Made by a program: the position numbers and the translations under genes
Notes under the pieces: model-generated
Database searches by the model: none
The model's input: only the letters and a program-made list of their open reading frames with translations
What the model was told of the DNA's origin: nothing
Assembly (NCBI GenBank): GCA_031277165.1
Contig: JAISLT010000120.1
Span: forward strand, 1 to 51,835
Length of the DNA: 51,835 nucleotides
Reading direction: 5' to 3'
DNA from: Spirochaetaceae bacterium
Lineage (GTDB): Bacteria > Spirochaetota > Spirochaetia > Treponematales > Breznakiellaceae
Shown: positions 1-51,835 of the stretch, piece after piece
How the letters are laid out: each line of letters starts with the position of its first letter
Numbering within the stretch: position 1 is the stretch's first letter

Positions 1-41
1 GACCCACAAATCAAGACCTGATTACAATAATGAAGAACCCA

Positions 42-117
42 GGAGCAAGCTCCGGGGTATGTACCCGGCCTTCCAATCAAGAATTAGGAACCACCAAGGC
101 GCATGAACCTACGGTTC
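42..117 (+). repeat. GxxExxY upstream leader with small inverted repeats
   Basis: The stretch before the broken GxxExxY gene holds a short inverted repeat GGAGC-AA-GCTCC at 42-53, followed directly by CGGGGTAT, and a second one GAACC-TAC-GGTTC at 105-117. The 16-mer GCAAGCTCCGGGGTAT at 45-60 recurs exactly at 16966-16981, where no gene follows. That suggests the leader is part of a dispersed unit that can exist without its gene. Its role is not known. Confidence 0.45.
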
Positions 118-140
118 GCGGGCGCACAAGGGGAAGAAAG

Positions 141-390
141 ATGATTACGCGCGAACAAGAAAAACTCGTCAAAAATGTGCTGGATTGCGCATATGAAGTC
201 CATTCATTTCTGGGACAGGACACTAGAGAGTACCTATCAAACCTGTTTACCGCATGAATTGACACAACAGGGGATTTTTGTGGAATGTGAAAAATCAATA
301 CCTGTTTTATACAAAGGAACAGCCAGTGATTGCGGTTACCGTATTGATATGATGGTCGAACACGGTCAATTTCTCATAGAAAACAAGTGG
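141..390 (+). pseudogene. GxxExxY family protein, frameshifted and 3'-truncated
   Basis: GxxExxY proteins (PF13366, PD-(D/E)XK-like fold, function unknown) are usually about 120-130 residues. Here translation from ATG 141, with the purine-rich AAGGGGAAG just upstream, gives MITREQEKLVKNVLDCAYEV then HSFLGQ. The frame is lost near 215-223, inside the G-x-x-E-x-x-Y motif itself. The next frame continues with LESTYQTCLPHELTQQ and DCGYRIDMMVEHGQFLIENK. Homology to the copy at the right edge of the window stops at about 386, and the gatB stop codon on the other strand begins at 395. The gene therefore has two lesions: a frameshift in the signature motif and loss of the last third. It looks like a dead copy. 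The protein fragments are clear; only the order of events is inferred. Confidence 0.8.
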
Positions 391-392
391 GA

Positions 393-1898
393 TCATTTTA
401 AATTCCTTATTTCCGCCAGCAATCTTTCGATCTGTTCACCGGCAATTCCGGGATCCGCCCGGCCTTCTGTGGCGGCAATGACTTTTCCCACCAGATAGGC
501 AAAGAGGGTTTTGCGGCGTTTTTTATTTTCCGATTCAAGGTTTTGCAGTTCGTTTACCGTGGTTTCTTCCTGGGCTATTATCTTCCGGGCGGTTGCGGCA
601 ATCGCTGCCGGGTCGGTGATCTGTTCCCAGTTGTGGGCCTGTACAATTGCCTTTGGGTCCTTGTTTTCGGATATTACCAGTTCCAGGGTTTGTTTGGCGA
701 GTTTTCCGGTAAGTTTACCCTGGACCTGCATTAGCACCAGCGATGCCAGGCGTGTGGGGCTTAGGGGAAAGGAATCAAGGTCCGCATGGCTGTCCCGGTG
801 AAGGATGTGTTTTATATCCGAAAGAAACCATTTGGCGATTCGGGCCGCAGCGTCTGTTTTAGAGGGGGTCTCTTCCGGCCCCGCCACTGCCGCCGCCACC
901 GCCGCCTCAAAATAATCCGCCGAGGCTTTTTCATCGCAGATAAGCCCGGCTTGTTCGCCGGTTAGGGCGTATTCATCCGCCAGACGTTTAAGCCGGGCTG
1001 CGGGCAGTTCCACCATGGCGCTGTCCACGGAGGCAAGAAAGGCTTCGTCGGGGCAGAACACGGGAAGGTCCGGTTCGGGAAAATAGCGGTAATCCTGGGC
1101 GTTCTCTTTCTGCCGCATGGGGAAGGTCTCGTCCCGGTTTTCGTTCCAAAGCCGGGTTTCCTGAACCACGGTTTTTCCCCCGTCCAGGACTTCGCCCTGG
1201 CGGCGAATCTCGTAGTTAAGGCCAAGTCTAACAAAGCGGGAGGAGTTAAGATTTTTTATTTCAACCTTTTTTCCCAGGCCTTTGCCGGGGAGGTTAATCG
1301 ATACGTTCGCATCCGCCCTAAGGGAGCCCTCTTCCATATTGCCGTCGCAGACCCCAAGGTAACGGACCATCCGCCGAAGCTGCTGAATAAACAACTCCGC
1401 CTCTTCCCCGGTTTCCATGTCCGGTTCGGTAACAATTTCCAGCAGCGAGACCCCCGCCCGGTTGTAGTCCAGCAGGGATACGGTTCCGGTGTGGATCATC
1501 TTTCCCGCATCCTCTTCCAGGTGACATTCCTTGATCCTAACTTTTTTATTGATCTGTTTTCCGTCCGCCCCCAATCCTGCCAGCTCCAGGCAGCCTCCCT
1601 GTCCCAGGGGGGAGGCAAACTGGGAAATCTGGTAGTTCTTGGTCATGTCGGGATAGAAGTACTGTTTACGCTCAAACCAGGTTTTTTCGGGGATCCTGCA
1701 GTTCAGGGCCTTGGCAACCATGCATCCCATGCGCATTGCTTCCAGGTTAAGGGTGGGCAGCACCCCGGGATAGCCCATACACACGGGGCATACATTGGTG
1801 TTAGGCTCGTCCCCAAAGGCTGAACGGCAGCCGCAGAATACCTTGGTTTTGGTTAAAAGATGAATATGAACTTCAAGTCCTATAAACGACTGGTACAC
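393..1898 (-). CDS. gatB: Asp-tRNA(Asn)/Glu-tRNA(Gln) amidotransferase subunit B
   Basis: GatB binds misacylated Glu-tRNA(Gln) or Asp-tRNA(Asn), phosphorylates the attached acid and amidates it with ammonia tunnelled from GatA. The 501-residue product has the usual family length. It opens with YQSFIGLEVHIHLLTKTKVF, followed by the CGC...CPVC metal-binding cysteines and GYPGVLPTLN. The AsnAsp/tRNA-binding tail domain ends in the GRADPGIAGEQIERLL segment typical of the C-terminal YqeY-like domain. The start is GTG at 1898, preceded by AGGAG at good spacing. It is the last gene of gatC-gatA-gatB, 42 bases after gatA. Its 3' end abuts a GxxExxY pseudogene with no terminator visible between them. 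Confidence 0.97.
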   Translation of the reverse strand: MYQSFIGLEVHIHLLTKTKVFCGCRSAFGDEPNTNVCPVCMGYPGVLPTLNLEAMRMGCMVAKALNCRIPEKTWFERKQYFYPDMTKNYQISQFASPLGQGGCLELAGLGADGKQINKKVRIKECHLEEDAGKMIHTGTVSLLDYNRAGVSLLEIVTEPDMETGEEAELFIQQLRRMVRYLGVCDGNMEEGSLRADANVSINLPGKGLGKKVEIKNLNSSRFVRLGLNYEIRRQGEVLDGGKTVVQETRLWNENRDETFPMRQKENAQDYRYFPEPDLPVFCPDEAFLASVDSAMVELPAARLKRLADEYALTGEQAGLICDEKASADYFEAAVAAAVAGPEETPSKTDAAARIAKWFLSDIKHILHRDSHADLDSFPLSPTRLASLVLMQVQGKLTGKLAKQTLELVISENKDPKAIVQAHNWEQITDPAAIAATARKIIAQEETTVNELQNLESENKKRRKTLFAYLVGKVIAATEGRADPGIAGEQIERLLAEIRNLK

Positions 1899-1940
1899 GG
1901 TTCACTCCTCTTTACTATGCTTACATTGTCCATACCTGTT

Positions 1941-3698
1941 TTAGCCTGTCCGGGGCTTCCAAAAGGTCCGGTACCCCTCCGGATGGGGAAAGGGATAGGC
2001 CCCTTCGTAAGCTTCCACAAGGTCCAGCAGTTTTGCTTCGGAGAAGGCCCGGCCTAAGAGTTGGACCCCCACGGGGAGTCCCCCTTCAAGGGATGCGGGA
2101 AAGGATATGGCCGGAAGACCGGCGAGGTTTGCACAGCAGGTATAGAGATCGGCGGCTTTCTGGGCAAAGGCGGAAAGGGAACTGGGGCCTCGTCCGAAGG
2201 CCCGGCTTGGGAATACCGGCAAAAGTATGGCATCAACCTTGCCGGAACCGGAGGCTCGGTCCTGCGCCGGGTCCCCGGGGTTCCGGTCCTGGCCGCCGCC
2301 GGGAACTTTGCCATGGCCGGAAGTTTTGCCATAGCCGGGGCCTTCGCCGTGGTCTGTCCCCAGGAGGGTTTCAAAATCCGACCGAATTCCTGCCCGGATT
2401 CTTTGGGCCCGCAGATAATAACGGTCCTGGAAGCCGGAACGGAGTACAAAGGTTCCCAAGAGAATCCGGAGTTTTACCTCGCGGCCAAAACCTTCTTCCC
2501 GTGTTTTGTCGATAAGCTCGTCGGGATTTTCCGCCCACTGGGGGCGCCGGCCGTACCGGACTCCGTCAAAGCGGGCAAGATTTGCGCTGGCTTCGGCGGC
2601 GGCAATGGTGTAGTACGCCGGTACGCCGTATTTAAGGCGGGGTATTTCCACGTCCACCAGGGTACAGCCCATGGACGCAAACCGTTCCTTGGCAAGTTCA
2701 AAGCCCCGGCGGACCTCGGCTTCAAGTTCTGCGGCCTGGGCGGCGATTTCCAGGGATGCGGTTTCGCCGGCGGGGCCGGCGGCGGCGGCCTGGGCCACCG
2801 CCTGGGCCACCGCTTCCGGGGACAGGACCCCGATGGTGAAGCCGGCGATAGTTCCCGGGGTTTTACCGCCGGTTTCGCCGGCGGGGTATGGGCCGCTCCG
2901 GGAATCCGGGCCAGGGTTTTTCTCCGGCGCATAGAGGGGCGGCGCTCCGGCGGGGGGATCCCGGGAGGTATCGTCCAGGGGGTCCCGGCCGCGGATTGCG
3001 GCAAAGACCGCTCGGGTCCGGGCGGCGGTATCGGCGAGGATCCCTATGCCTTCCAGGCTTGAGGCATAGGCCACAAGGCCGTAGCGGGAAACGGCGCCAT
3101 AGGTTGGCTTAAGACCCACCACTCCGCAGAAGGCCGCGGGCTGGCGTACCGATCCCCCGGTATCGCTGCCCAGGGCAAAGGGAACGATCCCGGCGGCCAC
3201 TGCGGCGGCGGATCCGCCGGAGGAACCGCCGGGGACCCGGCTTGTATCCCAAGGGTTGTTGGTTTGTTTAATGCCCGAATTATCCGTTGAAGAGCCCATG
3301 CCAAATTCGTCGAGGTTTGTTTTGCCGATAACTTCGGCGCCGGCGGCCTGGAGGGCCAGGACCGCGGTGGCCGTGTAGGGGGACCGGAAACCGGCCAGGA
3401 GTTTTGAGCCGCAGCTTAGGGAAAAATCCTTTACGGCGATATTGTCTTTTACCGCAAAGGGCATGTCCCTGATAAGGGCCGCGGCTTTTTCGGGAAGGCC
3501 GGGGCGTTGCGGGGCGGAAAGGCCGTCATGGTTTTGCCCTGGGCGGGCCACGGTGCCCCGCAGAGGGGGGAGTGGAGAAGCCTCCGGCTTCGGAACGGGG
3601 GGGGAGGCTTCCCCCCCCCCTGGGTCAATAAAGGCGCCGATTTTTTCTTCCCAGGCCGCAAGGTACGGCAGAAAGCCTTCGGGTGGTTCATAGGACAT
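1941..3698 (-). CDS. gatA: Asp-tRNA(Asn)/Glu-tRNA(Gln) amidotransferase subunit A
   Basis: GatA is the glutaminase of the GatCAB complex. The amidase signature is intact: Lys84 in FAVKDNIAVKD, Ser159 in GGSSGGSAAAV and Ser183 in SDTGGSVRQPAAFCG, with the spacing of the catalytic Lys-Ser-Ser triad. At 585 residues it is about 100 longer than usual. The excess lies in Gly/Pro/Asp-rich insertions near residues 27-70, around 245-275, and at roughly 440-485, all outside the catalytic core. The first insertion is encoded by a run of 10 G followed by a run of 8 C (coding strand), still in frame. ATG 3698 has AGGAAA upstream. It lies 14 bases after gatC. Confidence 0.96.
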   Translation of the reverse strand: MSYEPPEGFLPYLAAWEEKIGAFIDPGGGEASPPVPKPEASPLPPLRGTVARPGQNHDGLSAPQRPGLPEKAAALIRDMPFAVKDNIAVKDFSLSCGSKLLAGFRSPYTATAVLALQAAGAEVIGKTNLDEFGMGSSTDNSGIKQTNNPWDTSRVPGGSSGGSAAAVAAGIVPFALGSDTGGSVRQPAAFCGVVGLKPTYGAVSRYGLVAYASSLEGIGILADTAARTRAVFAAIRGRDPLDDTSRDPPAGAPPLYAPEKNPGPDSRSGPYPAGETGGKTPGTIAGFTIGVLSPEAVAQAVAQAAAAGPAGETASLEIAAQAAELEAEVRRGFELAKERFASMGCTLVDVEIPRLKYGVPAYYTIAAAEASANLARFDGVRYGRRPQWAENPDELIDKTREEGFGREVKLRILLGTFVLRSGFQDRYYLRAQRIRAGIRSDFETLLGTDHGEGPGYGKTSGHGKVPGGGQDRNPGDPAQDRASGSGKVDAILLPVFPSRAFGRGPSSLSAFAQKAADLYTCCANLAGLPAISFPASLEGGLPVGVQLLGRAFSEAKLLDLVEAYEGAYPFPHPEGYRTFWKPRTG

Positions 3699-3712
3699 GG
3701 GTTATTTCCTGC

Positions 3713-4027
3713 TTATAACACATTGGGGATTACAATAAAGGCGCCGTCCCGGTCGCCGGCGTTTTTAAGTAAGTCGTCCCGGGAAACCGGGATTTGGCCG
3801 GCCGGCGCCGCATCCCCCCGAAAATGGCCGCTGTTTACCAGGGCTGAACCTGCGGCCTGACCGGAGGCTATTCCCGCCGCCGGAACGGGGACTTCGGCAT
3901 CCGCCCCCTGCATGAGGGCAAAAAATCCAAGCATCTGCTCGAACGCGGGAAGGGCCGCGGTAAGTTCTTCCCCGTTGATGTTAAGGTGGGCCAAGGCGGC
4001 GGTTTCCTCTAGTTCTTTCCGGTCCAT
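3713..4027 (-). CDS. gatC: Asp-tRNA(Asn)/Glu-tRNA(Gln) amidotransferase subunit C
   Basis: GatC is the small belt subunit that wraps around GatA and GatB. The N-terminus MDRKELEETAALAHLNINGE matches the family's first helix, and the C-terminus LLKNAGDRDGAFIVIPNVL fits the usual R-x-x-x-F-x-V-P ending. A stretch of about 25 Ala/Gly-rich residues is inserted between the two halves. An in-frame ATG at 4042 would add MQLLF; ATG 4027 is preferred because the family starts there. Neither has a Shine-Dalgarno sequence, and AT-rich DNA immediately upstream could place a promoter at the start codon. First gene of gatCAB. Confidence 0.88.
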   Translation of the reverse strand: MDRKELEETAALAHLNINGEELTAALPAFEQMLGFFALMQGADAEVPVPAAGIASGQAAGSALVNSGHFRGDAAPAGQIPVSRDDLLKNAGDRDGAFIVIPNVL

Positions 4028-4166
4028 GAATAATAATTGCATATTTTGGTATATTTATGCAATACGCCGGGGGCTTGCTTTCCGAAGGCGGTGCGCAGGC
4101 GCCGCGTTTTCCCGCTGGTCCTGTGGACTGTGCGGGGCTGTTCCACAGCTTTGTTTCCGGAACCGC

Positions 4167-5384
4167 TTAGTTTTTTGGGGTGTTCTTGGCGGTCTCTTCT
4201 TCCAGTTCCTGTTGCAGCCGTTTTTCGTGGCTTATGTCCTGGAGGTTTCCCAGGATAAACAGTCTGCCCTGGCCCCGGTCCACAGGGACAAAGGTGCAGC
4301 GGAGGATCCTTTCGGCCTTGGTTTTAGGGCTCTGGTACACCATTTCCTGGATGGGGTTAAGGTTTTCAAGCATCTTGGCGTCAAGTTTATGGCTTTCCGC
4401 CCGGGCCCGGTTAAAGATAAGTACAAAGTACTCCATAAGGTTTTTAAGCCGTTGTTCCTGTAATTGGGGGCTAAGGAGATCGGTAAATTTTTTGCCCTCC
4501 AGGTTATCTATATCCAAAACAGTTTCCAGGGCCCGGGAATAATTTCCCTGGATAATAAAATTCTTGTCCATAAAAAAGAGTCCCACCTTAAGGGCGTCCT
4601 TCATGGCGTTGATGGTGTCCCGCTCGTCCTTTAAATCCCGGGAAACCGCTTCCGCCGCCGCCCGGGCCGCCTCGGCGGCATCCCGCAGTTCCCGCAGGCG
4701 CCGGTTCTGCCGGTTTACCCCCCGGATCATATACAGGTATGCGGCAAGCCCCGCAAAGACAAAAACCGCGGATACGATCAATTCCTGCAGGATCAGGGGC
4801 AGAAAGCGCTGGGTTATATGGGCCTGGAAGTCGCAGCCCACAAATCCCACGGGCTTTCCCGCGGAATTAAGGATTGGACCGTAGGTGGAAATGGTCCAGC
4901 CCCATTCACTGTCATAATCGATGCTGCTGGTTTGTATGGTCCCGGTTTCCAGGGTTCGCAGAATGGGTTTGCTGTACCGTTTAATATCCTCTTCTGTTCC
5001 GGGGGAAGAAAAGATTCCGGTATTACCGGGGGCCGCACTGCCGTCCACGATGTACCGGAAGACCGTCCCTTCCGCCTGGGCCATGGTATAAAGGTAAATG
5101 GCGCTGGTTTCTGCCTTAAGGTTCAAAAGCTGGCGGTGGGTTTCCTTAAAATAGGGATCTTCCATGGTTGGATTTTTACTGAACCGTTCAAAGGCATCCC
5201 CGTCGATAAGTTCCATGGCCTTTTTTACAATGGGTATACCAAGCTCGGCGCTGATCGTTTCCGCCAATCCCATAAGCTGCCGGTACGCTGTAACAAGAAC
5301 CCCCGAATAAATGGCCGCAATAAAAAGGATAAAGAAAAAGGTAAACCGTCTTTTTAACGAAAAATCCTTGGAAGACTGTTTCAT
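4167..5384 (-). CDS. Membrane-bound PAS sensor protein without an output domain
   Basis: The 405-residue protein has an N-terminal membrane segment (about residues 13-35, FFFILFIAAIYSGVLVTAY). An extracytoplasmic sensing domain of about 160 residues follows, then a second membrane helix near 200-220. Next come an Arg/Glu/Ala-rich coiled coil and a PAS-like domain beginning GLFFMDKNFIIQGNYS and ending LFILGNLQDISHEKRLQQEL. Translation stops 11 residues after that coiled-coil exit, before any histidine kinase, HPt, GGDEF or methyl-accepting domain. Either it is a stand-alone ligand-sensing partner or it is truncated. It follows dapA by 17 bases, so it is probably cotranscribed with lysine biosynthesis genes. 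Ligand and partner are not readable from the sequence. Confidence 0.7.
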   Translation of the reverse strand: MKQSSKDFSLKRRFTFFFILFIAAIYSGVLVTAYRQLMGLAETISAELGIPIVKKAMELIDGDAFERFSKNPTMEDPYFKETHRQLLNLKAETSAIYLYTMAQAEGTVFRYIVDGSAAPGNTGIFSSPGTEEDIKRYSKPILRTLETGTIQTSSIDYDSEWGWTISTYGPILNSAGKPVGFVGCDFQAHITQRFLPLILQELIVSAVFVFAGLAAYLYMIRGVNRQNRRLRELRDAAEAARAAAEAVSRDLKDERDTINAMKDALKVGLFFMDKNFIIQGNYSRALETVLDIDNLEGKKFTDLLSPQLQEQRLKNLMEYFVLIFNRARAESHKLDAKMLENLNPIQEMVYQSPKTKAERILRCTFVPVDRGQGRLFILGNLQDISHEKRLQQELEEETAKNTPKN

Positions 5385-5401
5385 CCCGGGCCTCCTGTAC
5401 C

Positions 5402-6313
5402 TTACTCTTTTATGGCAAACCCCGCATTTAGCAGGGTCTGCCGCACTATTTTTTCGCTGGCCGCTGAAAGAGGGCCCAGGGGAAGCCGCACGGGACCGGC
5501 GGGCAGGGCCGCCCAGTTCATGGCGGTCTTTATCGGCACCGGATTGGTTTCGATAAAGGCGTGCTTCATTAGGGGGAGCAGTTCATAGTGGAGGCGGCGG
5601 GCCTCTGCAAAGTCTCCCCCCAGCGAGGCCCCCACCAGGGCGGCAATTTTTTTGGGAACCAGGTTTGAAATAACCGAGATAAGCCCGTCGCCCCCCAGGG
5701 CCAGGAGGGGCAGGGTAAAGCTGTCGTCCCCGGCAAGGACCCAAAAGGGCCGGGGGGTGTTTTTTCGGGGCAGGGCGATACGATCGATTATTTCCATCAT
5801 TTGGGTAATATCGCCGGAAGCTTCTTTAACCCCCACAATGCCCGGAATGTCCGCAAGTTTTTCCATCAGGGAAACGGGTATGTTCCGCCCGGTTCGGGAG
5901 GCGATGTTGTAAATGATCACCGGCAGTCCCGGGGCGGCGGCGGTTTCGAAGTGCCGTAGTATCCCGGAATCGTTGGGTTTGTTGTAATAGGGGGTTACCA
6001 CCAGCACCGCATCGGCCCCCAGATCCCGGGCCCTTTTTACATACCCTTCCATGTGCCTGGTGGAGTTGGACCCGGCCCCAATGATTAGGGGTACCCGGCC
6101 GGCGTTTTCTTCCACCGCTATTTTAATCAGGGTCTCCTCTTCGGTATCGTCCAGGGTTGGGTTTTCGCCGGTGGTACCCAGGGGTACCAGCCCGTCGATG
6201 CCCGCTTCTATCTGGAAGGCAATAAGCCGGCGGAAGCCGTCATAATCAACTTCGCCGTTTTCCCCCATGGGGGTAACCAGGGCCGTGTAGGCCCCCTTAA
6301 ATTCCCTGTTCAT
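5402..6313 (-). CDS. dapA: 4-hydroxy-tetrahydrodipicolinate synthase
   Basis: DapA condenses pyruvate with aspartate semialdehyde, the first committed step to diaminopimelate and lysine. The 303-residue length is normal. Visible landmarks are the GLVPLGTTGENPTL substrate-binding loop, the TPYYNKPN tyrosine motif, and IVGVKEASGD carrying the Schiff-base lysine. ATG 6313 overlaps the dapB stop by four bases (ATGA), so the two are translationally coupled. It is the third gene of lysC-dapB-dapA. Confidence 0.97.
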   Translation of the reverse strand: MNREFKGAYTALVTPMGENGEVDYDGFRRLIAFQIEAGIDGLVPLGTTGENPTLDDTEEETLIKIAVEENAGRVPLIIGAGSNSTRHMEGYVKRARDLGADAVLVVTPYYNKPNDSGILRHFETAAAPGLPVIIYNIASRTGRNIPVSLMEKLADIPGIVGVKEASGDITQMMEIIDRIALPRKNTPRPFWVLAGDDSFTLPLLALGGDGLISVISNLVPKKIAALVGASLGGDFAEARRLHYELLPLMKHAFIETNPVPIKTAMNWAALPAGPVRLPLGPLSAASEKIVRQTLLNAGFAIKE

Positions 6314-7068
6314 GGCAGTATATCCTTTAAAACATCATCCATGGTAAATACCCCCCGCCGTCTGCGGGGGCCGCCCGGCGGAAGGGGACCGGCCAGCCAT
6401 TCCGCGGCGATGACCGCACCCAGGGCAAACCCTTCCCGGCTGCGGGCGGTATGGCTTATTTCTATGGAATCCGAGGGGGAGTCAAAAACCAGGGAATGTA
6501 TCCCGGGGACCGATCCCACCCGAAGGCTGGTAAAATGAACGGCGTCTTTTTCCGGGCTGTTCCCCGGCTGTTCCCAAAGGACCTTTTTTTTCCTGGTCAT
6601 GGCGGCCAGGACCCGGTCCATCAGAATTTTGGCGGTTCCGGAGGGGCTGTCCGCTTTTTTATTGTGGTGAATTTCCAGGCCCCCCAGGTCGTATTCCTCG
6701 AAGGGATCCATCAGGGCCGCCGCATAGGCCGCCAGGCGGAAAAAGATCTGTACCCCCAGGGAAAAATTCGAGGACCACAGCAGGGCCCCGCCCCCCGCTT
6801 CCACGGCGGCGCTTACCTCGGGGAGCTTATCGTACCAGCCGGTGGATCCCGAAACCACCGCCATCCCCGCGGCGGCGGCGGCCTTGATGTTTTCCGCCGC
6901 CGCTCCGGGGCCGGTAAATTCCAGGAGCACATCCGCCTTGGCGGGTTCGTAGGCTTCGCCGGGCCTGTGGGCCGGATCCAGGACCGTCACGATCCGGTGT
7001 CCCCTGGCAATGGAGAGGGTTTCAAGGATCCGCCCCATCCTTCCGTACCCGATTAAGCCGATGTTCAC
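6310..7068 (-). CDS. dapB: 4-hydroxy-tetrahydrodipicolinate reductase
   Basis: DapB reduces the DapA product with NAD(P)H. The Rossmann glycine motif is IGLIGYGRMGRIL at the N-terminus. The later LEIHHNKKADSPSGTA contains the catalytic His and Lys and the substrate-binding SGTA loop. Length is 252 residues, normal for the family. The start is GTG at 7068, which overlaps the lysC stop (GTGA) and has AGGAAGG upstream inside lysC. Middle gene of a tightly overlapped three-gene operon. Confidence 0.96.
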   Translation of the reverse strand: MNIGLIGYGRMGRILETLSIARGHRIVTVLDPAHRPGEAYEPAKADVLLEFTGPGAAAENIKAAAAAGMAVVSGSTGWYDKLPEVSAAVEAGGGALLWSSNFSLGVQIFFRLAAYAAALMDPFEEYDLGGLEIHHNKKADSPSGTAKILMDRVLAAMTRKKKVLWEQPGNSPEKDAVHFTSLRVGSVPGIHSLVFDSPSDSIEISHTARSREGFALGAVIAAEWLAGPLPPGGPRRRRGVFTMDDVLKDILP

Positions 7069-8483
7069 CGGCCTTCCTTTTTTTTAGGATCCAAGGCGCT
7101 TCCCCCCTTGGACGGAGAATCTTTAGGCGCCGGCTTTTTTTTGCCGGCCATTTCGTCAAAAAAGAACCGGTGCAGTTCCTTAACCAGGCTGGGGGCTTCG
7201 TCGTCGTTCACAATAAAGCTGGTGTTTACCTTGCTTGCCCCATGGGAAACCATCTGCACCTGAATTCCCGTTTTTTTACAAATTCCAAAGGCCTCGTGCA
7301 GTATTTCCGAAGAACGGCGCACATCCCCTATGATGGTTACAATGGCCTTGCCCGTTTTTACCTCCACCCCGGCGTATTCAGAAAGTTCCCGCATTACCGG
7401 GGTCAGGTCCTTTTCCCCGTCCAAGGTAAGGGAAACGGAAACTTCGCTGGTGGCCACCATGTCGATGGAGATGCCGTTCTTGGAAAATTCAGAAAAGACC
7501 CCCGCTAAAAATCCCGGCTGGCCGAGCATGCGGGTGGACACAATGTCCACCAGGGTAATGTTTTTCTTGCTGGTGATAGCCCGGATCCGGGGGGCGTTCT
7601 TAACCGGCCCCGCCTCGATGCGGGTGCCGGGGGCCGCGGGGTTGTAGGAATTTTTTACCAGTACCGGGGTTTTGGTTTTCATACAGGGCTGCATGGCCCG
7701 GGGGTGCAATACCTGGGCGCCGAAATAGGCAAGTTCCGCCGCCTCTTCGTAGGTAACCGTATCCACCGGGCGGGCGTCCTTTACCACGGCGGGATCCGCG
7801 GTAAGGATGCCGTCCACATCCTTCCATATTTGAACTTCCCCGGCCTTGCAGGCCGCGGCAATAACGGTGGCGGAAAGATCCGAGCCCCCCCGGCCAAGGG
7901 TGGTGATGTTTCCGTTTTCGTCCTTGGCAATAAAACCGGTAATTACCGGAAGCACCCCCTCTGCAATAAGGGTAGGCAGAAAGGAGGAGATGCGGACCCA
8001 GCTTTCCCTGCGCAGCTCCGCCTGGCCGAAGGTGGAATCCGAAAGAAATCCCCCATCCCAGGCATCAATGGGCCGGGCGTTTAACTTTAGGGTCCGCAGG
8101 TATGCGGCAACAATGCGGACCGACATCCGTTCCCCAAAGGACAGCAGACAGTCCCGGGTTCTTCCGGTTAGTTCCCTGGTAAGGGATATTCCCGTAAGGA
8201 GGCTTCCCAGTTCCCAAATAAGGTTTTTGATTTCCCGCTGCAGCGGCGCCCCCAGGGCCAGCTCTGAAATTGCCGAAAGATACAGCTCTTCTATCTTTTC
8301 TATGGTGACGAACCCCTTGTTTAAGGCCCCGGCGGCCGCTTCCAAAAGGTAGTCCGTGGTATCCCCCATGGCGGAAAGGACCAGCACGGGCTTATATTTA
8401 ATTCTGCCCTGAACAATTTCCCCCACATTCCGTATCCGCCCGGCGCCGGCCAGCGAACTGCCGCCGAATTTCATTACTATCAT
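7065..8483 (-). CDS. lysC: Aspartate kinase (monofunctional)
   Basis: Aspartate kinase phosphorylates aspartate at the head of the lysine, threonine, methionine and diaminopimelate pathways. The N-terminus MIVMKFGGSSLAGAGRI is the KFGGSS nucleotide-binding signature, and TLGRGGSDLSATVIAAA follows in the kinase domain. The C-terminal part from about residue 300 carries two ACT domains (VDIVSTRMLGQPGFLAGVF and IVTIIGDVRRSSEILHEAF), the usual site of amino-acid feedback. No homoserine dehydrogenase domain is attached. ATG 8483 has AAGGAT upstream and lies 22 bases after the leucine-rich repeat gene, so read-through from that gene is possible. Confidence 0.96.
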   Translation of the reverse strand: MIVMKFGGSSLAGAGRIRNVGEIVQGRIKYKPVLVLSAMGDTTDYLLEAAAGALNKGFVTIEKIEELYLSAISELALGAPLQREIKNLIWELGSLLTGISLTRELTGRTRDCLLSFGERMSVRIVAAYLRTLKLNARPIDAWDGGFLSDSTFGQAELRRESWVRISSFLPTLIAEGVLPVITGFIAKDENGNITTLGRGGSDLSATVIAAACKAGEVQIWKDVDGILTADPAVVKDARPVDTVTYEEAAELAYFGAQVLHPRAMQPCMKTKTPVLVKNSYNPAAPGTRIEAGPVKNAPRIRAITSKKNITLVDIVSTRMLGQPGFLAGVFSEFSKNGISIDMVATSEVSVSLTLDGEKDLTPVMRELSEYAGVEVKTGKAIVTIIGDVRRSSEILHEAFGICKKTGIQVQMVSHGASKVNTSFIVNDDEAPSLVKELHRFFFDEMAGKKKPAPKDSPSKGGSALDPKKKEGR

Positions 8484-8505
8484 GAAAAATCCTTACTGTG
8501 CATGA

Positions 8506-9336
8506 TTAGCCGTTAATTGACCATGACCCTTCGGCATAAACATAGGTTCCGCTTTTTCTTCCCTGGGCATTGTAGTAGGTATCAAAGCTTTCGTCGGTAG
8601 AAAAGAGCAGGTTTTCATAGGTGTCGTAGTAGTTGACCCTGGTGCTAAAGCTGTTGTTTTTGGGTTTGTTATTAAAGGCCCGCTTTCCCACCTCTTCTAC
8701 CCCTTCGGGGATTGTAATGCGGTTAAGCTCGTTATTAAAAAAAGCCCCGTCCCCTATCCGTTCCACCCCCGCTCCTATGGTAAGCACGGTGATCCGGTTG
8801 CCGGCAAAGGCCCCTTCCCCTATGGCGGTAATACCGGCGGGGATAGTTATCCCCGTAAGACGGTTCCCAAAGAACGCGTAATCTTCTATGGCACTTACGG
8901 TATCGGGAATTTCCACGGAGCGGAGCAGGTTAACCTGAAAACACCCCCGGGGAATAACCGTCACCCCCCGGCCTATGGTAAGCCTAACCAGCTGATTATT
9001 GGCAAAGGCCCCCGTGCCCAGCACGCTGACATTGTCCCCTATGACAAGTTCCGCCAGCTTGTTCCCCGCAAAGGCCCCCCGGCCTATGGCGGTTATGCTG
9101 TCCGGTATGGTAACACTGGAAAGTTCCTTTCCGGCAAAGGCATAGTCGCCGATGGCCGTGACGGGCATGCCGTTAACGGCCTCGGGAATAACCACCTCTT
9201 TGACAAAGCCCCTGCACCGGACAATGGTAAGGGTTCCGTTATTTTCTTCCAGGATTATAGAAAGCCCCGCCTGGGATTGGGAAAACCCAGGGAAGATTAC
9301 GAGAAAAGACAAAATTAGAAAAAGATAAGACTTCAC
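8506..9336 (-). CDS. Secreted BspA-type leucine-rich repeat protein
   Basis: The protein carries a signal peptide (KSYLFLILSFLVIFPGFSQS) followed by about eight BspA/TpLRR (LRR_5) repeats of about 23 residues with the pattern IPxxVTAIGxxAFAGNxLxxVTIG. In treponemes and oral bacteria such proteins are surface exposed and bind host or bacterial partners. The C-terminal 40 residues (YYDTYENLLFSTDESF...) are a separate Tyr-rich tail. The open frame extends to 9432, but GTG 9336 is chosen because it starts the signal peptide. A strong promoter (9346-9374) would begin transcription about three bases before this GTG. There is no Shine-Dalgarno sequence, so translation would be leaderless. Confidence 0.82.
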   Translation of the reverse strand: MKSYLFLILSFLVIFPGFSQSQAGLSIILEENNGTLTIVRCRGFVKEVVIPEAVNGMPVTAIGDYAFAGKELSSVTIPDSITAIGRGAFAGNKLAELVIGDNVSVLGTGAFANNQLVRLTIGRGVTVIPRGCFQVNLLRSVEIPDTVSAIEDYAFFGNRLTGITIPAGITAIGEGAFAGNRITVLTIGAGVERIGDGAFFNNELNRITIPEGVEEVGKRAFNNKPKNNSFSTRVNYYDTYENLLFSTDESFDTYYNAQGRKSGTYVYAEGSWSING

Positions 9337-9345
9337 GCATTTTAT

Positions 9346-9374
9346 AGTATACCATATTAGGGGCTTTCTGACAA
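9346..9374 (-). promoter_or_regulatory. Sigma70-type promoter of the leucine-rich repeat gene
   Basis: On the minus strand TTGTCA (9369-9374) is followed after 17 bases by TATACT (9346-9351). The predicted start near 9339 is about three bases ahead of GTG 9336. Confidence 0.7.
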
Positions 9375-9456
9375 TAGAAAAACAAAGGGCTCTAAACCAC
9401 ACTGATGCCGTCCTCGTATGGCGATGCCCCATACAAACGGGGCCCCCGCTCTTATG

Positions 9457-11736
9457 TCACGGTCCCCGTAACGCAAGGGCAAGGGTCTTTTGTAAAGTAT
9501 AGGATTTGCCGTATACCGTTATGTGCTTTTCCGTGCCCGAAAGCAGAGTAAGGGTAAGGGTGGATTTGCTGATGCCGATCTGAATAAGGCTGTCCTGGTA
9601 ACGGATACGAAAGCGGTAGCTCTGCCAGGGATCGGGAATGGCGGGGTTCAAAAAAAGGCCCCGTTCCTTGATCCGCAGCCCGGCAAAACCGTAGACAATG
9701 GCCATCCAGGTTCCCCCCATGTTGGCGGTATGGATGCCGTCCTTGGTATTGCCGTGGGTATCGTACAGATCCAGCATCGCCGAATCGCCAAAGTAACGGT
9801 AGGCCTTTTCGCGGTACCCCAGTTTGGAGGCCACGATGCTGAATATGCAGGTTGAAAGGGAGGAATCGTGGGTGGTTATTTCCTCGTAGTATAAAAAGGA
9901 TCTTCGTATAAGCTCTTTGTTCTGTCCGTCTTCAAAAATAAAATGGGCTAAGACCGTATCGGCCTGTTTGCATACCTGGTGACGGTACAGGTGAAGGGGA
10001 TGGTAATGGAGCAGCAGGGGAAAATCTTCCTTGGGCGTACCGGCCAGGTCCCATTTTTTTTTGGAAAGGAATGAATCGTCCTGGGGGTTAATTCCCAGTT
10101 CCTCGTCGTAGGGAAGGTACATGGCCTTTTCTGCCCGGGAAAAGGTCTGGATCTCCCGGGGGCTTAGATCTATTTTGGCCGCCAGGGGGTTTAGCCGCTG
10201 TGCATTCTTAAGCATGTGGTAAAACCGGACCGCCCAATGGAGGTTAAACTGGGCCGAGCGGTTGGTATAGTAATTGTTGTTTACCATGCAGGTATATTCA
10301 TCGGGGCCGGTTACCCCGTGGATCTGAAAAGTCCCCCGGTACCAGGCGCCGGCATCGATCCAAAGCCGGGCACATTCAAAGACAAGCTCCGCCCCCTTTT
10401 CGGCAATAAATTCAAAATCCCCCGTGGCAAGGTAATAGGAAACCACCGACCAGGCCACATCCCCGTTAATGTGGTACTGGGCGGTTCCTGCGGGAAAGTA
10501 CCCGGAACATTCCCTGCCCATGATCGTCCGCCAGGGAAACAGGGCCCCCTGTTTATGCCCCAGGAGCCGGGCGTTTTTCCGGGCCTCGTCCAGGGCGGCA
10601 TGACGGTACGCAATAAGGTTCCGGCCTATGGCGCTCCGGGTTAGGGTAAAAAAGGGCTCTATGTACATCTCCGTATCCCAGAAAAAATGTCCCTCGTAGC
10701 CCTCTCCGCTTAATCCCTTGGCGGCGATGCTGCCCCGGTCGTCCCTGCCCGCGGACTGAAGAAGCTGGTACATATTGTACCGCACCGCAGAGGCACATTT
10801 TTCGTCCCCGTCTATTTCCAGCAGGGCCCCCTCCCAGAATTCCCCCAGGTATTTTTCCTGGCTGCGGTACAGGGCATCGGCGCCGGCAGAAACCGCATCC
10901 CGCAGTTCCTGCCCGGCGGCTTCTTCACAGTCCTCCCATCGCAGGCTGTCGGTAAAAACGGCGTACTTTAAAAGCCGCAGGGTTTTTCCCTTTTCAAGGA
11001 TGCCGCCGATCTGTGTCTTAGCCCCCTCCGGGTAGGCTTCGGTGCTAAGGGTAATTCCCCGGCCCCCTTCTACGGCATGATCCACCGCGGTACAAACCAA
11101 GAGCCCCGATTTCGAGGTTTCGCTGACAATAAACGAAGCGGCCCCTTCGGTCCTGCACCGGACCGGAAGAAGGTGCCGCAGACTTTCGGCGGCCACCCGG
11201 GGATCCCCGGGGTTGCTGTAATTTTTTACATCCCCCCGGTGGGTAGAAATAATGCGCAGGTTCCCCTGAAAATTTAAAGCGGTAACGGAATAGTCAATAA
11301 AAAAAAGGGGAAGCCGGGTAAAAGACGCCACCCGGCGTATGTCCATCCGGACCTCCTTGCCCTGGGGGGACCGCCAGATAATATGGCGCCCGGTATAGCC
11401 CTTTTCCATGTCCAGAATTCGTTCGGCCCTAAGTATCTGCCCGCTAAAGAGGCTGAATTCTTCGCCCCCAAGAAAAAGTTTAATCCCCTGGGTATCGGCC
11501 ACATTCACCATGGTCTGCTTTTCTTCCACCAGGCCATAGAGCTTTTCCGCCTGCTTCATCCGGACAAAGTCGTAGACCCCGTTTATGTAGGAGCCCCGGA
11601 TCGTTTCTATCCCTTCGGCATAGCCCTCTTCAAAATTGGAACGCACCCCCAGATAACCGTTGGCGTTATGAAAGAGCGTTTCGTCCAGCAGCAATGCGCC
11701 GGGATCATCCGCTTGTATCTTTTTCCGGTACTGCAC
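9457..11736 (-). CDS. Glycoside hydrolase family 65 disaccharide phosphorylase
   Basis: GH65 enzymes split alpha-linked disaccharides (maltose, trehalose, kojibiose, nigerose) with phosphate to give beta-glucose 1-phosphate and a sugar. The 759-residue length is normal. The N-terminal domain starts LLLDETLFHNANGYLGVRSN. The catalytic (alpha/alpha)6 barrel contains GHFFWDTEMYIEPFF and, near residue 477, GVTGPDEYTCMVNNNYYTN with the general-acid Glu; the KQADTVLAHF phosphate-site region comes later. A cytoplasmic location is expected. It follows the sugar permease by one base and shares a locus with beta-phosphoglucomutase, which would convert the product to glucose 6-phosphate. The exact disaccharide cannot be decided from motifs alone. 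The start is GTG 11736 with only a weak ribosome site, so coupling to the permease is likely. Confidence 0.93.
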   Translation of the reverse strand: MQYRKKIQADDPGALLLDETLFHNANGYLGVRSNFEEGYAEGIETIRGSYINGVYDFVRMKQAEKLYGLVEEKQTMVNVADTQGIKLFLGGEEFSLFSGQILRAERILDMEKGYTGRHIIWRSPQGKEVRMDIRRVASFTRLPLFFIDYSVTALNFQGNLRIISTHRGDVKNYSNPGDPRVAAESLRHLLPVRCRTEGAASFIVSETSKSGLLVCTAVDHAVEGGRGITLSTEAYPEGAKTQIGGILEKGKTLRLLKYAVFTDSLRWEDCEEAAGQELRDAVSAGADALYRSQEKYLGEFWEGALLEIDGDEKCASAVRYNMYQLLQSAGRDDRGSIAAKGLSGEGYEGHFFWDTEMYIEPFFTLTRSAIGRNLIAYRHAALDEARKNARLLGHKQGALFPWRTIMGRECSGYFPAGTAQYHINGDVAWSVVSYYLATGDFEFIAEKGAELVFECARLWIDAGAWYRGTFQIHGVTGPDEYTCMVNNNYYTNRSAQFNLHWAVRFYHMLKNAQRLNPLAAKIDLSPREIQTFSRAEKAMYLPYDEELGINPQDDSFLSKKKWDLAGTPKEDFPLLLHYHPLHLYRHQVCKQADTVLAHFIFEDGQNKELIRRSFLYYEEITTHDSSLSTCIFSIVASKLGYREKAYRYFGDSAMLDLYDTHGNTKDGIHTANMGGTWMAIVYGFAGLRIKERGLFLNPAIPDPWQSYRFRIRYQDSLIQIGISKSTLTLTLLSGTEKHITVYGKSYTLQKTLALALRGP

Positions 11737-11737
11737 A

Positions 11738-12577
11738 CTACTTTACCGCGCCGGCGGCCACTCCCTTGATTATGTATTTTTGAGAAAAAAGATAGAACAG
11801 TACCACGGGAATAATAGTAAGCATCAGCCCCGCCATGGCCATGTTCCACTGGATGGTAAACTCCCCAAAGAAAGACGCCGTTGAAAGGGGGATCGTCCTG
11901 TGGGCCTTGCTGGTCAACACCAGCGACGGAAGAAGGTAATCGTTCCATATCCAGATTACGTCCAGCACCATGACGGTGACGGTCACCGGCTTAAGAATAG
12001 GAAAGACTATGTGCCAAAAAACCTGGAACTTGTTGCAGCCGTCAATAATCGCCGCTTCTTCCAAAGACACCGGCACGGATTTGATAAAGCCGTGGTACAG
12101 GAACACCGCCATGCTGGCGCCAAAGCCTATGTTCATATAAACCAGGGCCCCCAGGGTGTCTACCATGGGGATCCCCAGCTTATCATGGATTCCCCCCATG
12201 ACCTGCATCAGGGGCATCATAAGGGTTTGGAAGGGAATAAGCATGGTGACCACAAAGATCATAAAAATAAGCTTGGAAATCCGGTTGTTTTCCCGCACCA
12301 GCATCCAGGCGCACATGGAAGAAAAAACCACAATAAAGAAGATAGAAATTACCGTAACAAAGAAGGAGTTGCCCAGGGCCGAAAGAAAATTCATTCTGCC
12401 CATGGCGTCGGCATAATACTGGAAGCTGAATGTCTTAGGAAGGGCCAGGATATTTTCGTATAGTTCCGCCCGGTTTTTAAAGGAATTAACCAGGACTATA
12501 TATGCGGGAAACAGGTACAACAGGCAAAAGACAAGGCAGGCGGCATTTAAAATAAAGGGTTTGGCGGGGTTTTTCAT
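11738..12577 (-). CDS. Carbohydrate ABC transporter permease, MalG type
   Basis: Inner-membrane subunit of a CUT1 sugar importer. The 279-residue protein has six predicted membrane segments, beginning FILNAACLVFCLLYLFPAYIV. The cytoplasmic EAA loop reads EEAAIIDGCNKFQVFWHIVFP, the contact site for the ATPase. It ends with the Lys/Gly-rich short tail typical of MalG. ATG 12577 overlaps the stop of the upstream permease (ATGA). Confidence 0.94.
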   Translation of the reverse strand: MKNPAKPFILNAACLVFCLLYLFPAYIVLVNSFKNRAELYENILALPKTFSFQYYADAMGRMNFLSALGNSFFVTVISIFFIVVFSSMCAWMLVRENNRISKLIFMIFVVTMLIPFQTLMMPLMQVMGGIHDKLGIPMVDTLGALVYMNIGFGASMAVFLYHGFIKSVPVSLEEAAIIDGCNKFQVFWHIVFPILKPVTVTVMVLDVIWIWNDYLLPSLVLTSKAHRTIPLSTASFFGEFTIQWNMAMAGLMLTIIPVVLFYLFSQKYIIKGVAAGAVK

Positions 12578-13452
12578 TTCATCTCCACCTCCTGTCTTTT
12601 GGTGATGCTTACCTGAATGGTGGTAACCACCGCCACAATAATAAAGAAAACAATGGCCTTGGCCTGGCCGTAACCGTAATTGTTTAGAAAGAAAATTTCG
12701 TGGTAAATGTTCATGGCAAAAAGCTCGGTGGAATTATAGGGACCGCCCCCGGTAAGGGACAGGTTCACGTCAAAGATTTTAAAACAATAGGACAGGGAAA
12801 GAAAAAGACAGATGGTAAAGGACTGCATTATCAGGGGAAACCGGATCTTAAACAGGGTGGTCCAAAAGCCCGCGCCGTCCATATGGGCCGCTTCGATTAC
12901 CTCGTCGGGGATGGACTGGATGCCGGTAATATAGATGATCATGATATAACCGGCCATCTGCCAGGTGGTTACGGCGGAAAGGCCCATGAGGGCCATCTTT
13001 GGGTCCAGCAGCCAGTTGAAGAAAATCTGCGTAAGCCCCGTCATCTCTCCTATGGACTTAAAGGCTTCGCCAAGGATAAATTTCCAGACATACCCCAGGA
13101 TAAGCCCTCCGATCATATAGGGAGCAAAAAGCATGGTCCGGGCGGCATTACGCACCTTAAGCCCGGTGGTAACAATAAGGGCAAAAGCAAGGCCCAGGAC
13201 ATTGATAGTAACAATGGACAGGACCGTAAAAATAACCGTGTACGCCGCGGATCCGCGGAACCGCAGATCTTCCCCCAGCCGGATAAAATTGGACAGCCCC
13301 GCAAAGATCTTGGGATTAAGGGGCAGTCCGTCCCAGGTAAAAAAGGCGTAGCCGATTCCGGTAATAAACGGGACAAGTACCACCGTGGTAAAAACAAACA
13401 ACAGGGGAACCGTAAACAGCATATACCAGCCGGCGCTGCGGATGTGTCGCAT
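12574..13452 (-). CDS. Carbohydrate ABC transporter permease, MalF type
   Basis: Partner inner-membrane subunit of the same CUT1 importer. It has six predicted membrane segments and the EAA loop IEAAHMDGAGFWTTLFKIRFP. The frame stays open to 13536, but ATG 13452 (MRHIRSAGWYMLFTVPLLFV) is chosen. It has the strong ribosome site AAGGAGGG directly upstream and starts just before the first membrane helix, giving 292 residues. It lies 90 bases after the binding-protein gene; that gap shows no gene. Confidence 0.93.
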   Translation of the reverse strand: MRHIRSAGWYMLFTVPLLFVFTTVVLVPFITGIGYAFFTWDGLPLNPKIFAGLSNFIRLGEDLRFRGSAAYTVIFTVLSIVTINVLGLAFALIVTTGLKVRNAARTMLFAPYMIGGLILGYVWKFILGEAFKSIGEMTGLTQIFFNWLLDPKMALMGLSAVTTWQMAGYIMIIYITGIQSIPDEVIEAAHMDGAGFWTTLFKIRFPLIMQSFTICLFLSLSYCFKIFDVNLSLTGGGPYNSTELFAMNIYHEIFFLNNYGYGQAKAIVFFIIVAVVTTIQVSITKRQEVEMK

Positions 13453-13542
13453 AATCCCTCCTTCAATACCATGGAATACTGCCCCGCCGCAATACCCCGG
13501 ATACCTTGGAACCTGCGGAAGTTTCCCAGGTTCCAAGGACGC

Positions 13543-14763
13543 CTATTTATTCGCCTCTACCCAGGCATTGTCCAGGCTTACAAGAAATTCTTCGGCGCTC
13601 ATGCGGGAGGCAAAGAACTGCTCCGCCGCCGGGGCCAGGTGAACTTCGATAATCCCCGCGGGCCAAAAGTTAAAGGCCCAGGGAATAATTTTACCGGCCG
13701 ATGCGTACCGGGAAGCGTCGGCGGACAGGGGATCCAGGGACCCGGCGCCGGCGCCGCTTATGAGGGGGATAAATTGGAATTCACCATAAAGGTACCGCTG
13801 GCCGGTTTCGCTGGTGTAGAGCCATTCGATAAAATCCCTGGCAAGCTGTTTCTTAGGAGCCGAGGTCTGGGAGTTAATGCACCACCAGGAAGGGACCCCC
13901 ACGGCGATCCGGTCGTTTCCCCCCAGGGGAAAGGGCATAAAGGCCATTTCAAAATTAACATCGTAGTCGGCAAACATGGAATAGCACCAGTTTCCCTGGT
14001 GGATCGCCGCGGTTTTCCCCGTGGCAAAGTCGCCGCATTCCCGGTCGTAGTTTACTTCCAGAGGATTGTAGGAATTATCCCGAATGGCCGTCATAAACCG
14101 GGCAAACTCCTGGAATTCCGGCGTATCGGCCATTTTTACCTCCCCCTTGTTAAGCCGGTCGATAAAACCCCGGACATCGCTTTGGACAGCAAAGGGGGTG
14201 TTAAGGATATGACCGATAAGGAAATACGCCTCCTGGGAAAGGCCCGCCCCGTTAATACCCCGGGCCTTTTGTTCCCGGAGCATGGCGGCAAAACTGTCGT
14301 AACCGGTAATTTTGGAGGGATCTATCAGGCCCTTGTTGTAGACAAAGCCAAAGGCCTCGATGGTGTAGGGAATGCCGATGACCGTATCCCCGGATTTACC
14401 GAGGAGATCGGCGGCGATCTTTTGCGCCACCGGAAGATCCCCCAGATTTTCCAGGTAATTGGCCATCTGGCCAATCTCCGCATCGGTCCGCAGGTTAAAC
14501 AGATCCGGCCCTTGGTTATTAGCCAGCCGGTTCCGCAGTTGGAGAAAATAATCGTCCCCGGTGGTGCTCCATACCTCTACCTCCACCCCCGTCTCCTGCT
14601 GATACGCCTTGGCGGCTTCTTCAAGCTGGGTGGTGATCTCGACCTTGGATTGGAAAATAATAAGCTTATTTTCATTGGATTGGTTCTTTGAGCATCCCGA
14701 CAAAAGCAAAAGAGAAAGGCCCGCACCGGCGCACCATAGAACCAGGGTTCTTACATGTTTCAT
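13543..14763 (-). CDS. Sugar-binding lipoprotein of a CUT1 ABC importer
   Basis: Family 1 solute-binding protein of 406 residues. A lipoprotein signal peptide (MKHVRTLVLWCAGAGLSLLL) ends in the lipobox LLSGC. The mature part has SKVEITTQLEEAAKAYQQET, then GPDLFNLRTDAEIGQMANYL and GIPYTIEAFGFVYNKGLID, as in the maltose/oligosaccharide binding proteins. It would hand the disaccharide or oligosaccharide to the two downstream permeases. ATG 14763 has GGAGG upstream. The promoter and a 14-base palindromic operator lie immediately before it. No ATP-binding subunit is encoded in this locus, so a shared MsmK/UgpC-type ATPase elsewhere is implied. Confidence 0.94.
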   Translation of the reverse strand: MKHVRTLVLWCAGAGLSLLLLSGCSKNQSNENKLIIFQSKVEITTQLEEAAKAYQQETGVEVEVWSTTGDDYFLQLRNRLANNQGPDLFNLRTDAEIGQMANYLENLGDLPVAQKIAADLLGKSGDTVIGIPYTIEAFGFVYNKGLIDPSKITGYDSFAAMLREQKARGINGAGLSQEAYFLIGHILNTPFAVQSDVRGFIDRLNKGEVKMADTPEFQEFARFMTAIRDNSYNPLEVNYDRECGDFATGKTAAIHQGNWCYSMFADYDVNFEMAFMPFPLGGNDRIAVGVPSWWCINSQTSAPKKQLARDFIEWLYTSETGQRYLYGEFQFIPLISGAGAGSLDPLSADASRYASAGKIIPWAFNFWPAGIIEVHLAPAAEQFFASRMSAEEFLVSLDNAWVEANK

Positions 14764-14781
14764 ACTAACCTCCGTTGGTTT

Positions 14782-14795
14782 GTAAAACGTTTTAC
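14782..14795. promoter_or_regulatory. Palindromic LacI-family operator
   Basis: GTAAAACGTTTTAC is a perfect 14-base palindrome with the central CG typical of LacI-family operators. It covers the predicted start of the binding-protein promoter, so bound repressor should block initiation. The GTAAAA half-site recurs in front of the lacI-type gene. Confidence 0.8.
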
Positions 14796-14799
14796 TGGA

Positions 14800-14828
14800 A
14801 TTCTAAGCTATGCTTTATGGTTTGTCAA
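14800..14828 (-). promoter_or_regulatory. Promoter of the sugar-importer/GH65 operon
   Basis: On the minus strand TTGACA (14823-14828), a 17-base spacer and TAGAAT (14800-14805). The predicted start near 14793 lies inside the operator palindrome. Confidence 0.8.
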
Positions 14829-14849
14829 GAAATATTTTATTTTTTTGGA

Positions 14850-14872
14850 TTTTACCGGAATAACCGGTAAAA
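14850..14872. repeat. Perfect inverted repeat between lacI-type gene and importer operon
   Basis: TTTTACCGG - AATAA - CCGGTAAAA gives a 9-base stem with a 5-base loop. It lies about 60 bases after the lacI-type stop codon on the minus strand. It lacks a following T-run in that direction, so it is a poor terminator. It carries outward-facing TTTTAC/GTAAAA half-sites and could be an auxiliary operator. Confidence 0.45.
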
Positions 14873-14885
14873 ATAAATAAATTAT

Positions 14886-14935
14886 GTAAAATTGCAAGAT
14901 AATTTTACTAAAATATTACATAATTTTACTAAAAT
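14886..14935. repeat. Spaced GTAAAA/TTTTAC half-site cluster with 21-base period
   Basis: The 14-mer AATTTTACTAAAAT occurs at 14901-14914 and again at 14922-14935, exactly 21 bases apart (two helical turns). GTAAAATT at 14886-14893 pairs as an inverted repeat with AATTTTAC at 14901-14908. The half-site is the one in the importer operator, so this may be a distal repressor or looping site. The A+T content is much higher than in the flanking genes. Confidence 0.45.
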
Positions 14936-15918
14936 TAGACCGGAATTGCTTTCGTATGCAGGGTTTTTCCCCAGCTTACGGTGGCGTTGAGGATCACCGG
15001 GGCAAAATTATTCCTCCCCTCTATATTTTCGATCAGCGAACGGGCCGCCAGGTAGCCCCGTTCGTAATTGGGGATATGTACCGTGGTAAGCCCGATGGTT
15101 TCGGCCAATTCGCAGTTGTCAAAGCCCGTGACCGCCACATCCTCGGGGACCCGGCAGCCCCCTTCTTTCAGGGCCCTAATAACACCCATGGCCATGTTGT
15201 CATTGGCGCAGACAAAAATTTCCGGCAGCTGCCGGGTGTAAAGAAATATCCTTGCCGCCTGGTAGCCGCTCTTTTCCCGGTAATCCCCGGAAAAGTAGTG
15301 TTCCCGGGAAAAGGGAATGTCCCCTTCCTGCAGCACCGCCTGGAAGGCGGCAAACCGTTCCCGGTTATCGTCGGTGTGGCTGGGACCGCCGACAAAGGCA
15401 AATTTCCGGTACCCCCGGCGGACCGTTTCCCGGATCAGTTCGGCCATGGGATCGTAGTTGTTCACCACCACGCTTTTTATACAGGGATGGGGCAGCCGCC
15501 GATCCAGCACCACCACGGGGTATTGGACCGCCGCCGCCCGGAGAAGGATTTCGTTTTTCATTCTTTCGTCCAGGATAATGCAGCCGTTGGTAAGGCTGCT
15601 GCGCATGTATTTTTCGCAGGATTTGGTGGTACAGATCATCAGATCGTAGTTATTTTCGCCGGCATAATCGTGGATCCCCTCTATAATTTTAAGGTAGAAG
15701 CTGCGGTCAAAATCGCTAAAGTTAAACAGGATTGTCCGGTTTCTTCCGGATTTAAGGCCCTTTCCCGCGGCGTTGGGGATATAGTTCATTTCTTTGCAAA
15801 GGCGCTGTACCAGTTCCCGGGTGTTATTCCCCACATTGGATTTGCCGTTTAAAACATTGGAAACCGTAGAAATTGAAACCCCCGCCGCTGCGGCAATTTC
15901 CCGTATGCCTATGGCCAT
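14935..15918 (-). CDS. LacI-family transcriptional regulator
   Basis: DNA-binding repressor of about 327 residues. The N-terminal helix-turn-helix and hinge read GIREIAAAAGVSISTVSNVLNG, and the periplasmic-binding-like effector domain follows (IILDERMKNEILLRA, FAFVGGPSHTDDNRERFAAF, VAVTGFDNCELAETIGLTTV). ATG 15918 is preferred over the in-frame ATG 15930 because GGAG lies at proper distance before it. It sits between pgmB and the importer operon, all on the same strand. Operators on its own promoter and on the importer promoter indicate autoregulation and control of the sugar operon. The likely inducer is a disaccharide or sugar phosphate of the GH65 pathway, which is inference. Confidence 0.93.
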   Translation of the reverse strand: MAIGIREIAAAAGVSISTVSNVLNGKSNVGNNTRELVQRLCKEMNYIPNAAGKGLKSGRNRTILFNFSDFDRSFYLKIIEGIHDYAGENNYDLMICTTKSCEKYMRSSLTNGCIILDERMKNEILLRAAAVQYPVVVLDRRLPHPCIKSVVVNNYDPMAELIRETVRRGYRKFAFVGGPSHTDDNRERFAAFQAVLQEGDIPFSREHYFSGDYREKSGYQAARIFLYTRQLPEIFVCANDNMAMGVIRALKEGGCRVPEDVAVTGFDNCELAETIGLTTVHIPNYERGYLAARSLIENIEGRNNFAPVILNATVSWGKTLHTKAIPV

Positions 15919-15980
15919 TTTGTACTCCATAGAATTGCATTTCCCCGCCTTGGGGCTGCGAAAATGCGGTTTTAAAAGAA

Positions 15981-16027
15981 GTAAAATTTAGTAAAACATA
16001 TTACGATTTTACCTGACTGTTTGGCAA
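15981..16027 (-). promoter_or_regulatory. lacI-type promoter with embedded operator half-sites
   Basis: On the minus strand TTGCCA (16022-16027), an 18-base spacer and TAATAT (15998-16003). The -10 box is enclosed by GTAAAA and TTTTAC half-sites (15991-15996 and 16007-16012), and a further GTAAAA starts at 15981. This arrangement fits autorepression. Confidence 0.65.
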
Positions 16028-16102
16028 GGGGAGGGGCTGCTCTTCGGTATTGGATAGTCCGGGTTAACATCCGCGGCTTACAACGCGGAGGCCCATGGCC
16101 TT

Positions 16103-16771
16103 TTACAGCAGATCCTGCAGGGAATTGATGTACAGTTCCGCACCGGGAAGATTTTCGGGCCTGCCCACCCCAATGGCCCTCATGCCGCCGGCCCTGGCCG
16201 CTTCTATGCCCGCCGCAGAATCTTCAAAGACCACGCAGGAACCGGGGGGCAGGGCAAGTTTTTCCGCCCCCAGAAGGAACACCTCCGGATCGGGTTTTGC
16301 CCGGCTTACCAGGTTGCCGTCGATTACTGCATCAAAAAGGGGGGTAATGCCAAGCCGCTCCAGGATTAGGGGGGCGTTTTTGCTGGCCGAACCCAGGGCG
16401 GTTTTTATGCCCCCCAGCCGGAGCTGTTCCAGGTATTCCCGGGAACCGGGAAGCAGGGCCCCCGTATCGAGGGTGGAAAGGTATTCCACATACCATGCAT
16501 TTTTCTTTTCGGCGGCCGCGGCCTTTTCTTCGCCATTCATTGAACGATGGCCCACCTCAAGAAGTATTTCCAGGGAACGAAGACGGCTTACCCCCTTAAG
16601 GCGTTCATTATCCGCTTCGGTAAAGCAAAAACCCAGCTCCTCCGCCAGCCGCTTCCAGGCTAGGTAATGGTATTTGGCGGTATCCACCAGGACACCGTCA
16701 AGATCGAAGAGGGCCCCCAGGATAGTTCCATCCAGCAGTTTATTACGCTTCATTCGCAGCGGGTCATTCAT
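16103..16771 (-). CDS. pgmB: Beta-phosphoglucomutase (HAD superfamily)
   Basis: Converts beta-glucose 1-phosphate, the product of inverting GH65 phosphorylases, to glucose 6-phosphate. HAD motif I is GALFDLDGVLVDTAKYHYLAW, with nucleophile and acid/base Asp residues and the DTA-x-x-H pattern of beta-PGM. The cap has LKGVSRLRSLEILL, motif II is ALGSASKNAP, and motif III/IV is KPDPEVFLLGAE with VVFEDSAAGIEAARAGGM. Candidate starts are GTG 16783, ATG 16771 and ATG 16753. None has a Shine-Dalgarno sequence, so the exact N-terminus is open. First gene of the carbohydrate locus. Confidence 0.93.
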   Translation of the reverse strand: MNDPLRMKRNKLLDGTILGALFDLDGVLVDTAKYHYLAWKRLAEELGFCFTEADNERLKGVSRLRSLEILLEVGHRSMNGEEKAAAAEKKNAWYVEYLSTLDTGALLPGSREYLEQLRLGGIKTALGSASKNAPLILERLGITPLFDAVIDGNLVSRAKPDPEVFLLGAEKLALPPGSCVVFEDSAAGIEAARAGGMRAIGVGRPENLPGAELYINSLQDLL

Positions 16772-16867
16772 ATGCAATACCACAGGGTGCTTTTTCTGCA
16801 GTTTCCCGGGGGCTTATACATTTTACGGCCATGCCTATTGCCATATCCGTCATAATCCATAAATTAG

Positions 16868-16904
16868 AGGCTTTCCAAAACCTCAGCTTTTTGGGGAGCA
16901 GCCT
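16868..16904. repeat. Two-tier inverted repeat in the pgmB-clpS intergenic region
   Basis: AGGCT (16868-16872) pairs with AGCCT (16900-16904), and inside it CCAAAA (16875-16880) pairs with TTTTGG (16889-16894). It lies in the 300-base gap between pgmB and clpS, which holds no gene. There is no T-run on either side, so it is not a standard terminator. The function is unknown. Confidence 0.35.
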
Positions 16905-16965
16905 TAGATTTATACTTTCAATATACGATACCGGATCATTTTAAGCAATGGCCTTTGGGCCGCCG

Positions 16966-16981
16966 CGGCAAGCTCCGGGGT
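16966..16981 (+). repeat. Solo copy of the GxxExxY leader 16-mer
   Basis: GCAAGCTCCGGGGTAT here is identical to 45-60, ahead of the GxxExxY pseudogene. No GxxExxY coding sequence follows; clpS begins 92 bases later. It is best read as a remnant of the dispersed GxxExxY unit. Confidence 0.5.
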
Positions 16982-17033
16982 ATTGAACCAGACTTTCGAA
17001 TGAGCCTCCGCGGAGCAGAATTCCGCCGTCCGC

Positions 17034-17062
17034 TTGTGGAACCCCCTTTTTTCTGTTATACT
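17034..17062 (+). promoter_or_regulatory. clpS promoter
   Basis: TTGTGG (17034-17039), a 17-base spacer and TATACT (17057-17062) with an extended TG at 17054-17055. The predicted start near 17069 leaves about five bases before ATG 17074 and no ribosome-binding site. Confidence 0.7.
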
Positions 17063-17073
17063 GTAAAATTGAG

Positions 17074-17376
17074 ATGCCAGGAGACGGTACAAAGCTGCTT
17101 GATAAAAAGAAACACAAACTTAAGGAACCGGAGGAATACCGGGTCATACTGCTTAATGACAACTTTACCCCCATGGAATTTGTGGTAGAAGTGGTGATGA
17201 TCGTTTTCCACAAAAAACGGGAGGATGCTACCAAGATCATGCTGGATGTTCACCAAAAGGGAAAGGGAACGGTGGGGGTTTATCCCTATGACATAGCTCA
17301 AACCAAGGCTAACCATGTTCATTTTCTTGCACGGCAAAACAGCTTTCCGTTAAAATGCATCGTGGAAAAGGCCTAG
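17074..17376 (+). CDS. clpS: ATP-dependent Clp protease adaptor ClpS
   Basis: ClpS recognises N-degrons (Leu, Phe, Tyr, Trp at the N-terminus) and docks them on the ClpA N-domain. The 100-residue protein has the family core YRVILLNDNFTPMEFVVEVV with the N-degron pocket (NDNFTPMEFV), VHQKGKGTVGVYPYDIAQTK and a final CIVEKA. The start at ATG 17074 gives a short charged N-terminal extension needed for delivery. It lies upstream of clpA and aat, so adaptor, unfoldase and N-degron-making transferase are neighbours. A weak hairpin with a T-run after the stop may separate its transcript from clpA. Confidence 0.97.
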   Translation: MPGDGTKLLDKKKHKLKEPEEYRVILLNDNFTPMEFVVEVVMIVFHKKREDATKIMLDVHQKGKGTVGVYPYDIAQTKANHVHFLARQNSFPLKCIVEKA

Positions 17377-17409
17377 GAACCTGCTGCGCTTGTGCATAAA
17401 ACCCTTAAA

Positions 17410-17432
17410 AATCACCGGGTAGGCGATTTTTT
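17410..17432 (+). terminator. Probable clpS terminator
   Basis: AATCACC (17410-17416), loop GGGTA, GGCGATT (17422-17428) makes a 7-base stem with one mismatch, followed by a run of T to 17432. A weak Rho-independent terminator. Confidence 0.45.
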
Positions 17433-17520
17433 ACCCTGCAAACTCCATCGGACCAAAGGTCCGCCGCAGCCCGGTAACCGTAAATTTTTATACATTTTGC
17501 GATAAAGCGTACTATTCTCC

Positions 17521-17613
17521 ATGGATTTGGATTTGTCAGGGAAGGAATTGCTAAAAAGAGGGGATCTCCCTGTTTTCGCCGTTGAAATTACCGGTATTCT
17601 AATGTATCTTTGA
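17521..17613 (+). CDS. Candidate 30-residue small protein or leader peptide before clpA
   Basis: ATG 17521 opens a 30-codon frame, MDLDLSGKELLKRGDLPVFA then VEITGILMYL, ending at TGA 17611-17613. That is one base before the AAGGAG that serves clpA (ATG 17627). TACTAT at 17510-17515 lies five bases upstream, so a transcript could begin at or near the ATG, as at other leaderless genes here. The peptide is charged in its first half and hydrophobic in its second. The clpA promoter lies within it. It could be a chance frame. Its tight fit against the clpA ribosome site is the main reason to list it. Confidence 0.3.
   Translation: MDLDLSGKELLKRGDLPVFAVEITGILMYL
17582..17610 (+). promoter_or_regulatory. 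clpA promoter
   Basis: TTGAAA (17582-17587), 17 bases, TATCTT (17605-17610). The predicted start near 17617 would lie within or just before the AAGGAG ribosome site of clpA. Confidence 0.5.
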
Positions 17614-17626
17614 TAAGGAGTGCCAT

Positions 17627-18283
17627 ATGAAAATAAGCCGCCATGTCCAAGCCATTATCAACGCCGCTTACAACGAGGCCAAGGTTCGAAACCATGAATA
17701 CCTAACCCCGGAGCATGTTCTCTACGCGGCCCTGTCCTTCGACGAAGTTCAGGGGGTCCTAACGGCCTGCGGGGCCAACCTGGAACAGCTTAAGACGGGG
17801 CTGGAAACCTATATAGAACAGAAAGTTCCGATGGTGGACAATTCAGAGCCCACCCAGACGGTGGGCTTCCAAAGTGTGCTGGAACGGGCGGTGATACAAA
17901 GTCAAAGCTCCCAGCGGGATACCCTGGATGTGGCGGATATTCTGGTTTCTCTTTTTGACGAAGAACGAAATTACTGCGCCTATTACCTCCGTAAGGCGGG
18001 GGTAAAGCGCTTTGACCTGGTAAATATCCTTTCCCACGGTTACGAGGGGGAGGAGGTGTACCATGCCGGCACGCCCCCCCCCCCGGCGGGAGGAACAGCC
18101 CAGGCCCGAGGAAGAAGCCGAAGGGGGCGAAAATGTCCGGCCCAAGGGGACGGGAAAAAAGAGCGCCCTGGAACGCTTTGCCACGGAACTTACCTCCCTG
18201 GCCCGGGAGGGCCGGCTGGAACCGGTAATCGGCAGAGAGGCGGAGCTGGACAGAACAGTCCAGGTACTCTGCCGGCGCCTTAA
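17627..18283 (+). CDS. clpA: ClpA N-domain, frame closed after a C11 tract
   Basis: Residues 1 to about 145 are a full ClpA double-Clp N-domain: MKISRHVQAIINAAYNEAKV, HEYLTPEHVLYAALSFDEVQ, VLERAVIQSQ, ILVSLFDEERNYCAYYLRKA. This domain is where ClpS docks. At the 11-C run (18074-18084) the frame departs from the AAA+ core and continues for about 70 non-homologous residues, rich in Gly, Arg and Pro, to a stop at 18283. Removing one C restores a continuous ClpA (T-P-P-P-R-R-E-E-Q). The start is ATG 17627 with AAGGAG upstream. The possible explanations are a sequencing error in a homopolymer, slippage or phase variation, or real production of a free N-domain. Confidence 0.85.
   Translation: MKISRHVQAIINAAYNEAKVRNHEYLTPEHVLYAALSFDEVQGVLTACGANLEQLKTGLETYIEQKVPMVDNSEPTQTVGFQSVLERAVIQSQSSQRDTLDVADILVSLFDEERNYCAYYLRKAGVKRFDLVNILSHGYEGEEVYHAGTPPPPAGGTAQARGRSRRGRKCPAQGDGKKERPGTLCHGTYLPGPGGPAGTGNRQRGGAGQNSPGTLPAP
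18051..18058 (+). promoter_or_regulatory. Perfect internal Shine-Dalgarno sequence for the ClpA core
   Basis: AGGAGGTG lies five bases before ATG 18063 and inside the N-domain frame (codons for Glu-Glu-Val). That ATG is in the +1 frame and reads through the C11 tract into the AAA+ core. Strength, spacing and frame all favour an internal start, but the bases also encode ordinary residues, so coincidence is possible. Confidence 0.55.
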
Positions 18284-20129
18284 AAACAACCCCGTCCATG
18301 TGGGGGATGCCGGGGTGGGCAAGACCGCCATTACCGAAGGTTTGGCCCAGCGCATTGTCCAGGGGCAGATACCCCCGGCTCTAAGGGATTTTTCGATCTT
18401 TTCCTTGGACATGGGCGCCCTGGTGGCAGGCACCAAGTACCGGGGCGATTTTGAAGAGCGGATCAAGCGGGTTATCGAAGAAATGCTCAAAAAAGAAAGG
18501 GCCATCCTGTTTATAGACGAAATTCATACCCTGGTAGGGGCCGGTTCTGTTTCGGGGAACGCCCTGGATGCGTCCAATTTATTAAAGCCGGCCCTGGCAT
18601 CGGGGAAGCTCCGCTGCATAGGAAGTACCACCCACGAGGAATACGGCAAATTCTTTGAAAAAGACCGGGCCCTTTCCCGGCGTTTTCAGAAAATCGATAT
18701 TAACGAACCCAGCGAAGAAGACGCCATAGCGATCCTCCGGGGGATTAAAACTAAATACGAAGACTACCACCAGGTTCATTACAGCGACGAAGCCCTGGAG
18801 GGGGCGGTTAAACTTTCCGCCCAGTACATAACCGACCGCCGGCTTCCCGACAAAGCCATCGACGTTATTGACGAGACCGGGGCCTTTGTCCGCATCCGGG
18901 CCTACAAGTACGGACAGGAAGAAACCGGGGAACCGGAAACTGAAAAGAACCGGGAGCAGGAAGGAATTTCCGGGCAGGAAGAATACAGGGACAGGACCGC
19001 ACCCACGCAACCGGCAAAGTACCGCGAAGAAACCGGCGGAACCTTTTCGGGCCCGATTCCGGCGCAGGACGAATCCGGAAGCGCCAGCGTCCAGGAAGGG
19101 ACGGTGGATTTTATTAACATAGGCATCGGCGAGATCGAAATGGTGGTTTCCAAGATAGCCCGGATTCCCGAACGTTCCGTGGGGATGAACGAAAAGGACA
19201 GGCTTAAAAGCCTTAAGGACGAACTCCTAAAGCGCATATTCGGACAGGACCAGGCGGTAAGCGCCGTGGTTAACGCGGTAAAACGGTCCCGGGCAGGGTT
19301 TCGCTCCCCCAATAAACCGGTGGCGAATTTCCTCTTTGTGGGCCCCACCGGGGTCGGAAAAACCGAACTTGCCCGGAGCCTCGCCGGTATTCTGGAAGTG
19401 CCCATGCACCGTTTTGACATGAGCGAATACCAGGAAAAACACACCGTGTCGCGGCTCATCGGTTCCCCCCCGGGCTATGTGGGATACGAAGACGGCGGTC
19501 TTTTAACCGATACGGTGCGAAAGCAGCCCCATGCGGTGGTACTGCTGGACGAAATTGAAAAGGCCCACCCGGACATTTATAATATCCTTCTTCAGATTAT
19601 GGATTACGCCACCCTAACGGACAACAACGGCCGCAAGGCGGATTTTAGAAACGTTGTCTTTATTATGACCAGCAACGCCGGCGCCAGAGAAATAGGGAAG
19701 AGCCTTATCGGTTTTGGAGAAAGGGTCAACGACGAAACCGCCGTGGACGGAGCGGTGGAAAAGATCTTTACCCCGGAATTCCGCAACCGCCTTGATGCGG
19801 TGATCCGCTTTGGGCACCTGTCCAGGGAAATAATGGTATCCATTATCAACAAGGAACTGGCGGTATTTAAGGAACAGCTGGCGGAAAAGAACGTTACCCT
19901 GGAGGTAACGGAAACCTGCATCAACAGGCTTGCCGAAGAGGGCTATTCCAGGGATTTTGGCGCAAGAAACGCCGGACGGCTTGTGGAAGAGAAGATCAAA
20001 ACCTTCTTTGTTGACGAAGTACTCTTTGGACGGCTCTGCGAAGGGGGCCGGACCAGGGCCGATTACAGCGACGGCGAATACAGAATAGAAATAGTGGAAA
20101 GCGCCGTGGCAGAAACGGCGCCCTCCTAA
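18063..20129 (+). CDS. clpA: ClpA AAA+ unfoldase core (D1 and D2)
   Basis: The 688-residue frame holds both ClpA ATPase modules. D1 has [20 protein letters not shown], Walker A GDAGVGKT and Walker [16 protein letters not shown]2 has Walker A GPTGVGKT, the [11 protein letters not shown] pore loop, [13 protein letters not shown] and [11 protein letters not shown]. The SLIGFGERV loop before [10 protein letters not shown] matches the ClpP-binding IG(F/L) loop, so this is a protease partner and not a ClpB disaggregase. A Glu/Gly/Thr-rich insertion of about 55 residues lies between D1 and D2. ATG 18063 has a perfect Shine-Dalgarno sequence and would yield ClpA lacking its N-domain, unable to accept ClpS cargo. 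The stop overlaps the aat start (TAATG). Confidence 0.93.
18074..18084 (+). repeat. C11 homopolymer at the ClpA N-domain/core junction
   Basis: Eleven consecutive C form the longest homopolymer noticed in the window. The N-domain frame and the core frame differ by one base across it; ten C would fuse them. The tract lies in a Pro/Arg/Glu-rich linker, where extra or missing residues would be tolerated. Confidence 0.9.
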
Positions 20130-20839
20130 TGCCCGGCTCCGGCCGGCAGCACAGACCGTACCGTCCGGGGCCGGATCCGGCTTTTCCTTATTTTACAGAG
20201 GACCAACGCTATCCCTTTCCCGATCCCGATACGGTCCCGGGTAATGTCATTGCCCTGGGGGGAAACCTTTCGCCGGGGATGCTCCTTTCCGCCTACGAAC
20301 AGGGGATCTTTCCCTGGTACAACCGGGAGGATCCCGTACTGTGGCAGTCCCCGGATCCACGGTGTGTGATTTTTCCCGAAACCCTCCATGTGTCAAAATC
20401 CATGCGGCGGATACTGCGCGGCGGCAGTTTCGAGATAACCATCGACACGGATTTTGCCGGGGTAATACGGGGCTGCGCCGAAACGGACAGACCCGGCCAG
20501 GGGGGCACCTGGATCACCGAAGACATTATCGCCGCTTATACGGAACTCCACAGGCTTGGCCATATTCACTCCGCGGAAAGCCGGCGGGACGGAACCCTGG
20601 CGGGGGGCTGTTACGGCGTCCGGATAGGCAGGGTTTTCTGCGGCGAATCGATGTTCTCTAGGGTACCCAACGCTTCCAAAGCGGCCTTCCTTTCCCTGGC
20701 AAAATACCTTTTTGCAGAACGGGGTGTGCTGTTCATCGACTGCCAGGTTCCCACGGATCACCTCCTTAGTCTGGGGGGCCGGGAGATAGGCCGCCATGAC
20801 TTTTTGCGGCTGCTGCGGGAAACCCTGTCTGCGGAATGA
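20129..20839 (+). CDS. aat: Leucyl/phenylalanyl-tRNA-protein transferase
   Basis: Aat adds Leu or Phe from tRNA to N-terminal Arg or Lys, creating N-degrons read by ClpS. Landmarks are GNVIALGGNLSPGMLLSAYEQ, GIFPWYNREDPVLWQSPDPR, GGTWITEDIIAAYTELHRLG, HSAESRRDGTLAGGCYGVRI and FIDCQVPTDHLLSLGG. The family usually begins near the FP-x-x-x-x-A segment, so the first 25 residues here are a Pro/Arg-rich extension. ATG 20129 overlaps the clpA stop by one base, implying coupled translation with the ClpA core. With clpS and clpA it completes a local N-degron pathway. Confidence 0.96.
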   Translation: MPGSGRQHRPYRPGPDPAFPYFTEDQRYPFPDPDTVPGNVIALGGNLSPGMLLSAYEQGIFPWYNREDPVLWQSPDPRCVIFPETLHVSKSMRRILRGGSFEITIDTDFAGVIRGCAETDRPGQGGTWITEDIIAAYTELHRLGHIHSAESRRDGTLAGGCYGVRIGRVFCGESMFSRVPNASKAAFLSLAKYLFAERGVLFIDCQVPTDHLLSLGGREIGRHDFLRLLRETLSAE

Positions 20840-20881
20840 AGCTCCCCACTAAGCAGCGGCGCCGGCAACTACGCGGCCGTG

Positions 20882-20923
20882 GAATTCGTTTTCCACTTTG
20901 ATTGGACGCAACAAAACTCCTAG
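20882..20923 (+). repeat. Remnant of a GxxExxY gene 3' end
   Basis: This stretch reads EFVFHFDWTQQNS then stop, against GFLFNFD-stop followed by the same TQQNS-stop bases at the right edge of the window. At nucleotide level 26 of 27 bases agree, including the full run GACGCAACAAAACTCCTAG. It lies 43 bases after the aat stop. No upstream part of the gene is present, so it is a solo 3' tail. The rest of the 155-base gap between aat and the oxidoreductase shows nothing else. Confidence 0.6.
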
Positions 20924-20994
20924 TGCGAAGGCTCCTAGACGCGGCCCTGGGCCCGCAGAATTTAAGTAATCTAAGCGCCAAGGGCGGGAACGGT

Positions 20995-21996
20995 TCAACG
21001 CCAGGCTTGTATTGTATGAAGGTATTTAATTACCCGAAAACCATCGCCGGCGCTTGAGAGCGGAATGTGTTCTTTATTCAGGACGCAGGACAATGCGTCC
21101 TCCACCATGCCGCTAAAATAGCCGGTTTTTTTGTTAAACCCTTCTTCTGTTTTTTCCAGGGATTTAAATTTTTCCGCATAGGGGCTTTTTTTGCTTTCCC
21201 ATACTTCAAAAATTCCGTTTCCTATTCTAAGCCTGCCCTGTTCGCAGGAAAATTCTATTTCAAAGACCAGATGATCCCGGCCTGCTCCCAGTTCTAAAAG
21301 AAAGGGCAGAGAAATGGAGACCGCGGCAACCGAAGGGTTCTCCAGGGATCCTAGAAGATAGGCCGTTCCTGTGCTGCTCCCCAAAGCGGCGCCGGAGCTT
21401 CTGCGGTGTTTAAGGGCCGCCCCGGTAAGAAACATCACCGCATCCGCCAGGTGGGTGCCGTCATGCCACAGGACATCCAAAAGCCGCCGGGTCCTTCCCA
21501 TGTACAGGCTGCCCCGTACCCCGCAGAGGGGGCCCAGGCGCCCCCCCCGAAGGATGTTCCGGGCCCTGTGGTAATCGGCGGCATAGCGCCGTTCGTGGTT
21601 GGTTACGACGGTAATTTTTCCGGACCGGTGCAGGGCGGCGATCTTCCCCGCGGCCCCCAGGGTATCTGCCAGGGGTTTTTCGCAGACCGCCACGGGAACC
21701 CCGCAGCGCGCTGCCAGGGAACAATAACGCCAATGGGAATCGGGGTGGGTGGCAATATGGAGGATCCGGGGCCGCTGTTCCCGCAGCATCGTTTCCACAT
21801 CGGCATAGACCGGGGTCTTCCATTTTTCCGCGAAGAGCCGCCGCCGCTCTTCGTCCGTGTCCGCCCCGCCGCATAAAACCAGGCGGGGATTTGCCGCCAC
21901 TGCCCCCGCATGGGTGCAGGGCTTTTCCCGCAGCGGATCCTCCTCCAGAAGACTGGCAATACGGCCCAGACCGGCAATGGCCGCCTTAACTGCCAT
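20995..21996 (-). CDS. Gfo/Idh/MocA family oxidoreductase
   Basis: NAD(P)-dependent sugar or inositol oxidoreductase family, 333 residues. The Rossmann start is VKAAIAGLGRIASLL. The EKP motif is VAVCEKPLADTLGAAGKIAA, with the conserved Lys, and the C-terminal domain has the VLWHDGTHLADAVMFL histidine motif. The substrate is unknown. ATG 21996 follows the ComFB gene by one base and has only a weak ribosome site. It is the last gene of an HD-ComFB-oxidoreductase operon. It contains a C8 run (21541-21548) in frame. Confidence 0.9.
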   Translation of the reverse strand: MAVKAAIAGLGRIASLLEEDPLREKPCTHAGAVAANPRLVLCGGADTDEERRRLFAEKWKTPVYADVETMLREQRPRILHIATHPDSHWRYCSLAARCGVPVAVCEKPLADTLGAAGKIAALHRSGKITVVTNHERRYAADYHRARNILRGGRLGPLCGVRGSLYMGRTRRLLDVLWHDGTHLADAVMFLTGAALKHRRSSGAALGSSTGTAYLLGSLENPSVAAVSISLPFLLELGAGRDHLVFEIEFSCEQGRLRIGNGIFEVWESKKSPYAEKFKSLEKTEEGFNKKTGYFSGMVEDALSCVLNKEHIPLSSAGDGFRVIKYLHTIQAWR

Positions 21997-21997
21997 T

Positions 21998-22717
21998 TTA
22001 TTCGCTTATGATAAGCTGGTTTTTTTCTTCCCCCGGAGGAAAAAGGTACAGATCCGGCAGCTTAAAGGTTCTGGTTAAGGAAAAGGAAGAACTGGTCTGT
22101 TCGCTTATAACGGGAATAGAAAAGACATGGTTTAGCTCCGCAAAACTTTCCGACACTATTTTAATGGTATATTGAAATGTTCCCCGGGATCCGGCGGCGG
22201 CCGCGGCCACGGGCTTGGGCAGAAAGGTAAAGGTTCCGTTGGTATTGGGGATAAGGGTATAGGGGTTTTGCCAATTTTTATCTTTCATGGGGGTACCGGT
22301 TCCGTTTTGGAGAAGCTCCACCGTTACACCGGATATGGGAGAAAAGTTAAGGCCGTTAAATACCCGCCCCATGATGGTGGGAATATTAAAAACCGGCGTA
22401 TCCGCCAGGGCCTCTTCTTCCATGGTCTTGTCATGGCTAAAATAGGGCCGCAGGTTATGGTTTACCCGTTTAATGCCCTCATAAACAAGCGCCGTCAGAT
22501 CCGCCCGGCTTTGTTGATCCGCCTCCTGGTTGATCCTGGCCGCCCCCCGGTGGGAAACCACATAGTGCGGTTCGGTGCGGTTAAGAACATAGCAGACCGC
22601 ATCCTGCCTGCATTGGCTGCAGGTACATATCTTGCGATCCCCGGCGGCTTCCAGGGAATCGCAGAGGGCATTCACCTCCGCTATTACAAGATCTTCCGTG
22701 GTATTGTGTATTTCCAT
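21998..22717 (-). CDS. ComFB-domain protein with C-terminal Ig/CNA-B-like domain
   Basis: Residues 1 to about 60 fit ComFB (PF10719): IHNTTEDLVIAEVNALCDSL, the cysteine cluster CTCSQC, then DAVCYVLNRTEPHYVVSHRG. ComFB proteins have been described as cyclic dinucleotide receptors, so a second-messenger input is a reasonable inference. After a linker the rest (MGRVFNGLNFSPISGVTVEL, GTFTFLPKP, GTFQYTIKIVSESFAELNHV) looks like a beta-sandwich of the carboxypeptidase-regulatory/CNA-B kind. That pairing is unusual. No signal peptide is visible. ATG 22717 is chosen over 22744 because GGGGGGA precedes it and it starts the domain. It lies 12 bases after the HD gene. Confidence 0.75.
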   Translation of the reverse strand: MEIHNTTEDLVIAEVNALCDSLEAAGDRKICTCSQCRQDAVCYVLNRTEPHYVVSHRGAARINQEADQQSRADLTALVYEGIKRVNHNLRPYFSHDKTMEEEALADTPVFNIPTIMGRVFNGLNFSPISGVTVELLQNGTGTPMKDKNWQNPYTLIPNTNGTFTFLPKPVAAAAAGSRGTFQYTIKIVSESFAELNHVFSIPVISEQTSSSFSLTRTFKLPDLYLFPPGEEKNQLIISE

Positions 22718-22728
22718 TTTTATCCCCC

Positions 22729-23985
22729 CTATAAATTTAACCATTTTTCGGTATTGTTCAATACATCCATGGAGATTTCCACCGGTTCGGCGGTAAAAAT
22801 CCGCACCATCTGAAGTGAATTAACAAAGGCCGCCAAAACCCCCTCCTTAAAGGCGCTGGAACTTTCCCCAAAACTTGCTCCTTCGTCCCGGACAAAAAGG
22901 TCCGTTTCAAAGGAGACCCTTTCTCCCAGGTCAATAATTAGGGATTCGCCGGGGATGTTTTTTCCCGTGACCCGGCGGATCTCCGCCGCCAGGGCTTCTT
23001 CATGGAGGGCCCGGTTTTTTATACATCGCAGCGCTTCGTGTTTTTCCCCGTCAAATGGAAAAGACGCTGCCTGGGTAAACAGTTTCCCGTCCTGGACCAA
23101 ACCGGCTAAGGAAAAGGGGGCAAAGTTTTTTTCCCCCATCATGGAAAAAAGCCCCTGGTCGTCAAGGTTGTACAGATCCTCCGGGACAATGACCCCCTTT
23201 TTAAGTCCCGCCAGAAGGGCCGTTTTGATCATCGCCGTGGCGGAGCGGATCTGCCGGTGCCAGTACACGGTACGGTACATAAGGTACTTGGAAAAGAGGA
23301 TCGATTCCACGCTGGGTATACCCCGGGAATCGATCTCGACCCCCCGTTCCCGGTGGGGAGAAAGCCTGGAATAAATAAAATCCACATCCTGGGCGCCGTA
23401 GGGAACGCCGCAGTACCGGGCGTCCCGGTTAAGGTAGTCCAGTTTGTCCGGGTCCAGCACGCCGGAAAGGAGCCGCCTAAAAAAAACCAACTCGCCGTTT
23501 CCCCTGTCATCCCCGGTCTTGTCCACAATGGCGGCGGTCAATGCCGGGTCCGCCCCGGTCTTGCCAATAAGGCTCTTAAGGGGCTCCGTCATGATAATCT
23601 CCCCCCCGAGTTTTTCGTGGTCCGCCAGGGGAAGTTCCTTAAGGGAATGGGCATAGGGAAAATGCCCCAGATCGTGGAACAGGGCGGCGCAGAGGAAAGA
23701 AAGGGCCCCCTGGGGGTTTAGCCAGGATGCGCCCCGCTCGCAGAGGTTTATTAAAAGCCGCCGGGAAAGGTAGTATACCCCAATGGAATGGCCGGCCCTG
23801 GTATGGGTGGCGCCGGGATAGACACAGTAGGCGGGACCCAACTGGAAGATCCGGTTAAGCCGCATAAAGGGGGGGGATACGGTCAGGGCCGCCAGTTCCG
23901 GCGTAAGGTAGATATGGCCCCACAGAGAATCCCGGATAGGAACGCTAAAACCCCGCTGCAGGACAGAAAGAACCGTTTTCCCCAT
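22729..23985 (-). CDS. HD-domain phosphohydrolase (SAMHD1/dGTPase-like)
   Basis: The 418-residue protein has the full set of metal ligands of the HD superfamily: GATHTRAGHSIGVYYL (His61), AALFHDLGHFPYAHSL (His104-Asp105), and LDPDKLDYLNRDARYCGV, the signature of SAMHD1-like and YdhJ-like hydrolases. The N-terminal IRDSLWGHIYLTPELAALTV is the usual 'IRDPIHG' opening. It probably hydrolyses a (d)NTP or other phosphate ester; the substrate is open. The promoter (23997-24025) predicts a start only about five bases before ATG 23985, with no ribosome site. First gene of the operon. Confidence 0.88.
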   Translation of the reverse strand: MGKTVLSVLQRGFSVPIRDSLWGHIYLTPELAALTVSPPFMRLNRIFQLGPAYCVYPGATHTRAGHSIGVYYLSRRLLINLCERGASWLNPQGALSFLCAALFHDLGHFPYAHSLKELPLADHEKLGGEIIMTEPLKSLIGKTGADPALTAAIVDKTGDDRGNGELVFFRRLLSGVLDPDKLDYLNRDARYCGVPYGAQDVDFIYSRLSPHRERGVEIDSRGIPSVESILFSKYLMYRTVYWHRQIRSATAMIKTALLAGLKKGVIVPEDLYNLDDQGLFSMMGEKNFAPFSLAGLVQDGKLFTQAASFPFDGEKHEALRCIKNRALHEEALAAEIRRVTGKNIPGESLIIDLGERVSFETDLFVRDEGASFGESSSAFKEGVLAAFVNSLQMVRIFTAEPVEISMDVLNNTEKWLNL

Positions 23986-23996
23986 AATAGGAACTA

Positions 23997-24025
23997 ATAA
24001 TAGAAAAAAGATGTTGCCCTTTCAA
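23997..24025 (-). promoter_or_regulatory. Promoter of the HD hydrolase operon
   Basis: On the minus strand TTGAAA (24020-24025), 17 bases, TATTAT (23997-24002). Its -35 box touches the -35 box of the divergent promoter at 24014-24042. Confidence 0.7.
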
Positions 24026-24042
24026 GGCAGGATCGGTACAAT
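24014..24042 (+). promoter_or_regulatory. Promoter of the 24049 gene, divergent and overlapping
   Basis: TTGCCC (24014-24019), 17 bases, TACAAT (24037-24042). The predicted start coincides with ATG 24049, so the transcript would be leaderless. Confidence 0.7.
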
Positions 24043-24048
24043 ACATCC

Positions 24049-24600
24049 ATGGGACAAAAAGTCCTGGGCATTATACTTTTGCTTTTTTTTGGCCTGGTTC
24101 TCTACGGACAAATATCCGGCGAAAGACCCGCTACCCTTCCCCGTGAACTGCTTCGGCCCCAATATGGGGAAGAACCCCGGTTTCCCAGGGATTATGTCAT
24201 TGGCGAACTGGGACAGGGGGATGCGCCGGAAGGTTCCTACCAGGCGGCCCGGCGGTTTTTGGCGGACCTGGTTTCGGCCCAGGGCAGAACGGCGGCTTTA
24301 CCGGAACACAGGCGGACCGCGGTGATGGAACCCATTGCCGGCCTGGGAATTAGGGCCTGGCGCATTGGGGGCGGCCGGATGGAAAACGACGGCAGCATCT
24401 CGTTTTTGGTCCGCTTCCTTGGCAGGGAAAAGGGCATCACCGGCGAACTGTACCTGCGGCAGGAAGAAGCCGCCACTTCCGGGGAAACCGCCCCCCGGTG
24501 GACGGTGGATGATATTTTACTTGAGGCGCCCCGCAGTCTTGCCGAAGGAAAATATAGCCCCGGGGCTGCGGAAATGACCCCCTACGAGCGTTTTTTTTAG
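24049..24600 (+). CDS. Hypothetical protein with N-terminal signal or anchor segment
   Basis: I do not recognise the 183-residue product. It begins with a hydrophobic segment (KVLGIILLLFFGLVLYGQ) that is a signal peptide or anchor. The following soluble part has FLADLVSAQGRTAALPEHRR, GRMENDGSISFLVRFLGREK and ITGELYLRQEEA, a beta-rich pattern ending RWTVDDILLEAPRSL. It ends TPYERFF. It is cotranscribed with the PilZ protein gene nine bases downstream, so a partnership is possible. Translation probably starts without a leader. Confidence 0.75.
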   Translation: MGQKVLGIILLLFFGLVLYGQISGERPATLPRELLRPQYGEEPRFPRDYVIGELGQGDAPEGSYQAARRFLADLVSAQGRTAALPEHRRTAVMEPIAGLGIRAWRIGGGRMENDGSISFLVRFLGREKGITGELYLRQEEAATSGETAPRWTVDDILLEAPRSLAEGKYSPGAAEMTPYERFF

Positions 24601-24609
24601 GATTACGGT

Positions 24610-25842
24610 ATGGCAACGCCAATAAAGCGCATAGAAAAGGATTTTTTACTCAAGGTCCTTTACGACGAACAAATACCGGTGATGTATTTAAACGACAGGA
24701 CCGAATATATCCTTTACATGGAAAAACCCGCCAAAAACGAAGTGTACTTTAGGTCCGACCGGCCCATCGCGGGGCTAAAACCCCGTAAAAAACTGGAACT
24801 TCTCTTTGATTATAAAAGCCAGGTGATTATTTTTTCTATTGAAGTAAGTGCGATAACCGGTGAACATGTGGTTGCCCCGGCGCCGGAATACCTGTATAAA
24901 AACCTGGACCGTTCGTACTCCCGGGTTTCCAGCCCCGAGGATCTAAAAGTGCAGTTTACCTTTCAGGGGGACCGGTTTGCCCTTCAATATCCCAAGGTGC
25001 AGGAATACGAAAGCGGGGAAATCGGCGATTGGATGAACAAGGTTGATCCCAAAAACCTACAGGGGATTATCGATCAAATGGCCCTTTGGATCCGGAGTTT
25101 TGCCAGCGGGTATAAAATGATGATTTTTAAAGAGGCCAAACCCCAAACCATAGAAGAGCGGATTGTGGCAGAAACGGGAAAAACCCTGTACCTTCCTTCT
25201 ACCCTGGCAAATTTTCCCCAGTCCGACCCGTATCCCAAAAAACGCCTTATTACCGAAGAAATGTTCCGCCGGCACCTGGAAAGTACCGGGGTCGATCCGG
25301 TCTATCTGGATGAGGCGGTGAACCGTTTTATTAAGCAGAAATTCGATGCGGGATTCTTTTCCGATGCCTGGGCGCCGATCCTTTTTCAGGAGTATGTGAT
25401 CGGCTATATCCATATTTGGATCAACAAAGAGGGGAAGCTTCCCTTTGATTATAACGTCATTGAAGTCCTTTATCAATTTGCCAAGGTATTGGCTTTTTCC
25501 TTAAAAATCAACGGGTACTTTGACAAGGGGCGGATTAAAAACGAGCCCTTTGAGGGAAAGATTATGGATGTCAGCGCCTCGGGGCTGCTTTTTTCTTACC
25601 CCCATTCGGGCCTTTCCAGTGCCCTGCTTCCGGACAGTGAACTGGCGGTAAGGCTTTTTGCCCCAAAACGGACCATTAAGGCCACCGCCAAAATTGTCCG
25701 GCGCTACAAGGACAACGTCCTGGGATACTTCGGCTGCCGGTTCTTTAACATGGCCCCGGAGGACATGCGGTTTTTGTTTGAATATCTCTACGGCAAACCC
25801 TTTACCGATTCAAGCGGAGCCTTTGTATCGGGTCAGGTGTAG
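24610..25842 (+). CDS. PilZ-domain protein with long N-terminal region
   Basis: 410 residues. The last third, from about residue 305, is a PilZ-like domain: IKNEPFEGKIMDVSASGLLF carries the D-x-S-x-x-G motif, followed by LLPDSELAVRLFAPKRTIKA, TAKIVRRYKDNVLGYFGCRF. The R-x-x-x-R arm that grips cyclic di-GMP is not obvious (the segment reads DKGRIKNE), so binding is uncertain. The N-terminal 300 residues resemble spirochaete-specific YcgR-like regions, with a first beta domain (YILYMEKPAKNEVYFRSDRP) and a mixed middle part. AGGAT precedes ATG 24610. Confidence 0.75.
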   Translation: MATPIKRIEKDFLLKVLYDEQIPVMYLNDRTEYILYMEKPAKNEVYFRSDRPIAGLKPRKKLELLFDYKSQVIIFSIEVSAITGEHVVAPAPEYLYKNLDRSYSRVSSPEDLKVQFTFQGDRFALQYPKVQEYESGEIGDWMNKVDPKNLQGIIDQMALWIRSFASGYKMMIFKEAKPQTIEERIVAETGKTLYLPSTLANFPQSDPYPKKRLITEEMFRRHLESTGVDPVYLDEAVNRFIKQKFDAGFFSDAWAPILFQEYVIGYIHIWINKEGKLPFDYNVIEVLYQFAKVLAFSLKINGYFDKGRIKNEPFEGKIMDVSASGLLFSYPHSGLSSALLPDSELAVRLFAPKRTIKATAKIVRRYKDNVLGYFGCRFFNMAPEDMRFLFEYLYGKPFTDSSGAFVSGQV

Positions 25843-25992
25843 CCCCCATGGGGCTATAGCCGCCATACACGGGAGAGGCCACAGGACCAAGTGCTGTACT
25901 TCAGGGCTCAACGCGAAGGTTTTGAAAAATGCGGCGGATTTAATTAGATAACGTAAACCCCCGGCTGACCCGGTTGTTTTGGCAGGGGCTGG

Positions 25993-26580
25993 CTATTGAT
26001 GACCCGGAACCGGTCTGTCGGAATCAATATCCCAGGGCTGGAAATCCCCCAGTTTGTCGCCTGCGTCCGCATGGGAAAAGATCTTTTTAGCCGCCACGGC
26101 GTTTTTCTTGTCGTTAAACACCAGCCCGCCGTTCCAATACTCCAGGGCGGCAAAAAGGGCGTTGCCGCCGTCTTTTTCGTCGTTTTCGTGGCTTCGGAAG
26201 GAAATATAATTAACCAGCTTTTCAAAATTTTGGTCCCGCAGACATTCCAGACGGCGTCTGTTGAATTTATTCCATTCTTCGATTCCCTGGAACCCCGCCC
26301 CCTGGTCTTCCACGATAATCCGGGCGGACTTGTGGGAAAAGTTATACCAAACCTTAAGGATCTTCCGGGGATCCCGCTTATTTCCGTGGGCTATGCCGTT
26401 TTTGATAAGCTCCGACACCTGCTGTTCCAACAGGTTGGTTTCTTTAATGCGGGACGGCGCCGAGCTTACCAGTATCAGGGTGTAGTACCTGATTTTAGTA
26501 AAATCCGAAGGAAATTCCCTGTACTGTAAACCATCGGTATTAAACAAGGGCGAAGCCCCGTTTACTTCGATTTCATTCAT
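25993..26580 (-). CDS. RsbW-like anti-sigma/serine kinase ATPase
   Basis: 195 residues with a GHKL-type ATPase core. LLEQQVSELIKNGIAHGNKR carries the N-box (N in LIKNGIAHGN), and SARIIVEDQGAGFQGIEEWN carries the G1 box D-x-G-x-G. It is shaped like the RsbW/SpoIIAB family, which phosphorylates STAS partners. Its neighbour 35 bases upstream is a STAS protein with a phosphorylatable serine, so the two probably form a partner-switching pair. GGAAGT precedes ATG 26580. The last 15 residues are polar and Pro-rich. The alternative frame downstream stays open for another 50 bases, so a C-terminal frameshift cannot be excluded. Confidence 0.78.
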   Translation of the reverse strand: MNEIEVNGASPLFNTDGLQYREFPSDFTKIRYYTLILVSSAPSRIKETNLLEQQVSELIKNGIAHGNKRDPRKILKVWYNFSHKSARIIVEDQGAGFQGIEEWNKFNRRRLECLRDQNFEKLVNYISFRSHENDEKDGGNALFAALEYWNGGLVFNDKKNAVAAKKIFSHADAGDKLGDFQPWDIDSDRPVPGHQ

Positions 26581-26615
26581 TTTTTAACTTCCGAATATTT
26601 TGTCATTTTTGCTGC

Positions 26616-26954
26616 TTACGCTTCCATAGCCGCAATAGCCTCTTCCAAGGTCTGAAGAATAGGGAAGAACCCAGACAGCTTGGTAAGTTCAATGACCTTC
26701 TTTACCGATCCGTGTACATTCGTAATGGCCAGTTTTAGATTAACTTTCTTGATAGTTGAGGTAATATATATAAGCGCCCCTATGCCGGAAGAATCAATAT
26801 ATTCCACATCCTCCAGGTTAATTATAAACCGTTCAATCTTTTTCTCTATCATCTTCATAATTAGTTCTTTAAGCTTGTAGGAATTATAGAGATCCATCTC
26901 CCCCAAGACATCAATGATGTAGATTTCTGCGTTTTTCCGTATTTTTAGTTCCAT
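26616..26954 (-). CDS. STAS-domain anti-anti-sigma factor
   Basis: The 112-residue single-domain protein has the classic order beta-beta-alpha: IYIIDVLGEMDLYNSYKLKE, FIINLEDVEYIDSSGIGALI with the phospho-acceptor Ser in DSSGIG, and VIELTKLSGFFPILQTLEEA. It would be phosphorylated by the adjacent RsbW-like kinase and, when dephosphorylated, bind it. A strong promoter predicts a 5' leader of only about six bases and no ribosome site. Confidence 0.95.
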   Translation of the reverse strand: MELKIRKNAEIYIIDVLGEMDLYNSYKLKELIMKMIEKKIERFIINLEDVEYIDSSGIGALIYITSTIKKVNLKLAITNVHGSVKKVIELTKLSGFFPILQTLEEAIAAMEA

Positions 26955-26966
26955 AATGGTGGCCCC

Positions 26967-26995
26967 ACTATAGTATATTCCTTTGGCTTTGTCAA
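26967..26995 (-). promoter_or_regulatory. Promoter of the STAS-RsbW operon
   Basis: On the minus strand TTGACA (26990-26995), 17 bases, TATAGT (26967-26972). The start is predicted near 26960, six bases before ATG 26954. Confidence 0.8.
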
Positions 26996-27056
26996 GGGTT
27001 CGGCTTGTTTTTTACGCGCGCCCCCGGGTCATTATTGTGATTAACAAGCGGATATT

Positions 27057-27398
27057 TTACGGATCCTCCGCTTTGCCGGCCAGGTAGGCAAGGTACTGTT
27101 CCAGCACTTCCTGGCTTGGGGTCCCCGCGGGAATAATCATCACGCACCCCGATTCGCAGAACTGCTTTTTTGCCTTAACCCAGCGGGATTCTACATCGAC
27201 CTTGAATGTATCGACCTGGGAGTTTTCTTCGGGGATTATTTCGACGGAATACCGGGCCTTGGGGGATATTTCCAGGGAATCCTCACTGGTAATACAGAGG
27301 CCGCCGGCGCTTAGGTTTTTTAACAGAATTTTGGCGTTTGAAACCTCGGCAATATACACCCTGCCGTTTGAAGCATATCGTGAATTACGCTGGGCCAT
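27057..27398 (-). CDS. Short PilZ-domain protein
   Basis: 113 residues, almost entirely one PilZ domain: RNSRYASNGRVYIAEVSNAK then LKNLSAGGLCITSEDSLEIS, with N-L-S-A-G-G as the D/N-x-S-x-x-G motif, and VDVESRWVKAKKQFCESGCV. The N-terminal QRNSRYASN gives an R-x-x-x-(S) arm and a nearby second Arg, so cyclic di-GMP binding is possible but not certain. The frame is open to 27566, but ATG 27398 starts the domain and is directly preceded by a promoter with no leader. The 190 bases between it and epmA hold no recognisable gene. Confidence 0.8.
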   Translation of the reverse strand: MAQRNSRYASNGRVYIAEVSNAKILLKNLSAGGLCITSEDSLEISPKARYSVEIIPEENSQVDTFKVDVESRWVKAKKQFCESGCVMIIPAGTPSQEVLEQYLAYLAGKAEDP

Positions 27399-27405
27399 GT
27401 ACAAT

Positions 27406-27434
27406 AGTATATTATATTTTAACGGATTTACCAA
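27406..27434 (-). promoter_or_regulatory. Promoter of the short PilZ gene
   Basis: On the minus strand TTGGTA (27429-27434), 17 bases, TATACT (27406-27411). The predicted start near 27399 is next to ATG 27398. Confidence 0.7.
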
Positions 27435-27588
27435 ATCAATGGGGGTTTTTACCAAAGGGTAACAAATCCCCGCCGGGCTTAGAACCGGCTTTGGAAAGAG
27501 TTTAAAAAAGCTTAATTGCATGTGTCTAAAGTGAACCGCGGGGCCGCATACCGGCCGCGTACCCATCCGGCTTTCTGTTAAGGTCCCG

Positions 27589-28620
27589 TTACACGGTGAA
27601 GGATAACACCCCTTCTATGGAGGATTTTCCCGCCAGGGCCATAATAAGCCTGTCCATGCCCAGGGCCACCCCGGAACAGCGGGGAAAGGTCCCGTCCTTT
27701 CGGGGACAAAAGGTCTGCCAGTACTTTTTATCAATCCCATGACGAATCAGCCCTGTCTTTTCTTTCAAGGCCGATTCCGCTTCAAAATACCGGCGGATTT
27801 CCCCGGGATCCGTTTCTTCCGAGTAACAGTTTGCCAGTTCTATGCCATTTACATACAGTTCCCACCGTTCCATGGTCTTAGGATCGGATCCTTTTTTTGC
27901 CAGGCAAGGAACAAAGGCGGGATAATCCAAAATGACCACGGGCCGGTTCCGGGGCAGGGCCGGTTCCACCGCATGAATAAAGATAAGGTCGTAGAGGGCC
28001 GCCCTGTCCAGCCCCGGCGGGGGATCCAGCCCCAGCCGCCGTCCCTCCGATTCCAGGGCCGAAGGCCCGGCCGCGGCGGCCTCGTAAAGGGAGAACCCCG
28101 CCCAGCGGCGGAACGCATCCTCCATGGTGATCCGTATGAAAGGGGGCTCCAGGGAGCCGCCCTGGGCTGCCGCAGCTCCCGGCGCTTTACCGCCCGGCGC
28201 CTTCGGCCCTGTCCCCGCCGGGGCCAGCAGGTGGAGAAAAAGTTCTTCGGTTATTGCCAGGGAGTCTTTGTAAGCGGCGTCCATGGTATAGTACTCCAGC
28301 ATGGTAAATTCCGGGCTATGGAGCTTGCCCCGGGATTCGGTATTACGGAAGCATTTGCAAATCTGGTACATGTTTGTCCGGTGAAGGGCGATGAGTTTTT
28401 TCATCCAGATCTCCGGGGAAGGGATAAGCCAGCGTTTTTCCGGGTTTTTCCTGCTTCCCCGGGGGGGAACATAGGCGGTTTCAAACACCTCCAGGCAGGT
28501 TTCGGGGATCAGATCCGGGGCCAGGAGGGGGGTGTCCACTTCCAGGTACCCCCGGCGGTCAAAAAAAGTACGGACCCCGCGGATAATCCGGGAGCGTTCC
28601 CTTAGAAGCTCAATATCCAT
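27589..28620 (-). CDS. epmA: EF-P lysine lysyltransferase (GenX/PoxA type)
   Basis: Class II lysyl-tRNA synthetase-like catalytic domain without an anticodon-binding domain, 343 residues. Motif 2 is KCFRNTESRGKLHSPEFTML and motif 3 is GVALGMDRLIMALAGKSSIE. Members attach beta-lysine to elongation factor P. The N-terminus RIIRGVRTFFDRRGYLEVDT is typical. An Ala/Gly/Pro-rich insertion of about 25 residues lies in the middle (after LLAPAGTG). ATG 28620 lies within the last codons of murD, an 11-base overlap. No EpmB-type lysine aminomutase or efp gene is in the window. Confidence 0.92.
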   Translation of the reverse strand: MDIELLRERSRIIRGVRTFFDRRGYLEVDTPLLAPDLIPETCLEVFETAYVPPRGSRKNPEKRWLIPSPEIWMKKLIALHRTNMYQICKCFRNTESRGKLHSPEFTMLEYYTMDAAYKDSLAITEELFLHLLAPAGTGPKAPGGKAPGAAAAQGGSLEPPFIRITMEDAFRRWAGFSLYEAAAAGPSALESEGRRLGLDPPPGLDRAALYDLIFIHAVEPALPRNRPVVILDYPAFVPCLAKKGSDPKTMERWELYVNGIELANCYSEETDPGEIRRYFEAESALKEKTGLIRHGIDKKYWQTFCPRKDGTFPRCSGVALGMDRLIMALAGKSSIEGVLSFTV

Positions 28621-30136
28621 GGCCGGTATTCGCCGTTACCCGGACCACCGCCTCTTTCCATTGGCGGCCCCGGTCAAATTCGTTTTTAAACATTCCAAAG
28701 CTGGCGCAGCCCGGGGAAAGGACCACCGTAACGGCTTCGCCGGCGGCGGTTCCGGTCACTGCGGGGGTCTTGGCGGGGTTAGCCCCCTCTGTTTCAGCGG
28801 CAATCCCTGCGGCCGCATCCGCGGCGGCCTTGGCTGCGGCCTCCACGGTGTCCCAGGGCCCCTGGAAGGGAATCCCCCCCTGTTTTAAAAGGAGGGCCAG
28901 TTTGTCGCTTCCCGTGCCTGCCAGCAATACAATGGCCCGGGCCCCGGCGGCGGCCCCCACCAGGGGGCTAAAGTCCAGGTTTTTATCGGTGCCGCCGGTT
29001 ACCAGAATAAGCCCGGTTCCGGCAAAAGCTTCCACCGCCGCCGCCGCCGCTTCGGGTATGGTGGCCGCCGTGTCGTTGTAAAAGCGAATTCCCCGCCATT
29101 GGTGGAAAAATTCCAGCCTATGCTCTATGCCGGGAAAACTCCCCAGGGCGTCTCGTACCAGGGCCGCCGGCAGGCCCAGACCGGTCAGGGCCAGGGCCGC
29201 CGCCAGGAGGTTTTTTCTTTGGTGCCGTCCCGGAACGGCCAGGACCGGAGGAACCGCCTCCACCACCACTCCTTCGGGCAGACGGATCATACCGGCCCCG
29301 GAGTCCGGGTCCACCCAGCCTCCGGCGGCGCCCTGGGTAAGACCCTGGCCGGAATAGGGAAGGGTCCGTCCGGGGCTTTCCTTAAGAAAGCTCCGGCCCC
29401 AGGGATCATCCAGGGAAGCCACGGTAAGGTCCTTCCGATCCTGGCCTTGGTAGATCACCCGTTTATCCTCCACATAGGCTTCCATGCCCCCGTAGCGATC
29501 CTGGTGATCCGCCATGATCGCCGTCAGCACCGCGGCCCGGGGTTTTAGCAGGGCCCCGCCCCCCTCCCTGGTTCTGCCCCGCAGATCCCCAAGCTGCCAA
29601 CTGGAAAGTTCCAGCACCACATCATCCGCACCGCTAAGCTGATCAAGGAACGAAAGGGGAGAGACCGTAATGTTTCCCCCCAGAAAGGCTTTGCCATGGT
29701 CCGGGGAGGCTTCCCCGGCTTTTTGCAGGGTCCAGTGGATCGCACTGGCGGTGGTAGATTTTCCCTTGGAACCGGTAACGGCGGTAAGCCGGGCCGGCGA
29801 GGCGGCCAAAAAAAGGGAGATGTCCGTTTCTATCCGGCGGGCTGCTCCTAAATAGGGTGAATGCGGCGGAACCCCGGGGTTCTTTATCACCATATCCGCC
29901 CGGGCAAAATCGTCCATTTCGTGGCGGCCCAGGACATACCGGAAGGGCCGGTGGGGACCCTCCAGGGCATCGAGCTTTTCTATGGAAGCGGCCAGGGTCT
30001 TCTCGTCCTTCATATCCGTCACGGTACATTCGGCCCCCCGCAGGGCAAGGTACCGGGCCGATTCTACCCCTCCTCCGTTAAGGCCCAAACCCATAATCGT
30101 TACCCTCATCCCCGCATAGTTATTTTCCTCGATCAC
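28610..30136 (-). CDS. murD: UDP-N-acetylmuramoyl-L-alanine--D-glutamate ligase
   Basis: MurD adds D-Glu to UDP-MurNAc-Ala in peptidoglycan synthesis. The N-terminal domain starts RVTIMGLGLNGGGVESARYL. The ATP loop is LTAVTGSKGKSTTASAIHWT, then VVLELSSWQLGDL and the central IMADHQDRYGGMEAYVEDKR. The C-terminal ligase domain has HRLEFFHQWRGIRFYNDTAA. At 508 residues it is about 60 longer than usual, partly from an Ala/Gly/Thr-rich insertion near residue 450. GTG 30136 is chosen because AAGGAG sits at ideal distance; the internal ATG 30109 has no such site. Confidence 0.95.
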   Translation of the reverse strand: MIEENNYAGMRVTIMGLGLNGGGVESARYLALRGAECTVTDMKDEKTLAASIEKLDALEGPHRPFRYVLGRHEMDDFARADMVIKNPGVPPHSPYLGAARRIETDISLFLAASPARLTAVTGSKGKSTTASAIHWTLQKAGEASPDHGKAFLGGNITVSPLSFLDQLSGADDVVLELSSWQLGDLRGRTREGGGALLKPRAAVLTAIMADHQDRYGGMEAYVEDKRVIYQGQDRKDLTVASLDDPWGRSFLKESPGRTLPYSGQGLTQGAAGGWVDPDSGAGMIRLPEGVVVEAVPPVLAVPGRHQRKNLLAAALALTGLGLPAALVRDALGSFPGIEHRLEFFHQWRGIRFYNDTAATIPEAAAAAVEAFAGTGLILVTGGTDKNLDFSPLVGAAAGARAIVLLAGTGSDKLALLLKQGGIPFQGPWDTVEAAAKAAADAAAGIAAETEGANPAKTPAVTGTAAGEAVTVVLSPGCASFGMFKNEFDRGRQWKEAVVRVTANTGHGY

Positions 30137-30140
30137 CGGA

Positions 30141-30169
30141 TTGCTCCTTTCGGTTTTTTGAAGTAGAAT
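30141..30169 (+). promoter_or_regulatory. Promoter of the 30197 FecR gene
   Basis: TTGCTC (30141-30146), 17 bases, TAGAAT (30164-30169). The predicted leader is about 21 bases and contains AAGAAGG. Confidence 0.5.
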
Positions 30170-30196
30170 ACGTACTATAGCTGAAGAAGGTTTATC

Positions 30197-31171
30197 ATGG
30201 TAAAAAAACTATGTAAATACTGGGGAGCGGTGGTTTTTATTTTCCTTTCCGCTACGGCCGGCGCCCAGGATTATTCGGGGTGGAGGCTCTACCATGCCGA
30301 AGGGGACATGGTGCTTACCAGCCGCGGAAGCCGGACTATCTACAAAAGCGGTTCCTCCGAATTTGCGGGGACCCTACTCCGTAGTCAGGACATGGTACAG
30401 ACCGCCTCCGGCAGGGCGGAAATACAACTGATCCCCGAGGACCCCCTGGCCGCTGCAGGAACCTACACGGTGCTTAAGCTGGAAGACAACACCTCGCTGC
30501 TGGTGGACAGTCTGGGCGGCGACGGCCCTTCCCTGGAATTGCTCTACGGAAGGATCAGGGTGGTGGAGGGATCCTCCTCCCGGACCATACGGATCCGCAC
30601 GGGTAATTCCGCCTGTATCCTGCGGGACAGCGATGCGGCGGTGGACTATGTAACCCGGCCGGGAATTCCCCAGCCGGCCCTGGAGGTCCATTGTTTTAAC
30701 GGCCAGGGCGGGGAGTTGATCCCCGTTTCCCAGCCCGGCACGGCGGATATGGCCAGCCTGCCTATCCGGTCCGGCGAAACCCTAAGGCTGGAATACCGTA
30801 TTCCCTTTTCCCATGTGGAACGGAAACCCCTGGACCAGGAGGTCCTTTCGTACTGGATCGCCTCTCCCTTTACCGCCTCCGCTCCCCTGGCCGTGCCCGC
30901 CACGGAGCTGTACCGGGCTTTGCCGCTGCAGCAGACCGGGGCGGAACCTGTCCCGGCCCTCCCCATGCCCCCGGATCAGGCCCGCAGGATAAAGAACGGT
31001 ACTATTATTGCGGGGCTGGCCTTTATCGGAGCCGGGGTAGGGCTGCAGAGTATTTCCACCTTCGGCGGCGGCGATGAGGACCTAAGGGACCGGTTCTTGT
31101 ACGGCGCCTATGGCTCCCTGGGGCTGGGGGCACTATTCCTTTTGAGCGCCGTCCTCTACAACCCCCGGTAA
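30197..31171 (+). CDS. Secreted FecR-domain protein with C-terminal membrane helices
   Basis: 324 residues. A signal peptide (VFIFLSATAGAQ) is followed by a FecR-like beta domain: YKSGSSEFAGTLLRSQDMVQ, TASGRAEIQLI, LELLYGRIRVVEG, SACILRDSDAAVDYV. In spirochaetes stand-alone FecR domains are common in envelope proteins; here no sigma factor is adjacent. The C-terminus has two hydrophobic stretches (GTIIAGLAFIGAGVGLQSIS and GAYGSLGLGALFLLSAVLYN). The role is unknown. AAGAAGG precedes ATG 30197. Divergent from murD. Confidence 0.75.
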   Translation: MVKKLCKYWGAVVFIFLSATAGAQDYSGWRLYHAEGDMVLTSRGSRTIYKSGSSEFAGTLLRSQDMVQTASGRAEIQLIPEDPLAAAGTYTVLKLEDNTSLLVDSLGGDGPSLELLYGRIRVVEGSSSRTIRIRTGNSACILRDSDAAVDYVTRPGIPQPALEVHCFNGQGGELIPVSQPGTADMASLPIRSGETLRLEYRIPFSHVERKPLDQEVLSYWIASPFTASAPLAVPATELYRALPLQQTGAEPVPALPMPPDQARRIKNGTIIAGLAFIGAGVGLQSISTFGGGDEDLRDRFLYGAYGSLGLGALFLLSAVLYNPR

Positions 31172-31179
31172 ACCCCTGC

Positions 31180-32208
31180 ATGAGCATGGAGGTTACCGAA
31201 AACCGGGAGATACTGGATGAGGTGGGAAGGCCCGTCAATTTTGGCTGGGCCCGAAATCCCCTCTTTGAATATAATCCTCCTATTTTAAACGGAATTCCCA
31301 AAACCCGGATCACCGAAGCGGACCGGTATATTATCTTTTCTGCCACCCACCTTATTGTTTTCGAGATCATAGACGGCGGCACCCTGGGTCATGTGGGAAT
31401 ATCGATCATCTCCGTGAAGGATCACCGGCGGTCCACCCACAGCATCGACAGCATCCTAAGCCTGGGCCGGTTTGAACTTCCCCGGTGTTCCGATAAGGGT
31501 TCGATCCGAATCCGGGAAAAAAAATCCACCCTGGATTTTATCCTAATGGAAAGCGGCGCCCGGATTATCAAGGTGGACTATCCCCGCTTTGGGAACCACC
31601 GCCACCTGCGGGGAGAGGTGGTTCTTTCCTCGCCCCCGGCGGCCCAGTCCATTGTTACCGTTTCTCCCTGGCGGCGGGAAAAATACGCCTTCCGGTATTT
31701 TCGCTGTTCCCCCTGGTTTATCACCGAGGGGGTTATGCAGTTTGGCACGGCGGAAATTTACTTTACCAGGGACAATGCCTGGGGCATCTACGACTGGAAG
31801 CGGGAGGTCCGGCCCCGCAGGGATATTCGCTACTGGGCGGCGGCCTGCGGCATCGCCAACGGCCGTCTGGTGGGATTTAATGTGGGCTACGGATCCGCCG
31901 ATTCAAGCGCCGGCACGGAAAATGCCTTTTTCCTTGACGGGGTGATCCATAAGCTCGATCAGGTTACCTTTCATATTCCCCCCACAGACTGGCTTGAGGA
32001 ATGGAAATTTACCAGCAACGACAAACGGCTGGAAATGACCTTTACCCCAAATCAGGAGCGGAAGGAACACCGGAGCATTTTTCTCCATTCCGTAAAATGC
32101 CGCCAGATGTGCGGAACATTTTCCGGCCGGGTTATCCTCGACGACGGCAGTTCCCTGGGCTTCTGGAATATCACGGGTTTTGCGGAACGGCGAAAAACCC
32201 GGCTTTAA
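31180..32208 (+). CDS. DUF2804 domain protein
   Basis: 342 residues covering the DUF2804 family end to end: REILDEVGRPVNFGWARNPL, FEYNPPILNGIPKTRITEAD, NGRLVGFNVGYGSADSSAGT, NAFFLDGVIHKLDQVTFHIP and MCGTFSGRVILDDG. The family forms a lipocalin-like beta fold; its function is not established. There are no signal peptide or membrane segments. It starts 8 bases after the FecR gene without a clear ribosome site; ATG 31180 and ATG 31186 are both possible. Confidence 0.85.
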   Translation: MSMEVTENREILDEVGRPVNFGWARNPLFEYNPPILNGIPKTRITEADRYIIFSATHLIVFEIIDGGTLGHVGISIISVKDHRRSTHSIDSILSLGRFELPRCSDKGSIRIREKKSTLDFILMESGARIIKVDYPRFGNHRHLRGEVVLSSPPAAQSIVTVSPWRREKYAFRYFRCSPWFITEGVMQFGTAEIYFTRDNAWGIYDWKREVRPRRDIRYWAAACGIANGRLVGFNVGYGSADSSAGTENAFFLDGVIHKLDQVTFHIPPTDWLEEWKFTSNDKRLEMTFTPNQERKEHRSIFLHSVKCRQMCGTFSGRVILDDGSSLGFWNITGFAERRKTRL

Positions 32209-32237
32209 TCCGGGGACAGCCCTTCTGCGCCGCAGGA

Positions 32238-32266
32238 TTGAAAATCACCGTAAAGTACAGTATAGA
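32238..32266 (+). promoter_or_regulatory. Promoter of the ECF transporter fusion
   Basis: TTGAAA (32238-32243), 17 bases, TATAGA (32261-32266). The predicted start near 32273 is about three bases before ATG 32276. Confidence 0.65.
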
Positions 32267-32275
32267 TCAGCTTTT

Positions 32276-35074
32276 ATGATCGAAGAACGGGCCGTCATAC
32301 ATGTTGCGGATCTTTCCTACACCTATGCCGGTCTTGAAAAACCGGCGCTGCGGAACCTTGGTTTTACGATCCACGCGGGGGAACATACGGCCCTGCTGGG
32401 GGCCAACGGTTCGGGAAAGAGTACCCTTCTTTCCTGTTTAAACGGCCTTATAAAACCCCCCGCGGGGGCCGTTTTTGTATACGGCATGGATCCCGCCGGC
32501 GAAGGGGCCCTGCCGGAAATACGCCGCCGGCTGGGGACGGTCATGCAAAATCCCGACGACCAGATTGTCAGTTCCGTGGTGGAAGAGGACATTGCCTTTG
32601 GCCCGGAAAATCTGGGACTGGATCCGGGGATGGTCCGTTCCAGGGTGGAGGAATCGCTGGAGCTCTGTAATTTAAAGGAGCTTCGGGGACGGTCCCCCCA
32701 GTTTTTATCCGGCGGCGAGCGGCAGCGCCTTGCCCTGGCGGGGACCCTAGCCATGGATACGGAAACCCTGGTTTTTGACGAGGCGGTTTCCATGCTGGAT
32801 CCTCCGGGACGGGAGCATTTTTTGTCCCTGGTGGAGGAGTTAAACCGCCGGGGAAAAACAATCCTCCAGGTAACCCATTCGCTGGAAGAGGCCTTTCGCT
32901 GCAGGCGCTGTCTGGTTTTACACAGGGGCGCCCTTGTCTTCGACGGAAAACCCCGGGAACTGCTGGAGCAAAAAGAACTGGAAAACTGGGGCTTTGTTCT
33001 CCCCGAATCGGTGAAGACCCTGCGGCTTCTGGGGAAACTTCCAGGGGGCTTCCGGATAGAGACCCTGGACCCCGGCATGACGGCGGAGGCAATCCGCCGG
33101 TCCGGGCTTGCGGCGGGTAAGGGGCCGGAAGGGGCGCCGGTTTTTCCCGCAGAACCCGCATCCTCCGGCGGCCCCGGTGAGGCGGCCTTGTCCGGCGGGG
33201 GCGGTGGAGCGGTCCTGTCCGGCGGGAACGTCCCCGCGGCAGATTCCCGGGGGACGCTTTCCCCGGCGGGTCCCGGTACAATCCGGTTTGAAGATGCGTC
33301 GTACCGGTATCCGGGGGGAACGTCCTTTGCCGCCCAGGGGATGGACCGGGTATCTTTTGAACTGACCCCGCCGCCGGGACAGGGCCTTGTGCTGGCCCTG
33401 GTTGGAAGAAGCGGCTCCGGAAAATCCACGGTCCTTAAGCACATCAACGCATTGCTGCTTCCTTCGGAAGGAAGGGTGCTGGTGGCAGGGCAGGATACCC
33501 TGGACCGCAGGGTCCCCCTGGCCTCCCTGCGCTTAAAGGCGGCCCTGGCGGTACAAAGTCCCGAAGCGGCCCTCTTTGCCCGGTTTGTGGCCGATGACGC
33601 GGCCTTTGGTCCGGCCAATGCGGGCCTTAAAGGGGCGGCCCTGACGAAGCGGGTTAGGACCGCCATGGAAAGGGCCGGGCTTCCCTTTGAAGAATTTGCC
33701 GACCGGGAAACCCGGTCCCTTTCCGGGGGGGAAAAACGCCGGGCCGCCATCGCAGGAATAGCCGCCATGGAAAGCGACATCCTTCTTCTGGACGAGCCCC
33801 TGGCGGCGCTGGATGGATTTCACCAGGGGAAGATCCTTAACCTGATCGGGGAATTCCGCCGGGCCGGAAAAACCGTGGTTATCTCCACCCATTCCATGGA
33901 AACCGCCGCCCTGGCCGACATGGTCGGGATCATGGCAGGGGGAACCCTCGCGGCCCTTGGAACTCCCCGGAAAATCTTCGGTGAACGCTGGGATCCCCGG
34001 TGGGGGCTGGAACTTCCCTGGACTGCGGAGGTGGCCCGCCGGCTTGGAAAACCGGGGGCTGCCGTCCCGGAGCCTCCGCTCACGGCGGAGGAACTGGCGG
34101 CCCTGGTGACGGGTTCCGCCGGAGGCCCCGGGGAAAAACGTGAATCCGGGGAAAACCCCGGCGGGAGCCCCCAATCCGCAAGAAATTCCGGCGGCATCCC
34201 CCCGTCAGCGGAGAACCCCGGCGGAATCCCCGGAAAACCGCCGGACCGGGAAGGGGCCCGGCAAAGGACCCCGGAGGATCCCGGGGGTTTGCCGCGGTTC
34301 CCCCATGGGACCCAAAAAAATCCACCGGTGCAGGGGGCTGCCGGAAGGCGGCGGCGGAAGACCGGCATAGAATTTTTCCGGAATGTTACCCTGGGCCAAT
34401 TTCTTGACCGGCCTCCGGCGCTGAGGAATCCGGGGAGCGGTATAAAGCTTCTATTGTTTCTGGCCGCCTTTGCCGCCGCCCTGACCGGACCGCCGCCATT
34501 TTTTCCCCTGGGGATACTGATCCTTACCCTTGCCGCGGGCTGGCTCAAGGGCAGGGTAGGTCCCCGGTATCTGCTCCGGGGGCTTATTCCCATTGCCCCG
34601 GGGCTTCTTATTATTATGGTACTTCAACTGCTCTACCCTCTTCCGGGGGATGCAAGTCCGGTGATCCTAAGGGTTTACCGGACTGCCATTACCGCGGAAA
34701 AACTAATCCGCACCGGATCCTTAATTATCCGCCTGGCCTCCATGATGGCGCTGGTTTCGCTTTATTCGGCCCTTACCCCGCTGCGGGAAACCCTGGAAGC
34801 CCTTAGGGCCTTTCTCTCCCGCTTTGCCCCCTGGGGTCTTCCGGCCCAGGATATTTCCCTGGCCGCCGGAATAGCCCTGCGGTTTGTGCCGGTCCTTACC
34901 GAAGAGGCCGAACGGATTGTTACAGCCCAGCTTTCCCGGGGCAGAAAAAAAATATCCTGGGGGATGATCCTTTCGATCATCCTCCCCCTGCTGCTTCGGA
35001 CCATGGAACGGTCCGAGGGACTGACCAAGGCCATATTGCTCCGGCTCTATGGATATAAACCAAGGGCCCCATAG
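32276..35074 (+). CDS. Three-in-one ECF transporter energy module (EcfA-EcfA-EcfT fusion)
   Basis: 932 residues in one chain. The first ATPase has Walker A GANGSGKST (residues 42-50), the LSGGERQRLALAG signature and VFDEAVSMLDPPG. A Gly/Ala/Pro linker follows. The second ATPase has GRSGSGKST, LSGGEKRRAAIAG and LLLDEPLAALDG. After an 85-residue Gly/Pro/Glu linker comes an EcfT-like membrane part of about 200 residues with several helices and the coupling segment QLSRGRKKISWGMI. In most bacteria A, A' and T are separate genes. ATG 32276 is chosen over the longer frame from 32180 because it starts the first domain and follows a promoter closely. The S component follows 50 bases later. Confidence 0.92.
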   Translation: MIEERAVIHVADLSYTYAGLEKPALRNLGFTIHAGEHTALLGANGSGKSTLLSCLNGLIKPPAGAVFVYGMDPAGEGALPEIRRRLGTVMQNPDDQIVSSVVEEDIAFGPENLGLDPGMVRSRVEESLELCNLKELRGRSPQFLSGGERQRLALAGTLAMDTETLVFDEAVSMLDPPGREHFLSLVEELNRRGKTILQVTHSLEEAFRCRRCLVLHRGALVFDGKPRELLEQKELENWGFVLPESVKTLRLLGKLPGGFRIETLDPGMTAEAIRRSGLAAGKGPEGAPVFPAEPASSGGPGEAALSGGGGGAVLSGGNVPAADSRGTLSPAGPGTIRFEDASYRYPGGTSFAAQGMDRVSFELTPPPGQGLVLALVGRSGSGKSTVLKHINALLLPSEGRVLVAGQDTLDRRVPLASLRLKAALAVQSPEAALFARFVADDAAFGPANAGLKGAALTKRVRTAMERAGLPFEEFADRETRSLSGGEKRRAAIAGIAAMESDILLLDEPLAALDGFHQGKILNLIGEFRRAGKTVVISTHSMETAALADMVGIMAGGTLAALGTPRKIFGERWDPRWGLELPWTAEVARRLGKPGAAVPEPPLTAEELAALVTGSAGGPGEKRESGENPGGSPQSARNSGGIPPSAENPGGIPGKPPDREGARQRTPEDPGGLPRFPHGTQKNPPVQGAAGRRRRKTGIEFFRNVTLGQFLDRPPALRNPGSGIKLLLFLAAFAAALTGPPPFFPLGILILTLAAGWLKGRVGPRYLLRGLIPIAPGLLIIMVLQLLYPLPGDASPVILRVYRTAITAEKLIRTGSLIIRLASMMALVSLYSALTPLRETLEALRAFLSRFAPWGLPAQDISLAAGIALRFVPVLTEEAERIVTAQLSRGRKKISWGMILSIILPLLLRTMERSEGLTKAILLRLYGYKPRAP

Positions 35075-35079
35075 GCAGA

Positions 35080-35110
35080 GGAACCTGCCTGGACAGGTCC
35101 GTGGTTTTTT
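35080..35110 (+). terminator. Possible terminator or attenuator between the ECF fusion and S component
   Basis: GGAACCTG (35080-35087) pairs with CAGGTCC (35094-35100) with one bulged A and a 6-base loop. T6 follows at 35105-35110. It overlaps a candidate promoter for the S component. Confidence 0.45.
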
Positions 35111-35118
35111 GCTACCCT
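35090..35118 (+). promoter_or_regulatory. Candidate promoter of the S-component gene
   Basis: TGGACA (35090-35095), 17 bases, TACCCT (35113-35118). The predicted start coincides with ATG 35125. Both boxes deviate from consensus. Confidence 0.35.
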
Positions 35119-35124
35119 GGGAAA

Positions 35125-35826
35125 ATGATAGAAGACAGGGTTAGAAAAATTGTTATCGCCGGAATTTTTTCCGCGGTGGTTATAGTGCTGGGCCTTACCG
35201 GATTGGGCTTTATCCTGCTGCCTCTGGGGGCCATTACGATATTGCAGGTGCCGGTGATCATCGGCGCCATCCTGGAGGGGCCGCTGGTGGGGATCTTTAT
35301 CGGCCTGCTCTTTGGCATCTTTAGCATTATCCAGGCGGCCATGATCGGCACCACCCCGGTGGATTTGGCCTTTCTAAACCATCCGTGGATCGCCATTGTG
35401 CCCCGGATTCTTATTGGCCCCGCCGCCTGGTTTGTCTATTCTTTGATAAGCGGAAAACCCCTGCGGGGCGGTTCCGGAAAGGGGGAAGGTTCCGGATCGA
35501 ACGGGGAAGATCCCCGGGGACCGGCCGGGGAAGGAACGGCCCCGGCGGGATCCGCCGGGAAAAGCGGAGCCCTGGGCAGGGAAACCGCCGCCACGGCCCT
35601 GGGGGCAATAACGGGATCTTTGGTGAATACCCTGCTTGTTTTAAGCGCCCTGGCCTTGACCCTTCCCGATATTACATGGCCCGTGGTGGCCGGGCTGGCT
35701 TCTCTTAACGGTACGGTAGAGGCGGGATTTTCCGCAGCCATTGCCCTGGGGCTAATTCTGCCCTGGAAGGGCCTTTCCCGAAGGAACCGGTCAAAGCTTA
35801 CAGCCCAGGGGGATCGGGCCGGATAG
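35125..35826 (+). CDS. ECF transporter substrate-specificity (S) component
   Basis: 233 residues with about six membrane helices, of the PF12822-type ECF S family: IVIAGIFSAVVIVLGLTGLG, LQVPVIIGAILEGPLVGIFI, LLFGIFSIIQAAMIGTTPVD, IAIVPRILIGPAAWFVYSLI. A polar Gly/Ser/Pro/Glu insertion of about 40 residues splits the protein before the last helices, much longer than usual. The substrate, probably a vitamin, cannot be told from these motifs. It directly follows its probable energy module, so a dedicated (group I) transporter is likely. ATG 35125 is preferred over GTG 35101. Confidence 0.85.
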   Translation: MIEDRVRKIVIAGIFSAVVIVLGLTGLGFILLPLGAITILQVPVIIGAILEGPLVGIFIGLLFGIFSIIQAAMIGTTPVDLAFLNHPWIAIVPRILIGPAAWFVYSLISGKPLRGGSGKGEGSGSNGEDPRGPAGEGTAPAGSAGKSGALGRETAATALGAITGSLVNTLLVLSALALTLPDITWPVVAGLASLNGTVEAGFSAAIALGLILPWKGLSRRNRSKLTAQGDRAG

Positions 35827-35829
35827 GGC

Positions 35830-35873
35830 GAGCCAGTTTCAAGACCCGGAGTTTGAAACTGGCTCTGATTTTT
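35830..35873 (+). terminator. Strong Rho-independent terminator after the S component
   Basis: A perfect 13-base stem (GAGCCAGTTTCAA, 35830-35842, with TTGAAACTGGCTC, 35853-35865), a 10-base loop, then TGATTTTT. Confidence 0.9.
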
Positions 35874-36154
35874 ACATGGCTGGTTTTTTATAGAACCTTC
35901 ACAGGCCCCGTAAAATTCCATACTTTAAGTTAAAGACACCGGACCGCCGCCAACTACACCCAAATGGATAAAAATTCGGCCAGGCCCGCAATAAGGCCCC
36001 GGCAAAAACAAGTTTTCCCAGGGCAAGCCCCCGTCTCCGTCTTTGGGGAAGGTTTTTCCGTAAACCGGGATCGTTAACATGTACCGCGGGGTACAGATAA
36101 TCGATCGGGCAGCAGCCCGTTCCGTGCATGGTTACACGGCCGCTGAACCATCCG
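35874..36154. other. Intergenic region without a recognisable gene
   Basis: About 280 bases between the S-component terminator and the parE stop. A minus-strand open frame of 90 codons (35899-36171) runs through it and into parE. Its translation (for example CCPIDYLYPAVHVNDPGLRK) matches nothing I know. It has no ribosome site, and its composition does not argue for coding. It may be a decayed gene. Confidence 0.5.
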
Positions 36155-38020
36155 CTACCCCGCATCTTCAATTAAATTCTTCATAATGTACTCCCGCCGT
36201 TCGGGGGTGTTTTTTCCCATATAGAACGAAAGCACCTGGGGTACCGCTTTAAGGGTACTTATCGATACCGGCACCAGCCGTATGTCCTCTCCGATAAACT
36301 GGCCAAATTCCCTGGGGCTTATTTCGCCCAGTCCCTTAAAACGGGTTACTTCGCTGGCGCTGCCCAGTTCCTGCACCGCCGTATCCCGTTCGGCGGCGTT
36401 ATAACAGTACCGGGTTTCTTTTTTGGTCCGAACCCTGAACAGGGGGGTTTCCAGAATAAAGATTCTGCCGCCGGTAACCAGTTCTTCAAAGTAGGACAGA
36501 AAGAAGGTTAAAAGAAGGTTGCGGATATGGAAGCCGTCAAAGTCCGCATCGGTGGCAATGACAATCCGGGCATAGCGCAGGCCCTCTATGTTGTTTTCAA
36601 TTCCCAGGGCCATCATCATATTGTAGAGCTCTTCGTTCTTATAAATCGCCGCCTGTTTTTTGCCGTACATGTTTTCCACCTTTCCCCGCAGGGCAAAAAT
36701 TGCCTGGGTCATCACATCCCTGCTGGAAACCATGGATCCCGCCGCGGAATCTCCTTCGGTAATAAAGATTGTGGTAAGTTCCCCCTCTTTGCCGTCTTCC
36801 AAATGGTACTTGCAGTCCTTAAGTTTTGGAATTTTAAGGGATATTTTTTTTGCCGCCTCCCGGGCTTCTTTTTTAACGGCGTTTAACTCGGTCCTAAGTT
36901 TTTCGTTGGAAAGGATCTTTTGTTCAAGTTTTTTTGCCGCCTGGGGATTTTTATGAAGCCAGTCTTCGGTCCCCTCCCGCACCGTTTGAACCACCCAGCT
37001 TCTAATGTCACTGTTCCCCAGTTTGTTTTTTGTCTGGCTTTCAAAGACAGGGTTTTTTATTTTTACCGCCACCGCCGCGGTCAGGCCCTCCCGTATATCC
37101 TCGCTTCTAAAATCCCGTTTAAAGTAGGCCTGGACCCCCTTAAAGAACCCCTCTTTAAACGCCGACAGGTGGGTACCCCCGTCGCTGGTAAACTGGCCGT
37201 TGACGAAGGAAAAATACTCTTCCCCGTAGTTGTTGGTATGGGTAAAGGAGAATTCCATATGCGGGCCCTTATGATAACCCAGGGGATACAAAATGTCCTC
37301 CCCGGTCTCTTCGGTTAAAAGATCGTACAGTCCGCGGCTGGACACATAGGATTGGCCGTTTAGGGTAATGGTCAGCCCCGCATTCAGGTAGGTATAATTT
37401 TGGATGCGTTTTTCGACAAATTCCATGTTAAAGGCGTAATTTTCAAAAAGCTCCGTATCGGGGGTAAATTCCACAAAGGTTCCGTCCCGGCGGGCCGCCG
37501 CGGGCATGGAGGGGGCGCACTTTCCCCGGCGCTGGGTTGTCAGGACCCCCCGTTCAAAGACCGCTTCGGCAAATTCCCCGTCCCGGATTGATACTACCCT
37601 AAAATGGGAAGACAGGGCGTTTACCGCCTTGGTTCCAACCCCGTTAAGTCCCACGGAAAACTGGAACACATCGTCGTTGTACTTTGCCCCGGTGTTTATT
37701 ATCGACACACATTCCACCAGTTTTCCCAGGGGTATGCCCCGGCCAAAGTCCCGGACCCGGACCGTGCCGTCTTTGATCTGCACCTCTACCTGCTTGCCGT
37801 TTCCCATGATAAACTCGTCTATGGCATTGTCAATTACCTCTTTTAACAGCACATAGATCCCGTCATTGGGATTAGAACCATCCCCCAGCCGGCCAATGTA
37901 CATCCCCGTCCGCAGCCGGATATGTTCCAGGGACGAAAGGGTTTTTATTTTTGATTCATCATAGGCGGTCTGGCCGCCGCCGGTCTGCCTTTTTTTTTGA
38001 TTAACCGTTTCTTTTGCCAT
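36155..38020 (-). CDS. parE: DNA topoisomerase IV subunit B (GyrB/ParE family)
   Basis: ATPase and TOPRIM subunit of a type IIA topoisomerase, 621 residues. GHKL ATPase motifs are VLLKEVIDNAIDEFIMGN, VRDFGRGIPLGKL and FSVGLNGVGTKAVNAL. The TOPRIM domain has IFITEGDSAAGS and IVIATDADFDGFHIRNLLLT. The C-terminus is FKGLGEISPREFGQFI. Lengths around 620-650 and the order fit ParE rather than a long GyrB; subunit naming is an inference because the A subunit is not in the window. GGGGGA precedes ATG 38020. It is cotranscribed with the coiled-coil gene 22 bases upstream. Confidence 0.9.
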   Translation of the reverse strand: MAKETVNQKKRQTGGGQTAYDESKIKTLSSLEHIRLRTGMYIGRLGDGSNPNDGIYVLLKEVIDNAIDEFIMGNGKQVEVQIKDGTVRVRDFGRGIPLGKLVECVSIINTGAKYNDDVFQFSVGLNGVGTKAVNALSSHFRVVSIRDGEFAEAVFERGVLTTQRRGKCAPSMPAAARRDGTFVEFTPDTELFENYAFNMEFVEKRIQNYTYLNAGLTITLNGQSYVSSRGLYDLLTEETGEDILYPLGYHKGPHMEFSFTHTNNYGEEYFSFVNGQFTSDGGTHLSAFKEGFFKGVQAYFKRDFRSEDIREGLTAAVAVKIKNPVFESQTKNKLGNSDIRSWVVQTVREGTEDWLHKNPQAAKKLEQKILSNEKLRTELNAVKKEAREAAKKISLKIPKLKDCKYHLEDGKEGELTTIFITEGDSAAGSMVSSRDVMTQAIFALRGKVENMYGKKQAAIYKNEELYNMMMALGIENNIEGLRYARIVIATDADFDGFHIRNLLLTFFLSYFEELVTGGRIFILETPLFRVRTKKETRYCYNAAERDTAVQELGSASEVTRFKGLGEISPREFGQFIGEDIRLVPVSISTLKAVPQVLSFYMGKNTPERREYIMKNLIEDAG

Positions 38021-38041
38021 AATTCCCCCGTATTGCGGTGC

Positions 38042-39154
38042 TTATTCTTCGGATAATTCGCCTATCTTTTTATGGACTTCGGCAATTTTACGGTTTAATT
38101 CCGTAATATTTTTTTCGCTGCTTAAGGCCCGTTTTTTTTCGCCGTCCACGGCCCTTTCAAACCGGGTTATTTTTTTCCGTTCTTTGTCAATGGCCATGGC
38201 TGTTTCTATCCGTTCAATTTCCCGGTGGTTTTCTTCTATCTCTTTGTCATACCGCAGGACCTTTTCCAGGGCCAGCCTTTCCTGGTCCCCCAGGTATTGC
38301 TGCAGGGCCGGATCGGATCCCGCCGCTTCTCCTATCCTGCGGTACAATTCCAAAAGGTCCCTTTGCCGTTTTTTGGTCCGTTCTTTAAGCATCTTTATAT
38401 GGCGTTTTGGTTTTTCCTTAAAATAAAAAGCTCCCCGGATCTTGTTTTTTTCCTCTTCCAGCACCCCTATGGCGTCATCCAGCTCCGCTATAAGCTGCCG
38501 CTTTGCCCGGACATCCCGGAGCAGAACGGCAAAATCACTATCCGCCGGGGCATCCCCGGACTGTTCCCCGGCGCCGGGGTTTGTTTCCAGAATTCCGGCG
38601 TAGAGCCTTCCCCCCTGGCAGTGGACCCGGTCAAGCTGTCCCTCTATCTTCTTAAGCCCCCGCCGGAAGATTCCCCGCCGGATTGCTCCGGTGAACCGGG
38701 AAAAAATTCCCCCCCCGGGGTTCTCCAAATCCAGAAGCCGCTGCTCAAGAGAAGCGGCCCGGTCCAGAAACAGGGTCCGCTGGCGCTTATACAAATACAA
38801 TTCCGCGGGAACCGTCCGGGTAAACTGTTCGTCCAGGACATGCCGGCCCAGCGCGGTGTACAACGGCGATGCTTCCTCTTCCCTATCGGCCTTTTCTATT
38901 CTTTTTATAGTTATTTCCTCGTCAAGTTCCTTAATGCGCCTAAGGGATCCCTGGATGGATTCAACCGAGGCCTCTGAATCGGCTATTTCCTGCTTAAACC
39001 GGCGGTAAAAACTTCCCTGATCCCCGGGCAGGGAGGCCCCTTCCAGCCGTTCCGCCAGGGCCTTGCCCGTATCTTCCAGGGTCCGGGTCTTAAATAAAAG
39101 CGCTTCCCGGCTTTTTTCCTCTAATTCCCGGATGGCCCTGCGCTGTTCATCCAT
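38042..39154 (-). CDS. Coiled-coil protein of unknown function
   Basis: I do not recognise a family. The 370-residue protein is Lys/Glu/Arg-rich, with heptad-like helices at both ends (MDEQRRAIRELEEKSREALL; KVLRYDKEIEENHREIERIE; NITELNRKIAEVHKKIGELS). The middle, less helical part has a basic GGGIFSRFTGAIRRGIFRRG stretch. There is no signal peptide or membrane helix. ATG 39154 is chosen over 39190: TATACT (39161-39166) lies six bases before it, suggesting a leaderless start. It is upstream of parE on the same strand, so a chromosome-related role is conceivable but not shown. Confidence 0.7.
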   Translation of the reverse strand: MDEQRRAIRELEEKSREALLFKTRTLEDTGKALAERLEGASLPGDQGSFYRRFKQEIADSEASVESIQGSLRRIKELDEEITIKRIEKADREEEASPLYTALGRHVLDEQFTRTVPAELYLYKRQRTLFLDRAASLEQRLLDLENPGGGIFSRFTGAIRRGIFRRGLKKIEGQLDRVHCQGGRLYAGILETNPGAGEQSGDAPADSDFAVLLRDVRAKRQLIAELDDAIGVLEEEKNKIRGAFYFKEKPKRHIKMLKERTKKRQRDLLELYRRIGEAAGSDPALQQYLGDQERLALEKVLRYDKEIEENHREIERIETAMAIDKERKKITRFERAVDGEKKRALSSEKNITELNRKIAEVHKKIGELSEE

Positions 39155-39174
39155 ACAAGAAGTATACATTTTTC

Positions 39175-39203
39175 TTGACAATACTGCCATAGGGCTTCAT
39201 TAT
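39175..39203 (+). promoter_or_regulatory. Promoter of the EF-G-like gene
   Basis: TTGACA (39175-39180), 17 bases, CATTAT (39198-39203). The leader is about 15 bases and includes AAGGAG before ATG 39225. Divergent from the coiled-coil gene, with overlapping control DNA. Confidence 0.7.
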
Positions 39204-39224
39204 GGTTCTTACAAGGAGAAACCT

Positions 39225-41309
39225 ATGGGCTACACAACAGAAAACATCAAGAATGTCTCCCTTGCCGGTCATGGGGGAACCGGCAAGACCACCCTTTTTG
39301 AACGGCTCCTTTTTACCGGGGGAAGTATCTCCAAGCCCGAAACGGTGGAATCGGGCAAATCCACGGGGGACCATACCCCGGAAGAAATTGAACGGAAAAT
39401 TTCGATCCATGCGGCATTGGGCCATGTGGAAAGGAAAGGAAAAAAGATCAATTTTTTTGATACCCCCGGATCTTCGGACTTTACCGGGGATGTTATTCTA
39501 AGTTTTAGGGCCTGTGAATTTGCCCTGCTTCTGGTGGATGGCCGGGACGGGGTACAGATAGAAACCATTAAGCTGTGGCGCAACCTCGAGGGCCGCAAAA
39601 AACCCAGGGGGATCTTCCTTAATAAACTTAACGACGACAGGGCCGGTTTTAATAAGGCCCTGGGGGATATAAAAGAAAAGCTAAAACGGGAGCCCATTCC
39701 CTTTACCCTGCCCATGGAAGAGGGGGCCGCCTACAGGGGGATAATCGATGTACTTAACGGCAAGGCCTATCTTGTCCAGGGGGATGGGGCCGTGGAAAAG
39801 GAGGCCCCCATACCGGAGGAATACAGGGACGCATACGAGGCGGCCAGGGAAAAACTAATAGAAGCCGCCGCGGAGGGGGACGACACCTTAATGGAAAAGT
39901 ACCTGGAACAGGGTTCCCTAAGCCCCGAAGAAATGCACACCGGCCTGATCGAAGCACTGGCGGAAAATAAATTTCTTCCCGCCTTTGCGGGGGCGGCGGC
40001 GGTTAATTCCGGGCTTATTCCCCTGCTGGATTTTATCTGCGATGTGGGGCCCAGCCCCCTGGGCTCTAAGGATACAATACGGAAAGAGGACGGGACGGAG
40101 GCGCCCATGGGCATTGATCCTGCCCGGCCCTTTACTGCCCTGGTTATTAAGACCGCCTATGATCAATTTTCCGGCAAGCTTTCCTGGATCAAGGTAATTA
40201 CCGGAAAACTTTCCGCCGACTCGGAAACCCACAATGTTTCCGAAAATAAAAAGGAACGGATTGGCAAGCTCTATATCAGCCAGGGAAAAAAGCTGGAGGA
40301 GGTAAAGGAGCTTAACGCCGGGGATGTGGGGATCATCGCCAAATCGGCAACCCTAAGAACCAACGACACCTTAAGCGGCGGGGATCAGAACCTTCACTTT
40401 CTTCCCCTGCGGCTTCCCGAACCGGTCCATTCCGTGGCGGTTAACGCCCTGGCAAAAAAGGACGAAGACAAGCTGGGCGAAGCCCTGGTCCGGGCCGCAG
40501 AAGAGGACAGGACCTTCCGTTACCAGTACAACGCCGAAACCAAGGAAACGGTAATTTCCGGCATGGGGGAACTGCAGATTAATATTATTCTGGACAAGAT
40601 TAAAACAAACCAGAAAATAGAACTGGAAACCCATGTGCCCAAGGTGGCCTACCGGGAAACAATTTCCAAAAAAGCCGGGGCCGAATATACCCATAAAAAG
40701 CAGACCGGCGGCCATGGTCAATACGGCAAGGTGGTGCTGGAAATAATTCCCCTTCAACGGGGAGAAAACTACCGGTTTGTCAACGCCATTTTTGGCGGCG
40801 CCATACCCAAGAACTATATCCCCGGGGTGGAAAAGGGCGTGGTAGAGGGGATGGCCCACGGTACCATGGCCCATTATCCGGTGGTGGATGTGGAAGTAAA
40901 GGTGGTGGACGGCAAATACCATCCGGTGGATTCTTCGGAACTGTCCTTTAAGCTGGCGGCCCGGAACGCCTTTAGGGAGGCGATGAAGCAGGCCGGTCCC
41001 ACGCTGCTGGAACCGGTCATGCATTTGACGGTGTTTGTGGAAGAAAAATACCTGGGGGACGTGATGAGCGATCTTTCGGGCAAGCGGGGGAAAATTCTTG
41101 GCCAGGACTCGGCGGGGGGCATTGCGGAGATCAGCGCGGAGGTTCCCCAGGCAGAACTGCTCCGGTATTCCATAGACCTTAGGTCCATAACCAGCGGCAC
41201 CGGATCCTTTAGTGTGGCCTTTGCCCATTATGCGCCGGTTTCGGGCCGTATTGCCGAGGACGTTATTAAGGCCAGGGAATCCTTTAAGATCACCGAAAGC
41301 GACGAATAG
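39225..41309 (+). CDS. Elongation factor G-like GTPase
   Basis: 694 residues with the five-domain EF-G layout. The P-loop is LAGHGGTGKTTLFERLLFTG, the GHGGTGKT form of the EF-G-like (FusA2) subfamily rather than the AHIDAGKTT of canonical EF-G. G3 is FFDTPGSSDFTGDVI, G4 FLNKLNDDRAGF (NKLN, not NKMD). Domain IV is KKQTGGHGQYGKVVLEIIPL, and the C-terminus contains GKRGKILGQDS. It is probably a paralogue with a role other than, or in addition to, standard translocation. ATG 39225 has AAGGAG at good spacing. Confidence 0.9.
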   Translation: MGYTTENIKNVSLAGHGGTGKTTLFERLLFTGGSISKPETVESGKSTGDHTPEEIERKISIHAALGHVERKGKKINFFDTPGSSDFTGDVILSFRACEFALLLVDGRDGVQIETIKLWRNLEGRKKPRGIFLNKLNDDRAGFNKALGDIKEKLKREPIPFTLPMEEGAAYRGIIDVLNGKAYLVQGDGAVEKEAPIPEEYRDAYEAAREKLIEAAAEGDDTLMEKYLEQGSLSPEEMHTGLIEALAENKFLPAFAGAAAVNSGLIPLLDFICDVGPSPLGSKDTIRKEDGTEAPMGIDPARPFTALVIKTAYDQFSGKLSWIKVITGKLSADSETHNVSENKKERIGKLYISQGKKLEEVKELNAGDVGIIAKSATLRTNDTLSGGDQNLHFLPLRLPEPVHSVAVNALAKKDEDKLGEALVRAAEEDRTFRYQYNAETKETVISGMGELQINIILDKIKTNQKIELETHVPKVAYRETISKKAGAEYTHKKQTGGHGQYGKVVLEIIPLQRGENYRFVNAIFGGAIPKNYIPGVEKGVVEGMAHGTMAHYPVVDVEVKVVDGKYHPVDSSELSFKLAARNAFREAMKQAGPTLLEPVMHLTVFVEEKYLGDVMSDLSGKRGKILGQDSAGGIAEISAEVPQAELLRYSIDLRSITSGTGSFSVAFAHYAPVSGRIAEDVIKARESFKITESDE

Positions 41310-41373
41310 GCCCCCTGCGGCGGGTTTTGCCCCGCCGGTTTTCACCTCCGCGGCGTATAGCTCCGTGTCCGGG

Positions 41374-41910
41374 CTATTTTGAGAGGGCCCTTTTTACGGT
41401 GGTCCCGATGCCCACGCAGCCCAGGATGATCAGGGTTCCTCCCGCCAATGTTTCTGCCATCCAGATAATGGGGGTGGGCAGTATGGCCAGGAATTCCGGC
41501 ACGGTGTCGGATTTAATCCCCAGGGTACCCGCCAAAAAGAACAGAAACGCAAAGGAGTTAAAAAACTTTGGCAGGACCCCCAGCAGCAGCACAATAAGTC
41601 CCACAAAGATCAATACATAGAGGATCACGCCAATAAAGCTTGTCGTGCCTGCGCTCCCGAATAGGGGCCGCCAAACCAGGGGCAGAAAGATAAAATACAG
41701 AATAAAAATGCTTAATTCCCCCAGGGCCGCTCCCAATACGATATGGCTGATCTTTTCCCGCTCCTGTTCGGCAAGAAAGAATGCAACCATACTAAGCATA
41801 ACCGGCCATGCGGGAAGTTTAAGGAAAAAAAGCAGCCCCTCGGCTATGGCAATTAGGGGCAGAAGCAGGGCGCAGGTTAACATATTCCTTCGATTAAATA
41901 TCTTTTCCAT
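41374..41910 (-). CDS. Small integral membrane protein
   Basis: 178 residues, almost entirely hydrophobic, with about five predicted membrane helices (LTCALLLPLIAIAEGLLFFL, ISHIVLGAALGELSIFILYF, GVILYVLIFVGLIVLLLGVL, FAFLFFLAGTLGI, LAGGTLIILGCVGIGTTVKR). No catalytic motif is apparent and the family was not recognised. AAGGAG precedes ATG 41910. It follows the SDR gene after an 86-base gap that holds a long hairpin. Confidence 0.75.
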   Translation of the reverse strand: MEKIFNRRNMLTCALLLPLIAIAEGLLFFLKLPAWPVMLSMVAFFLAEQEREKISHIVLGAALGELSIFILYFIFLPLVWRPLFGSAGTTSFIGVILYVLIFVGLIVLLLGVLPKFFNSFAFLFFLAGTLGIKSDTVPEFLAILPTPIIWMAETLAGGTLIILGCVGIGTTVKRALSK

Positions 41911-41927
41911 GGAGTCTCCTTATGGTG

Positions 41928-41995
41928 GGGCATTTCCCAAAACCGCCCGGTTTGGGAAATGCCCGGATAGATTATTTTACGCCGCGGGCGGTTTT
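41928..41995 (-). promoter_or_regulatory. Long hairpin with a competing alternative pairing
   Basis: 41928-41964 forms a stem of about 17 base pairs with one bulged A and a 2-base loop (GGGCATTTCCCAAA against TTTGGGAAATGCCC, extended by CCG/CGG). GGGCGGTTTT at 41986-41995, just after the SDR stop, is the exact complement of AAAACCGCCC at 41939-41948 in the heart of that stem. The two pairings exclude each other, as in attenuators. No T-run follows, so processing or stability control is as likely as termination. Confidence 0.5.
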
Positions 41996-41996
41996 G

Positions 41997-42761
41997 TTAG
42001 TGGGCAGTGTAGCCCCCGTCCACCGCAAACTGCGACCCGGAGACAAAAGATGCCTCGTCGGAAAGCAGGAACACCACCGCGTTGGCCACCTCTTCGGTGG
42101 TGCCAAAGCGCTGCTGTGCGTGCTGCGATGCCAGGTACCGGCGGGTCTCGTCGGTTAAATGGTGAAGCAGGGGGGTATCGATGTAACCGGGATGGATAGA
42201 ATTTATCCTGATTCCCTTGTCCGAATAACCCAGGGCCGCCGCCTTGGTCAGGCCGGTAACCCCGTGTTTTGCGGTGACGTAACCCACGGCGGTGGCATTG
42301 CCCACCAGCCCAAGGATAGAGGCGGTATTGACAATGGCGCCGCCCCCGGCCCTAAGAATTGCCGGAATTTGCGCGTGCATCCCGTAAAACACCGCGTTAA
42401 GATTCACCTCGATAACCTTGCGGTACCCGTCGATGTCGATGTCCGCCAGAAGCCCCGAGGGACCGGTAATACCGGCGTTGTTAAAGGCCAGATGCAGGGC
42501 CCCAAAGCTTTTTTCCGCGAAGGCCACAATGTCTTCGTTTGCCTTGGGATCGGTCACATCGGCGGCAAAGGGCAGGGCCTTTCCCCCCGCGGAGTTAATT
42601 TCTTCGGCCACCGCCCGGGCGGGGTCTTCCTTCAGGTCCACCACCACCACCTTGGCCCCCTGGCTTCCCAGCTTAATCGCCGAAACTTTACCGATCCCCG
42701 AGGCGCCGCCGGTAACGATGGCTGTTTTTCCTTCAAAACGCTTGGTAATGTCTTTGTCCAT
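41997..42761 (-). CDS. Short-chain dehydrogenase/reductase
   Basis: Classical SDR of 254 residues. The cofactor motif is TAIVTGGASGIGKVSAIKLG, followed by VVVDLKEDPARAV (Asp at the end of strand 2, favouring NAD), LHLAFNNAGITG, the Ser in GGAIVNTASILGLVG, and Y-x-x-x-K in GYVTAKHGVTGL. It ends with the VSGSQFAVDGGYTAH tail. It resembles 3-oxoacyl-ACP reductase/glucose dehydrogenase-type members; the substrate is unknown. AAAGGAG precedes ATG 42761, with a promoter at 42781-42809. Confidence 0.93.
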   Translation of the reverse strand: MDKDITKRFEGKTAIVTGGASGIGKVSAIKLGSQGAKVVVVDLKEDPARAVAEEINSAGGKALPFAADVTDPKANEDIVAFAEKSFGALHLAFNNAGITGPSGLLADIDIDGYRKVIEVNLNAVFYGMHAQIPAILRAGGGAIVNTASILGLVGNATAVGYVTAKHGVTGLTKAAALGYSDKGIRINSIHPGYIDTPLLHHLTDETRRYLASQHAQQRFGTTEEVANAVVFLLSDEASFVSGSQFAVDGGYTAH

Positions 42762-42780
42762 GATGATACTCCTTTAGATT

Positions 42781-42809
42781 ATTGTCCCACCGGTAAATCC
42801 ATTTGTCAA
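42781..42809 (-). promoter_or_regulatory. Promoter of the SDR gene
   Basis: On the minus strand TTGACA (42804-42809), 17 bases, GACAAT (42781-42786). The leader of about 13 bases carries AAAGGAG. Confidence 0.65.
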
Positions 42810-42910
42810 TCTTTTTCTGCCTAAATTTGTCAGGAATTATTGGCCGGAGAATTGGCCGTCCAGGGGGGAGGCCGGAACCTTTCACGGGCAGGCAAAGAGG
42901 TTTGCTCCAC

Positions 42911-42938
42911 TTGACTTTTTCCTCTGCGGTGGTATACT
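42911..42938 (+). promoter_or_regulatory. Promoter of repeat lipoprotein 1
   Basis: TTGACT (42911-42916), 16 bases, TATACT (42933-42938). The same layout and much of the same sequence precede the second copy at 44898-44925. Confidence 0.65.
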
Positions 42939-42960
42939 CCCCATATAGAGTAACTCTGTG

Positions 42961-44796
42961 ATGCAAAGACGCTATTCCTCCCCCGAAAAGGGGCTTTTCC
43001 CCCTCCTGCCCGCCCTTGTGCTGGCGGGGGCGTTTGGTATGTTCTGCGGCTGCGACGCCCTGAACGCCCCCCTGAAAGAAGAAATCGCCTACCACCTTTC
43101 CCTGCACCCGGTAAAAACCGGGGAAGAACTGACCGCCGCCATAGGGGCCGTTCCCCCAGGCGGGTCAGGGGCTTTTACGATCATGACCGACATTTTTCTT
43201 TCCGCGACGATCCTCATAGACGGTAAAACAATCACCGTGGAAGCCTATGCGGGGAACAGTGACGAAAAAGTAATCCGCCGGGCGGCGGGATTTTCGGGCT
43301 TGATGTTTAGGGTACAGTCCGGCGGGAAACTGGTGCTGGGCGGCGGCCGGAACAAGGAAAACCTGGCGCTGGACGGGGAAAAACGCGCCGGCAGCGATTC
43401 CCTGGTTACGGTCCCAGGCAGCGGAGCGCTGGTTTTGAACGATGGGGCGGAACTGAGAAACAACCGTGAGCCTGCCCCTCAGCAAGGCGGCGCCGTGCTT
43501 GTTTCAGGCGGCAGCTTCACCATGAACGGCGGCTTAATCACCGGGAATGCGGTTACCGGAAGCCTGTCTGGGAGCGGCGGCGGCGGCGTTTATATAAGCG
43601 GCTCCGGTAGCAGTTTTGTCATGAACGGGGGTTCTATCACCGGGAACACCGTCAGCGGGAACGATACCATGGGTGCGGGGGTATTTGTCAAGGGCGGTAG
43701 TTTTGCTATGAACGGGGGAACCATCAGCGAGAACGAAACAGAGAAGGACGGCGGCGGGGTATACGTTACCGGCGGCTTCACCATGAACGGGGGTTCCGTG
43801 AGCGGGAACACCGCCGGGAACGACGGCGGCGGAGTATGCGTTACCGGCGCCGGTAGGTTTACCATGAACGGAGGTTCCATCAGCGGGAACATTTCCACCT
43901 TCGGCGGCGGCGGGGTGGGCAGCACACATGGTGGTGAATTCACCATGAAGAACGGGAGCCTGCGTGGAAACACCGCGAGCCATGGCGGCGGAGTAATAGT
44001 TTTTAACAATGCCTCCTTCAGGATGGAGGGAGGGAGTATCAGCGAAAACACCGCCATTCATGGCCTGGTGCCTGCTATCCCCCTTGCCGGTGGCGGAGTA
44101 CTGGTCCGTAGCGCATCCGGAGGCTTTACCATGACCGGGGGAAGCATCAGCGGGAACATCGCCTCCGAAGGGTATGGCGGCGGGGTGTGTGTCTCTGACG
44201 GTCCGTTTTATATGTCTGAAGGAACGATTAGCGGGAACGTTGCCCGCTTGAGTGATGGCGGCGGAGTGTATGTACATAGTGGAAGTACATCATTTACTAT
44301 GTCCGGAGGAACGATCGGCGTGAATACCGCCGGGGGCAACGGCGGCGGGGTGTATATCTTTTCTACGCCAATACCTCCTTATACATCATTTACGCTATCC
44401 GGGGGAAGGATCAGCAGGAATACCGCCGGCGACAGGGGTGGCGGGGTGTGCAACGAGCAGGGCGAGTTCACCATGTCCGGGGGAACGATCAGCGGGAACA
44501 CCGCCGCAGTACAGGGCGGCGGGGTACACAACTGGAATGGTCTCTTCAAAATGGGGGGTTCCGCGACGGTGAACGTTGATAATCCGGTATTCCCTCAGGG
44601 CGCTGCAGCAGCGATAACCCTGACCGGCCCCCTCAGCGCCAACCCCGCGGCGAACATAGCAGGGACCTTCGGAAGCGGAACACAGCTTTTGACCAACAAC
44701 GCTTTTCTAATGGGGGGATCTCCCGCGAATTATACCCGGTTTCTTGTCAACGGGGCGCCGGGTAAGATTAACCACCTCGGGGTGTATACCCCATAG
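42961..44796 (+). CDS. Surface lipoprotein with tandem MNGG-x-ISGN repeats (copy 1)
   Basis: About 611 residues. A lipoprotein-type signal ends near the GMFCGCDAL cysteines. A conserved 130-residue head (PLKEEIAYHLSLHPVKTGEE ... GKLVLGGGRNKENLALDGEK) precedes about 14 imperfect repeats of about 25 residues, pattern FTMNGGSISGNTA-x-x-GGGVYV. These build a right-handed parallel beta-helix of the kind seen in treponemal and chlamydial Pmp-like adhesins. The C-terminal cap is LTGPLSANPAANIAGTFGSG ... YTRFLVNGAPGKINHLGVYT. The next gene has the same head and cap with fewer repeats. ATG 42961 or the GTG directly before it may be used. Confidence 0.85.
   Translation: MQRRYSSPEKGLFPLLPALVLAGAFGMFCGCDALNAPLKEEIAYHLSLHPVKTGEELTAAIGAVPPGGSGAFTIMTDIFLSATILIDGKTITVEAYAGNSDEKVIRRAAGFSGLMFRVQSGGKLVLGGGRNKENLALDGEKRAGSDSLVTVPGSGALVLNDGAELRNNREPAPQQGGAVLVSGGSFTMNGGLITGNAVTGSLSGSGGGGVYISGSGSSFVMNGGSITGNTVSGNDTMGAGVFVKGGSFAMNGGTISENETEKDGGGVYVTGGFTMNGGSVSGNTAGNDGGGVCVTGAGRFTMNGGSISGNISTFGGGGVGSTHGGEFTMKNGSLRGNTASHGGGVIVFNNASFRMEGGSISENTAIHGLVPAIPLAGGGVLVRSASGGFTMTGGSISGNIASEGYGGGVCVSDGPFYMSEGTISGNVARLSDGGGVYVHSGSTSFTMSGGTIGVNTAGGNGGGVYIFSTPIPPYTSFTLSGGRISRNTAGDRGGGVCNEQGEFTMSGGTISGNTAAVQGGGVHNWNGLFKMGGSATVNVDNPVFPQGAAAAITLTGPLSANPAANIAGTFGSGTQLLTNNAFLMGGSPANYTRFLVNGAPGKINHLGVYTP
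43490..44540 (+). repeat. Tandem beta-helix repeat array, copy 1
   Basis: About 14 in-frame units of roughly 75 bases sharing ACCATGAACGG, AGCGGGAACA and GGCGGCGGGGT modules. Unit borders differ slightly and some carry insertions. Several units match units of the second gene almost base for base, for example around 43568-43625 and 45541-45595. Confidence 0.75.
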
Positions 44797-44897
44797 GCCG
44801 CGGTAGACCGAATTCCGGCGTGCGGAATGGAGTAAAGAGGCAGTATGCCTGTCTTACCGCCGTGGAGCCGCATGTAAAAACCTGCCAAAAAGAAGAC

Positions 44898-44925
44898 TTG
44901 ACTTTTTGCCCCGCCGTGGTATGAT
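44898..44925 (+). promoter_or_regulatory. Promoter of repeat lipoprotein 2
   Basis: TTGACT (44898-44903), 16 bases, TATGAT (44920-44925). It is part of the duplicated upstream region. Confidence 0.65.
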
Positions 44926-44955
44926 AAGGCGACAGTGTAAAGAGGTGATTCTGCC

Positions 44956-45996
44956 GTGAAAAAATTCTATTCCAGCCCGGGGACTTTCCTCCTTATGCTG
45001 GCGGGGGCGCTTGGCACGCTCGGCGGCTGTGATGCCTTTAACGCCCCCCTCAAAGAAGAAATCGACTACCACCTTTCCCTGCACCCGGTAAAAAACGGGG
45101 CAGAACTGGCCGCCGCCATAGGGGCCGTTCCCTCCGGGGGATCCGGAACTTTTGCGATTATAACCGGTATTGTCCTTACCGATACGATCATCATAGATAA
45201 TAATAAAACAATCACCCTGGAAGCCTACGCGGGGAACAGTGACGCAAGAGTAATCCGCAGGGCGGCGGGTTTTACGGGCCCGATGTTTGAGGTACAGTCC
45301 GGCGGGAAACTTGTGCTGGGAGGCGGCCGCGACAAGGAGAATCTGGCGCTGGACGGGGAAAAACGCAGCGCCACCGGTTCCCTGGTTACGGTCACCAGCG
45401 GCGGAGCGCTGGTTTTGAACAGCGGGGCGGAACTGCGGAACAACAGTCGTACCGGCGGCCCCGGCGGCGGGGTATCCGTCTTCTCCTCCGGCAGTTTCAC
45501 CATGAACGGTGGAAGTATCAGTGAAAATACTTCCACCAACGGCGGCGGCGGCGTTTATATAAGCGGCCCCGGTAGCAGTTTTGTCATGAACGGTGGAAGC
45601 ATCAGCGGGAATACTTCCAACTACGGCGGCGGCGGGGTGTACGTTAATGGCGGCAGCTTTGCCATGAACGGTGGAAGCATCAGCGGAAATACTTCCATCA
45701 TTTACGGCGGCGGGGGGGTGTACGTTCCCAGTTCCGGCGGCAGCATCACCATAAGCGGTTCCGCAGAGGTGAACACCAATAACCCGGTGTATCTTCCATC
45801 GGGCAAGACGATAACCCTGACCGGCCCCCTCAGCGCCAACCCCGCGGCAAATATAATACCACAATACCCCAGTGGAGCCCAACTTTTGACCAACAACGCT
45901 TTTCTAATGGCGGGATCTCCCGCGAATTATACCCGTTTTCTTGTCAACGGGGCGCCGGGTAAAATTAACGCTTCCGGGATTTATGTTGGCCCATAG
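44956..45996 (+). CDS. Surface lipoprotein with tandem MNGG-x-ISGN repeats (copy 2)
   Basis: 346 residues; start GTG 44956 with AGAGGTGAT upstream. A lipoprotein signal (FLLMLAGALGTLGGC) is followed by a head nearly identical to copy 1 (FNAPLKEEIDYHLSLHPVKN ... RDKENLALDGEKRS). There are only about four repeats (SFTMNGGSISENTSTNGGGG and similar) and the same cap ending FLVNGAPGKINASGIYVGP. The short array compared with copy 1 points to unequal recombination between repeats. Both are likely displayed on the outer surface or in the periplasm. Confidence 0.85.
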   Translation: MKKFYSSPGTFLLMLAGALGTLGGCDAFNAPLKEEIDYHLSLHPVKNGAELAAAIGAVPSGGSGTFAIITGIVLTDTIIIDNNKTITLEAYAGNSDARVIRRAAGFTGPMFEVQSGGKLVLGGGRDKENLALDGEKRSATGSLVTVTSGGALVLNSGAELRNNSRTGGPGGGVSVFSSGSFTMNGGSISENTSTNGGGGVYISGPGSSFVMNGGSISGNTSNYGGGGVYVNGGSFAMNGGSISGNTSIIYGGGGVYVPSSGGSITISGSAEVNTNNPVYLPSGKTITLTGPLSANPAANIIPQYPSGAQLLTNNAFLMAGSPANYTRFLVNGAPGKINASGIYVGP

Positions 45997-46137
45997 GCCG
46001 GCTTTGTAAGCGGAAAAGCGTCCAGGCCGCGGGCCTAAGCCCGGGCGTAAGGAGCCGCGGTAAAACCTGCCGGGGCAGTTGCGCGGCGGGCGGTTAGTAT
46101 GGAATAATTTCTTTTGTCTTTTTGGAGGAGAAACTGA

Positions 46138-48009
46138 ATGGATACACAGAAAAAAACGGATGCACCGGCCGGTTCCGCCCAGGGGGGGATCCGGGTCCGT
46201 TTTTCCATCGGGGCCAAACTGGTGGCGATCATCACCATACTCCTCCTTTTGTCCCTGGGGGCCATTACCGTGCTGGTGTCGGTGCTGGTATCGGGGGACG
46301 TGCAGCTTACCGCGGAGGACAACAACTTTTCCGTCAACCGCCGGTCCGCGGCCGAGGCGGAAATTATCCTTACGATGATCCGCTCCAACGCCCTGGTGCT
46401 GCTGGAAACCCTTTCCGCCTCCGGGGAATCCGGCTCCGTGGCGGATTTGTTCTTCCAGCGGAACCATGACATTGCGGCGATTATCCTGGCCCGTTCCCCC
46501 ACGCCGGATGTTTTGCTGAACGACCAGTTCTTTCTTGCCAACGAGGCGGATCCGGCCCTGGCGCTCTCCTTTATCGAAGCCCAGGCGGATGCCCTGGACC
46601 GCTGCCGCCGGGGGGATGTGGTCCTGCTTAACGCGGCGCCGGTCTTCGAGGTTCCCGTGCTGGTGCTGTTGTACCCCTGGCAGAACGAGGGCCGGGAAGA
46701 GGCCGCGGCAATCTTTTTTTCCTCCGAGTCCCTCACGGGGATCTTTGGCGCCGGCGCCAACCAGTCCTTTTTAATCAACGACGAGGGGGATCTGCTGGTC
46801 CACGCCGACGCCGATCTGGTCCGGGCCGGGGCAAACCTGGGGGATACCCCCTTTATCCGCAGCATGTGGGAGGGGGAACAGAGCCTGCAAACCCTCTATA
46901 CCGCCCCGGACGGCAAGAGCTATTTCGGGGCCTACAGCAAGCTTTCCTTTGCCAACGCCGCGGTGGTAACCAACATCGAATACAACCTGGTCTTTGAGGG
47001 AACCATCGCCACCACCCGGCGGAACCTGTTCCTTACCGGGGCGGTGCTGTTTGTGTCGATCCTGTTCATCTGGTTTTTTTCCAAGTCGATCAGCGTGCCC
47101 CTTAAAAACCTTTCCGCCGCGGCGGGCCGGATCAAGGGGGGCGAATTTGAGATCGATCTGCGGGCAAAAAGCCATGACGAAATCGGGGTCCTTACCGAAA
47201 GTTTTGTGGAAATGGGCCGGGGGCTGGCGGAACGGGAACGGTTAAAAGATACCTTTGGCCGCTTTATCAACGAAACCATCGCCGAGCAGGCCCTTAAGGG
47301 GGAATTGACCCTGGGGGGCGAAACCAAGCAGGTGACGGTGTTTTTTTCGGATATCCGCTCCTTCACCGCCATATCGGAAAAACTCGAACCCCACGAGGTG
47401 GTGGAGTTCCTTAACGAATACATGACCCTCATGGTGGACTGCGTGGACAGGACCGGCGGGGTGGTGGATAAATTTATCGGTGACGCGGTCATGGCCGTCT
47501 GGGGGGCGCCGGTCTCCGGGGGCAGCCCCGCGCAGGACGCCCTTAACTGCGTCCACGCGGCCCTTGCCATGCGCCTGGCCCTGATAGAATTTAACCAGAG
47601 CCGGGGCGGGGACAAACGGCCGATTATCAAAATCGGCTGCGGCATTAACTCCGGCGATGTGGTGGCCGGCCAGATCGGTTCCACCAAGCGGATGGAATAT
47701 ACCGTCATCGGCGATGCGGTAAACCTCGCCAGCCGGACAGAATCCCTGAACAAACCCTTTGGGACGGATATTCTGATCACCGAAAATACCTGGAAACTGG
47801 TGGGCAGCCGTTTGATTACCAAAGAAATGCCCCCGGTCCAGGTAAAGGGAAAGGAAAAACCGATCCGGCTTTTTGCGGTAATAAACACCATCGAAGAGGA
47901 CGCCCCCGGTCCAAAGACCCTGGCCGAACTGCGAAAACTCCTGGGAATTGTCCCGCCGGATCTGAGCAAGGTAAACCTCAATGCCGAAGAAAAAAAATAT
48001 AAGCTCTAG
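46138..48009 (+). CDS. Membrane-bound class III adenylate cyclase
   Basis: 623 residues. Membrane helix 1 lies at about 26-52 and an extracytoplasmic Cache-like sensor at about 55-300 (SFLINDEGDLLVHADADLVR, GKSYFGAYSKLSF). Membrane helix 2 is near 305-325. A HAMP linker follows (LKNLSAAAGRIKGGEFEIDL), then the cyclase domain from about 400. It has metal Asp residues in VFFSDIRSFTAISEKLEP and GGVVDKFIGDAVMAVWGAPV, and MEYTVIGDAVNLASRTESLN. The Lys (DKFIGD) and Thr (YTVIGD) at the purine-selecting positions fit cAMP production. GGAGGAG precedes ATG 46138. It heads an operon with the FecR and outer-membrane proteins. Confidence 0.93.
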   Translation: MDTQKKTDAPAGSAQGGIRVRFSIGAKLVAIITILLLLSLGAITVLVSVLVSGDVQLTAEDNNFSVNRRSAAEAEIILTMIRSNALVLLETLSASGESGSVADLFFQRNHDIAAIILARSPTPDVLLNDQFFLANEADPALALSFIEAQADALDRCRRGDVVLLNAAPVFEVPVLVLLYPWQNEGREEAAAIFFSSESLTGIFGAGANQSFLINDEGDLLVHADADLVRAGANLGDTPFIRSMWEGEQSLQTLYTAPDGKSYFGAYSKLSFANAAVVTNIEYNLVFEGTIATTRRNLFLTGAVLFVSILFIWFFSKSISVPLKNLSAAAGRIKGGEFEIDLRAKSHDEIGVLTESFVEMGRGLAERERLKDTFGRFINETIAEQALKGELTLGGETKQVTVFFSDIRSFTAISEKLEPHEVVEFLNEYMTLMVDCVDRTGGVVDKFIGDAVMAVWGAPVSGGSPAQDALNCVHAALAMRLALIEFNQSRGGDKRPIIKIGCGINSGDVVAGQIGSTKRMEYTVIGDAVNLASRTESLNKPFGTDILITENTWKLVGSRLITKEMPPVQVKGKEKPIRLFAVINTIEEDAPGPKTLAELRKLLGIVPPDLSKVNLNAEEKKYKL

Positions 48010-50488
48010 TTCCTTTCGTTTTATAGACGGTTTGGTAAGCATCCTCTGCCTGACCGTAGCCGCCGGCTGTCTGTATCTTTTTTGGATCGATCTGTTCGGC
48101 ACCCTTTCCCGGCTGGGGGAACGGCCCGTGGGAACCATCACATGGAAGTACAAGGCCGCCCAGCGGCGCTTTAGCGACCGGGTCCTGTGGGACCGCCTGC
48201 AGATGGAATCCCCGGTATACAACGGCGACCTAATCCGTACCGCGGTTCTTTCCGAAGCTTCCATCACCTTTTATAACGGCGGGTACCTGGATCTTGCCGA
48301 AAACAGCCTGATCAGGATCTTTACCGAAGACGCCATACCCCAGCTTGATCTGATGGAAGGAACCCTTAGCGCCTCCTCCGGGGAAGGGGGGATGATTATC
48401 AGATCCGGGGATCATGAACTTGCCCTGGATTCGGGGGGAACCGCCCAGGCCGCCGGGGGAACCGGGGCGGAATTTGCCATCACCGGCGGCAGGGGCACCC
48501 TCCGCTCCGGCGGCCAGAGCCGGGATATGGGGGACGGCGAGGCCTTCGGTTCCGGGGCCCTGACGGTGGTTGCCAGCCCCCGGCCCAATGCCCGGATCAT
48601 CGCCGCCGGAAGCTCCCCGGGAACGGTGAATTTTCTCTGGACCCGGCAAAACTACACCGGCCCCACCCGCATCGACCTTGCCCGGGACCGGAACTTTACC
48701 CGCCCGGCGGCGGCCCTGGAGGTCCCCGGCGGGGAAAACCGGGCCAGGGTGGAACTGTCCCCGGGGACCTATTACTGGCGGGCCTATTCCGCCCAGACAG
48801 CGGCCCCGTCCCGGTACTTTAAACTAAGCATCATTAACGCCGCTCCCCCCCGGCCAATCAGTCCCGAGGAGGGCCAGGGCCTGCCGCGGTACTCCGGTTC
48901 CCGGCCCCTCCGGTTCCGCTGGGCCTCCGGCGGCGGAGCCCCCGCAAACTCCCGGGAAAATAACGATCCCGACTACTATCTGCTGGAGGCGGCGGATAAC
49001 CCGGGAATGGCCAACCCCGCGGTGCAGATACGGACCCGCAGAACCCAGGCGGATACATCCCTCCTGGGGCCCGGCCGCTGGTTCTGGCGGGTTTCGGCGT
49101 ATTATGAAACGGTTTCCCAGGTATCGGCCCCTGTTTCTTTTACCATTGACGAAGGCGGCGGCCTGGAAGCGCCGGTCCTTATCGCCCCCGCCCCTTCGGC
49201 GGAGGTGGACATTAAGCCCGGTAGCCGGAACGTGTATTTTTCCTGGCGGACCGTGAACGGGGCCGCTTCCTATACCCTTTTGGTTTCGCCTAATCCGGAT
49301 TTGTCGGATCCGGTAATTTCCCGCCGGATGGTCAAGGAAAACTACTACGGGTATCCCGTGGATTCCGGGGTTTTAAAGACAGGGCAGTACTATTGGGGGG
49401 TCTCTCCCGTGGACGCCGGGGGAAGGGAGTTTTCCTTCTCTTCCACCCGGTCCTTTAGCGCCGGGGAAATACCGCCGGCACTGGGGGCTGTTTTTCCCCC
49501 GGACAATTATACCGTGGCGGAGGCCCTGCTGCCCGATATTCGTTTTACCTGGAAAACAGACCTGTCCCCGGTCCGTTTCCAGATCGCCGGCGACGGGAAT
49601 TTTACCTCTCCGGTGGTGGACGAAGCGGCGAGAAGCAGCTTCTTTCAGGGACGGAGGCTTCCTCCCGGCGGGTGGTACTGGCGGGTCCTCGCCGGTCCCG
49701 CCGTTCCGGGGGGCCGGCCTATTTCCACCCCCCCCCGCCGGCTTGTGGTGGCCGGGCCCATGCCGTCCCCGGTCCTGGCCGCGGGTGAAAGCCGTATCAT
49801 AGTTTCCCCCGGTGAACGGGCCAGGTTCCGGTGGCAGCCCGTGGAAGGGGCGGATCGCTACCAGTTCCGGCTGTACAATGCCGGCGGCACCCTTTTTCAT
49901 GCCGAAGAGACCGCCGCGAATTCGGTGAACCTTGTCCTGGACGAATACCCCGAGGGAAATTACCGCTGGACCGTACAGGCCCTTACCCGGGAGAGCGCGC
50001 AGGGTTCCCAACGGAATGGCCCGGCGGGGATGGCCCTCTTTTACCTTGCCAAGGCCCCGGAGCGGGAGGAAGAGCCGGCCCCGCGTGCCCTTCCGGCGGC
50101 GGTCCAAACTCCGCCCCTTCGTTCCGAACCGGAAGAAGGGGGGCCGCCGCTTATTACACCGGCGCATAACCGTACCTTTGGGGTGGCCCAGCTTAGGGCT
50201 GCGCCATCCATTGTCTTTGAATGGGAAGCGGTGGAGGGGGCCTCGGGCTATACCTTTACGGTATCTTCCCAAGACGGCCGGCAGGTTTTACACCTTGCCC
50301 TGCCCTCCCCTTCGTATGTGCTCGACGATTTAAGCATCCTAAGCCGGGGATCTTTTACCTGGCAGGTCCGGGCAAACTGGGAAACCGAAGGGAAAGAAAG
50401 CCCCCCTTCACAGCGGAGCTTTATTATAGATATTCCCGCGGTAAATCAGACCACCCTTCAAGACATTGGGACACTATATGGAAAGTAA
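47981..50488 (+). CDS. FecR-domain protein with repeated fibronectin/Ig-like modules
   Basis: 835 residues. One N-terminal membrane helix (FIDGLVSILCLTVAAGCLYL) is followed by a FecR-like domain (SPVYNGDLIRTAVLSEASIT, LAENSLIRIFTED, LDLMEGTLSASSGEGGMIIR). About five or six beta-sandwich modules come next, each ending in a YYWRA/WFWRV/YYWGV/WYWRV/YRWTV motif, the pattern of fibronectin-like repeats in spirochaete envelope proteins. A Pro/Glu-rich spacer lies before the last module. It is probably anchored in the inner membrane and reaches into the periplasm. ATG 47981 overlaps the cyclase gene by 29 bases, and its end overlaps the next gene. It contains an in-frame C9 run at 49728-49736. Confidence 0.82.
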   Translation: MPKKKNISSSSFRFIDGLVSILCLTVAAGCLYLFWIDLFGTLSRLGERPVGTITWKYKAAQRRFSDRVLWDRLQMESPVYNGDLIRTAVLSEASITFYNGGYLDLAENSLIRIFTEDAIPQLDLMEGTLSASSGEGGMIIRSGDHELALDSGGTAQAAGGTGAEFAITGGRGTLRSGGQSRDMGDGEAFGSGALTVVASPRPNARIIAAGSSPGTVNFLWTRQNYTGPTRIDLARDRNFTRPAAALEVPGGENRARVELSPGTYYWRAYSAQTAAPSRYFKLSIINAAPPRPISPEEGQGLPRYSGSRPLRFRWASGGGAPANSRENNDPDYYLLEAADNPGMANPAVQIRTRRTQADTSLLGPGRWFWRVSAYYETVSQVSAPVSFTIDEGGGLEAPVLIAPAPSAEVDIKPGSRNVYFSWRTVNGAASYTLLVSPNPDLSDPVISRRMVKENYYGYPVDSGVLKTGQYYWGVSPVDAGGREFSFSSTRSFSAGEIPPALGAVFPPDNYTVAEALLPDIRFTWKTDLSPVRFQIAGDGNFTSPVVDEAARSSFFQGRRLPPGGWYWRVLAGPAVPGGRPISTPPRRLVVAGPMPSPVLAAGESRIIVSPGERARFRWQPVEGADRYQFRLYNAGGTLFHAEETAANSVNLVLDEYPEGNYRWTVQALTRESAQGSQRNGPAGMALFYLAKAPEREEEPAPRALPAAVQTPPLRSEPEEGGPPLITPAHNRTFGVAQLRAAPSIVFEWEAVEGASGYTFTVSSQDGRQVLHLALPSPSYVLDDLSILSRGSFTWQVRANWETEGKESPPSQRSFIIDIPAVNQTTLQDIGTLYGK

Positions 50489-51683
50489 AGCCCCGGTAAT
50501 GGCCCTGTTGGTGTCGCTCTTTCTAAGGGCGGTCCCGGTATTCTCCCAGGATCTCCCGCTGCCGGAGCCCTCCCATGAAGCTCCCCTCACGGTTAATGAA
50601 GGAGCCTACTATGTTCTGCGGAGCGAAACCGGGGAGCAAAGGATAATCCAGCGCCTTTCCTGGCCCAGGGACGAGAACGCATACCGGTATGAAGTAATTA
50701 TAGAACGGCAGGAAGGGGAGAAGGACTTTGTCATGGTACACCGGGAATTCACCGGGGAATCTTTTTTAGAAGTCTCCCTGGGGCCGGGAAACTACCGTTA
50801 CCGCGTGGAAATTTACAACCTCCTTAATCAGCATGAATACACGACCAATTGGGCTTCCTTTGTTATTGCCCAGGCCATGCAGCCGCTTATATGGAGCTTT
50901 GCCCCCGCGGGATTTTTTCTGGATGATGATTTTGTCTTAGAAATAGAACTGCAGGGAGAGGATTTTGTGGAGGGAGCGGTCGTCTATCTGGAGCCCCTGG
51001 ACGGGTCCGGCGAGGCAATCCCCGCCATGAACCATGAACTGCATAATTCCGGCAGAAGGATCCGGGCGGCCTTTAACCGGGAAGCTCTTAGCCGGGGCGA
51101 TTACCGGATCGTAATAAAGAACCCCGGCGGCCTCCTGGACGATACCCCGGAAACCTTTAAAATTAAGCTTAGCAGAATATATCCAAGCCTTTCCCTGGAT
51201 TATACCCCCCTTTTACCCCTGCACGGATACCTCTTTGACCTTTTTGACGCCCCTTCCTTTGCGGGCGGAACGATCCGGTCCGATGTGGAACTCCATAAAA
51301 TAGAGTGGGGAATCATAGGGATTGAAGGGAGCCTGTCGTATAATTATCTTTCTACCCGGAAAAACGACATGGACATTACCGCCCACATAGGCACCCTGGA
51401 AGCAAACTTCTTTTTTCGAAAACAGTTTTTCCCCATGGTTTTTACGATCTATGGAGGAACCGGACTGGGGGGAGTTTTTCTGCTGAAATTTGACTACGGC
51501 ATCGGCAAATCGGATCCCTATAATGTCCTGGCGCCGATCCTTAACCTGGGCGGTACCTTTCAATGGTACTTTACCAAGGACCTGTACGCCGAACTGGGGA
51601 TAAAATACATTTTTTTCTTTACCAAAGACAGCCCCCGCCCCGGCTATGTCCGGCCCGCCCTGGGACTTGGCTGGCGGTTCTAG
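50478..51683 (+). CDS. Outer-membrane beta-barrel protein with N-terminal Ig-like domain
   Basis: 401 residues from ATG 50478. A signal peptide (VMALLVSLFLRAVPVFSQ) is followed by a fibronectin/Ig-like part (RYEVIIERQEGEKDFVMVHR, GPGNYRYRVEIYNLLNQHEY) and a second beta domain. The C-terminal half has alternating aromatic strands (IEWGIIGIEGSLSYNYLSTR, GTFQWYFTKDLYAELGIKYI) and ends in GLGWRF with a terminal Phe, the outer-membrane assembly signature. It overlaps the FecR gene by 11 bases, so cyclase, periplasmic FecR protein and barrel are coexpressed. The stop codon sits at the border of the GxxExxY tail sequence on the opposite strand. Confidence 0.82.
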   Translation: MESKAPVMALLVSLFLRAVPVFSQDLPLPEPSHEAPLTVNEGAYYVLRSETGEQRIIQRLSWPRDENAYRYEVIIERQEGEKDFVMVHREFTGESFLEVSLGPGNYRYRVEIYNLLNQHEYTTNWASFVIAQAMQPLIWSFAPAGFFLDDDFVLEIELQGEDFVEGAVVYLEPLDGSGEAIPAMNHELHNSGRRIRAAFNREALSRGDYRIVIKNPGGLLDDTPETFKIKLSRIYPSLSLDYTPLLPLHGYLFDLFDAPSFAGGTIRSDVELHKIEWGIIGIEGSLSYNYLSTRKNDMDITAHIGTLEANFFFRKQFFPMVFTIYGGTGLGGVFLLKFDYGIGKSDPYNVLAPILNLGGTFQWYFTKDLYAELGIKYIFFFTKDSPRPGYVRPALGLGWRF

Positions 51684-51697
51684 GAGTTTTGTTGCGT

Positions 51698-51835
51698 CTA
51701 ATCAAAATTGAACAAAAATCCCAGGGAAATCCCGGAAAGCTTCAGATAGGTGAGCATTTGAGCCGGATGAACATCAGTGAACTCTTTTACCACCTTGTTT
51801 TCTATGAGCAATTGACCGTGTTCGACCATCATATC
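51698..51835 (-). CDS. GxxExxY family protein, 3' end (cut by window edge)
   Basis: The last 45 codons of a GxxExxY gene read DMMVEHGQLLIENKVVKEFT, DVHPAQMLTYLKLSGISLGF, LFNFD then stop (51698-51700). This supplies exactly the part missing from the broken copy at the left edge, and the two overlap by the nearly identical DMMVEHGQ(L/F)LIENK segment. The sequence after the stop, GACGCAACAAAACTCCTAG, recurs at 20905-20923. The CTAG border coincides with the stop codon of the outer-membrane gene on the other strand. The rest of the gene lies outside the window, so whether it is intact is unknown. Confidence 0.8.
   Translation of the reverse strand, partial: DMMVEHGQLLIENKVVKEFTDVHPAQMLTYLKLSGISLGFLFNFD

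Follow-up and report, generated by a model that had tools for sequence, protein, structure and literature searches.

The DNA analysed here, called the window throughout, is one whole contig (C7; 51,835 bp) of the draft genome of a Spirochaetaceae bacterium, which comprises 123 contigs and is 82% complete. Incomplete GxxExxY genes stand at both edges of the window, and a 27-bp sequence in the intergenic region behind aat (20897-20923, TTTGATTGGACGCAACAAAACTCCTAG), referred to as the tail, recurs beside the right-edge gene. A preliminary description had reported that it matches the reverse complement of 51680-51706 at 26 of 27 positions, which recomputation confirmed; about 8e-6 such inverted pairs would be expected by chance in random sequence of the window's composition, and the same number of direct pairs. 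A weaker similarity extends the match to 47 nt (39/47), the 20 added nucleotides agreeing at 13 positions (p ~4e-4). It was likewise correctly recognized that the stop codon of the adjoining outer-membrane-like gene lies within the match and that the left-edge GxxExxY copy is broken. Positions 1-119 are identical to the ends of contigs C52 and C65, positions 51729-51835 correspond to the start of contig C113, and both ends of the window are assembly breaks within repeats. An Rfam search of the window gave zero matches. The window further holds a long protein-coding repeat region (43014-45984) made up of ~75-84 bp units coding for GGSFTMNGGSISGNTA-like repeats, with duplicated blocks that are 83-96% alike and 1.2-2 kb apart. 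The features relevant to the present analysis are listed in Table 1.

Table 1. Mobile-element features in the window and their coordinates.
Positions	Strand	Feature	Remark
1..391	+	Left-edge GxxExxY unit, broken on the right	Gene from ATG 141
32..76	+	45-bp REP-like hairpin insertion holding the 16-mer (45-60)	Flanked by AAT
16968..16983	+	Solo 16-mer, REP-like hairpin arm in a mosaic	No GxxExxY leader
17373..17510		Degenerate CTAG MITE copy	Starts on the clpS stop codon (TAG 17374-17376)
20849..20923		Probable MITE remnant, intergenic after aat	Predicted from the sequence
20897..20923	-	MITE terminal repeat, extra-T variant (CTAGGAGTTTTGTTGCGTCCAATCAAA on the - strand)	Starting observation
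20920..20938		CTAGTGCGAAGGCTCCTAG, second, minimal MITE remnant sharing the CTAG	Like tandem copies elsewhere
51680..51706	+	Same extra-T MITE terminal repeat	Starts in TAG 51681-51683, stop codon of the outer-membrane-like gene
51707..51835	-	Truncated GxxExxY gene fragment	Ends after TTCAATTT

With the stop codon of the gene adjoining the right-edge copy as the starting point, the tail reads CTAGGAGTTTTGTTGCGTC. A search with TAGSAGYYTGTYGC, allowing at most one mismatch, yielded 172 matches in the genome, compared with 6 for a reversed-pattern control. These terminal repeats pair as inverted ends, mostly 144-157 bp apart (e.g., CTAGGAGCCTGTCGCAC...GCGCAACAAACTGCTAG) and with inner hairpins, and tandem copies have one CTAG in common. 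Exact ends number 73 in this genome, 47 in genome G020, and 13 and 6 in two congeners, while none were found in the other families searched. The repeats delimit a non-autonomous MITE of ~145 bp that targets CTAG and contains two hairpins, and a variant of its terminal repeat constitutes the 27-bp tail. In being short and multicopy, with inverted ends and no gene, the element agrees with the definition of MITEs. CTAG bounds the copies on both sides, a palindromic target which alone cannot prove duplication. The tail deviates from the MITE consensus by one extra T. This form (TAGGAGTTTTGTTGCG) has no exact copy beyond its two sites in the 40 genomes searched, and a 19-mer of the tail occurs at two sites only in the assembled genome, those of the matches at 20897-20923 and 51680-51706. 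Because the extra-T form is private to both sites, the two ends have a recent common ancestry. Elsewhere in the same genome (G000:C99, ~11190-11900; L037, L334), the remnant of a GxxExxY unit is located between a different pair of CTAG-type ends (CTAGCAGCTTGATTA...TAATCAAGCTGCTAG) and adjoins a short 83-bp CTAG MITE.

The tail had been taken for the 3' end of the GxxExxY gene, a reading that is ruled out by the alignment of all copies: the sequence is a MITE terminus genome-wide without GxxExxY, and the four other 3' copies (contigs C48, C99, C23 and C54) continue after TTCAATTT through CAATGTACAGCACTTTAAAACCGGAGTACGGAGAGTCGTTCTCTAACCCTTCCTTCGTGCGCC to GTGGGTCAAGTTTAG, from which C23 and C54 deviate by single bases. 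The right-edge copy departs from them at TTCAATTT, directly into the MITE end, and is missing the terminal portion of the gene as well as the genuine end of the unit. The right-edge gene was probably truncated by fusion to a MITE end, as the order of events is reconstructed here, and the piece after aat would represent this private variant in eroded form. This piece features a possible degenerate second end (CTAAGCAGC) at 20849 and an inner GTGGAA/TTCCAC palindrome; alternatively, its inner part may be a degenerate piece of GxxExxY (13/20 match). The site after aat was considered for an empty-site comparison and rejected, as gene order there is not conserved even in the congener. As a refinement of the explanation preferred here, not an alternative to it, a chimeric MITE with a captured GxxExxY fragment might have transposed, so that the right-edge sequence and the piece after aat would be its two copies, the latter eroded. 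Both sites have the private extra-T end and the next bases, TCYAATCAAA, in common, followed by the additional 13/20 match to the gene, and a GxxExxY unit between two other CTAG-type ends exists on contig C99. However, the extra 20 nt of the aat copy also form the MITE-like palindrome, and the second end of the right-edge copy lies off the contig, and this refinement is put forward as a tentative one.

The edge of the MITE bears a particular relation to stop codons. Of 35 distinct outer flanks, 14 have an edge TAG that terminates an open frame of 100 or more codons, compared with 10% of control TAGs, and two such cases, clpS and the outer-membrane-like gene, are found in the window. A proC-like gene has the MITE on its stop codon in this genome and in G001, whereas G002 lacks it and reads GCGTAAGGG at the site. 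The position of the tail on or near gene 3' ends, where it abuts stop codons, as well as the inner hairpins, which could end transcription, would also suit a conserved transcription terminator or gene-end signal; yet tandem copies sharing a CTAG, the two-ended structure, the patchy distribution between species and the existence of both filled and empty orthologous sites make this very improbable. Regarded as a MITE, the tail element resembles other bacterial MITEs in its size of ~145 bp, its inverted ends, the lack of a gene, its many copies and its short palindromic target. It differs in that its target CTAG favours stop codons without harm and in that a partner element, i.e., an autonomous one with the same ends, was not found in the loci examined. 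Since the target overlaps TAG stop codons and survives insertion, copies can settle harmlessly on the 3' ends of genes.

A 16-mer had been regarded as the 5' leader of the GxxExxY unit. It is present in the window at 45-60 and at 16968-16983, the latter site having been placed two bases off (16966-16981). Palindromes such as ATACCCaGGAGC-AA-GCTCCGGGGTAT have the 16-mer as their right arm, and 9 exact and ~20 near copies were counted, with 0 in the control. Most of these are not beside GxxExxY. The supposed leader makes up one of the two arms in a dispersed REP-like hairpin, and the alignment of all copies rules out that it belongs to the gene. At the left edge it was brought in by the 45-bp insertion inside the unit, which a congener's unit lacks, running continuously from ATTACAATAAT into CAAGAATTAGG. 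An association with tyrosine transposases is typical of many REPs. The hairpins found here share with REP/BIME elements that they are short and GC-rich, occur in intergenic mosaics and are entered by insertion sequences, REP elements being known IS targets (PMC1525189). That GxxExxY genes move as a unit from GCAAGCTCCGGGGTAT to GACGCAACAAAACTCCTAG, as the preliminary description proposed, is practically untenable. Both motifs do adjoin the broken genes at the window edges, and with the weak 13/20 match the common tail reaches another 20 nt into the gene, but the 19-mer is missing from the four other 3' ends, most copies of the 16-mer lie in other places and the left-edge one was inserted into the unit, the true terminal inverted repeats are located outside both motifs, and the two do not co-occur around other GxxExxY genes.

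The underlying idea of a GxxExxY mini-element with defined ends nevertheless holds, with other ends than those proposed. The GxxExxY units, 284-628 bp in length, end in 15-bp inverted repeats CTAAACTTGACCCAC. These bound five units with GxxExxY sequence in the congener G002 (284-486 bp) as well as an intact 628-bp unit in G021, the only one among the units of both genomes with an intact passenger gene. The latter encodes a full GxxExxY protein above the family cut-off (TIGR04256, E=6.7e-40; PF13366, E=2e-38), and the fragments in the window also exceed the PF13366 cut-off. With IS-type inverted ends around a passenger gene and no transposase, the units correspond to cassettes. In the window's own genome, contigs C48, C99, C23 and C54 carry the 3' end of the unit, and C52 has the 5' end; no assembled copy has both ends, and several contigs break inside the repeat, as near-identical copies lead one to expect. 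As C52 carries the 5' end and overlaps positions 1-119 exactly, the window starts eight bases inside the unit, with the remainder of the terminal repeat (GACCCAC) at 1-7, CTAAACTT supplied by C52, and the array starting with GGAACCACCAAGGCGCA. Every assembled GxxExxY copy in this genome is broken by a frameshift, a stop, an internal deletion or truncation. Target duplications matching at 8 of 9 positions flank two of the five G002 units, and the 628-bp unit of G021 is without a clean one. Empty and filled sites in relatives, a comparison suggested earlier, are represented by one case: the unit located after the SRP RNA gene in G002 is absent in G001, another congener, and the own genome has other repeats at this place. 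Genes of a sugar locus in G056 and G047 were considered as a further empty site and rejected, as the neighbour gene differs and no clean empty site results. Among plasmids, only 7 records with GxxExxY were found, none related closely enough for filled/empty pairs.

The end sequence of the unit occurs in 23 of 59 genomes, all of one family and with almost no control matches, and in none of four other families. Besides the GxxExxY cassettes, it bounds small MITE-like elements of 172-262 bp and two full-length elements of 1,469 bp (G012) and 1,445 bp (G015). The 1,469-bp element encodes an uninterrupted transposase of 473 aa, which belongs to the IS4 family (IS4_3/NF033590, E=1e-101), exceeds the cut-offs of the Tn5 domains PF02281 and PF14706, matches Tn5 structures (E=5e-27) and features the YREK motif YMQRWKIERFHYVLK. 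The window's own genome contains no intact assembled transposase, only fragments on C49, C42 and C119. Near-exact direct repeats of 8-10 bp flank 12 of 26 elements, compared with 10 of 650 mispaired flanks, and both full-length copies are without a clean target duplication. After rejoining, roughly one in two targets forms a significant hairpin, in line with the role of REP elements as IS targets (PMC1525189). The IS50 subgroup is defined by a size of 1350-1550 bp, direct repeats of 8-9 bp and the end consensus CW------Y---CA-A--W- (PMC2266710). The parent IS agrees in size and in its 8-9 bp direct repeats, which do not occur at the two full-length copies, and its end CTAAACTTGACCCACAAAAT fits 6 of 7 defined positions, with G instead of Y at position 9. 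It resembles the IS50 (Tn5) subgroup in its length of 1,445-1,469 bp, the YREK motif, the Tn5 DNA-binding and dimerisation domains, the 8-9 bp duplications and the CT ends with CA-A at positions 13-16, and differs in the G at position 9 and in its frequent insertion into REP-like hairpins. Two further structures were observed. On contig C188 of G022 (L299), two CTAAACTTGACCCA MITE copies flank a gene for an acyl-CoA-synthetase-like protein of 577 aa, a composite-transposon-like stretch of 2.2 kb, and on contig C185 of G028 (L307), tandem GAGAGTC.GCTTCGACTCT repeats occupy the interior of a 378-bp element that has CTAAACTTGACCCA ends.

Taken together, it is very probable that the tail is the end of a CTAG MITE, the leader a REP-like hairpin, and GxxExxY a passenger cassette with IS50/Tn5-like ends. 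Cassette ends, copies, duplications, one empty site and the transposase family are direct observations, and the shared ends suggest that the cassette may be mobilised in trans by the transposase of the parent IS. An IS4-family transposase would cut at the CTAAACTTGACCCAC ends and insert the cassette, often into REP-like hairpins and with the formation of 8-9 bp duplications. With every assembled passenger copy in the genome broken, the GxxExxY protein is a less fitting agent of movement than a transposase supplied in trans. The GxxExxY unit is best read as a passenger cassette that has no transposase and is moved in trans, its passenger gene being broken in the window's genome. Comparable structures are mobile insertion cassettes (MICs), which are mentioned in a review of the IS4 family (PMC2266710). 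Like MICs and other passenger-carrying IS derivatives, the unit has IS-type inverted ends, a passenger gene, no transposase and short duplications, and its ends are the same as those of a full IS in related genomes. Unlike in MICs, a GxxExxY (TIGR04256) gene serves as the passenger, enclosed by inverted short-period arrays of its own; a passenger of this type was not found in the literature searched.

Such arrays are not confined to this family. GxxExxY genes of many phyla (L127-L206, L041-L059) lie inside inverted short-period arrays that start with AACCRC (e.g., AACCACGGAGACACGGAG, TTAACCGCAATGGACGCAATGG, ACCACAGAGACACAGAG), the unit varying by locus, yet matching on both sides of one gene. 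Paired flanks scored above the 99th percentile of mispaired ones in 18 of 78 loci, as did 0 of 329 control positions. The same inverted-array geometry, with other repeat units (GTTGGGACTTGGGACTTGGGAATTGG, GGTGAGGGGTGAGGGGTGAG, GTAGCAGGTAGCAGG, GTGAATGGGTGAAT), surrounds genes for IVP/S23-type four-helix bundles (PF05635) in related genomes (L249-L266). In the literature searched, only two papers mention GxxExxY, each with a different topic, and nothing was found there on flanking arrays. It is possible, though on the doubtful side, that GxxExxY and S23/IVP genes of many phyla are the cargo of widespread, undescribed minimal units defined by arrays, and that the IS-ended cassettes of the present family are such an array unit captured by an IS. 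As part of this proposal, arrays of the type AACCRCRRAG... for GxxExxY, and of other periods such as TTGGGACTTGGGA or GGTGAGGGGTGAG for IVP, would bring the gene along with whatever local transposon is present.

The tail element is a good example of a MITE which, owing to its CTAG target, can occupy stop codons free of damage. With regard to GxxExxY, a common gene family of unknown role, the comparison of genomes shows that, in one bacterial family, its members are mobile passengers whose ends can be identified, and that units with broken copies occur in several places. Beyond this family, the arrays found across phyla suggest a wider, testable rule on how such small genes may spread.
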